NCBI RefSeq assembly: GCF_024655565.1
Contig: NZ_JANKOF010000040.1
Span: 1-38,142, forward strand
Length of the DNA: 38,142 nt
Origin: Nitratireductor sp. ZSWI3
GTDB taxonomy: Bacteria > Pseudomonadota > Alphaproteobacteria > Rhizobiales > Rhizobiaceae
Direction of reading: 5' to 3'
A program made the position numbers and the translations under genes. The notes under the pieces are model-generated. The model was not told the origin of the DNA, ran no database searches, and was given only the letters and a program-made list of their open reading frames with translations. Shown one piece after another: positions 1 through 38,142 of the stretch (the stretch's first letter is position 1; every line of letters begins with the position of its first letter).

Positions 1-431
1 AGGTCGGCCGCGAAGCTCGGCCCGGACAGGGCCGCGACCGGATTGTCCGGCAGCGCCTCGGCGGCGATCTCCGACATCAGCCGGCCGGTCTCGCGCTCGA
101 TGCCCTTGGCGCAAAGCACCACCGGCGCGCCCTGGCGCATGTGCGAGCGAGCCGCGGCCAGGACCGGACGCAGGGTCTGCGCCGGCGTCACGGCAAGGAC
201 GCAATCGGCATCGCGCAGGGCATCCCCCATGGCCGCGGTCGCGGCGAGCCGCGGGTCGAGGTCGATGCCCGGCAGGTAGCGCTCGTTGCGATGCGTTTGG
301 ACGATGGTCTCGGCAAGTGCCGCATCGCGCGCCCACAGCCTTGCGCGGTGGCCCGCCGTCAGCATCGCCGCACCCAGCGCGGTGCCCCAGGCGCCGGCGC
401 CGAGCACCGCTATGGTCCAGCCCTTGCTCAT
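1..431 (-). CDS. gpsA: Glycerol-3-phosphate dehydrogenase [NAD(P)+], 5' part only
   Basis: This cytoplasmic enzyme reduces dihydroxyacetone phosphate to sn-glycerol 3-phosphate for phospholipid synthesis. Only the first ~143 residues are in the window; the C-terminal half runs off the left edge. The start at 431 gives an N-terminal Rossmann fold with the dinucleotide loop [12 protein letters not shown]. Further in are CAKGIE and SGPSFAAD, which match conserved GpsA segments. Its ATG overlaps the tsaD stop by 4 bp (ATGA), so the two genes are translationally coupled, with gpsA downstream of tsaD. This gene pair is common in alphaproteobacteria. No frameshift is visible in the part present. Confidence 0.93.
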
Positions 432-1513
432 GCCTTCGCTCCCCTTTTCCCCGCGCCGAACAAGGGTGCGGAAGCTTCGTCGAGCGGCCAGCGCGGCCGT
501 GGCGCAAAGGAAAGCGCATCGTCCCCGGCAAGCCCGGCAGCAAGCCGCTCCATGCCTGCCCAGGCGATCATCGCGGCATTGTCGCCGCACAGTTTCAGCG
601 GCGGAGCGACGAGGCGGAAGCCTTCCTCGCCGCACAAGGCTTCCAGCGCCGTCCGGATCGCCTGATTGGCGGCGACGCCGCCCGCCACGACGAGTGCCGG
701 CTCGTCCAGCGCCGCGTGCTCTTTGCGGAAGCGCTCGAGGCTTTTCCTGACGCGGTCGGCCAGCGTCTCGGTCACGGCGGCCTGAAAGGAGGCGCAGATG
801 TCGGCGATGTCGGCCTCGCTCAAGGGGGCAAGCTCCGTCGCGGCGCGGCGCACGGCCGTCTTCAGGCCGGAGAAGGAGAAATCCGGCCGCGCCTCGCCCT
901 TCAGCGGGCGCGGAAAGGCAAAGCGCCGGGCGTTCCCCGATGCCGCCGCCCGTTCGACGCTGGGGCCGCCGGGATAGGGGAGGCCGAGCAGCTTCGCCGT
1001 CTTGTCGAAGGCCTCGCCCAGCGCATCGTCTATGGTGGAGGCCCAGCGTGCGTAGCGGCCGATTCCTTCGACATGCACGATCTGCGTGTGGCCGCCGGAG
1101 ACGAGCAGCAGGAGATAGGGGAACTCGAGCCCGTCGGTGAGGCGCGCGGTCAGCGCATGGCCCTCCAGATGGTTGACCGGCACCAGGGGCTTGCCGGCGG
1201 CGGCCGCCACCGCCTTCGCCGTGGTCAGGCCGACGATCAACCCGCCGATCAGGCCGGGACCCGCGGTGGCGGCGATGGCGTCGATGTCGGAAAGGGTGCA
1301 TCCCGCCTCGGCAAGAGCTGCCTCGATCACCCCGTCCAGCGCCTCCACATGGGCGCGCGCGGCGATCTCCGGCACCACGCCGCCGAAGGCCGAATGCTCG
1401 GCGATCTGGCTGAGGACGACGTTCGACAGGATGGCCGGCGCGCCGCCATCGTCGCCGACGACCGCCGCCGCCGTCTCGTCGCAACTCGTCTCGATGCCAA
1501 GAACGCGCGTCAT
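428..1513 (-). CDS. tsaD: tRNA N6-adenosine threonylcarbamoyltransferase TsaD
   Basis: TsaD transfers the threonylcarbamoyl group from threonylcarbamoyl-AMP to A37 of ANN-decoding tRNAs (t6A), working with TsaB and TsaE. The 361-residue protein has the usual length and opens with [14 protein letters not shown], the ASKHA-fold phosphate loop. The metal-binding pair is H115 and H119 in NHLEGH. The nucleotide-binding segment SGGHTQ lies near residue 140 and a CGDNAAM segment near the C-terminus. It is divergent from hemC across 95 bp and overlaps gpsA by 4 bp. All key residues checked are present. Assignment is secure. Confidence 0.97.
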
Positions 1514-1567
1514 TCAGCCTTACCCGTTCATGTTGCCGTCGCGGCCAATCCTCGGTAGGGGAGAGGT

Positions 1568-1586
1568 GCATCCGGTCTTTGGATGC
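1568..1586 (+). other. Small hairpin in the tsaD-hemC divergent intergenic region
   Basis: A perfect 6-bp inverted repeat, GCATCC (1568-1573) and GGATGC (1581-1586), with a 7-nt loop, ends 22 bp before the hemC ATG. It could be a leader hairpin in the hemC mRNA or an operator half-site pair. The 95-bp gap must also hold both divergent promoters, none of which I can place with confidence. Role unknown. Confidence 0.3.
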
Positions 1587-1608
1587 GGGTTAGCACGGAC
1601 GCGACGGC

Positions 1609-2538
1609 ATGCAAACTGATGTGGTGAAGATCGGCACGCGCGGCAGCGCATTGGCGATGGCACAGGCGGCGGAGGTGCGCGCCCGGCTGATGGCCGCGCA
1701 CGGCCTGCCGGAGGAAGCCTTCGAGATCGTCATCATCTCCACCTCGGGCGACCGCATCCAGGATCGGCCGCTGTCGCAGGCCGGCGGCAAGGGGCTGTTC
1801 ACCAAGGAAATCGAGGAGGCGCTGATCGATGGTCGCATCGACCTCGCGGTGCATTCCTCGAAGGACATGCCCACCGTGCTGCCGGACGGGCTGGAGATTT
1901 CCGCCTTTCTCGAGCGCGAGGACGTGCGCGACGTTTTCATCGGCCGCTCTGTGGCGAGCCTCGAACACCTGCCGCACGGCGCCCGGCTCGGCACCTCGTC
2001 GCTGCGCCGTCAGGCGCTGGTGCTGCGGCTGCGGCCGGACCTTCAGGTCGGCATGTTCCGCGGCAACGTCCAGACCCGGCTGCGCAAGCTGGAGGCGGGC
2101 GAGGCCGATGGGACGCTGCTGGCCCTGGCCGGGCTGAAGCGGCTCGGCATGGCGCATGTGGCCGGCGAAGTGATGGACGTGGAACACTTTCCGCCGGCGC
2201 TCGGCCAGGGCGCGATCTGCATCGAAAGCCGTGTCGGCGATCGGCGCATCGGGCCGATGGTGGCGGCAATTCACCATGCGCCGACCGGCGCCGAGCTTGC
2301 CTGCGAGCGTGCCTTCCTCGCGGCGCTCGACGGTTCCTGCCGCACCCCGATCGCCGGCCTCGCACGGGCCGCGGGCGATGCCCTGCACTTCTCCGGCATG
2401 GTGCTGTCGCCGGATGGCCAGGAGGTCCACGAGATCGCCGTCGACGGCAAGGTGGCCGATGCCGTGCGCATCGGCGCCGATGCCGGAGCGGCGGTGCGCA
2501 GGAAAGCCGGTGCCGGGTTCTTCGACGGCTGGTCCTGA
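1609..2538 (+). CDS. hemC: Porphobilinogen deaminase (hydroxymethylbilane synthase)
   Basis: HemC joins four porphobilinogens into hydroxymethylbilane, the linear tetrapyrrole precursor of heme, siroheme and cobalamin. The 309-residue product is full length. The N-terminus [14 protein letters not shown] is the classic first strand. The catalytic aspartate is D86 in [15 protein letters not shown] lies at 127-134, and C244 in GSCRTPI carries the dipyrromethane cofactor. It is followed after 3 bp by hemD, whose product uses its unstable product directly, so the two are co-transcribed. The ATG at 1609 is the first in-frame start that fits homologues. Confidence 0.97.
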
Positions 2539-2541
2539 CCG

Positions 2542-3252
2542 ATGCGGGTGCTGGTCACGCGGTCAGAACCCGGCGCTTCCGAAACCGCCCAGCGGCTGCT
2601 CGCCCTCGGTTTCAAGCCGCTCGTCCTGCCGCTGACGAAGATCGTCCCGCTGCCGGTCGAGATGGAACCCGTGCCGGCCCATGCGATCGCCGTGACGAGC
2701 GCCAATGCGATCCGCCGTGCGCCCGAAGGACTGCTCGCGGAGATTGCCGGCAAGCCGGTTTTCGCCGTCGGGGAGCGCACGGGCGCAGAGGCGCGGCGCG
2801 CTGGCCTCAAGGTGATCGATGAGGATGCGGGCGATGCCGAGAGGCTCGCCCGGCACATTGATGCGGCCTTTCCCGCGCCCTGTCATGTGACCGTGCTGTG
2901 CGGGCGGGTGCGGCGCGGCGTTCTGGAAACGCGGCTGCGTGAGGCCGGACACCGCGTGCGGGTGGTCGAGACCTACGACACGCTGCCCTATGATCCGCCG
3001 GATGCCGAAATCGCCGCTTCGCTCGGCGAGGGCGGGATCGATGCGGTGCTGGTCCATTCGATCAACGGTGCCGAGCAGCTTCGCCGGCTGGCGGCGCGAT
3101 CCACCGTCGGGGCGAAACTCGCCGGCGCGACCTATTATTGCCTGTCGCGCCGCATCGCCGATGCGATGGTGTCTGTGGCGCCGGAGAGGAAGCGGATCGC
3201 CGTTTCGCCGACGGAAGAGAGCCTGCTTGCCCTTTTCGAGGAGGACGGCTGA
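2542..3252 (+). CDS. hemD: Uroporphyrinogen-III synthase
   Basis: HemD cyclises hydroxymethylbilane with inversion of ring D to give uroporphyrinogen III. The 236-residue protein has the normal size. It starts MRVLVTRSEPGASETAQRL, a typical HemD N-terminus (R8 and the GA/TA segment), and includes TSANAIRRAP and later VHSINGAEQL, equivalent to the usual 'TS.NA' motifs of the two lobes. HemD sequences diverge strongly, so identity rests partly on position immediately 3 bp after hemC. A 96-bp gap separates it from mic60. Confidence 0.93.
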   Translation: MRVLVTRSEPGASETAQRLLALGFKPLVLPLTKIVPLPVEMEPVPAHAIAVTSANAIRRAPEGLLAEIAGKPVFAVGERTGAEARRAGLKVIDEDAGDAERLARHIDAAFPAPCHVTVLCGRVRRGVLETRLREAGHRVRVVETYDTLPYDPPDAEIAASLGEGGIDAVLVHSINGAEQLRRLAARSTVGAKLAGATYYCLSRRIADAMVSVAPERKRIAVSPTEESLLALFEEDG

Positions 3253-3348
3253 TCGCAACCACCCTGTTTTCACCACGCCAGGGTATGATAGGACTTTATA
3301 TGCACCGCACACAGTGCCCGATTTGCCCCTTGCCAGCGGAGTTGCCTG

Positions 3349-4788
3349 ATGGTCAAAACGCCGAGAACGCGTCATTCGAAAACACAGCGGGAACCGGTGA
3401 CCATCGATCTGGAGCCGGATCAGGTGAAGCGTGAAGAGGTGGACAAGAGCGAACCGGCAAAGGATGCCGCGGCGACGGCGGCCGGGCCTGTGAAGGCCGA
3501 ACCGGCCGGGGGCGCGGCACGGACGCCTCGGGCCAAGGCGGAGACGGTCTCCAAGCCCGATTCCGCCGCCGGGGACAAGCCGAGCGGTTTTGGTCGGGCA
3601 AGCACCGGTGAACAGCCGAGGGCGGAAGCCGCGGCGGCCAGCGCCGGCACCGGCGCGCCCAAGCCCTCGCAGACGCCGAATGCGCCTCGCGGTGGAGGTG
3701 CCGGGGGCATGCTGGGGGCGGGCATTGCCGGCGGTGCCGTCGCGCTTGCCCTGGCCGCGGGCCTGCAGTGGTCGGGCGTCCTGCCCGGCCTGAAGCCGGA
3801 ACCCAGGACCGCGGATCCAGCCGTCGAGACTTTGCGCCAGCAATTGGCGGCGCTGGAAAACAGGCTCGACGAGCAGCAGAGCCGCATTGAGACCGGCGGC
3901 GACGGGCAGGCCGACGCGGCGCTTGACGAGGCGAGGCAGCTGGCGAATTCGCTCGATGGGCGCGTTTCCGAACTCGGCGCGCAACTGTCCGCGCTGCAGG
4001 AAGCGGTCTCTTCCGGGTCGGCCGGCGAGGGGGCGGGCCTGGAGGCGCTGGCGGCGCGGGTAGCAACGCTGGAGGAGCGTGAGGGAGCTTCTGGCCAGGG
4101 CGCTGCGAACGAGGCCGTTTCGAGGCAGGTCTCGGAGCTTCAGGCGGGCGCCGACAAGATCACCGCTGCCGCCGATGCAGCGGCCAGGTCCGCGTCCGAC
4201 AACGCGGCGGCGATCGCCGATCTGCGTGGCGAGGTCGACGCTCTGAAGGCAAGGCTGGAGGAAGGCGGCGGCGCCTCGCAGGTGGCGCAGGTGATCGCCG
4301 CCACCGCGCTGAAATCGGCGGTCGAACGCGGCGCGTCCTTTTCCAACGAGCTCGAGACCTATGCGGCGATCGCCTCGCCGGGCGCGGTCGAGGCGCTGGC
4401 GCCGTTGCGCCCCTATGCCGAAGCGGGCCTGCCGAGCCGCGCTGCGCTGGCGATCGAAGCGCCGAAGGCGGCGAGCCGCATCGTCGCGGCGACCGACCGT
4501 GCCGCAGCCGGCGACGGCGGCATCATCGACAATCTCTTGGCGAGCGCCCGCTCGCTGGTGGTGGTGCGGCCGGTCGGCGAGGTCGAGGGCAGCGAGCCCT
4601 CCGCAATTGCCGCGCGCATGGAGGCCGCGGTGATCGCCAACGACTACGGCAAGGCGCTTGCCGAATATGCTTCCCTGCCGGAGGCCGGCAAGGAAGCGGC
4701 CGCCGACTTCGCGAGAAAGCTCGAAGCGCGGCAGGCCGTCGACGCAGCTTTGGACAAGGCGCTCTCCGATGCGCTGAAGGGGGCATAG
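3349..4788 (+). CDS. Bacterial mitofilin (Mic60/COG4223 family) inner-membrane protein
   Basis: This 479-residue protein has the architecture of alphaproteobacterial Mic60, the relative of the mitochondrial MICOS subunit that shapes crista junctions. A charged, Ala/Pro-rich cytoplasmic N-terminus (1-115) is followed by one transmembrane helix at about 119-142 (glycine-rich, GAGIAGGAVALALAAGLQW). A long periplasmic coiled coil covers about 155-305, and a C-terminal helical mitofilin-type domain about 315-475. Its location between hemD and hemY is the known alphaproteobacterial context of this family and supports the call more than sequence identity can. It ends 6 bp before hemY. The low-complexity N-terminus makes the exact start (3349) less certain. 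Confidence 0.88.
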   Translation: MVKTPRTRHSKTQREPVTIDLEPDQVKREEVDKSEPAKDAAATAAGPVKAEPAGGAARTPRAKAETVSKPDSAAGDKPSGFGRASTGEQPRAEAAAASAGTGAPKPSQTPNAPRGGGAGGMLGAGIAGGAVALALAAGLQWSGVLPGLKPEPRTADPAVETLRQQLAALENRLDEQQSRIETGGDGQADAALDEARQLANSLDGRVSELGAQLSALQEAVSSGSAGEGAGLEALAARVATLEEREGASGQGAANEAVSRQVSELQAGADKITAAADAAARSASDNAAAIADLRGEVDALKARLEEGGGASQVAQVIAATALKSAVERGASFSNELETYAAIASPGAVEALAPLRPYAEAGLPSRAALAIEAPKAASRIVAATDRAAAGDGGIIDNLLASARSLVVVRPVGEVEGSEPSAIAARMEAAVIANDYGKALAEYASLPEAGKEAAADFARKLEARQAVDAALDKALSDALKGA

Positions 4789-4794
4789 GCGCCG

Positions 4795-6384
4795 ATGTTT
4801 CGCATCCTTTTCTATCTTGCCATCGTCTTCGTGCTCGGCCTGGGCTTCGCCTGGCTGGCGGAGCGGCCGGGCGATCTGGAGCTGATCTTCGCGGGAAACC
4901 GCTACGAGCTGACGCTGATGACGGCGGCGGCGGCGATCGTCGCCATCGTGGCGATGGTGATGCTGCTGTGGTGGCTGATCCGCAGCATCTGGACGAGCCC
5001 CTACACCGTGGCGCGCTATTTTCGCGTGCGCCGTCGTGACCGGGGCTATCAGGCCCTGTCCACCGGCATGATCGCCGCCGGGGCCGGCGATGGCGGGCTT
5101 GCCCGGCGCATGAGCCAGCAGGCGGCGAAGCTGATCTCGTCGGACCAGGAGCCGCTGATCCACCTGCTCGACGCCCAGGCGGCTCTCCTGGAAGGCGACC
5201 GGCAGGCCGCGCGCGACAAGTTCACCGCCATGCTCGACGATCCGGAGATGCGCCTTCTCGGCCTGCGCGGGCTCTATCTCGAGGCCGAGCGTCTCGGCGA
5301 GCGCGAGGCCGCGCGCCACTATGCGGAGCGGGCCGCCGAGGCGGCGCCCCAGCTCGCCTGGGCGGCGAACGCCGCGCTGGAGGGCAAGACCGGTGAAGGC
5401 GACTGGGACGGGGCGCTGAAGCTGCTCGACGCGCGCAAGTCGTCCGGTCAGGCCGAGCGCGACAGCGTGGCGCGCCGCCGGGCCGTGCTGCTCACGGCCA
5501 AGGCCATGGACCTGCTCGACGGCGATCCCCAGGGCGCCCGCACCGCCGCGCTGGAGGCCCACAGGTTGCGGCCGGATTTCGTCCCGGCAGCGGTGACGGC
5601 GGCGCGCGCCCTGTTTCGCCAGAACGAGCTGCGCAAGGGCTCCAAGGTTCTGGAGACGGTCTGGAAGAAGGAGCCGCATCCCGAGGTCGCCGACATCTAT
5701 CTCCACGCCCGGCCGGGGGATTCGGCGCATGATCGGCTGGCGCGCGCCAAAAAGCTCGAGCAGTTGCGCCAGAACAATGCCGAATCGGCCCTCGTCGTCG
5801 GCCGCGCGGCGCTCGATGCCGGCGAGTACAAGCTGGCGCGCGAGGCGTGCGAGACTGCGGCGCGGCTCGGCCCGCGCGAAGCCGTCTACCTGTTGATGGC
5901 GGATGTCGAGGAGGCCGAGACCGGAGACCAGGGCCGGGTGCGGCACTGGCTGTCGAAGGCTCTTCGCGCGCCGCGCGATCCGGCCTGGGTGGCCGACGGC
6001 TACGTCTCGGAGCAATGGGCGCCGATCTCGCCCGTCACCGGCAAGCTCGACGCTTTCGAATGGCGCGTGCCGATGGAGCGGCTGGCACAGGTGATCGAGG
6101 GCGAGGAGGACTTCGCCCGGGCGCCCGCCATCGCCGCCCCGCCGAGGCTGGAGACAAAAGCCGAAGCGCCGGCCGAGGCGGAGCCAGTGGTGATCGAGCC
6201 CGAGCCCCCGGCTGAAAAGCCGGAACCGAAGGCGAAGCCGGCCCCGGCCGTCGAGAAGGCTGCGGCGCCCAACGGCAATGGCGGCGACGCCCAAAAACCC
6301 GTTTCTCCGCCACCTCCGGACGATCCGGGCATCGATCCTGACGAAGCCGACGGCTCGACGCAGAGCGGCTTCCGCCTATTTTAG
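4795..6384 (+). CDS. hemY: HemY-like TPR membrane protein
   Basis: HemY is an inner-membrane protein encoded with heme-synthesis genes. In enterobacteria it is linked to coproheme/protoheme synthesis, but its biochemical role is not settled. The 529-residue protein has two transmembrane helices at about 3-21 and 40-63, then the HemY_N segment (SPYTVARYFRVRRRDRGYQA). Helical TPR-like repeats follow to about residue 430. After about 440 comes a Pro/Glu/Ala-rich tail, likely disordered. It must not be confused with the Bacillus 'HemY' protoporphyrinogen oxidase, which is unrelated. It follows mic60 by 6 bp. Confidence 0.88.
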   Translation: MFRILFYLAIVFVLGLGFAWLAERPGDLELIFAGNRYELTLMTAAAAIVAIVAMVMLLWWLIRSIWTSPYTVARYFRVRRRDRGYQALSTGMIAAGAGDGGLARRMSQQAAKLISSDQEPLIHLLDAQAALLEGDRQAARDKFTAMLDDPEMRLLGLRGLYLEAERLGEREAARHYAERAAEAAPQLAWAANAALEGKTGEGDWDGALKLLDARKSSGQAERDSVARRRAVLLTAKAMDLLDGDPQGARTAALEAHRLRPDFVPAAVTAARALFRQNELRKGSKVLETVWKKEPHPEVADIYLHARPGDSAHDRLARAKKLEQLRQNNAESALVVGRAALDAGEYKLAREACETAARLGPREAVYLLMADVEEAETGDQGRVRHWLSKALRAPRDPAWVADGYVSEQWAPISPVTGKLDAFEWRVPMERLAQVIEGEEDFARAPAIAAPPRLETKAEAPAEAEPVVIEPEPPAEKPEPKAKPAPAVEKAAAPNGNGGDAQKPVSPPPPDDPGIDPDEADGSTQSGFRLF

Positions 6385-6446
6385 GAACCAACGGTCGCCG
6401 TTCCCGGCGCTCCGCCTCAAACACTCATGACACCGGCCTGTTTCCC

Positions 6447-6911
6447 ATGTTCGATCGCTTTCTCTCTTTCCTGAAAGACATTCCCGGCGGAGGGCGGGAA
6501 AAGCGCCTGCGCCCCGAGGACGATCCGCGCGTGGCGGCAGCAGCGCTGCTGTTCCACGTGCTCGACGCCGACGGCATCCGCGACGAAGCGGAGATGAAGC
6601 GGCTCAAGAAGAGTCTTTCGGAAACCTACAATGTCAGCGGCGCGGAGCTGGAAGGTCTCCTGCAGGCCGGCGAACAGGCGGAGCAGGAGGCGGTCGACCT
6701 CTACGCTTTCACCAGCGTCCTGAAACGGCATCTGGACGCTGAGGCGCGGAAGCAGTTTATTGGGCTGATGTGGGATATCGTCTTCGCCGACGGGGAAATG
6801 CACGAGCTGGAAGACAATCTCGTCTGGCGCGTGGCCGAGCTGATCGGCGTCGACAACCGCGACCGTGTGCTGCTGCGCCAGAAAGTGCAAGAGAAGAACA
6901 GCGAAGAATAG
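6447..6911 (+). CDS. TerB-like (COG4103) helical protein
   Basis: This is a 154-residue all-helical protein. Two acidic motifs repeat: FHVLDADGIRDEAEMKRL near 33-50 and WDIVFADGEMHELEDNLV near 112-129. They are characteristic of the TerB/DjlA-N fold, in which paired acidic loops may bind a metal. The family is named for tellurite resistance, but this stand-alone cytosolic version is conserved in alphaproteobacteria without a demonstrated function, and there is no ter cluster here. It lies 62 bp after hemY and 7 bp before the amidotransferase, so it probably belongs to the tail of the hem operon. Confidence 0.85.
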   Translation: MFDRFLSFLKDIPGGGREKRLRPEDDPRVAAAALLFHVLDADGIRDEAEMKRLKKSLSETYNVSGAELEGLLQAGEQAEQEAVDLYAFTSVLKRHLDAEARKQFIGLMWDIVFADGEMHELEDNLVWRVAELIGVDNRDRVLLRQKVQEKNSEE

Positions 6912-6918
6912 CCTGCCC

Positions 6919-7704
6919 ATGGAGCCCGACCCAAGCCGAAAGATCCTTATCGTTCTGCATCAGGAAACGTCGAGCGCGGGTCGTGTCGGCCAGGTGCTGC
7001 AGGCGAGCGGCTTTTCGCTCGACATACGCCGCCCGCCGCTCGGACAGGCGTTGCCGGAAACGCTGGAGGATCACGCCGGCGCCGTCGTGTTCGGCGGGCC
7101 GATGAGCGCCAACGATCACGAGGAATATGTGCGGCGCGAGACGGACTGGCTGTCCGTGCCGCTCAGGGAGAACAAGCCTTTCCTCGGCATCTGCCTCGGC
7201 GCGCAATTGCTGGTCAAGCATCTCGGCGGCCATGTGAACGGCCATGACGACGGCCTGGTGGAAATCGGCTGGTATCCGCTGCGGGCGACGGACGAGGGGC
7301 GCCACCTCCTGCATTGGCCGGAGATGGTCTACCAGTTCCATCGCGAGGGCTTCTCCCTGCCGCGCGATGCGACGCTGCTTGCCACGGCGGATCACTACCC
7401 GAACCAGGCCTTCCGCTACGGGGAGAACGCCTGGGGCGTGCAGTTCCACGCCGAATTGACCCGCGCCATGATGCAGCGCTGGGTGGTGCGCGGCGCGCAT
7501 CGGTTCGTCATGCCCGGCGCCCAGCAGGGGCGCGACCACCTGGGAGGGCGGCTGATCTGGGATCGGCATCTGAAGCAGTGGCTCGTCGAGTTCCTGCACC
7601 TGATCTTCGGCGGCGAGGGTGCGGCACGGCTCACCGCCGGCGACGAGGCCAAGGGCCGGCGCATGCCCGGTCAGCGCATGGTGGGCCGCCGCGGCGTGGC
7701 GTGA
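6919..7704 (+). CDS. Class I glutamine amidotransferase (GATase1) family protein
   Basis: This 261-residue stand-alone GATase1 domain has the complete catalytic triad: C92 in the nucleophile elbow GICLGAQ, and H177 and E179 in GVQFHAE. The oxyanion strand FGGPMSAND lies near 58-66. It resembles the GuaA-type GMP synthase amidotransferase domain but has no synthetase domain, so the ammonia acceptor is unknown; gamma-glutamyl hydrolase or transferase activity is possible. I chose the ATG at 6919 because upstream in-frame codons lie inside the preceding gene and encode a Cys/Arg-rich sequence unlike the family. Its end converges on the VWA gene with a 23-bp gap. Confidence 0.87.
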   Translation: MEPDPSRKILIVLHQETSSAGRVGQVLQASGFSLDIRRPPLGQALPETLEDHAGAVVFGGPMSANDHEEYVRRETDWLSVPLRENKPFLGICLGAQLLVKHLGGHVNGHDDGLVEIGWYPLRATDEGRHLLHWPEMVYQFHREGFSLPRDATLLATADHYPNQAFRYGENAWGVQFHAELTRAMMQRWVVRGAHRFVMPGAQQGRDHLGGRLIWDRHLKQWLVEFLHLIFGGEGAARLTAGDEAKGRRMPGQRMVGRRGVA

Positions 7705-7727
7705 GGCTGGCCGCCGTGTCCTTGATT

Positions 7728-8918
7728 TCAGTGCCTGCGTGACAATTCCCGCGTCGCCGTCTCCAGCCCCGAAAGCGTCAGCGGATACATGCGGTCAGAG
7801 AACAGGTCGCGCAGCATCTGGATGGAGTGGGTGAAGCCCCAGTGCTTCTCGGGCACCGGATTGAGCCATACGGCATTCGGCCACTGGGCGAGGACGCGGG
7901 AGATCCAGACATGGCCGGCCTCCTGGTTCCAGTGCTCGACCGCACCGCCCGGATAGGCGATCTCGTAAGGGCTCATCGATGCGTCGCCGACGAAGATCAC
8001 CTTGTAGTCGGAGCCGTATTTGTGCAGCACGTCGTAAGTCGGCACGACTTCCGAATGGCGCCGGCGGTTGTCCTTCCAGACGCCTTCGTAAAGGCAGTTG
8101 TGGAAGTAGAAATATTCCATGTGCTTGAACTCGGCGCGGCTGGCCGAGAACAGCTCCTCGACGATCCCGATGTGATCGTCCATCGAGCCGCCCACATCGA
8201 AGAACATCAGGAGCTTCAACGCATTGCGCCGCTCCGGCCGCGTCTGCACGTCCAGATAGCCATGCTCGGCGGTCGCCTGCACCGTGCCCGGCAGGTCGAA
8301 TTCCTCCTCGGCGCCCTCGCGCACCCAGCGCCGCAGCCGCTTCAACGCGACCTTGATGTTGCGCGTGCCGAGCTCCACCGTGTCGTCGAAATTGCGGAAC
8401 TCGCGCTTGTCCCAAACCTTCACGGCGCGGCGGTGGCGCGATTCATGCTGGCCGATGCGCACGCCTTCCGGATTGTAGCCATAGGCGCCGAAGGGAGAGG
8501 TGCCGGCGGTGCCGATCCACTTGCTGCCTCCCTGGTGGCGGCCCTTCTGCTCCTCGAGCCGCTTCTTCAGCGTCTCCATCAGCTTGTCGAAGCCGCCGAG
8601 CGCTTCGACAAGCTTCTTTTCCTCTTCCGTCAGGTGCTTCTCGGCGAGCCTTCTCAGCCAGTCTTCCGGAATCGCCTGCGCGTCCACGGCATCGCTCCCC
8701 GAGACGGCCTCGACGCCCCTGAAGGCATGGCCGAAAACCTGATCGAAGCGGTCGATGTGGCGCTCGTCCTTCACCAGCGCGGCGCGCGCCAGATAATAGA
8801 AGCCCTCGACGTCGTAAGTAACGAGATCCTTTTCCATCCCCTCGAGCAGCGACAGAAACTCGCGCAGCGAGACGGGCACGCGCGCGGCTTTCAGCTCGAG
8901 GAAGAAGGGGATGAACAT
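7728..8918 (-). CDS. CoxE-like von Willebrand factor A domain protein
   Basis: This 396-residue cytosolic protein has a helical N-terminal half (1-200) starting MFIPFFLELKAARVPVSLRE, typical of the COG3552/CoxE family, and a VWA domain from about 233. The MIDAS motif is degenerate: D241-V-G243-G-S245-M, with glycine where the first serine of DxSxS normally stands, so metal binding may be altered. Such proteins act as partners of MoxR AAA+ ATPases in metalloenzyme assembly or remodelling. A moxR gene lies 1.4 kb upstream on the same strand with a GNAT gene between. It starts 5 bp after that GNAT gene. The client is unknown. Confidence 0.88.
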   Translation of the reverse strand: MFIPFFLELKAARVPVSLREFLSLLEGMEKDLVTYDVEGFYYLARAALVKDERHIDRFDQVFGHAFRGVEAVSGSDAVDAQAIPEDWLRRLAEKHLTEEEKKLVEALGGFDKLMETLKKRLEEQKGRHQGGSKWIGTAGTSPFGAYGYNPEGVRIGQHESRHRRAVKVWDKREFRNFDDTVELGTRNIKVALKRLRRWVREGAEEEFDLPGTVQATAEHGYLDVQTRPERRNALKLLMFFDVGGSMDDHIGIVEELFSASRAEFKHMEYFYFHNCLYEGVWKDNRRRHSEVVPTYDVLHKYGSDYKVIFVGDASMSPYEIAYPGGAVEHWNQEAGHVWISRVLAQWPNAVWLNPVPEKHWGFTHSIQMLRDLFSDRMYPLTLSGLETATRELSRRH

Positions 8919-8923
8919 GGGCC

Positions 8924-9370
8924 TCAGTTTCGCTGGTATTTGATGAACGGCGTCAGCTTGCCGATGCGATCATAGAGCTTACGGGCGGTCTCGTTGAAGT
9001 CCTGGGTCATCCAGTAGACATTCGCGGCGCCCTTCTGATCGGCCTTCTCGTACACCGCCTCGATCAGCGCCCGCCCGATGCCCTTGCCGCGGATTTCCGG
9101 ATCGGCGTACAGATCCTGCAGATAGCAATTGTTGCCAACGGCCCAGCAGGTCCGGTGGAACATGTAATGCACGAGGCCGACCGGCTTGCCGTCGACCTCG
9201 GCGATCAGGCCGTTCGGCTCGTATTCGCCATCATCGAAGAGGCGCTTCCAGGTCGAGGCATAGACCTCTTCCGGCACGCTGGTCTTGTAGAACTCCAGAT
9301 AAGCCGTCCACAGCCGGCGCCATTGCGGCTGGTCGGCAGGCGTAAGCGGGCGGATGGTGATGTCGGTCAT
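8924..9370 (-). CDS. GNAT family N-acetyltransferase
   Basis: This 148-residue acetyltransferase of the GNAT fold contains the acetyl-CoA pyrophosphate loop DPEIRGKGIGRALIEA near 95-110 (R/Q-x-x-G-x-G/A motif). It ends in the usual beta-bulge strand with NETARKLYDRIG. The ATG at 9370 begins TDITIRPLTPAD, the standard first strand of GNATs; an upstream in-frame start at 9427 would add 19 residues without family similarity. It sits between moxR and the VWA gene, 5 bp from the latter. Its acceptor (small molecule or protein lysine/N-terminus) cannot be read from sequence. Confidence 0.88.
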   Translation of the reverse strand: MTDITIRPLTPADQPQWRRLWTAYLEFYKTSVPEEVYASTWKRLFDDGEYEPNGLIAEVDGKPVGLVHYMFHRTCWAVGNNCYLQDLYADPEIRGKGIGRALIEAVYEKADQKGAANVYWMTQDFNETARKLYDRIGKLTPFIKYQRN

Positions 9371-9459
9371 GGATTTTTCCCCTGCTGAAAGTGCCATCAC
9401 TGTTTTCGCGCCGACCGTGTCCAGCAAGGGCCAGTGGCCCGGAGGCTTTGCGCCTGCTC

Positions 9460-10296
9460 CTATTGACGCCGCGCCATGAAGGCGAGTTTTTCGAACAGGT
9501 GCACGTCCTGTTCGTTCTTGAGGAGTGCGCCGTGCAGCCGGGGCAGGGCGTTCTTCGCGTCGACCCGCAGGTCTTCCGGCTGGATGTCGTCCGCCACGAG
9601 CAGCCGGATCCAGTCGAGCGCCTCGGAGGTCGACGGCTTCTTCTTCAGGCCCGCCATGTCGCGGATCTTGTAGAACTGGCTGAGCGCCGCCGAAACCAGC
9701 TTCTGCTTGATGCCCGGATAATGAACCTCGACGATGCGGGTGAGCGTTTCAGGATCGGGAAAGCGGATGTAGTGGAAGAAGCAGCGGCGCAGGAAGGCGT
9801 CGGGCAGCTCCTTCTCGTTGTTGGAGGTGATGATGACGATCGGGCGGATGTCGGCGCGCACCGTCTCACCGGTCTCGTAGACGAAGAACTCCATCTTATC
9901 GAGTTCCTGCAGCAGATCGTTCGGGAACTCGATGTCGGCCTTGTCGATCTCGTCGATCAGGAGCACGGTCTTACGGCGGGCGGCGAAGGCTTCCCACAGT
10001 TTGCCGCGCTTGATGTAGTTGGTGATGTCGTTGAAGCGCTCGTCGCCGAGCTGGCTGTCGCGCAGGCGCGAAACGGCATCGTATTCGTAAAGGCCCTGCT
10101 GGGCGCGCGTCGTCGACTTGACATGCCATTCGATCAGGTCGAGGCCGAGGCTTGCCGCCACCTGGCGCGCCAGCTCGGTCTTGCCGGTGCCGGGTTCTCC
10201 CTTGACCAGCAAGGGGCGTTCCAGCGCGATCGCCGCGTTGACGGCCACCATCAGATCCTTGTCGGCGACATAGTCCGCCGTGCCTTCGAAACGCAT
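9460..10296 (-). CDS. MoxR-family AAA+ ATPase
   Basis: A 278-residue AAA+ ATPase. Walker A is GEPGTGKT at 33-40, Walker B is VLLIDEIDKAD, sensor 1 is VIITSNNEKELPDAFLRRC with the arginine finger region, and a lid domain follows. MoxR ATPases act as chaperone-like remodellers with VWA partners, often to activate metal- or cofactor-containing enzymes. The ATG at 10296 gives the normal MRFEGTADYVADKDL start. The GNAT gene begins 89 bp downstream and the VWA partner follows it. The 5' side faces a 527-bp gap holding the 6S RNA candidate on the other strand. Confidence 0.93.
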   Translation of the reverse strand: MRFEGTADYVADKDLMVAVNAAIALERPLLVKGEPGTGKTELARQVAASLGLDLIEWHVKSTTRAQQGLYEYDAVSRLRDSQLGDERFNDITNYIKRGKLWEAFAARRKTVLLIDEIDKADIEFPNDLLQELDKMEFFVYETGETVRADIRPIVIITSNNEKELPDAFLRRCFFHYIRFPDPETLTRIVEVHYPGIKQKLVSAALSQFYKIRDMAGLKKKPSTSEALDWIRLLVADDIQPEDLRVDAKNALPRLHGALLKNEQDVHLFEKLAFMARRQ

Positions 10297-10439
10297 GCGC
10301 TCCAGTCCCCTGGTTTGTTCAAGTCGAAACGGTACCGCGAAACTATGAGGTGGACATTGCGAGCGCAAGAGCACGAATGCCTCTGGCGGAGCGCCGGGCG
10401 GAAGCCTATATTGGCGACGGCGGTCTGCGCTTCCCGACA

Positions 10440-10580
10440 GGAAAACTTATCCCCGGGGCCTTATCGATCCTTAAGGGAGTTGTTCCTGGCCTTGCCCGTG
10501 GGCTCGGTCACACGGCGCCCACCTACTTTGTAGGTTCCCGGGATCGACATTCCATCGGTCGTCGTGGATCGCTCTGTTTT
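10440..10580 (+). ncRNA. ssrS: Probable 6S RNA (boundaries approximate)
   Basis: 6S RNA mimics an open promoter and binds RNA polymerase holoenzyme. This segment folds into one long rod. Outer pairing is GATCC (10466-10470) with GGATC (10566-10570). The inner arm pairs GTTGTTCCTGG (10479-10489) with CCGGGATCGAC (10538-10548), with one mismatch and two G-U pairs. The apical stem is GTGGGC (10498-10503) with GCCCAC (10517-10522). A side hairpin CCTAC-TTT-GTAGG (10522-10534) lies on the 3' strand of the central bubble, and a T-rich stretch follows at 10574-10588. It lies directly upstream of 5-formyl-THF cyclo-ligase (ygfA/fau), the conserved neighbour of ssrS. The outermost closing stem was not resolved. 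Confidence 0.62.
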
Positions 10581-10638
10581 CTTCCTTTCCCGATGCCGCC
10601 GGCTCGCCTATCGTGCCGGCATGTCGAGCCCCTGCGCA

Positions 10639-10789
10639 CCCCCCTCTGTCCTGCCGGACATCTCCCCCTCAAGGGGGGAGATTGGACGGCATTTGCGGAT
10701 GCGCCAAGCTGCATCCGCGGGTGCGCGAGGCATCGATGCCAGCCAATCTCCCCCCTTGAGGGGGAGATGGCCGGCAGGCCAGAGGGGGG
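10639..10789. repeat. Palindromic intergenic repeat element with 47-bp arms
   Basis: Two 47-bp arms, 10639-10685 and 10743-10789, are inverted repeats with only two mismatches. Each arm contains its own palindrome, CTCCCCCTCAAGGGGGGAG-like, so each can also fold alone. The 57-bp centre carries a further hairpin, GCGGATGC (10695-10702) with GCATCCGC (10711-10718). The element looks like the short non-coding palindromic repeats dispersed between genes in rhizobial genomes. It lies between the 6S RNA candidate and the cyclo-ligase gene, and ends 34 bp before that start codon. No coding capacity is credible. Confidence 0.85.
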
Positions 10790-10823
10790 CACGCCGTGCA
10801 TTCCCCTTCACGGATTGCGTTCC

Positions 10824-11408
10824 ATGACCACCCCGCGCGACCTCAAGAAGGAACTGCGCCAGGCGGCGCTTGGCCGGCGCGATGCGCTGGACGCCTTGTG
10901 GCGGGCGCAGGTCGGGCTGAAGCTTGCGGAGTGGGCGGACAGGTTCGACCCCGCCCCCGGCACGGTCGTTTCCGGTTTCTGGCCGATGCGTTCCGAGATG
11001 GACGTGCGCCCGCTGATGGAGGCGCTCGCCGAGCGCGGCGCGCGCCTCTGCCTGCCGGCGATCCTCGACAAGACCACCATCGTCTTTCGCGAATTCATGC
11101 GCGATGCGGATCTCGTCGACATGGGCTTCGGCACCCAGGGGCCGGCCGCCGACGCCCCGGTGCTCGATCCGGACCTGATGCTCGTCCCGCTTGCCGCCTT
11201 CGACGGGCGCGGCCACCGCATCGGCTATGGCGCGGGCTATTACGACCGGGCGATCGCCCGGCTCAAGCACAACGGCGGCGAGCCGCGCCTGATCGGCATC
11301 GCCTTCGATTGCCAGGAGGTGGATCGCGTGCCGGACGAAGCGCACGATGTCGCGCTCGGCGAAATCCTCACCGAAAGCGGCTTGCGTCGCTTCGCGTCGG
11401 ACCTATAG
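10824..11408 (+). CDS. 5-formyltetrahydrofolate cyclo-ligase
   Basis: This enzyme converts 5-formyl-THF to 5,10-methenyl-THF with ATP, returning stored folate to one-carbon metabolism. The 194-residue protein has the family length, a basic N-terminus TTPRDLKKELRQ that contributes to nucleotide binding, and the C-terminal signature GYGAGYYDR near 134-142. I chose the ATG at 10824, as in-frame sequence upstream runs through the palindromic repeat. Location downstream of 6S RNA is the conserved ssrS-ygfA arrangement. It is followed after 9 bp by the YmdB-type gene. Confidence 0.95.
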   Translation: MTTPRDLKKELRQAALGRRDALDALWRAQVGLKLAEWADRFDPAPGTVVSGFWPMRSEMDVRPLMEALAERGARLCLPAILDKTTIVFREFMRDADLVDMGFGTQGPAADAPVLDPDLMLVPLAAFDGRGHRIGYGAGYYDRAIARLKHNGGEPRLIGIAFDCQEVDRVPDEAHDVALGEILTESGLRRFASDL

Positions 11409-11417
11409 AACCGTGCG

Positions 11418-12242
11418 ATGCGATTTTTGTTTTTAGGCGACATGGTGGGACGGTCGGGCCGGATGGCTGTCTGGGAGCAATTGCCCGGACTGATCTCCGA
11501 TCTCAAGCTCGATTTCGTGGTGGTGAATGGCGAGAACGCGGCAGGCGGCTTCGGCATCACCGAGGAGATCTTCAGGAACACGCTGGATGCCGGCGCCGAC
11601 GTGGTGACGACCGGCAATCACGTGTGGGACCAACGCGAGGCGCTGACCTTCGCGCCGCGCGAGGAGCGCTTCCTGCGGCCCGCGAATTTCCCGAAGGGCA
11701 CGCCCGGCCGCGGTTCGGGCGTCTACATCGCCCGCAACGGGGCCCGCGTGCTGGTTTCCAACATCATGGGCAGGGTGTTCATGCATCCGGAGCTGGACGA
11801 TCCCTTCGCCTGCGGTGAAGAGATCCTGGCTGCCTGCCCGCTCGGCGAGCAGGCCGATGCGGTGATCATCGACTTCCACGCCGAGGCGACTTCGGAGAAG
11901 ATGTGCTTCGGCCACTTCGTCGATGGTCGGGCGAGCGTCGTCGTGGGCACCCACACGCACCAGCCGACCGCCGATCACCAGATCCTCAACAACGGCACGG
12001 GCTATCTATCCGACGCGGGCATGTGCGGAGATTATGATTCCTCGCTCGGCATGGACAAGGAGGAACCGCTCAACCGTTTCACCGCCAAGGTGCCGAAGGG
12101 GCGCTTCGAGGCGGCGGACGGTCCGGCGACGATCTGCGGGCTGGGCGTGGAGATTTCCGACAGCACGGGCCTTACGGAAAAGATCGCGCCGCTGCGTCTA
12201 GGGCCGCGGCTCGAGGAAACCATCCCCGCCTTCTGGCGTTGA
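11418..12242 (+). CDS. YmdB-type (TIGR00282) calcineurin-like metallophosphoesterase
   Basis: A 274-residue binuclear-metal phosphoesterase. Metal ligands expected for the family are visible: D8 in FLGDMVG, the VVNGENA segment (E39/N40), N67-H68 in TTGNHVWDQ, DFHAEATSEK, and GTHTHQPTAD. In Bacillus subtilis YmdB is a 2',3'-cyclic nucleotide phosphodiesterase that affects biofilm formation and RNA stability; the alphaproteobacterial role is untested. It is full length and cotranscribed with the cyclo-ligase (9-bp gap). Confidence 0.92.
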   Translation: MRFLFLGDMVGRSGRMAVWEQLPGLISDLKLDFVVVNGENAAGGFGITEEIFRNTLDAGADVVTTGNHVWDQREALTFAPREERFLRPANFPKGTPGRGSGVYIARNGARVLVSNIMGRVFMHPELDDPFACGEEILAACPLGEQADAVIIDFHAEATSEKMCFGHFVDGRASVVVGTHTHQPTADHQILNNGTGYLSDAGMCGDYDSSLGMDKEEPLNRFTAKVPKGRFEAADGPATICGLGVEISDSTGLTEKIAPLRLGPRLEETIPAFWR

Positions 12243-12309
12243 CGCTGAAGGGGGGCGCCCCTAACTCTTCGGGACTTGTTTACGAGAATTGCCAGTGAGG
12301 GGTGCAGCA

Positions 12310-13080
12310 ATGGAATGGCTTGCCGGTCATTTTGAGTTCGTCACGAGCCCGGAAGCCTGGGTTGCGCTGGTCACCCTCGTGGTGCTGGAGATCGTGCTCG
12401 GCATCGACAATCTGATCTTCATTTCCATATTGACCAACAAGCTGCCCAAGGAGCAGCAGAGGATGGCACGGCGGCTGGGCATCAGCGCGGCGCTGATCCT
12501 GCGGCTTGCCCTGCTTGCCACCATCTCGATCATCGTGCAGCTCACCGAGCCCGTGTTCGAGCTGTTCGGCCATGGGTTCTCCTGGCGGGACCTGATCCTG
12601 ATCACCGGCGGCCTGTTCCTCGTCTGGAAGGCGACCAAGGAGATCCACCACTCGGTCGATCCCGACGACGGAAAGGAAAACATGGTCGGCGCAAAGGTGA
12701 CCATGTCCATCGGCGGCGCCATCGTGCAGATCCTGCTGCTCGACCTGGTGTTCTCCATCGATTCCATCATCACCGCGGTCGGCATGACCGACGAGATCGC
12801 CATCATGTTCATCGCCGTGATCGCGGCCGTGACGGTGATGCTGATCGCCGCCGAGCCGCTGTCGCGCTTCATCGCCGCCAACCCGACCGTCGTCATGCTG
12901 GCGCTGGGCTTCCTTTTGATGATCGGCATGACGCTGATCGCCGACGGCATGGGCTTCCATGTGCCCAAGGGCTATGTCTACACCGCCATGGGGTTCTCGG
13001 CGTTGGTCGAAGGGCTCAACATGCTGGCGCGCCGCAAGAGGGCGCGCGAGAAGGCGCTGGCCGAACAGGCATCGGAGTAG
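12310..13080 (+). CDS. TerC family integral membrane protein
   Basis: A 256-residue polytopic membrane protein with about seven hydrophobic helices. Two copies of the TerC charged motif lie inside membrane segments: E27...GID33N34 in [14 protein letters not shown], and [16 protein letters not shown] near 150. In this family these acidic residues are thought to bind a metal, and several members export Mn2+. There is no CBS domain. The ATG at 12310 is preceded by GAGGGG, a fair ribosome site; an alternative start at 12289 adds seven residues. A strong hairpin follows the stop codon. Confidence 0.92.
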
Positions 13081-13094
13081 AACGAGCGGCAACC

Positions 13095-13126
13095 GGAAGG
13101 CTCCGGCCGCCGGTGCGGAGCCTTCC
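13095..13126 (+). terminator. Hairpin after terC, probable terminator
   Basis: A perfect 11-bp stem, GGAAGGCTCCG (13095-13105) and CGGAGCCTTCC (13116-13126), with a 10-nt loop begins 14 bp after the terC stop codon and lies between convergent genes. There is no T-tract on either side, so it may act as an mRNA 3' stabiliser or as a Rho-assisted end rather than a classic intrinsic terminator. Confidence 0.6.
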
Positions 13127-13162
13127 CGGGCACAAGTCCTCTCGCCGTTGGCGGGAGGGGCT

Positions 13163-13975
13163 TCAGACCCCCTGCAGGATGACGATCGTCGGCCGGCGCG
13201 GCAGGGCGTCGAGCGAAACGGTGATGCTGGGCGCGTCGCGGAAGTCGATGTCGAACCCGTCGCCCATGCGGCCCGTGAACTCGCCGAGCGAGGTCGAATG
13301 GCGGTGCATCGGCAGGATCACCGAGGAGGAGAGCCTGCGGGCGATCTCGCTCATGCCGTCCAGGGAAAGCGTCAGGCCGCCGTCGATGGGCACCATGAGC
13401 ACGTCCAGCCGGCCGATCGCCGCATAGTGGGCGTTTTCCAGCTTGTGGTGCAGATGGCCGAGATGTCCGATGCACAGGCCCGCAACCTCGAAGATGAAGA
13501 TCGAGTTCGCGTCGGGCTCCGCCATGCCGTAGCGGCGGATGTCGGTGGTGACGTTGCGGATGTAGACGTCCTCGACCAGCAGCGAGTGCTTCACCGGCCC
13601 GCCGTCGGGATTCCAGCCGGGCAGCACATGCTCGATGGCCGGATCCGGATTGGCGGTGAAATGCGTCCCATGCGCCTTGTTCATGGTCACGACGCGCGGC
13701 GGCGGGGTGGCGCCGTAGCTGCCCGAAAAATCGGTGGCGATCGTCACGCCGGCCGGCGTTCCGATGATGTAGGTCGAATGCCCGGCATAGGTGATCGTGA
13801 CGGGGCCGCCATTTGCCATGGCGGGTGTCGAAAGCGAGGCATAGATGACATCGGGCAGGGCGCGCGCCATCGCCAGGCAGGTGCTCGGACGCTCGGTCTG
13901 GGCGCTCGCCGCGGCGGCGGACAGAGTGAGGAACGACCATAAGAGGGCGATCATGCGGAAGCTGGTCATGGGCAT
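13163..13975 (-). CDS. Exported metallo-beta-lactamase-fold protein with altered metal motif
   Basis: This 270-residue protein has an N-terminal signal peptide (hydrophobic 8-25, ending AAASAQ), so it is probably periplasmic. The fold matches COG2220/UlaG-like hydrolases: ITYAGHSTYII near 61-71, DFSG (D82), IGHLGHLHH, PIDGG and LPMHRHS. The canonical HxHxDH metal motif reads K100-A-H102-G-T104-H105, with the first histidine and the aspartate replaced. One metal site may therefore be lost or rebuilt. Substrate unknown. It is convergent with terC and divergent from yebC. Confidence 0.82.
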   Translation of the reverse strand: MPMTSFRMIALLWSFLTLSAAAASAQTERPSTCLAMARALPDVIYASLSTPAMANGGPVTITYAGHSTYIIGTPAGVTIATDFSGSYGATPPPRVVTMNKAHGTHFTANPDPAIEHVLPGWNPDGGPVKHSLLVEDVYIRNVTTDIRRYGMAEPDANSIFIFEVAGLCIGHLGHLHHKLENAHYAAIGRLDVLMVPIDGGLTLSLDGMSEIARRLSSSVILPMHRHSTSLGEFTGRMGDGFDIDFRDAPSITVSLDALPRRPTIVILQGV

Positions 13976-14131
13976 CTCCCGTTTCGTCAGGTGTCGGTAC
14001 TCTGCGGGGTGCGGGCGGAAATCCGCTCCACCATGCTGCCGCCGACGTTCCGCACTTCTGGACGTTGGCCGGCATCTTCACTATAAGGCGCGGCAATTCC
14101 GATGTTTTCAAAAGACCGTGAGAAGGAGCCC

Positions 14132-14881
14132 ATGGCCGGTCATTCCCAATTCAAGAACATCATGCACCGCAAGGGGCGGCAGGATGCCGTCCGCTCCAAG
14201 ATGTTTTCCAAGCTGGCGCGCGAGATCACCGTTGCCGCCAAATCCGGCTTGCCCGACCCGATGATGAATCCCCGCCTGCGCCTTGCCGTGCAGAACGCCA
14301 AGGCGCAGTCGATGCCGAAGGACAACATCGAGCGCGCCATCAAGAAGGCGTCGGGCGGCGATGCGGAGAACTACGAGGAAGTGCGCTACGAGGGCTACGG
14401 GCCGGGCGGCATCGCCGTCATCGTCGAGGCGCTGACGGACAACCGCAACCGTTCCGCATCCAACATCCGCGCCGCCTTCACCAAGGCCGGCGGCTCGCTG
14501 GGTGAGACGGGCTCGGTGTCGTTCATGTTCGACCGTGTCGGCGAGATCATCTATCCCGCCGCGGCCGGCGATGCGGACAAGGTGATGGAAGCGGCCATCG
14601 AGGCCGGTGCCGAAGACGTCCAGTCGGACGAGAACGGCCATGTCATCACTTGCGGGTTCGAGGATATCGGCGAGGTCACCTCGGCGCTGGAAGCCTCGCT
14701 CGGCGAGGCCGAATCCGTGAAGGCGATCTGGCGCCCGCAGACCGGCACGCCGGTCGACGAGGAGCGCGCCCAGTCTATCCTCAAGCTGATTGCCACGCTC
14801 GAAGACGACGACGACGTGCAGAACGTCTACGCCAACTTCGAGGTGGACGAGGAAACGCTCGCCAAGCTCAGCGCGGCCTGA
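14132..14881 (+). CDS. YebC/PmpR family protein
   Basis: A 249-residue three-domain protein with the family's N-terminus [18 protein letters not shown] and the segment [12 protein letters not shown]. YebC-family proteins were described as DNA-binding transcription regulators (PmpR). More recent work links YebC-type proteins, like mitochondrial TACO1, to translation through difficult proline-rich stretches. The ATG at 14132 is preceded by AGAAGGAG at a good distance; an ATG at 14102 would add ten unrelated residues. It is followed after 5 bp by the SelT-like gene. Confidence 0.96.
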
Positions 14882-14886
14882 CGCCC

Positions 14887-15186
14887 GTGAGCGAGCACCG
14901 CGTTGCGATCACCTATTGCACGCAATGCCAATGGCTCCTGCGTTCGGCCTGGCTGGCGCAGGAGCTTCTCTCCACCTTTTCCGTAGAACTCGACGAGGTC
15001 AGCCTGCGGCCCGGAACGGGCGGCATCTTCGAGGTCACTTGCGATGGCATCCTGATCTGGGAGCGCAAGCGCGACGGTGGCTTTCCCGATGCCAAGACGC
15101 TGAAGCAGCGCGTCCGCGACATCATCGATCCCGAACGCGATCTCGGTCACATCGACAAGACGGCAACAAAAAACCCGCCTGAATAA
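14887..15186 (+). CDS. SelT/SelW/SelH-family (Rdx) thioredoxin-fold protein
   Basis: A 99-residue protein with the CxxC redox motif C11-T-Q-C14 right after the first strand (VAITYCTQC), followed by a helix LLRSAWLAQELL, then GGIFEVTCDGILIWERK and a C-terminal helix. This is the Rdx family, whose animal members carry selenocysteine; here both positions are cysteine. Function in bacteria is unestablished but a thiol-redox role fits. Translation most likely begins at the GTG at 14887, 5 bp after yebC, since no suitable ATG exists nearby. The stop codon lies in the loop of the terminator hairpin. Confidence 0.87.
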   Translation: MSEHRVAITYCTQCQWLLRSAWLAQELLSTFSVELDEVSLRPGTGGIFEVTCDGILIWERKRDGGFPDAKTLKQRVRDIIDPERDLGHIDKTATKNPPE

Positions 15187-15195
15187 GGCGGGTTT
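15171..15195. terminator. Bidirectional terminator between the SelT-like gene and rpmE
   Basis: AAACCCGCC (15171-15179) and GGCGGGTTT (15187-15195) form a perfect 9-bp stem with loop TGAATAA. A-rich sequence precedes and TTT ends the stem, so it can terminate in both directions. The TAA stop of the upstream plus-strand gene (15184-15186) is inside the loop. On the other side it ends 25 bp before the rpmE stop codon. Confidence 0.85.
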
Positions 15196-15220
15196 CTCGA
15201 AAGCTTCGCTGAGGGTGGGA

Positions 15221-15442
15221 TCAGATGCCCAGGCCCTGGTAGCGCTGCTTGAACTTCGACACGCGTCCGCCGCGGTCGACGAGCGACTGCTGGCCGCCGG
15301 TCCAGGCCGGATGCGAGGACGGATCGATGTCGAGCTGCAGCGTGTCGCCTTCCTTGCCCCAAGTGGAGCGCGTCTCGTACTCGGTGCCGTCCGTCATGAC
15401 GACCTTGATCAAGTGATAGTCGGGATGAATTTCGGCTTTCAT
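15221..15442 (-). CDS. rpmE: 50S ribosomal protein L31 (zinc-free type)
   Basis: bL31, 73 residues, starting [19 protein letters not shown] and including STWGKEG and the HPAWTGGQQ segment typical of the family. It contains no cysteine, so it is the C-minus form that does not bind zinc through a CxxC ribbon. Standard length. It is transcribed leftward from the 203-bp region shared with the ABC transporter and ends at the shared bidirectional terminator. Confidence 0.97.
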
Positions 15443-15645
15443 CGGTCTGTCCTGAACTCTTTACCGGTGCCAATCGGCCCACGATTGCGGCAATTGCACC
15501 CATCTTGAAAACTTGAAGCCGCGGCCAAGGAAGGCTACGGCTTCACAAAGGTTGGCGAGCCTATACATCAGGTGTATCGCCAAGACAAGGCTTGAGCGGT
15601 GCACAAATTGTCCGCTGCGGCGAGGCGATGAAGAAGGGGCAGGCG

Positions 15646-17469
15646 ATGGCACGCGCGGGCATGGCGTTCGAGACGGCGGAAGCGGCGGCGAAGCGGCGGT
15701 CGCTCAAGCCGCTGCGCCGCCTGTTTCCCTATGTCGGGCGCTATCGCTGGCTGGCCGTCGGCGCCTTGTTGTTCCTGGTGCTTGCGGCAATCGCCACGCT
15801 GACGCTGCCGCTTGCCGTGCGACGGATGATCGATCACGGTTTTTCCGAATCCGATTCCGTCTTCATCACCAATTACTTTTCCATGCTGATCGTCATCGCG
15901 GCGGTGCTGGCGCTGGCTTCCGCCGGCCGCTATTTCTTCGTCATAACGCTCGGCGAGCGCGTGGTGGCGGATCTGCGCCGCGACGTCTTCGCCCATGTGA
16001 CGAAGCTGTCGCCGGCCTTCTATGACGGCGTCCAGTCGGGCGAGATCGCCTCACGGCTTTCGGCGGATGCGACGCAGGTCAAATCGGCGGTCGGCGCGAC
16101 CGCCTCGGTGGCGCTGCGCAACCTGATCATGGGGCTGGGTGCCGTCTGCATGATGGTGGTGACGAGCCCGCGCCTTTCGCTGCTGGTGGTCGCGGCGATC
16201 CCCGTCATCGTGCTGCCGCTGGTGGCGTTCGGCCGGTCGGTGCGGCGCCGCTCGCGCTTCGCGCAGGACACGCTTGCCGACGCCACGGCCTATGCGAGCG
16301 AGCAGATCGGCGCCGTGCGCACGCTGCAGGCCTTCACCGGCGAGGCGGCGGTGACGCGCAAGTTTGCCGCCGCCATCGAGGTCGCCTTCGCCGCCGCCCG
16401 ATCCTCCATCCTGGCGCGCTCCTTCCTCACCTTCTTTGCCATCTTCCTGACCTTCACCTCGGTGGTGGCGGTCCTTTGGTTCGGCTCGCGCGACGTCCTG
16501 TCGGGGGCGATGACGCCGGGCACGCTCGGTCAGTTCCTGCTCTATTCGGTGCTGGCGGCAGGCGCGCTGGGGGCGCTGTCGGAGGTGTGGGGCGAGCTCT
16601 CGCAGGCGGCCGGCGCGGCCGAGCGGATGAGCGAGCTTCTGGCCGAGGAGCCGGTCATCGCCGCGCCGGCCGCGCCCATCGCCCTTCCGGAGCCGGCGCG
16701 GGGAGCCGTGGCGTTCGAGGCGGTGTCCTTCGCCTATCCGGCGCGGCCCGACCGCTCGGCCCTGCACGGGCTTTCATTGACGATCGAGCCGGGCGAGACC
16801 GTCGCCATCGTCGGGCCGTCCGGTGCCGGCAAGACGACCGTGTTCTCCCTGCTGCTGCGCTATTACGACCCGGACCAGGGCCGCATTCTCGTCGACGGCA
16901 TCGACGCCCGGACGGCGGACCCGCAGGCCCTGCGGTCACGCATGGCCATCGTCCCGCAGGACGTCACCATCTTCGCCGCGAGCGCTGCCGAGAACATCGC
17001 CTTCGGTCGGCCCGAGGCCAGCCGCGCCGAGATCGAGGCGGCGGCCAGGGCGGCGCTGGCGCATGATTTCATCAGCGAGCTGGCGCAGGGCTATGACACG
17101 CAGGTCGGCGAGCGCGGCGTGATGCTCTCCGGCGGGCAGCGGCAGCGCGTCGCGATCGCCCGCGCCATCCTGCGCGACGCACCGATCCTCCTCCTGGACG
17201 AAGCGACCTCGGCGCTCGATTCGCGAAGCGAGACCCTGGTGCAGAAGGCGCTGGAGCATCTGATGAAGGGGCGCACCACGCTGGTCATCGCGCATCGCCT
17301 GGCAACCGTGCTCAAGGCCGACCGCATCCTCGTGATGGAAGACGGACGGATCGTCGAGGAAGGAACGCATGCGGCGCTGGTCGCCAAGGGCGGCGTCTAT
17401 GCGCGGCTTGCGAGCCTGCAATTCAAGGCCGGTGCCGATGCGTTCGGCTTCGGCGACGCGGCGGAGTAG
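15646..17469 (+). CDS. ABC exporter, fused permease/ATPase (MsbA/ABCB type)
   Basis: A half-transporter of 607 residues that would dimerise in the inner membrane. A six-helix ABC membrane domain spans roughly 25-320 and is followed by the ATPase. Walker A is GPSGAGKTT near 390, the signature is LSGGQRQR near 494, Walker B is [12 protein letters not shown] near 515, and the H-loop is IAHRLAT. Substrate cannot be deduced; lipid or drug exporters are the closest types. I chose ATG 15646 for its strong ribosome site AGAAGGGG; ATG 15628 or TTG 15592 are alternatives. It ends 2 bp before the convergent nitroreductase gene. Confidence 0.92.
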
Positions 17470-17471
17470 CC

Positions 17472-18161
17472 TTACAGAAACGTCGCGATTTCCTCGAGCG
17501 GCTTCTTCTCCGTGGCGTGCGCGGGAATGGTGGCGCCTTCCTTCGGGTAGCCGACCACCATGAGGATGTAGGGCTTGTCGTGCGGGTGGCGGCCGCACAG
17601 CTCGTTGAGGAAGCCCATCGGGTTCGGCGTGTGGGTGAGGGTGGCGAGCCCGGCGCGGTGCAGGGCAGCGATCAGGAAGCCGGTGGCGATGCTGACGGAT
17701 TCGGGCACGTAGTAGTTCTTCCGCGTCACGCCGTCCGCCGAGCGGCTCTTGCGCTCGCCGAAAATGCAGATCAGCCAGGGCGCTTCTTCGAGGAACGGCT
17801 TGTCGGCATCGGTGCCGAGCGGCGTCAGCGCCTGCAGCCATTCTTCGCCGGCACGACCTTCATAGAAGATTCTTTCTTCCGCCTCGGCCGCCTCCCGAAT
17901 CTGCTTCTTGATCGCCGCATCGCCGATGGCGACGAAATGCCAGGGCTGGTGGTTGGCGCCGTTCGGCGCCGTGCCGGCGGCCTTGATGCAGGTTTCGATG
18001 ATGTCGCGCGGCACGGGGCGCGAGGAGAAGTCGCGCACCGTGTGGCGGGTGCGAATCTCGTCGTAGAAGGCTTGCGCCCGCGCCCGCATCTCCTTAATCG
18101 GATGCTCCCGGTAATCGGGCAGCGGAATCGGTCGGTATTCCGTGGTCGGATGCATGGTCAT
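17472..18161 (-). CDS. Nitroreductase-superfamily flavoprotein of the iodotyrosine deiodinase type
   Basis: A 229-residue FMN-dependent protein. The FMN phosphate motif [15 protein letters not shown] lies at 37-51, [13 protein letters not shown] follows at 64-76, and a C-terminal [11 protein letters not shown] segment follows. Compared from memory with human IYD, the residues that bind the zwitterion of iodotyrosine (E157, Y161, K182) fall at E96, Y100 and K121, a constant offset of 61. This suggests a halotyrosine-type reductive dehalogenase rather than a generic nitroreductase. It follows an FAD dehydrogenase gene by 18 bp. True substrate is inference. Confidence 0.85.
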
Positions 18162-18179
18162 GCTGACATCTCCTCCTGC

Positions 18180-19835
18180 TCAGCGCCCGGCGGCATGTCG
18201 CCCGGCATTGCGGCCGGAAAAGATGCAACCGCCGAGGAAGGTTCCCTCGAGTGCGTTGTAGCCGTGATAGCCGCCGCCGCCGAAACCCGCCACCTCGCCG
18301 GCGGCATAGAGGCCGGGCACGGGAGCGCCGTCCGCATCGAGCACCTGGCCATCGAGGTTGGTGTGCAATCCGCCCAGGGTCTTGCGGGTCAGCACATGCA
18401 GGCGAACGGCGATCAGAGGCCCGTTTGCCGGGTCGAGGATCCTGTGCGGTTTCGCGGTGCGGATCAGCTTGTCGCCGAGATAGCGGCGGGCGCCGCGGAT
18501 GGCCGTCACCTGAGCGTCCTTGGAGAAGGGATTGGCGATCTCGCGGTCGCGCGCCTCGATCTGCGCCTGCAGCCGGTCGCGAGCGATCAGCGGTTCGCCG
18601 GCAAGGGCGTTCATGCCTTCCACCAGCGCTGGAAGATCGTCGTGGACGATGAAATCCTCACCCTTCTCCTTGAACGCCTCGACGGGCGGCGGAGCGCCCT
18701 TGCCTCGCCGGCTTCTGAGGACGTTCAGCCAGCTCCTGGAGGTCAGGTCCGGGTTCTGCTCGGAGCCCGACAGGGCGAATTCCTTCTCGATGATCTTCTG
18801 CGTCAGCACGAACCAGGAATAATCGTAGCCCGTGGCGAGGATGTGCTTCAGCGTCGACAGGGTGTCGAAGCCCGGCAGGCAGGGCGCCGGCAGGCGGTTG
18901 CCCGTGGCGTCGAACCACAACGAGGAAGGGCCGGGCAGGATGCGGATGCCGTGGCCCGGCCAGATCGGCGCCCAGTTCCGCACGCCCTCGGTGTAGTGCC
19001 ACATGCGGTCGGTGTTGATCGTCGCGCCGCCGGCCTGCCGTGTGATCTCGATCATGCGGCCGTCCACATGGTGCGGCACGCCGGCGATCATTGTCCTGGG
19101 TGCCGGTCCCAGGCGGCCGGTCGGCCAGTTCTTGCGCACCAGCTCCAGATCGCCGCCAATGCCGCCGGAGGCGACGATCACCGCTGCACCGGCCAGCTCG
19201 AAATCGCTGACGATCCCGCGCCCGGATTGCTGGCCCCGATCGACGGTGGAAGGTTCGAGCACCTCGCCGGCCACACCCGTGACGGCGCCGCCGCTGCGGA
19301 TCAGTCGGCTCGCCCGGTGCCGGAACATGAGCGCGATCCTGCCGGCCCGCGCATGCGCCAGAACACGAGCGGCAAAGGGCTCGACCACGCCCGGCCCCGT
19401 GCCCCAGGTGATGTGGAAGCGGGGCACGGAGTTGCCGTGCCCGTCGGCCTTGCCGCCGCCACGCTCGGCCCAGCCGACGACGGGGAACCAGCGCATGCCC
19501 ATGGCGTACAGCCAGGACCGCATCTCGCCGGCGGCGAAGTCGATATAGGCCTCCGCCACGCGGCGCGGCCAGAAATCCTCTTGGCGGTCGAACTGCGCCG
19601 AACCCAGCCAATCCTGCCAGGCGAGTTCGCGGTTGTCGGCGATGCGCATGCGCCGCTGCTCCGGACTGTCGACGAAGAACAGGCCGCCGAGCGACCAGAA
19701 GGCCTGGCCGCCGAGCGAGTTCTCCCCCTCCTGCTCGAGGATCGCGACGCGCCGGCCCGCATCGGCCAGCTCCGCCGCTGCAACGAGGCCGGCAAGACCC
19801 GCGCCGACGATGATCGCGTCAAAGGTTTCAGCCAT
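18180..19835 (-). CDS. FAD-binding dehydrogenase (COG3573, KstD/fumarate-reductase-like)
   Basis: This 551-residue flavoprotein opens with the FAD-binding Rossmann motif IIVGAGLAGLVAAAEL (G11, G13, G16), then E-rich strand 2 and GGQAFWSLGGLFF. It closes with the second FAD segment, GLYAAGEVAGFGGGGYHGYN...GGCIFSGRNAG. The family is annotated as putative FAD-dependent oxidoreductases related to 3-ketosteroid dehydrogenase; no substrate is established. I start at ATG 19835 because upstream in-frame sequence extends toward the previous gene and lacks family features. The deiodinase-like gene follows after 18 bp, so the two are likely cotranscribed. Confidence 0.88.
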   Translation of the reverse strand: MAETFDAIIVGAGLAGLVAAAELADAGRRVAILEQEGENSLGGQAFWSLGGLFFVDSPEQRRMRIADNRELAWQDWLGSAQFDRQEDFWPRRVAEAYIDFAAGEMRSWLYAMGMRWFPVVGWAERGGGKADGHGNSVPRFHITWGTGPGVVEPFAARVLAHARAGRIALMFRHRASRLIRSGGAVTGVAGEVLEPSTVDRGQQSGRGIVSDFELAGAAVIVASGGIGGDLELVRKNWPTGRLGPAPRTMIAGVPHHVDGRMIEITRQAGGATINTDRMWHYTEGVRNWAPIWPGHGIRILPGPSSLWFDATGNRLPAPCLPGFDTLSTLKHILATGYDYSWFVLTQKIIEKEFALSGSEQNPDLTSRSWLNVLRSRRGKGAPPPVEAFKEKGEDFIVHDDLPALVEGMNALAGEPLIARDRLQAQIEARDREIANPFSKDAQVTAIRGARRYLGDKLIRTAKPHRILDPANGPLIAVRLHVLTRKTLGGLHTNLDGQVLDADGAPVPGLYAAGEVAGFGGGGYHGYNALEGTFLGGCIFSGRNAGRHAAGR

Positions 19836-19911
19836 CTCCCCTCCTTGCCGCATCGGCGGCAGGCGCCACTGTCCGATGCTTTGCGAAGAGGGGCAAGGGG
19901 ACTTCCTGACC

Positions 19912-21396
19912 CTAATCCCCGTAGCGCATTTCCAGATGCCTGCGGAAATGCGCGACGTTGAGCGGCTCGCCGGTCGCCTTCTCAATCAGCTCCGGCGTTG
20001 AGAGGAGCGAGGCCTGCGACCAGATCCGCTCGCGCCGCCAGTCGTTGACCGCATCGAACCGTCCGCCCGCGAACTGTGCCTCGACGTCCGGAATCTCCTT
20101 TTCGATCGCCGCCCATTGCTGCGCGGCGATCATCGCGCCCAGCGTATAGGAAGGGAAATAGCCGAAGGCGGCGGAGGGCCAATGCACGTCCTGCATCGGC
20201 CCGTCTTCCGGCGCGTCGATGGTCGACAGGCCGAGATAGTCGCGCATCTTCTGGTCCCAGGCCTCCGGCAGGTCCTTCGCCTCCAGCGTGCCTGAGATGA
20301 GGCCCTGCTCCAGCTCGAAACGCAGGATGACATGCAAGGGATACGTCACCTCGTCGGCATCGACGCGGATCAGCCCGCGCTCCACGTGATGAACGTGGGC
20401 GAGGATCTCGTCCTTCGACCATTTCTCGCCGAGGTGCTTTTCCACCACCGGCAAGGCCCATTCCCAGAAGGCCGGGTTGCGGCCGATCTGCTTTTCGACG
20501 AACAGGCTCTGGCTCTCATGCATGGCCATACCGCGCGCCTTGCCGAGCGGCCAGTGCGCCCATTCCCGGGGCAGGTTCTGTTCGTAGAGCGCGTGCCCCG
20601 TCTCGTGCAGGATGCCCATCAGCGACGACAGGAACTCGGTGGTCCTGTAGCGCGTGGTGATGCGCACGTCCGTCGGCACGCCGCCGCAGAAGGGATGGTG
20701 CGAGACCGACAGGCTGCCGCGCGTCAGGTCGAAGCCCACGGCCGCCATCATGGCAAGCCCCAGCTCGCGCTGCCGCTCGATCGGATAATTGCCCGACAGT
20801 GGACGAAGCGGATGCATCGCGCGGCGTTTTGCCTGCGCATCCAGCGCCCGCGGGACGAAATCGACGAGGAACGCCTTCAACTCGGCGAAGATCGGCGCCA
20901 CGTCGGCGACGCGGTTGCCGGGATCGAACTGTTCCATCAGCGCGTCGTAGGGGGCGAGGCCGAGCACCTCGGCGCGCCGCCCGGCCTCCTCGCGGGCAAG
21001 CTCCACCACGCCTTCCAGCGCCGGCAGGAAGGCCGCCCAGTCGCCCTTGGCTCGCAGCTCGCGCCAGAGCTGCTCGCAGCGCATGCGGGTGCGCGTCTGG
21101 CGCTCGACGAATTCGGTCGGCAGGCAGGTCAGATTGACGTAGTGGCGGCGGAACTCGCCGACGGCGGCCTTCTGCTCGGCGCTCAGGCCCTCCGCTTCGG
21201 CGGCGGCGATCCAGTCGGCGATCTCGGGAGCACTCGCCTGGCGGTGAGCAAGGCCGGCCAGCGTCGACATCGCCTCGGCCCGTGCCTCTCCGCCGCCGGG
21301 GGCCATGTGGGTCGCCTCGTCGGCGCCGAGAATGGCGAGCGCGTGCTCGAAGGCCTGGAGCTTGTGGCCGAGTTCATCGAGTTTCTGGAAGGACAT
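19912..21396 (-). CDS. M32 family carboxypeptidase (Taq carboxypeptidase type)
   Basis: A 494-residue cytosolic zinc (or cobalt) metallocarboxypeptidase that trims C-terminal residues from peptides. The HExxH motif is HETGH, with ligands H264 and H268 and catalytic E265. The third ligand is E294 in MHESQSLFVE. DPG (158-160), the HPF segment (234-236) and the IRVDADEVTYPLHVILRFE segment are conserved in M32. Full length. The start at 21396 gives MSFQKLDELGHKLQAFEHA, as in relatives. It lies 76 bp upstream of the FAD dehydrogenase gene. Confidence 0.95.
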   Translation of the reverse strand: MSFQKLDELGHKLQAFEHALAILGADEATHMAPGGGEARAEAMSTLAGLAHRQASAPEIADWIAAAEAEGLSAEQKAAVGEFRRHYVNLTCLPTEFVERQTRTRMRCEQLWRELRAKGDWAAFLPALEGVVELAREEAGRRAEVLGLAPYDALMEQFDPGNRVADVAPIFAELKAFLVDFVPRALDAQAKRRAMHPLRPLSGNYPIERQRELGLAMMAAVGFDLTRGSLSVSHHPFCGGVPTDVRITTRYRTTEFLSSLMGILHETGHALYEQNLPREWAHWPLGKARGMAMHESQSLFVEKQIGRNPAFWEWALPVVEKHLGEKWSKDEILAHVHHVERGLIRVDADEVTYPLHVILRFELEQGLISGTLEAKDLPEAWDQKMRDYLGLSTIDAPEDGPMQDVHWPSAAFGYFPSYTLGAMIAAQQWAAIEKEIPDVEAQFAGGRFDAVNDWRRERIWSQASLLSTPELIEKATGEPLNVAHFRRHLEMRYGD

Positions 21397-21477
21397 GCGA
21401 CACCTCAATTGAAGACGCGGGCAAGGGACACGAAGACGAACGTCTTCGCAAGACCGCAATTGCGCGATCGAGGATGT

Positions 21478-22509
21478 TCAGCGCTCGGTGAGCTTCAGCT
21501 CGATGCGGCGGTTCTTGGCTCTCGCCTCGGGGGCGTCGGCGTCGTCGAGCGGCTGGAACTCGCCAAAGCCGGCGGCGACCAGGCGGTTGGCCGGCACGCC
21601 GTTCTCGATCAGGAATTTGACGACCGCCGTGGCGCGCGCCGTCGAAAGCTCCCAATTGTCGCGGAAACGGCCCGTGCCCGACAGCGGCACGTCGTCCGTG
21701 TGGCCGTCGACGCGCAGCACCCAGTTGATCTCCGGCGGGATTTCCTTCTGCAGTTCGAGGATGGCACCGGCGAGCTTGCGCATCTCCTCCTGTCCGTTCG
21801 GGTTGATCTCCGTGGCGCCCGACGGAAACAGCACCTCCGACTGGAAGACGAAGCGGTCGCCGACGATGCGGATGTTCTCGCGGTCCGACAGGATCTCGCG
21901 CAGGCGGCCGAAGAAGTCGGAGCGGTAGCGGTTCAGTTCCTGGACGCGCTGGGCGAGCGCGACGTTGAGGCGGCGGCCGAGATCGGCGATCTTGGCGTTC
22001 GATTCCCGGTCGCGCTTCTCGGAAACCTCGAGGGCCGCCTCCAGGGCGCCGATCTGCTTGCGCAGGGCGGAAATCTGCTGGTTGAGCAATTCCACCTGCG
22101 ACAGGGCGCGCTGGCTGATCTGCCGTTCGCCTTCCAGTTCGCCGGTGAGGGCGCCGATGCGGGCCGCCGCTTCCTCGCCCTGTCCGGCACCGCTTGCCAG
22201 AAGCTGCTCGAGACGGGATTTGTCGGCTTCGGCCTCTGCGAGGGAGGCGCGCAGATTGGCAAGCGCATCCTCGGCATCCTGCGCATTGGCCTGCTCCAGC
22301 GACAGAAGCTGCGTCAACTCGTTGATCTGTGCGTTGAGCCGGTCGAGCACCGCGTCCTTGCCGGTGATCTCCTGGCTCAGGAAATACTGCGCCAGCACGA
22401 AGACGGAAAGCAGGAACATGATGGCGAGCAGAAGTGTCGCCAGTGCATCGACGAAACCCGGCCAGTAGTCGACGCGCCGGTCTGTGCGGCGTGCGCGGGC
22501 CAGCGCCAT
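21478..22509 (-). CDS. MotB/OmpA-like peptidoglycan-binding stator protein
   Basis: A 343-residue inner-membrane protein with a short cytoplasmic tail and a single transmembrane helix at about 20-44 (FVDALATLLLAIMFLLSVFV). D21 occupies the place of the proton-carrying aspartate of MotB. A long coiled coil (about 50-210) leads to an OmpA-like peptidoglycan-binding domain (about 215-343, with the terminal KNRRIEL). It pairs with the MotA/ExbB-like gene 1 bp upstream. There are no flagellar genes nearby, so it is not the flagellar motor MotB by context. Function is unknown; a proton-driven envelope role is inferred. Confidence 0.87.
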   Translation of the reverse strand: MALARARRTDRRVDYWPGFVDALATLLLAIMFLLSVFVLAQYFLSQEITGKDAVLDRLNAQINELTQLLSLEQANAQDAEDALANLRASLAEAEADKSRLEQLLASGAGQGEEAAARIGALTGELEGERQISQRALSQVELLNQQISALRKQIGALEAALEVSEKRDRESNAKIADLGRRLNVALAQRVQELNRYRSDFFGRLREILSDRENIRIVGDRFVFQSEVLFPSGATEINPNGQEEMRKLAGAILELQKEIPPEINWVLRVDGHTDDVPLSGTGRFRDNWELSTARATAVVKFLIENGVPANRLVAAGFGEFQPLDDADAPEARAKNRRIELKLTER

Positions 22510-22510
22510 G

Positions 22511-23521
22511 TCAGTCTTCCCGCTTTCTGAGCGAAGAGGCGAGCTTCTCGAGCGTCGAGCGCATGGCCTTCTGCTCCTCCGCCTGGGCTTCCACCCAGTC
22601 ACGCATCATCTGCTGTTCCTGGCGCATGTTCTTGACCAGTCCGGAAATGCCTTCGGCAAGATTGGCCATCGAAGCTGCGAGACGCGGGTTGCCGGTTCCG
22701 TTTTCATGCAGGGTGCGCAGCTTCTCGGCCAGCGCCTGCATCTCCTCGGAGGTGCCGTTGCGCCCCTCGACGAGATCGGAGCCGAGGTCGGTGACCGACG
22801 ACAGCCAGTTCTCGAGCTCGGTGTAGAAGCGGTTCTGCGCCCGGCCCGCCTGCAGGTCGAGGAACCCCAGGATGAGCGAGCCGGAAAGGCCGAACAGCGA
22901 CGAGGAAAACGCCGTGCCCATGCCCTCGAGCGGCGCCGAGAGGCCGGATTTCAACGCATCGAGCACATCGTTGGCGTTGCCCGAGGCGGGGTCGAGCGAC
23001 TGGATGGTGTCGCCGATGGAGCCGATCGTCTGCAAGAGGCCCCAGAAGGTGCCGAGCAGGCCGAGAAACACCAGCAGGCCGATCAGGTAGCGCGAGATGT
23101 CGCGGCTCTCGTCGAGCCTGGTGGCGATGGAATCGAGGATCGACCGCATCGAGCTGGTCGACAGCGCCACGGAGGAAGCACGGCTGAGAAGCGCCTTCAT
23201 CGGCGCCAGCAGGACGGGGTCGGAGGCTTCCGTGCCGATGCGGAAGGAATTGACCCAGCGCACCTCGCGGAACAGGCGCGTGACCTGCAGGAAGGCGAGC
23301 AGAACGCCGATCAGGAGAACGCCGAGGATCAGGCCGTTCAGCCCCGGATTGGTCTGGAAGGCCGAGGAGATCTGGCGATAGAGGATCGCGGAGACGAAGC
23401 CGGCGATCGCCAGGAAGACCAGCATCGAATAGAGGAAGACCTGGGGGCTGGACAGGGTGCGCGGATCATAGTCGATCCCGATGGACGGCTCGTCATCCTC
23501 CCGTGATTTCAGCAAGGCCAT
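22511..23521 (-). CDS. MotA/TolQ/ExbB-like proton channel protein
   Basis: A 336-residue membrane protein with four hydrophobic helices at about 28-48, 62-82, 146-170 and 200-222. The channel helices LLVFLGLLGTFWGLLQTIGSI and GMGTAFSSSLFGLSGSLILGF carry the Thr/Ser residues typical of MotA/TolQ/ExbB. A cytoplasmic helical domain follows (about 230-336). Translation from ATG 23521 is preferred over 23557, which adds 12 polar residues. The 1-bp gap to the MotB/OmpA-like gene implies a stator complex of the two. It differs from TolQ, which is encoded separately at 33528. Confidence 0.87.
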   Translation of the reverse strand: MALLKSREDDEPSIGIDYDPRTLSSPQVFLYSMLVFLAIAGFVSAILYRQISSAFQTNPGLNGLILGVLLIGVLLAFLQVTRLFREVRWVNSFRIGTEASDPVLLAPMKALLSRASSVALSTSSMRSILDSIATRLDESRDISRYLIGLLVFLGLLGTFWGLLQTIGSIGDTIQSLDPASGNANDVLDALKSGLSAPLEGMGTAFSSSLFGLSGSLILGFLDLQAGRAQNRFYTELENWLSSVTDLGSDLVEGRNGTSEEMQALAEKLRTLHENGTGNPRLAASMANLAEGISGLVKNMRQEQQMMRDWVEAQAEEQKAMRSTLEKLASSLRKRED

Positions 23522-23747
23522 CTGCTCCTCGTGTCCGTTGCGACGCTGAACCGGCAATGATTCCTGATATCGCCGACTCTAATCGCAAATATGACGAAAT
23601 TGAAAGTGAGGCGGTCGGAACGAACGGTAATCACGGTGCGGTCGAACGAAACCGGCGCCGTTTGCTGAAGCCGGCGACCGGTCGAGATGATTCACCATTC
23701 CGGTTCCGCGCGTCGGAGCCTGCGGTGCCGACGGCGGTGAAAATGGA

Positions 23748-24542
23748 CTATTTGAGCGGCTTTGCCAGGGTCTTCAGCAGCGCGCGGTGGATCGCCTCGT
23801 TGCCGGCGACGATCTTGCCGGTCTCGAAGATCGCCTGGCCGCCGTCCCTGTCGGAAACGAAACCGCCGGCCTCGCGCACCATGATGATGCCGGCCGCCAT
23901 GTCCCAGGGCGACAGAGCGTCCTCCCAGAACCCGTCCATGCGGCCGGCGGCGACATAGGCGAGGTCGAGGGCGGCCGAGCCCAGCCGGCGGATGCCGGCC
24001 GTCTCGCCCATCACGTTGCGCAGGTCGAGCAGGGCGTTGCCATGGTGGCCGCGGCCGAGATGCGGGATGCCGGTGCCGATCACCGCGTCGGAGAGCTTGG
24101 TGCGGGCCGCGACGCGCAGGCGTCGGTCGTTGAGGAACGCGCCGCCGCCACGCTCGGCGGTGTAGAGTTCGTCCATCGCCGGATTGTAGATGACGCCGGC
24201 GACGATCTGGCCCTGCCGCTCGAGGGCGATTGAGATCGAAAAGACCGGGATGCCGTGCAGGAAGTTCGTCGTGCCGTCGAGCGGGTCGACAATCCAGCGA
24301 TGCTGCGGGTCGTCTCCTTCGACCGTGCCGCTCTCCTCCATCAGGAAGGAGTAGCCGGGCCGGGCGCGCGCGAGTTCCGCGTGAATGATCTCTTCGGCCT
24401 TGCGGTCGGCCTGGCTGACATAGTCGCCGGGACCTTTCAGCGAGACCTGCAGGTTCTGCACCTCGCCGAAGTCACGCGACAGCGAGCGGCCCGCCTTCAT
24501 GGCAGCCGAAACCATAACGTTGATGATCGCCGAACGGGCCAT
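23748..24542 (-). CDS. suhB: Inositol monophosphatase family protein
   Basis: A 264-residue Mg2+-dependent, Li+-sensitive phosphatase fold. Metal ligands are visible: E69/E70 in MEESG, D86 and D89 in IVDPLDGTTNF, and the C-terminal aspartate in SPWDMAAG. Substrates of the family include inositol phosphates and related sugar phosphates; SuhB also takes part in rRNA antitermination in E. coli. It begins 44 bp after the efp stop, so it may be cotranscribed with efp. The 226 bp before the next gene's start hold no feature I can name. Confidence 0.93.
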   Translation of the reverse strand: MARSAIINVMVSAAMKAGRSLSRDFGEVQNLQVSLKGPGDYVSQADRKAEEIIHAELARARPGYSFLMEESGTVEGDDPQHRWIVDPLDGTTNFLHGIPVFSISIALERQGQIVAGVIYNPAMDELYTAERGGGAFLNDRRLRVAARTKLSDAVIGTGIPHLGRGHHGNALLDLRNVMGETAGIRRLGSAALDLAYVAAGRMDGFWEDALSPWDMAAGIIMVREAGGFVSDRDGGQAIFETGKIVAGNEAIHRALLKTLAKPLK

Positions 24543-24586
24543 GAAACCTCAGCCTTCGCCTTTTATTCGTATGGTAGCGCGCGGGG

Positions 24587-25150
24587 TTATTCGCCGCGCC
24601 GCAGATAGGTGATTTCGTTGGTGTCGACGATGATCTTCTCGCCGGCCTGGATGAACGGCGGAACCATCACCCGGACGCCGTTCTCCATCACCGCGGGCTT
24701 ATAGGAAGAGGCGGCCGTCTGGCCCTTCACCACCGGATCGGCTTCGACGACCTCGAGGGTCACCTGGTCCGGCAGCGAGATGCCGATCGGCTTTTCCTCG
24801 TAGAGCTCGACGGTCACCGTCATGCCATCCTGCAGGAAGGCGGCGCGGTCGCCGACGAAATCCTTCTGCAGCTCGAGCTGCTCGTAGGATTCGGAATCCA
24901 TGAAGACCAGGGCCTCGCCCTGTTCGTAGAGGAAGGTGAAGTCCTTCTGCTCGAGACGGACCTTCTCCACCGTCTCGGCGGCGCGGAAACGCTCGTTGAG
25001 CTTGGTGCCGTCGATCAGGTTCTTCAGTTCGACCTGGTTGTAGGCGCCGCCCTTGCCGGGCTTCACCGCGTTGGTCTTGACCGCGACCCAGAGGCCGCCA
25101 TTATGCTCGATGACGTTGCCGGGGCGGATTTCGTTGCCGTTGATTTTCAT
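24587..25150 (-). CDS. efp: Elongation factor P
   Basis: EF-P relieves ribosome stalling at polyproline stretches. It is 187 residues with three beta-barrel domains, the standard size. The N-terminal loop reads [15 protein letters not shown], with K33 at the position modified by beta-lysylation in E. coli; whether it is modified here cannot be told. The start at 25150 gives [19 protein letters not shown]; longer in-frame readings are not EF-P-like. It is upstream of suhB and 110 bp from the Sel1-repeat gene. Confidence 0.97.
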
Positions 25151-25260
25151 GCTGAATCGTCCTGCGGGTCTTCGGCGCGTCAAAGCGCGCGATTTGGCGC
25201 CTCCAAGACCACAAAACGCCTGCCAAGGCAAGACGCACACCGTTTCCGTTGCCGAAAAGG

Positions 25261-26283
25261 TCAGCGCAGCCGGTTGGCGCGCTGGATGGCCTCCTTCATT
25301 TCCTCCGGCGTGAGGCCGGCGAGGAAATCCTCCATCTCGCGATCGATCAGGCCGGCGCGGCGTGCGGAGATATACCAGGCGGCGGCTTCACGGGGGCGGG
25401 GCTCGGTGCCGACGCCGGCCCGGTAGAGCTTGGCGAGCCGGTTCTGGGCGGCGATGTTGCCGCCTTCCGCGGCGCGCTTCAGCCAGTTGAAGCCGGTCGC
25501 CGTGTCGCGCGGGCCTCCGCGGCCGTCGACCATCCAGGTGCCGAGATCGAGCTGCGCCGTGTCGAAGCCCTGGGTTGCCGAGCGCAGCAGCCAGTCGCGG
25601 GCCTTCCTGTCGTCGGCGGCCTTGCCGCCGAAACCGTTGGCATAGACCTGGGCCATCGCATATTGCGCATCGGCGAGGCCGGCATTCGCGGCCTTCTCGT
25701 AATAGCCGACGGCGCGCTTCTCGCTCTCCAGTCCCGGATGCCGGTCGAGCATCATCTGCGCGAGGTTGAACTGCGCCAGCCGGTTGCCGCTGTCGGCGGC
25801 GATCCGCATCAGTTCATAGGCGCGGTCGGAATCCTTTCCGACGAACGTGCCGTCGAGCAGCATCAGCGCATATTGGAACTGGGCCTCCGGGACCCCCTGT
25901 TCGGCCGCCTTGGCATACCATTGGGCGGCCTTCTTCGCGTCGCGCGGCATGCCGAGCCCGCGCGCATAGATCTCCGCCACCAGGGTCTGCGCCGCCGGGT
26001 CGCCGTTTTCGGCGCGCGGCAATGCGAGATTGTGCGCGGTGATGTAGTAGCCGCGCTGGAACGCCCCGTAGGCGGCATCGGGGAGGTGGCCGAAGCGGTT
26101 GGGATCGACCTGGTCGACGGTCGGACTGTCGAGCGGCCTGTCGCCGGGCGGCTGAAGCCGATCGGCGAGCGGTTCGTCGGCGATCTTCGGATCGACCGCC
26201 TGGTCCGCCGCGGCAAAGGCCGGGTCGGCCAGCGCCAGCAGGGCGGCGGTCAGGAAGCCGATCGGACGATGGCGCGCTCTCAT
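25261..26283 (-). CDS. Exported Sel1-repeat (TPR-like) protein
   Basis: A 340-residue protein with a cleavable signal peptide (hydrophobic 8-24, ending DPAFAAA). A Pro/Asp-rich linker reaches about 65, and six or so Sel1-type helical repeats follow to about 310, for example [34 protein letters not shown]-like units. Such repeats mediate protein contacts, often in the periplasm. A conserved tail ([19 protein letters not shown]) follows. It starts 2 bp after the ThiE-like gene, implying coupled expression, though a functional link to thiamine is not evident. Confidence 0.88.
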
Positions 26284-26285
26284 GC

Positions 26286-26933
26286 TCAGGCCTCTTCGAA
26301 TTCCGGTGCCGTTCGATCAAGAATGGCGTTGGCCTCGGCAACCGCCCTGGCAGGATCCGTGTCGTCGGAGAACACGGCCGCACAGAGGGCGACGAAATCC
26401 GCTCCGCTCTCAGCCACCGCGGTGACCGATGCCACCTCGTTGCCGCCGAGCACGATGCATGGCAGCTCGACCATCTGCGACCACCATGACGCCAGAGTGA
26501 GGTTGCGCGGATGCGGCTCGGGCTTGTTGTCGTATCCGAAGCGGCCGAAGAACACATAGTCGGGCTGCATCTCGCCGCGCTCCAGCGCATCGTCGCGGGT
26601 CTTGATGGCGCCGGCGCCGATCATCAGGCGGTCGCGGTATTTCTCCGCCGTCCCGGCGAGATCGGCGAGCGGACCTTCGACATGGATGCCGTCGGCCTTG
26701 GCGCGCGCGGCGATGCGCGGCGCACCGGCGATCATCACGGCGATCCCGCGCGCCTGGGCGAGCGGCGTCAGCCGCTCGGCGCGCGCCTGGAAGCTCACTT
26801 CGTCCTGGCCGTAATCGGGTATGATCAGCGATGCCACGTCGCCGGCGGCAAGCGCGGCCTCCACGTGGCTGTCGTCATTGGCGGCCAGTTCGGGCGGCGG
26901 GGCAATCAGCACGAGGCGGCAGCGGTTCTGCAT
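26286..26933 (-). CDS. ThiE/TenI-like thiamine phosphate synthase family protein
   Basis: A 215-residue TIM-barrel protein of the ThiE/TenI family. Recognisable pieces are RCRLVLIAPP (strand 1), ADGIHVEG near 116-123, YVFFGRFG, and a phosphate-binding GGN segment (VLGGNEVAS). True ThiE couples the thiazole and pyrimidine units of thiamine, but several ThiE residues are not obvious here and no other thi gene is near, so a divergent or TenI-like role is possible. The start at 26933 follows from family length. The preceding 228 bp hold a hairpin (26966-26985) and presumably the promoters for it and the divergent TauE gene. Confidence 0.78.
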   Translation of the reverse strand: MQNRCRLVLIAPPPELAANDDSHVEAALAAGDVASLIIPDYGQDEVSFQARAERLTPLAQARGIAVMIAGAPRIAARAKADGIHVEGPLADLAGTAEKYRDRLMIGAGAIKTRDDALERGEMQPDYVFFGRFGYDNKPEPHPRNLTLASWWSQMVELPCIVLGGNEVASVTAVAESGADFVALCAAVFSDDTDPARAVAEANAILDRTAPEFEEA

Positions 26934-26965
26934 GGTCTCATCACTCCTGGCTCTCGACGGCCGAC

Positions 26966-26985
26966 CGGGCCTCGTTTTTGGCCCG
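26966..26985. other. Hairpin upstream of the ThiE-like gene
   Basis: CGGGCC (26966-26971) and GGCCCG (26980-26985) form a 6-bp stem around an 8-nt T-rich loop. It lies 33 bp upstream of the ThiE-like start codon, in the minus-strand leader. It does not resemble the TPP riboswitch (THI box), whose CTGAGA core I do not see. Role unknown. Confidence 0.3.
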
Positions 26986-27161
26986 CCATTTTGGTTTGAA
27001 TGGGGCATAGACGAAGCGTGGGGCGCGCGACAAGGAGAATCGCCCCGGCTGAATGCCCGGCTGAATGAAAGTGGCACGAAACCGGCTGCCCCCTCGCCAA
27101 AACGGGGCGATGGCGCTATGCCTGTTCCCGCCCGGCCGTCGGGCCGCACGACCGATCCTCG

Positions 27162-27935
27162 ATGACGCCAATCCTGACCGACCCCACATTCTACCTCGCC
27201 GCGCTACCGGCCGTCTTTCTGGTCGGGCTGTCAAAAGGCGGTTTCGGCGGAGCCATGGCGCTGCTGGGTGTGCCGCTGCTGTCGCTGGTCGTGCCGCCGG
27301 TGCAGGCGGCGGCGATCCTGCTGCCGATCCTCATCGTCATGGACATGGTTTCGCTGTGGGCCTGGCGCGGCTTTTTCGATCCGCGCACGCTGTCGATCAT
27401 GCTGCCTGGTGCCCTTCTCGGCATCGCCATCGGCTGGGCGACGGCGGCCGTGGTGACGGAAGGGCACGTCCGGGTCATCGTCGGCCTGGTGGCGCTGGCC
27501 TTCTTCCTGCGCTGGCTGAGCGAAAAGCTGGGCGGGCGCGACCGCATCGCGAGCCACAGCGCGCCGCGCGGCCTGTTCTGGGGCGCGACCGCCGGCTTCA
27601 CCAGCTTCGTCGCCCACGCCGGCGGACCACCCTACCAGGTCTACGCCCTGCCCCTGAAGCAGGATCCGAAGCTCTACACCGGCACCAGCGTGATCTTCTT
27701 CGCGGTGGTCAACGCGGTGAAGCTGATCCCCTATTTCGCGCTCGGCCAGTTCGACCAGGCGAACCTGACGGCCTCCCTGATGCTGGTGCCGCTGGCACCG
27801 GTCGCCACGCTGACCGGTGTCTGGGTGATCAAGCGCATGAAGCCGGCGGTCTTCTACCCGTTCATGTATGGCATGGTGCTCATCGTTTCGCTGAAGCTCA
27901 TCCATGACGGCCTGTCCGATCTTCTGGGGTGGTGA
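27162..27935 (+). CDS. TauE/SafE (DUF81) family membrane permease
   Basis: A 257-residue integral membrane protein with about eight hydrophobic segments and the family's duplicated signatures. The first is GLSKGGFGGAMALLGVPLLSL near 21-41; the second is FVAHAGGPPYQVYALP near 147-162. Members export sulfite, sulfoacetate or other organosulfur anions, or import related acids; the substrate cannot be told. It is divergent from the ThiE-like gene. An acyl-CoA synthetase gene follows after 48 bp. Confidence 0.92.
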   Translation: MTPILTDPTFYLAALPAVFLVGLSKGGFGGAMALLGVPLLSLVVPPVQAAAILLPILIVMDMVSLWAWRGFFDPRTLSIMLPGALLGIAIGWATAAVVTEGHVRVIVGLVALAFFLRWLSEKLGGRDRIASHSAPRGLFWGATAGFTSFVAHAGGPPYQVYALPLKQDPKLYTGTSVIFFAVVNAVKLIPYFALGQFDQANLTASLMLVPLAPVATLTGVWVIKRMKPAVFYPFMYGMVLIVSLKLIHDGLSDLLGW

Positions 27936-27983
27936 CGCTGTTCAGCGCGTGTGCTTAATAGACAAAAAAACGGGAGGATTCTG

Positions 27984-29627
27984 GTGGCTGAAAACATGTA
28001 TGAGCGGGATCTCGACAAGAACTCCGCCAATTACCAGCCCTTGACGCCGCTCGTGTTCCTCGAGCGGGCCGCAAAGGTCTTTCCCGAGCGAGTAGCGGTC
28101 GTGCACGGCCGGCAACGCCTGTCCTACGCCGCATTCTGGGAGCGCTCGCTGAAGCTGGCTTCGGCGCTGGAGCGCCACGGCATCGGCAAGGGCGACACGG
28201 TGACGGTGATGTTGTCGAACACGCCGGCGATGCTGGAAGCCCATCACGGCGTGCCGATGGTCAAGGCCGTGCTTCATTCCCTCAACACCCGCCTCGATGC
28301 AGCGATCATCGCCTTCCAGCTAGACCATGCCGAGAGCAAGGTGGTGATCGTCGACCGCGAATTCTCCGGCGTGATGCAGGAGGCGCTGGCCCTGGCCAGC
28401 GTATCACCGCTGGTGATCGATTACGACGACCCGGAATTTCCGGAGGACGCGCCCTACGGGCAGGGCGACCGCATCGGCAGCATCGATTACGAGGCTTTCC
28501 TCGCCTCGGGCCGGGCGGATTTCGCCTGGTCGATGCCGGACGACGAGTGGGATGCGATCGCGCTGAACTATACGTCGGGCACGACCGGCAACCCGAAGGG
28601 GGTCGTCTATCATCACCGCGGCGCGGCGTTGATGGCCTACGCCAATACGGTGCATGCCGGTCTTGGCCGGGGCTCGGTCTATCTGTGGACGCTGCCGATG
28701 TTCCACTGCAACGGCTGGTGCTTTCCCTGGACGCTCGCGGTCACCGGCAGCACGCATGTGTGCCTGCGCTGGGTGCGCGCCAAGGCGATGTATGATGCGA
28801 TCGCCGATCACGGCGTCACGCATCTTTGCGGCGCGCCCATCGTCATGTCGGCATTGCTCAACGCGCCGGACGGCGAGAAGCGGGACTTTCCGCAGACCGT
28901 CACCTTCAACACGGCGGCCGCCCCGCCGCCGGAATCCATCCTTTCGGGGATGGCCGACGCCGGTTTCGCGGTCACCCATCTCTACGGCCTGACCGAGACT
29001 TACGGTCCGGCCGTGGTGAACGAATGGAAGGGCGAATGGGACGCGCTCGACAGCGCCGGACAGGCGATGCGCAAGGCGCGTCAGGGGGTGCGCTACGCGG
29101 CGCTCGAGGGCCTTGCCGTGATGGATCCGCAAACCATGGCCGAGACACCGCGCGACGGCGAGACGATCGGCGAGGTGATGTTCCGCGGCAACATCGTGAT
29201 GAAGGGGTATCTGAAGAACAAGGCGGCGAGCGAGGAGGCCTTTGCCGGCGGCTGGTTCCACTCGGGCGATTTGGGCGTCGTGCATCCCGACGGCTATATC
29301 CAGCTGAAGGACCGCTCCAAGGACATCATCATCTCCGGCGGCGAGAACATCTCCTCCATCGAGGTGGAGGATGCGCTCTACAAGCATCCGGCGATCGCCG
29401 CCTGCGGCGTGGTGGCGAAGACGCACGAGAAATGGGGGGAAACGCCGGTCGCCTTCGTCGAACTGAAGCCCGGCCGCACGGCGACGGAGAGCGAGATCCT
29501 CAACCATTGCCGGGCGCTTCTGGCGCATTTCAAATGCCCTAAGAGCGTTATTTTCTCTGAAATTCCAAAGACTTCGACGGGTAAGATTCAAAAATTCAGG
29601 CTGCGGGAGATGGCCGCAAGGCTATGA
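27984..29627 (+). CDS. Acyl-CoA synthetase (AMP-forming, ANL superfamily)
   Basis: A 547-residue adenylate-forming enzyme that activates a carboxylic acid as acyl-AMP and transfers it to CoA. The P-loop motif YTSGTTGNPKGV lies near 196-207, LYGLTETYGP near 334, GWFHSGDLG near 423, and the C-terminal catalytic lysine is in TSTGKIQKFRLR. Its style (NCNGW-like FHCNGWCFPW, GAPIVMS) fits medium/short-chain or DmdB-like ligases; the substrate is not decided. I prefer GTG 27984 because GGGAGG stands 6 nt upstream; GTG 27951 is an alternative. It is downstream of the TauE-like gene. Confidence 0.92.
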   Translation: MAENMYERDLDKNSANYQPLTPLVFLERAAKVFPERVAVVHGRQRLSYAAFWERSLKLASALERHGIGKGDTVTVMLSNTPAMLEAHHGVPMVKAVLHSLNTRLDAAIIAFQLDHAESKVVIVDREFSGVMQEALALASVSPLVIDYDDPEFPEDAPYGQGDRIGSIDYEAFLASGRADFAWSMPDDEWDAIALNYTSGTTGNPKGVVYHHRGAALMAYANTVHAGLGRGSVYLWTLPMFHCNGWCFPWTLAVTGSTHVCLRWVRAKAMYDAIADHGVTHLCGAPIVMSALLNAPDGEKRDFPQTVTFNTAAAPPPESILSGMADAGFAVTHLYGLTETYGPAVVNEWKGEWDALDSAGQAMRKARQGVRYAALEGLAVMDPQTMAETPRDGETIGEVMFRGNIVMKGYLKNKAASEEAFAGGWFHSGDLGVVHPDGYIQLKDRSKDIIISGGENISSIEVEDALYKHPAIAACGVVAKTHEKWGETPVAFVELKPGRTATESEILNHCRALLAHFKCPKSVIFSEIPKTSTGKIQKFRLREMAARL

Positions 29628-29663
29628 AGTAGAAACTATTTGAAACGACATTCGCGTCTTCCG

Positions 29664-29678
29664 TTAACCATTCATTAA
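29664..29678 (+). promoter_or_regulatory. Exact TTAA-N7-TTAA box (CtrA-type) before the small RNA candidate
   Basis: TTAACCATTCATTAA matches the bipartite CtrA recognition sequence TTAA-N7-TTAA exactly, with the common CCAT extension. It lies 23-37 bp before the first base-paired part of the small RNA candidate, the usual place of activating CtrA boxes over the -35 region. Binding is inferred. Confidence 0.6.
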
Positions 29679-29700
29679 GCTTTACGTGCGTTTACTGTGC

Positions 29701-29799
29701 TTATCCAGTGATCTGGATTCTTACCGAGTGGCTGGAGCCATTCTGTTTGACGCCTCCCTGTTTAAAACTCCTGAGAGCCGCCATCGCGGCTCTTTTTTT
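29701..29799 (+). ncRNA. Small RNA candidate, suhB/alpha-r8 (MmgR)-like, ending in an intrinsic terminator
   Basis: Three hairpins are visible in 99 nt. The first is ATCCAG-TGAT-CTGGAT (29703-29718). The second is AGTGGC-TGGA-GCCATT, including one G-U pair (29727-29742). The third is the terminator AGAGCCGC-CATC-GCGGCTCT with seven T. Between the last two lies an unpaired stretch with CGCCTCCCTG, an anti-Shine-Dalgarno motif like that of the rhizobial MmgR/suhB RNA family, which is recalled from memory. There is no open reading frame of note. An exact CtrA-type box precedes it. It could instead be the 3' end of the acs transcript or an attenuated leader of rcdA. Confidence 0.6.
29774..29799 (+). 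terminator. Intrinsic terminator
   Basis: A perfect 8-bp stem AGAGCCGC (29774-29781) and GCGGCTCT (29786-29793) with tetraloop CATC is followed by a T run (29793-29799). It is a textbook Rho-independent terminator on the plus strand, 147 bp after the acyl-CoA synthetase stop and upstream of rcdA. Confidence 0.92.
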
Positions 29800-29814
29800 G
29801 GCCATTTGGGGATG

Positions 29815-29829
29815 TTAACCCTTTATTAA
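29815..29829 (+). promoter_or_regulatory. Exact TTAA-N7-TTAA box (CtrA-type) upstream of rcdA
   Basis: TTAACCCTTTATTAA is a second exact bipartite CtrA-type box, located after the terminator and 137 bp before the rcdA ATG, so it belongs to rcdA. CtrA control of rcdA would form a feedback loop, since RcdA promotes CtrA degradation. Binding is inferred from the motif. Confidence 0.6.
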
Positions 29830-29965
29830 GGATAAGCTTGCCAACGGCTGTGGACGGGCGCATTTTGGCCATGAGCCGCAGTCATTGAGGCTCTCGTATG
29901 AGTATGATTGTAAGGGCAGTCCGGTCGCAGAACCGGCAAGTCGATCTTGGTGGGGCGTAAGCAAA

Positions 29966-30499
29966 ATGATTGAAGGCGGGACCGGTCGCGCGACAACGAT
30001 CAAGCTGGCCGAACATCGTGTTTTCTCGGATTCCTTCAAGCCGCTCTACAACCAGGGCATGGGACTGGTCGAGGAGGCCGCCGAGTATCTCGACGGCGAG
30101 GGGCGGGCCTCCGCCAAGGCGCTGTCGCCGACCGCTGCGGCCCTTTACGCGGCCGAATCCATGCGGCTCACCACGCGCCTGATGCAGCTTGCCTCCTGGC
30201 TTCTCCTGCAGCGCGCCGCCAACGCCGGCGAGATGACGCGCGATCAGGTGGCGGCGGAAAAATCCAAGGTCCGCCTCGACACGACCTCGCCGCAGGACAA
30301 GGCCCCGGACTGGTTGGCTCTGCCGGAAGCGTTTCGCGGTCTCGTGGTGCGATCCCTGCGCCTGCAGGATCTGGTCCGCCGGATGGACGACGAGATATAC
30401 GGGACCGAGGCGCAGGAGACCGACCCTCTGGCCCTGCTCAGCACGAATCCCGTGTTCGAGCAGATCACCCTTCTCAAGACGGCCTTCGGGCATCGCTGA
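29966..30499 (+). CDS. rcdA: Protease adaptor RcdA (DUF1465 family)
   Basis: A 177-residue helical protein of the DUF1465 family, founded by Caulobacter RcdA, the adaptor that with CpdR and PopA presents CtrA to ClpXP at the G1-S transition. Visible hallmarks are LAEHRVFSDSFKPLYNQGM-like helix 1 (14-32), the long helix YAAESMRLTTRLMQLASWLL, and RGLVVRSLRLQDLVRRMDDEIY near the C-terminus. The ATG at 29966 fits the family length; an upstream in-frame TTG (29885) adds 27 unrelated residues. A CtrA-type box lies 137 bp upstream. ruvC follows after 81 bp. Confidence 0.87.
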   Translation: MIEGGTGRATTIKLAEHRVFSDSFKPLYNQGMGLVEEAAEYLDGEGRASAKALSPTAAALYAAESMRLTTRLMQLASWLLLQRAANAGEMTRDQVAAEKSKVRLDTTSPQDKAPDWLALPEAFRGLVVRSLRLQDLVRRMDDEIYGTEAQETDPLALLSTNPVFEQITLLKTAFGHR

Positions 30500-30580
30500 A
30501 AGCGACGCCGGCACCATTTTCGCGACCGGCCGGGGAAAGTCGCTGCGTGGCAACGGGCTCGCGCGCGGCTATGGTGGGCC

Positions 30581-31096
30581 ATGAACATGGCGATTCGCAT
30601 CATCGGGATAGACCCCGGCCTCAGGCGCACCGGCTGGGCCGTCATCGACGCGCAGGGCAACTCCCTGCGCTTCGTCGGTGCCGGCACCGTGCGCTCCGAC
30701 GACAAGGCGGACCTCGCATCGCGCCTGTGCCAGTTGCATGACGGGCTGGCCGACATCGTCCACGACCACAGGCCGGACGAGGCGGCGGTGGAGGCGACCT
30801 TCGTCAACAAGGATGCCACCGCGACGTTGAAGCTCGGCCAGGCCCGCGGCATCGCCATGCTGGTTCCCGCCCGTGCCGGGCTGCGCGTGGCCGAATATGC
30901 GCCGAATGCGGTCAAGAAGGCGGTGATCGGGGTCGGCCATGGCGACAAGAAACAGATTCACATGATGGTCAAGGTGCTGATGCCGAAAGCGAGGTTCGAC
31001 ACGGACGACGCCGCCGACGCCATCGCCATCGCCATCTGTCATGCGCATCACCGGCAATCGGCGGTCGGCCGCCTCGCACTGGAAACCTTGAAATGA
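30581..31096 (+). CDS. ruvC: Holliday junction resolvase RuvC
   Basis: RuvC cuts Holliday junctions symmetrically with RuvAB. The 171-residue protein has the four acidic catalytic positions: D11 in [12 protein letters not shown]71 in VEATFVNKD, and the TDDAADA segment (D142-D146). ATG 30581 or 30587 are equally plausible. Its stop overlaps the ruvA ATG by 4 bp (ATGA), so the two are translationally coupled. Confidence 0.97.
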
Positions 31097-31710
31097 TCGG
31101 CAAACTGAAGGGGCTCGTCGACGAGATCGGCGAGGATCATTGCATCATCGACGTGGGCGGTGTCGGCTATGTCGCCTATTGTCCGGCGCGCACGCTGTCG
31201 GGCCTGGAAGCGGGCACCGCGACGACGCTGTTCGTCGAGACCTATGTGCGCGAGGACATGATCCGGCTCTACGGGTTCCGCACGGCGCTGGACCGCGAGT
31301 GGTTCCGCCTGCTGCAGAACAATGTGCAGGGCGTCGGCGCCAAGGTGGCTTTGTCGGTGCTGTCGACCCTTTCGGCGCCGGAGCTCGCCAATGCGATCGC
31401 CCTCAAGGATGCGGCGACCGTGGCGCGCGCGCCGGGGGTCGGCAAGAAGGTGGCCGAACGCATCGTCGTCGAACTGAAGAGCAAGGCGCCGGCCTATGCG
31501 GGCGAGGCGAGCGGCACGATCGGCCTCAAGCAGGAGCTGGGCGAGGGCGTGGCGCCGACGCCCGTCGCCGACGCGGTCTCCGCGCTCGCCAATCTCGGCT
31601 ATTCGCGCGACATCGCGGCAAATGCCGTCGCCGCCGCCCTCAAGAACGCCGGCGAGGGCGCGGATGCGGGCACGCTGATTAGGCTTGGCCTGAAGGAGCT
31701 GGCGCGGTAG
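31093..31710 (+). CDS. ruvA: Holliday junction branch migration protein RuvA
   Basis: RuvA binds the four-way junction as a tetramer and loads RuvB. The 205-residue protein has the OB-fold N-terminus [26 protein letters not shown]. The helix-hairpin-helix domain is [13 protein letters not shown] and [15 protein letters not shown] flexible linker and a C-terminal RuvB-binding domain follow ([12 protein letters not shown]). Standard length. It is followed by an 88-bp gap containing an inverted repeat, then ruvB. Confidence 0.97.
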
Positions 31711-31722
31711 TGGTGCGGTCCC

Positions 31723-31743
31723 AACAGATGGGTACCATCTGTT
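31723..31743. repeat. Inverted repeat between ruvA and ruvB
   Basis: AACAGATGG (31723-31731) and CCATCTGTT (31735-31743) form a perfect 9-bp inverted repeat with spacer GTA. It starts 13 bp after the ruvA stop. A second, weaker repeat GGACC/GGTCC follows at 31751-31769. It may be an operator-like palindrome or an mRNA hairpin between the two cistrons. It is not a LexA box (alphaproteobacterial GTTC-N7-GTTC). Confidence 0.6.
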
Positions 31744-31798
31744 TCGGTCGGACCACCAGCATCGGTCCAGCGTGATCTAGAGAAATGGAAATTTGCGG

Positions 31799-32845
31799 AT
31801 GACGGATGCCGACCGGCTCATTTCCGCCGACAAGCGCGGCGAGGACATCGACGCCACCATGCGGCCGCAGTCGCTGGACGAGTTCGTCGGCCAGAAGGCG
31901 GCGCGCGCCAATCTCAAGGTTTTCGTCGAGGCGGCGCGCGGTCGCGGCGAGGCGCTCGACCACGTGCTCTTCGTCGGCCCGCCGGGCCTCGGCAAGACGA
32001 CGCTGGCGCAGATCATGGCGCGCGAGCTAGGCGTCAATTTCCGCTCCACTTCTGGCCCGGTCATTGCCAAGGCCGGCGACCTGGCGGCGCTTCTGACCAA
32101 TCTGGAAGAGCGCGACGTGCTCTTCATCGACGAGATCCACCGGCTCAATCCGGCGGTGGAGGAAATCCTCTATCCGGCGATGGAGGATTTCCAGCTCGAC
32201 CTGATCATCGGCGAGGGGCCTGCCGCGCGTTCGGTGAAGATCGATCTCGCCAAGTTCACGCTGGTGGCCGCGACGACCCGTCTCGGCCTGCTCACCACGC
32301 CGCTGCGCGACCGGTTCGGCATTCCCGTGCGGCTCGACTTCTACACGGTCGACGAGCTGCAATCGATCGTCACGCGGGGGGCGCGCATTCTCGGCCTGCC
32401 GCTGGCCGGCGACGGGGCGGAGGAAATCGCCCGCCGGGCGCGCGGGACACCGCGCATCGCCGGCCGCCTGCTGCGCCGCGTTCGCGACTTCGCGACGGTG
32501 GCGGGGGTGAGCGAGGTAACGCGCAAGGTGGCCGACGAGGCCCTGTCGCGGCTCGAGGTGGATGCGCTCGGGCTCGATCAGCTCGACCGGCGCTACCTGA
32601 CCATGATCGTCGAGAATTTCGGCGGCGGGCCGGTCGGCATCGAGACCATAGCGGCCGCCCTCTCCGAGCCGCGCGATGCCATCGAGGACATCATCGAGCC
32701 CTACATGATCCAGCAGGGCTTCATCCAGCGCACGCCGCGCGGGCGGGTGCTGGCCGCCAAGGCGTGGCGCCACATGGGGCTGCAGCCGCCGAAGGAACTC
32801 GCCCAGACGCAGATCAGCCTGTTCCAGCAGGGAGAGGACGAATGA
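31799..32845 (+). CDS. ruvB: Holliday junction branch migration helicase RuvB
   Basis: The AAA+ hexameric motor that drives branch migration with RuvA. 348 residues: Walker A GPPGLGKT at 60-67, Walker [12 protein letters not shown], sensor 1 [18 protein letters not shown] with the arginine finger, and a winged-helix C-terminus ([16 protein letters not shown]). ATG 31799 begins MTDADRLIS; a TTG two codons upstream is less likely. The stop overlaps the ybgC start by 4 bp (ATGA). Confidence 0.97.
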
Positions 32846-33306
32846 GCGGCAAGGCGGGCAACCCCAGCGTCGGCCTTGCCGGAGAGCTCACCTCCTTCGG
32901 CCATCGGCTGGCGGCGCGCGTCTATTTTGCCGACACGGACTTCACCGGCGTCGTCTACCACGCCCGGTATCTGGAGTTTCTCGAGCGGGGGCGGTCCGAT
33001 TTCCTGCGGCTTGCGGGCGTCCATCACACCGAGCTGGCGGACGGCAAGCATGGCGAAACGCTGGCCTGGGTGGTGCGGCGCATGGAGATCGATTTTCGCC
33101 AGCCTGCACGTATCGACGACATCGTCACCATCGAGACGCGGACCGAGGCGATCTCGGGCGCACGCATCTTCATGGCGCAGAGACTGCTGCGCGATGAAGA
33201 TGTCCTCGTCGAAGCAAAGGTGGAGGCCGCCATCATCGGCAGCGGGGGCAAGCCGCGGCGGTTTCCGAAGGAGTGGCTCGCTGCATTCGCGCCAAAATCA
33301 GGCTGA
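32842..33306 (+). CDS. ybgC: Tol-Pal-associated acyl-CoA thioesterase YbgC
   Basis: A 154-residue hot-dog-fold thioesterase that hydrolyses short or medium acyl-CoA and is encoded with Tol-Pal genes in many proteobacteria. The active-site segment [19 protein letters not shown] carries the catalytic aspartate (D33) and the YHARYLEF helix. ATG 32842 overlaps the ruvB TGA, so ybgC joins the ruv operon to the tol genes. The 221 bp before tolQ hold a CtrA-like box. Confidence 0.93.
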
Positions 33307-33316
33307 TCCGCGATTC

Positions 33317-33331
33317 CTAACGCTTAATTAA
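33317..33331 (+). promoter_or_regulatory. CtrA-like box (one mismatch) upstream of tolQ
   Basis: CTAACGCTTAATTAA followed by CCAT is CTAA-N7-TTAA, one mismatch from the CtrA consensus, 197 bp before tolQ. It sits in the only sizeable gap between ybgC and tolQ, where a separate tol promoter is expected. Confidence 0.35.
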
Positions 33332-33527
33332 CCATAACGGGTCATGAAGAAATTCATGAAATCCGTCGCGAATCCGTGCGCCTTCCTTTCACCAAAATTT
33401 CCCGGAAAAAGGAGCGCTGAAGCATCTTGCGGAGACGCCTCGGAGTAGACGAGGGCAACGGCACGCAAGCGGGGGCGCGACCGGAACCGAGATGTACGCC
33501 GCCCTGATCTTAAGAGGATGATGATCC

Positions 33528-34241
33528 ATGGAAAGTGTTACGCTCGCCGCACCGGGTGGGGAGTTGTCGATCTGGGCGCTGTTCTGGCAGGCCGGATGGG
33601 TGGTCAAGCTGGTGATGATCGGGCTTCTCGTTGCCTCGGTCTGGACCTGGGCCATCATCATCGACAAGCTGATCGCCTATGCGCGCATGCGGACCGCGCT
33701 CAACCGTTTTGAGAAGACCTTCTGGTCCGGTCAGTCGCTCGAAGACCTCTATCGTGCCCTTTCGGAACGCAAGACCTCCGGCATGGGATCGATCTTCGTC
33801 GCCGCCATGCGCGAGTGGAAGAAGAGCTTCGAGAAGGGCGCTCGCTCGCCGATCGGCTTGCAGACGCGCATCGACAAGGCCATGGACCTGGCGCTGACGC
33901 GCGAGATGGAGCGGCTCGAAAGCCGGCTCGGCTTCCTCGCCTCGATCGGGTCCTCGGCGCCCTTTATCGGCCTGTTCGGCACGGTGGTCGGCATCATGAC
34001 CTCGTTCCAGGCGATCGCCGGCTCGAAATCCACCAACCTGGCGGTGGTGGCGCCCGGCATCGCCGAGGCGCTGCTGGCGACGGCAATCGGCCTGCTCGCA
34101 GCCATCCCGGCGGTCATCGCCTACAACAAGCTGTCGTCGGATGCTGGCAAGCTGGGCGGCCGCATGGAAGGCTTCGCGGACGAGTTTTCAACCATCCTGT
34201 CGCGGCAGATCGACGAAAAGGTCGCTGCCAAGGCCGCTTAG
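33528..34241 (+). CDS. tolQ: Tol-Pal system proton channel protein TolQ
   Basis: TolQ with TolR forms the proton-motive-force-driven motor that energises TolA during envelope constriction. 237 residues, three transmembrane helices: about 15-40, 135-160 (LASIGSSAPFIGLFGTVVGIM) and 170-195 (GIAEALLATAIGLLAAIPAVI). The conserved Thr/Ser pore residues and SKSTNLAVVAPGIAEAL are present. GAGGATG precedes the ATG. tolR starts 10 bp later. Confidence 0.96.
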   Translation: MESVTLAAPGGELSIWALFWQAGWVVKLVMIGLLVASVWTWAIIIDKLIAYARMRTALNRFEKTFWSGQSLEDLYRALSERKTSGMGSIFVAAMREWKKSFEKGARSPIGLQTRIDKAMDLALTREMERLESRLGFLASIGSSAPFIGLFGTVVGIMTSFQAIAGSKSTNLAVVAPGIAEALLATAIGLLAAIPAVIAYNKLSSDAGKLGGRMEGFADEFSTILSRQIDEKVAAKAA

Positions 34242-34251
34242 GAGTCTGGAT

Positions 34252-34704
34252 ATGGGGATGTCAGTCGGTACGGCAGGCAATGGCGGGCGGCGGCGCGGCA
34301 GGCGCGGATCGCGCACCGGCCTGATTTCGGAAATCAACGTCACGCCGTTCGTCGACGTGATGCTGGTGCTGCTCATCATCTTCATGGTCGCAGCCCCCCT
34401 GTTGACGGTCGGCGTGCCCATCGACCTGCCGGAGACGCAGGCACGGGCGCTCAATTCGGAAACCCAGCCGATCACCGTTTCGGTGAACGACAAGGGGCAG
34501 GTCTATCTGCAGGAAACCGAGGTTCCGCTGAACGAGGTGGTGGCGAAGCTGCAGGCGATCGCGCGGTCGGGATACGACGAGCGCATCTATGTGCGCGGCG
34601 ACCGCTCGGCCGATTACGGCACCGTCATGCAGGTGATGGCGCGCATCTCGGCGGCCGGCTACCGCAATCTCGGGCTGGTGACCTTACAGGAACAGGAAAA
34701 CTGA
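34252..34704 (+). CDS. tolR: Tol-Pal system protein TolR
   Basis: TolR partners TolQ. 150 residues with a basic N-terminus (RRRGRRGSR) and a single transmembrane helix at about 33-53. The helix begins NVTPFVDVMLVLLIIFMV, with D35 as the proton-carrying aspartate. A periplasmic domain (about 60-150) binds peptidoglycan. The start at 34252 excludes a longer reading into tolQ. Four base pairs separate its stop from tolA. Confidence 0.96.
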   Translation: MGMSVGTAGNGGRRRGRRGSRTGLISEINVTPFVDVMLVLLIIFMVAAPLLTVGVPIDLPETQARALNSETQPITVSVNDKGQVYLQETEVPLNEVVAKLQAIARSGYDERIYVRGDRSADYGTVMQVMARISAAGYRNLGLVTLQEQEN

Positions 34705-34708
34705 CCGG

Positions 34709-35767
34709 ATGAAGACGGGTCTCGTCACATCGGTTACGCTTCATGCAGCGCTGCTCGGTGTCGGGCTGTTTTCGCTGTCGGCGCCGCGCGCCTATGAGGT
34801 GACGGATGTCGAGGCGCTGCCGGTGGACATCATCCCCATCGAATCGATCACGCAGATCCAGGAGGGCGACAAGAAGGCCGAGCTTTCCGAAAAGCCCGCG
34901 CCGACGCCCACCAAGCGCCCTGACCCGGTGCCGGACGCGCAGAAGGCCGGCGAAAACGATGTCGACCTGAAGACGCCGCCGACGCCGCAGAGCAAGCCGC
35001 GCGAGGTCGAGCAGGCAGCCGAACCGCCGCCTTCGCCGAAGCCGCAGCCCAAGCCCGAGCCGAAACCGCAGCCCGAAACCCAGGAGGCCAAGGCGGAAAA
35101 GACCCCCGTACCGGCCACTGAGGTGCGCCCGCAGCCGCAGCCCAAGCAGGAGGTCAAGCCCGACCCCGTGGCCGAGACGATCGTCGCGGAAAGCCCGGAG
35201 GCCGAGAGCGTGAGCCTTCCGAACACCGCGCCCGTGCCGCAGGCAAGGCCCCAGCCTCCGAAGGCGAGCACCGCCAAGGCGCCGGAGCGCAAGGATTCCG
35301 AAAAGCCGGTGCAGAAGACGGCCTCGAAACCGAAGACGCAGGATTCCGACAAGCTGTTCGACGAGGTCGCCGCGCTTCTCAACAAGGACAAAGCCTCGGG
35401 CGGCGGCGCGAAGCGCTCGCAGGAAAAGGCCTCCCTCGGCGGCGAGCGCAAGACCTCCGGACAAAAGCTGACGCAGAGCGAGATGGACGCGCTGCGCGGC
35501 CAGATCCAGCGCTGCTGGAACGTGCCGGCCGGCGCGCTCGATGCGGAGAACCTGAAGGTCTCGATCCAGCTGCGGCTCGACGCCAGCGGTGCCATTGAGG
35601 GCAGCCCGCAGATCATTTCCGGCGGCAACGGCTCGATGGTGGAGCGGGCGGCAGCCGAGTCGGCGCGCCGCGCCGTGCTGCAGTGCGCGCCCTACAACCT
35701 GCCGGCCGAAAAATACGAAGCATGGGCGGATGTCATCGTCCATTTCGATCCAAGCGACATGTTTTAG
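34709..35767 (+). CDS. tolA: Cell envelope protein TolA
   Basis: TolA spans the periplasm and links the TolQR motor to TolB and Pal. 352 residues: short cytoplasmic end, transmembrane helix at about 7-25, then a long Pro/Lys/Glu/Ala-rich region (about 45-240) with PKPQPKPEPKPQPE-type repeats. A folded C-terminal TonB/TolA domain follows (about 255-352), with cysteines in QIQRCWNVP and VLQCAPYNLP that could form a disulfide. The TAG stop codon is shared with the left end of the 270-bp palindromic element. Confidence 0.93.
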   Translation: MKTGLVTSVTLHAALLGVGLFSLSAPRAYEVTDVEALPVDIIPIESITQIQEGDKKAELSEKPAPTPTKRPDPVPDAQKAGENDVDLKTPPTPQSKPREVEQAAEPPPSPKPQPKPEPKPQPETQEAKAEKTPVPATEVRPQPQPKQEVKPDPVAETIVAESPEAESVSLPNTAPVPQARPQPPKASTAKAPERKDSEKPVQKTASKPKTQDSDKLFDEVAALLNKDKASGGGAKRSQEKASLGGERKTSGQKLTQSEMDALRGQIQRCWNVPAGALDAENLKVSIQLRLDASGAIEGSPQIISGGNGSMVERAAAESARRAVLQCAPYNLPAEKYEAWADVIVHFDPSDMF

Positions 35768-36033
35768 GGTCAGGACCTATGAATATGACCACAATGGCGC
35801 TCGATAGACCAAGAGATGCAAGGAAAAGCCCGCAGAGCGGGGTCTTTCCCCCGGTCAAGGGCTTTGACGCGGCAGCGCGCCGGTCTATCGAGCGTCCTTC
35901 GGATCGGCCTGATTTGCACGGGCTACTTTGTCGCAAGACCTTGAAAGACGTGAAGTCTTCCTGCGGTCCTGCTCCGCGTATCCGCACAAATCAGGCCGAC
36001 CATTGCGGCCATATTCATAGGTCCTGCCCCTAA
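35764..36033. mobile_element. 270-bp MITE-like element with 34-bp terminal inverted repeats, inserted at the tolA stop codon
   Basis: The ends 35764-35797 and 36000-36033 are 34-bp inverted repeats with three mismatches; they read TTAGGG(T/G)CAGGACCTATG inward. TA occurs at both edges (35765-35766 and 36031-36032), as expected if a TA target was duplicated. Inside are two perfect 13-bp stems. CGCTCGATAGACC (35798-35810) pairs with 35882-35894, with a nested AAAGCCC/GGGCTTT. TCGGCCTGATTTG (35904-35916) pairs with 35987-35999. No transposase is encoded. It fills nearly all of the 330-bp tolA-tolB gap and would be transcribed with them. Confidence 0.8.
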
Positions 36034-36097
36034 CCATGGCACCATCCGCACAGCGATGGGGACTGAAGCCTAACCGAAGTGGGAGAGGCCAGAGCAA

Positions 36098-37411
36098 ATG
36101 CAGACTTTCGTGAGAGCCACCTTCTTGATTGCGGCGATGGCCGCGGGGTTCGTCATGGCAACCTTGCCGGCACGCGCGCTGGTGGAAATCGACATCAACA
36201 AGGGCGTCGTCGAGCCGCTGCCGATCGCCATCACCGAGTTCATCTCGGCCGACGGCAAGGGCGCGGAGATCGCCGGCGTGGTCGAAGCCGATCTGAGGCG
36301 CTCGGGCCTCTTCGCGCCGATCGAAAAAGGCGCCTTCATCGAGAAGATCTCGAATCCGGACGCCGCGCCCCGCTTCCAGGACTGGACGGTAATCAACGCG
36401 CAGGCGCTGGTGACGGGCAAGGTGACGGAGACGGGCGACGGCCGCCTGCGCGCCGAATACCGCCTGTGGGACACGTTCGCAGGCCAGCAGCTGGTCGGCG
36501 AGCAGTTCTTTTCGAGCAAGGACAAATGGCGGCGCATCGCCCACATCATCGCCGACAGCATCTATCAGCGGCTGACCGGCGAAACCGGCTATTTCGACAC
36601 GCGCATCGTCTATGTGGACGAATCCGGCCCACGCAACAACCGCGTGAAGCGGCTCGCTATCATGGATCAGGACGGTGCCAACCAGCGCTTCCTCACCGAC
36701 GGCCGCTCGATCGTCCTGACGCCGCGCTTCTCGCCGACGCGCCAGGAAATCACCTACATGTCCTATGAGGGCGGCCAGCCGCAGGTCTATCTGCTGCAGC
36801 TCGAGACCGGTCAGCGCGAGCTGGTCGGCAACTTCCCCGGCATGACCTTCGCACCGCGCTTCTCGCCCAATGGCCAGCGCATCGTCATGAGCCTGTTGCG
36901 CGACGACGGCAATTCCAACATCTTCGCCATGGACCTGCGCAGCCGCAACACGACGCGGCTGACGACGGCCAACGCCATCGACACATCGCCTTCCTATTCG
37001 CCCGACGGCACGCAGGTGGTGTTCACCTCGGACCGCGGCGGCCGCGCGCAGATCTACGTGATGAGCGCCGAGGGCGGCAATCCGCAGCGCATTTCCTTCG
37101 GTGACGGCACCTATTCGACGCCGGTGTGGTCGCCGCGCGGCGATCTCATCGCCTTCACCAAGCAGACCGGTGGCGAGTTCCAGATCGGCGTCATGCGCAC
37201 CGACGGTTCGGGCGAGCGCATCCTGTCCTCCGGCTTCCTGCAGGAGGGGCCGACCTGGGCGCCGAACGGGCGTGTCCTGATGTTCTTCCGCCAGCCGGCA
37301 GGATCGGGTGGCCCGCAGCTCTATTCGATCGACCTGACCGGCCGCCACGAGCAGAAGATCCCGACGGCCAATTTCGGTTCTGATCCCGCCTGGTCGCCGC
37401 TGCTCGAGTAG
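36098..37411 (+). CDS. tolB: Tol-Pal system protein TolB
   Basis: The periplasmic TolB binds Pal and TolA. 437 residues with a signal peptide (about 1-29, cleaved near ARA-LVEID), an N-terminal alpha/beta domain (about 30-165) and a six-bladed beta propeller. The propeller carries the repeated TolB motif, for example [45 protein letters not shown] and [14 protein letters not shown]. Full length. It starts 64 bp after the palindromic element. Confidence 0.96.
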
Positions 37412-37518
37412 CCGCGGGACGGCCCGGCGGCCATGTCGCGTTTCTGCCGCATTTTAAGCTAGTTTGCGCGAAATAACGGTCCAAAGTCGGATCGGTAAGG
37501 CTTCGTTAACCGCGTTTC

Positions 37519-37533
37519 TTGAGGGGGCCTTAA
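37519..37533 (+). promoter_or_regulatory. CtrA-like box (one mismatch) upstream of pal
   Basis: TTGAGGGGGCCTTAA is TTGA-N7-TTAA, one mismatch from the CtrA consensus, 59 bp before the pal ATG. A TTAACC half-site lies just upstream at 37506-37511. It sits in the 180-bp tolB-pal gap, where a pal promoter is plausible. Confidence 0.35.
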
Positions 37534-37591
37534 CGGCAACGTGGTTACTGATCGTTGAACAAAATTTTTCAAATCTGAAGGAGAGGTGGCC

Positions 37592-38098
37592 ATGCGCTCC
37601 ATCGCGGCCATAGCCAGAAATCCAGCCTGCGTCGCCCTGGTCGCCGCATTGGCGGTAGCGGGATGTGCGAACCAGAAGAACGTGCCGAATTCGGCCGCTG
37701 ACCTCGGTCTTGGCGGTGCCGGCGGGCCTCCCGGCTCGCAGCAGGAGTTCACCGTCAGCATCGGCGATCGCATTTTCTTCGACACCGATTCCTCGGTCAT
37801 CCGCGCCGATGCGCAGGGCGTCCTGACGCGGCAGGCGCAGTGGCTGAACCAGTACACCAGCTATTCGATCACGCTCGAGGGCCACGCCGACGAGCGCGGC
37901 ACGCGCGAATACAACCTGGCGCTGGGCGCCCGGCGCGCGGCGGCGGCACGCGACTTCCTGGTGGCGCGCGGCGTTGCGGCAAACCGCATCCGCACCATCT
38001 CCTACGGCAAGGAGCGCCCGGTGGCGACCTGCGACGACATCTCGTGCTGGACGCAGAACCGCCGCGCGGTGACCGTGCTCAACGGCGGCAGCAGCTGA
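37592..38098 (+). CDS. pal: Peptidoglycan-associated lipoprotein Pal
   Basis: The outer-membrane lipoprotein Pal tethers the outer membrane to peptidoglycan and to TolB. 168 residues with a lipoprotein signal ending in the lipobox AVAG-C25, a short linker and an OmpA-like domain (about 50-165). The domain carries IFFDTDSSVIRADAQ, LEGHADERGTREYNLALGARRA and NRRAV at the end. ATG 37592 has AAGGAGAGG upstream; an in-frame GTG at 37586 is less likely. The remaining 44 bp of the window show nothing recognisable. Confidence 0.96.
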   Translation: MRSIAAIARNPACVALVAALAVAGCANQKNVPNSAADLGLGGAGGPPGSQQEFTVSIGDRIFFDTDSSVIRADAQGVLTRQAQWLNQYTSYSITLEGHADERGTREYNLALGARRAAAARDFLVARGVAANRIRTISYGKERPVATCDDISCWTQNRRAVTVLNGGSS

Positions 38099-38142
38099 TA
38101 CCTGCAACACGGCAACAAAAGGCCGCGCTGCCCGGAAGGGCG

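Follow-up and report, generated by a model that had tools for sequence, protein, structure and literature searches.

A likely CtrA site before a small RNA gene next to rcdA suggests that a little-studied RNA belongs to the CtrA circuit

The new sequence comparison suggests that a small RNA (sRNA) gene which stands directly before rcdA, and which carries a likely CtrA site over its promoter, brings a little-studied RNA into the CtrA circuit. CtrA is the cell-cycle controller of Alphaproteobacteria, and few RNAs have been linked to it so far. The locus lies in a stretch of 38,142 nucleotides from Nitratireductor sp. ZSWI3 (hereafter the window), and the comparison predicts that CtrA very probably drives the sRNA, because the box is fixed over the -35 region, is present in ten of ten strong matches outside the order and stays with the RNA when rcdA parts from it. 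CtrA control of rcdA itself in the window's locus is the weaker prediction. For an Rfam family without a role in the literature searched, the comparison thereby points to a probable regulator, adds a conserved partner gene and supplies a promoter open to tests in model species.

The first-pass annotation of this DNA had proposed two perfect TTAA-N7-TTAA boxes starting at 29664 and 29815, an intrinsic terminator between them, an sRNA candidate and a downstream DUF1465/RcdA gene (Table 1). Each of these elements stands up. Both boxes are exact on the + strand, and the terminator is present, with its stem at 29773-29794 and a T run to 29799. The RNA is beyond a candidate, as its RF02356 score exceeds the gathering threshold (67.2 versus 50 bits), and three sources agree on the protein: PF07323 (178.7 bits), the NCBIfam RcdA equivalog NF051867 (200.1 bits, cut-off 170) and the RcdA structure PDB 3ctw (E 9e-27). 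The start codon of rcdA was placed at ATG 29966, the closest named homologues of its product are from Nitratireductor (best identity 84%), and the gene is flanked by an acyl-CoA synthetase gene (27951-29627) and ruvCA. CtrA is encoded in the same genome (NF045991, 422.3 versus a cut-off of 350). Five TTAA-N7-TTAA sites with at most one mismatch occur in the window, where 100 shuffles give a mean of 0.47 and a maximum of 3, and exact palindromic sites number 23 in the 5.2-Mb assembly versus 13 for the backwards pattern. Since only 23 exact sites exist assembly-wide, two of them within 151 bp are unlikely to have arisen by chance.

Table 1 Features of the sRNA-rcdA locus, in window coordinates
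Feature	Position	Strand	Sequence or basis
CtrA box 1	29664..29678	+	TTAACCATTCATTAA, exact TTAA-N7-TTAA, over the -35 region of the predicted sRNA promoter
-10-like element TTTACT of the predicted sRNA promoter	29691..29696	+	sequence; T/A-rich alignment columns
sRNA, RF02356 (BjrC1505), ~97 nt, predicted 5' end	29703..29799	+	covariance models, fold
Hairpin 1, ATCCAG-TGAT-CTGGAT	29703..29718	+	alignment, pairing counts, fold
Hairpin 2, GAGTGGC-TGGA-GCCATTC	29726..29743	+	alignment, pairing counts, fold
Unpaired conserved stretch TTTGACGCCTCCCTG, anti-Shine-Dalgarno-like CCTCCC, putative seed	29746..29760	+	CCTCCC conservation, fold
sRNA intrinsic terminator	29773..29799	+	fold; pairing in 99.2% of cells (38 rows)
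CtrA box 2	29815..29829	+	TTAACCCTTTATTAA, exact TTAA-N7-TTAA, 5' of the putative rcdA promoter
Putative rcdA promoter P2, read by eye	29837..29866	+	CTTGCC, 17 nt, GCATTTT
rcdA (DUF1465), ClpXP adaptor	29966..30499	+	PF07323, NF051867, PDB 3ctw

The RF02356 match covers 29654-29799 and all 140 model positions, and it is the sole one in the genome at E <= 0.001. R1, a covariance model built from the RNA part alone with the box region excluded, matches 29699-29799 at 85.5 bits, a score obtained with the window itself as a row of the R1 alignment. With its start 49 nt 5' of the predicted RNA start, the Rfam match takes in both box 1 and the -10 region; a warning is therefore attached to RF02356, whose 5' part may represent promoter DNA rather than RNA. 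In the window, several non-standard pairs are marked in this 5' domain. For the window RNA the folding energy is -35.1 kcal/mol (z -4.39), and the longer Rfam span still folds better than shuffles (z -3.45), so that a 5' end further upstream, inside the box, is possible.

The 38-row alignment shows two hairpins and an unpaired stretch with GCCTCCC, followed by the terminator. Pairing holds in 97.1% of 720 cells over the 38 rows, as compared with 35-51% for slid structures, and two-sided changes occur in 13 of 19 pairs; none of 500 shuffles reaches this value or the pairing percentage. The rows (alignment A1) were cut with CCTCCC as the anchor, and the invariance of CCTCCC among them is thus partly selected. 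In all 41 family representatives, however, the RF02356 match also contains CCTCCC. Diverged sRNA copies differ at this stretch, with S. meliloti having TTCTCCCTG. An alignment of box-bearing loci, picked for that very trait, has T/A-rich columns 7-13 nt 5' of the RNA; the box columns of that profile carry no evidential weight by themselves. A sigma-70 consensus scan listed neither the sRNA promoter nor P2. BjrC1505 is reportedly expressed in Bradyrhizobium. Within the portions of the literature that were searched, BjrC1505 is named only in a table, and neither a function of RF02356 nor a link to CtrA or rcdA was found; the original description, Madhugiri 2012, may say more.

Conservation of box 1 extends throughout the order. 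Over a zone of 50 start positions ahead of the seed, 18 of 41 representatives of other families carry the box exactly and 40 with at most one mismatch (family G072, at a contig start, excluded), where dinucleotide shuffles give 0.4 and 5.6. Another 75 loci from the order, counted without L187 (cut at its 5' end), yield 29 exact boxes and 69 with at most one mismatch, against 0.76 and 8.9 in shuffles, and 51 of these 69 have the box at offset -34 or -35 relative to where R1 starts. The six loci that miss it include L202, which reaches a contig end and was scored as a miss. Loci found via RF02356 are biased towards having the box, because that model contains the box region; the bias is absent for loci found via the RcdA protein and for class matches found with R1, because R1 contains the RNA part only. 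Box 1 is exact in 62 of 67 RcdA-found loci with CCTCCC (window copy included, many of them close Mesorhizobium relatives), has one mismatch in four and is missing in one; three more RcdA-found loci lack CCTCCC. Genomes are not independent samples in any of these counts. Across 18 further genera of the window's family, 16 have the box with at most one mismatch and two are without it.

Beyond the order, the box accompanies all ten strong R1 matches, which come from eight families and have it at -37 to -47 (a count without a shuffle baseline). Of 20 weaker class matches, 7 have it (shuffles 0.9). By eye, nine of the 13 boxless weak matches look like another RNA type: L264, L265, L269, L272, L276 and L280 have CTCCCAGACGTGAAGCCTCCCTGT-like stretches, L270, L275 and L278 have GTTTCCTCCCT, and all nine probably represent another anti-Shine-Dalgarno RNA type. 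Three others (L271, L274, L277) resemble the sRNA by eye, yet have no box in the zone searched. Upstream of one diverged sRNA copy, L151, no site comes within one mismatch of the box.

Box 1 tracks the sRNA, not rcdA. No rcdA was detected in the order genomes G052, G099, G135, G166, G080, G120, G155, G085 and G156 (4.3-6.9 Mb), and five of them (G052, G085, G155, G156, G166) retain the sRNA in a total of six copies. The box stands at -35 or -36 in five of these copies; the remaining one, in G085, has a one-mismatch site at -16. In G024, where sRNA and rcdA are 4.6 kb apart, the sRNA is still preceded by box 1, and rcdA by box 2 with CTTGCC. Three loci (L016, L017, L066) keep rcdA and box 2 with no recognisable sRNA. 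Second copies or strays of the sRNA come with the box in L142 and L147 and without it in the poor copies L148 and L149. GANTC (CcrM) sites near the start show no apparent consistency by eye.

Box 2, by contrast, belongs mainly to the window's family and is rare in others. It is exact in 67 of the 70 rcdA loci L001-L070 (window copy included) and, among 18 additional family genera, in 14, as against none of the 41 representatives of other families, and the 75-locus set has it in all four family loci and in 4 of 71 others (L191, L209, L232, L240). A CTTGC or CTTGA follows within 16 nt of box 2 in 63 loci, at exactly 7 nt in 62 of them, and CTTGCC-N17-GCATTTT reads by eye as a separate rcdA promoter. 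A comparison of both boxes across Rhizobiales, which the first-pass annotation had put forward as a check, thus bears out box 1 order-wide and does not bear out box 2 outside the family.

The model that we consider likely consists of two separable units, a CtrA-driven, trans-acting sRNA and an rcdA gene with its own promoter, which box 2 may modulate in the window's family. In the first unit, a full CtrA palindrome lies over the -35 region of the predicted promoter of the ~97-nt RF02356 sRNA, such that phosphorylated CtrA on box 1 could recruit RNA polymerase and transcription would end at the intrinsic terminator. The CCTCCC stretch suggests that the sRNA acts in trans on ribosome-binding sites, in that its unpaired CCUCCC would pair with those of target mRNAs. 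The second unit would be rcdA with its own promoter, on which the family's box 2, 7 nt upstream of CTTGCC, may act as a modulator. CtrA activity would thereby be converted into a non-coding output that adjoins the gene of CtrA's own proteolysis adaptor. The sRNA has a full TTAA-N7-TTAA site at promoter position, as expected of a member of the CtrA regulon, and in CtrA-activated promoters of Caulobacter a complete palindrome likewise overlaps the -35 region.

Published data on S. meliloti concern the same locus. CtrA ChIP-seq marks the region upstream of rcdA there (PMC4433202), which agrees with the binding that the first-pass annotation had mentioned, and rcdA does not change significantly on CtrA depletion by qPCR, lacZ fusions or arrays (PMC4433202). 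That paper assigns the peak to rcdA, and its main text uses neither the term 'sRNA' nor the term 'small RNA'. If the peak were chiefly the sRNA promoter, the unresponsive rcdA would be explained, which offers a possible reason for a published oddity, namely CtrA bound at rcdA without an effect on rcdA. A CtrA motif is also described upstream of the rcdA start sites of S. meliloti (PMC3616915), and rcdA of three agrobacteria has several start sites with predicted CtrA sites (PMC10469942), the several start sites fitting two promoters. In our comparison, exact copies of both boxes, their starts 174 bp apart, accompany a diverged sRNA beside rcdA in S. meliloti Ak57 (R1 43.2 bits, RF02356 27.2 bits). 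The earlier proposal that CtrA drives both the sRNA and rcdA from adjacent promoters divides: the sRNA part is well supported by comparison through a box 1 that is conserved and fixed, and the rcdA part so far lacks support, as an exact box 2 is mostly limited to the family and lies upstream of an apparent separate promoter, and as S. meliloti rcdA is unresponsive. A broader generalization falls slightly short of even confidence and is offered tentatively. It says that RF02356 may be a widespread CtrA-activated anti-Shine-Dalgarno sRNA of Hyphomicrobiales, patchy beyond and mostly beside rcdA, that silences mRNAs while CtrA is active, and that the S. meliloti rcdA peak may mark mainly the sRNA promoter. 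As a separate observation, rcdA and rpmE are found on a 3.72-Mb record of S. meliloti (L170, CP090106.1) that bears the label pSymB and may be a mislabelled chromosome.

The sRNA and rcdA are close companions within the order. RF02356 is present in 51 of 60 relatives, and in a sample of 150 order genomes it occurs in 126, rcdA in 136 and both in 121. In 118 of these 121 genomes, from 43 families, the two are neighbours with the sRNA upstream of rcdA on the same strand, 153-1224 nt separating the sRNA end from the start of the rcdA profile match (153-343 nt in 113 of the 118); in the remaining three they are on separate contigs. Fifteen order genomes have rcdA without an RF02356 match, and R1, applied to nine of these, recovers a diverged copy in seven (E < 1e-3) and none in two. 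Within the window's family, R1 and PF07323 were applied to 21 of 26 other genera, with R1 matches in 18, rcdA in 20 and the two as neighbours in 17 of the 18. Outside the order the sRNA is patchy: 33 of the 190 genomes in the class sample have an R1 match, and 23 of those have rcdA. Same-strand pairs no more than 1.5 kb apart occur in 13 of the 23 (three of these 13 pairs belong to the window's order), and a limit of 3.5 kb gives 14. RF02356, the only RNA model applied there, matches none of 14 control genomes, among them Caulobacter vibrioides, where rcdA is present.

Such tight linkage raises the question whether the 'sRNA' might instead be the 5' leader of rcdA, with the terminator as an attenuator and a single CtrA promoter from which read-through controls rcdA. 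The order-wide adjacency on one strand, with 153-343 nt between the two in 113 of the 118 genomes, is compatible with this, as are the rarity of an exact box 2 outside the family (0/41; 4/71) and the fact that no common rcdA promoter was recognised by eye in the gaps inspected. We regard this arrangement as unlikely, because box and terminator are kept in five of the six sRNA copies of order genomes without detected rcdA, because the box is exact in a class genome in which no rcdA was detected (G185), and because box and terminator persist at 4.6 kb from rcdA in G024 and in two genomes (G225, G351) whose rcdA is ~41 kb away on the opposite strand. Furthermore, the window's family has an apparent separate promoter, P2, and folding of the RNA by itself reveals no antiterminator.

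It is just as unlikely that box 1 is a site of repression, or that it has no effect on the RNA and is kept for other reasons. CtrA also acts as a repressor, and the fixed overlap of the box with the -35 region, in which no separate -35 element is recognisable, argues for activation, since it is the layout of CtrA-activated promoters in Caulobacter. The unresponsive S. meliloti rcdA at the same locus (PMC4433202) would fit a box with no activating role. Less probable still is a direct action of CtrA on rcdA via both boxes, with the sRNA as a by-product. The rigid geometry of box 2 in the window's family would fit such an action, and so would C. crescentus, where CtrA activates rcdA (PMC4433202) and the CtrA-bound promoters include that of rcdA (PMC4287350). 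Six non-coding RNAs have CtrA-bound promoters in C. crescentus as well (PMC4287350). Against the by-product reading, compensatory changes in the RNA and its persistence without detected rcdA show selection on the RNA itself, and rcdA of Hyphomonas neptunium is described as not regulated by CtrA (PMC7200025). Finally, a divergent MmgR/suhB RNA is very improbable: although RF00519 scores 23.3 bits in the window and 41.5 bits in the relative L065 (gathering score 41), and some weak R1 class matches look like the MmgR/suhB type, the window stays below that 41-bit score while reaching 67.2 with RF02356, L065 reaches 76.6 with RF02356, and a CtrA box is missing from the nine weak class matches that by eye resemble another type.

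The CtrA-RcdA feedback that the first-pass annotation had envisaged finds no backing here, in that pairing of the putative seed with rcdA leaders is no better than with shuffles (mean z -0.15 over 108 loci, two below -2), and ctrA leaders stand out in one of 10 genomes (G047, z -2.12; the other nine from -0.7 to 1.3, with a relative's sRNA as proxy for G002 and G104). The seed complement (15-mer, at most two mismatches) occurs at 10 sites in the own genome versus 8 for the reversed pattern; one of the 10 is the sRNA itself, and inspection of the other nine for frames identified no genes. At one seed-complement site, L167, a long frame begins directly after the site.

A shorter motif, CAGGGAGG, is found shortly before an ATG at 35 sites in the own genome versus 2 for the reversed control. 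Frames of > 220 codons begin at that ATG in 20 of the 28 sites inspected, and Pfam assigns 8 of 19 of these (L335 excluded) to solute-binding proteins, a proportion that is uncorrected for general ribosome-binding-site usage. A ranking of 234 script-called genes from 20 stretches plus the window by best seed energy reveals no excess of signal-peptide-like proteins (2/20, 6/40 and 12/80 at the top versus 36/234 overall), and ranking by the 16S anti-Shine-Dalgarno sequence instead places 5, 9 and 20 of them among the top 20, 40 and 80. Solute-binding proteins as targets are a lead only.

By covariance model, the closest known relative is BjrC1505 itself, since the window RNA belongs to the same family, RF02356. 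Among better described RNAs, CcnA of C. crescentus (CCNA_R0094) is alike in having a CtrA box before a non-coding RNA and a C-rich pairing stretch, and it is described as a 182-nt RNA in the replication origin (PMC8959179); the window sRNA has a predicted length of ~97 nt and lies beside rcdA. The authors of that study describe no clearly detected homologue of CcnA in S. meliloti (PMC8959179), where the RF02356-type RNA has a diverged copy. GspR of S. meliloti is likewise an sRNA tied to CtrA and represses ctrA (PMC5928217); its 5' end is described as lacking known promoter signatures and the RNA as likely restricted to Sinorhizobium (PMC7143759), unlike the window sRNA, which is order-wide and patchy beyond. 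EcpR1, a conserved Rhizobiales sRNA that acts on cell-cycle genes (PMC4414408), differs in having a sigma-70 promoter and in its location near pleD/divK and rpmG (PMC4414408, PMC12403871), and no match named EcpR1 appeared in the Rfam scan of the interval.

The window contains further features of note. A 6S RNA (RF00013, 79.5 bits) lies at 10419-10574 on the + strand. Moreover, one-mismatch CtrA-box-like sites at 33317-33331 and 37495-37509 stand 5' of two frames taken for tolQ (33528) and pal (37586), which belong to a gene run that reads ruvCAB-ybgC-tolQRAB-pal (ruvC and ruvA by Pfam, the remaining names by eye).
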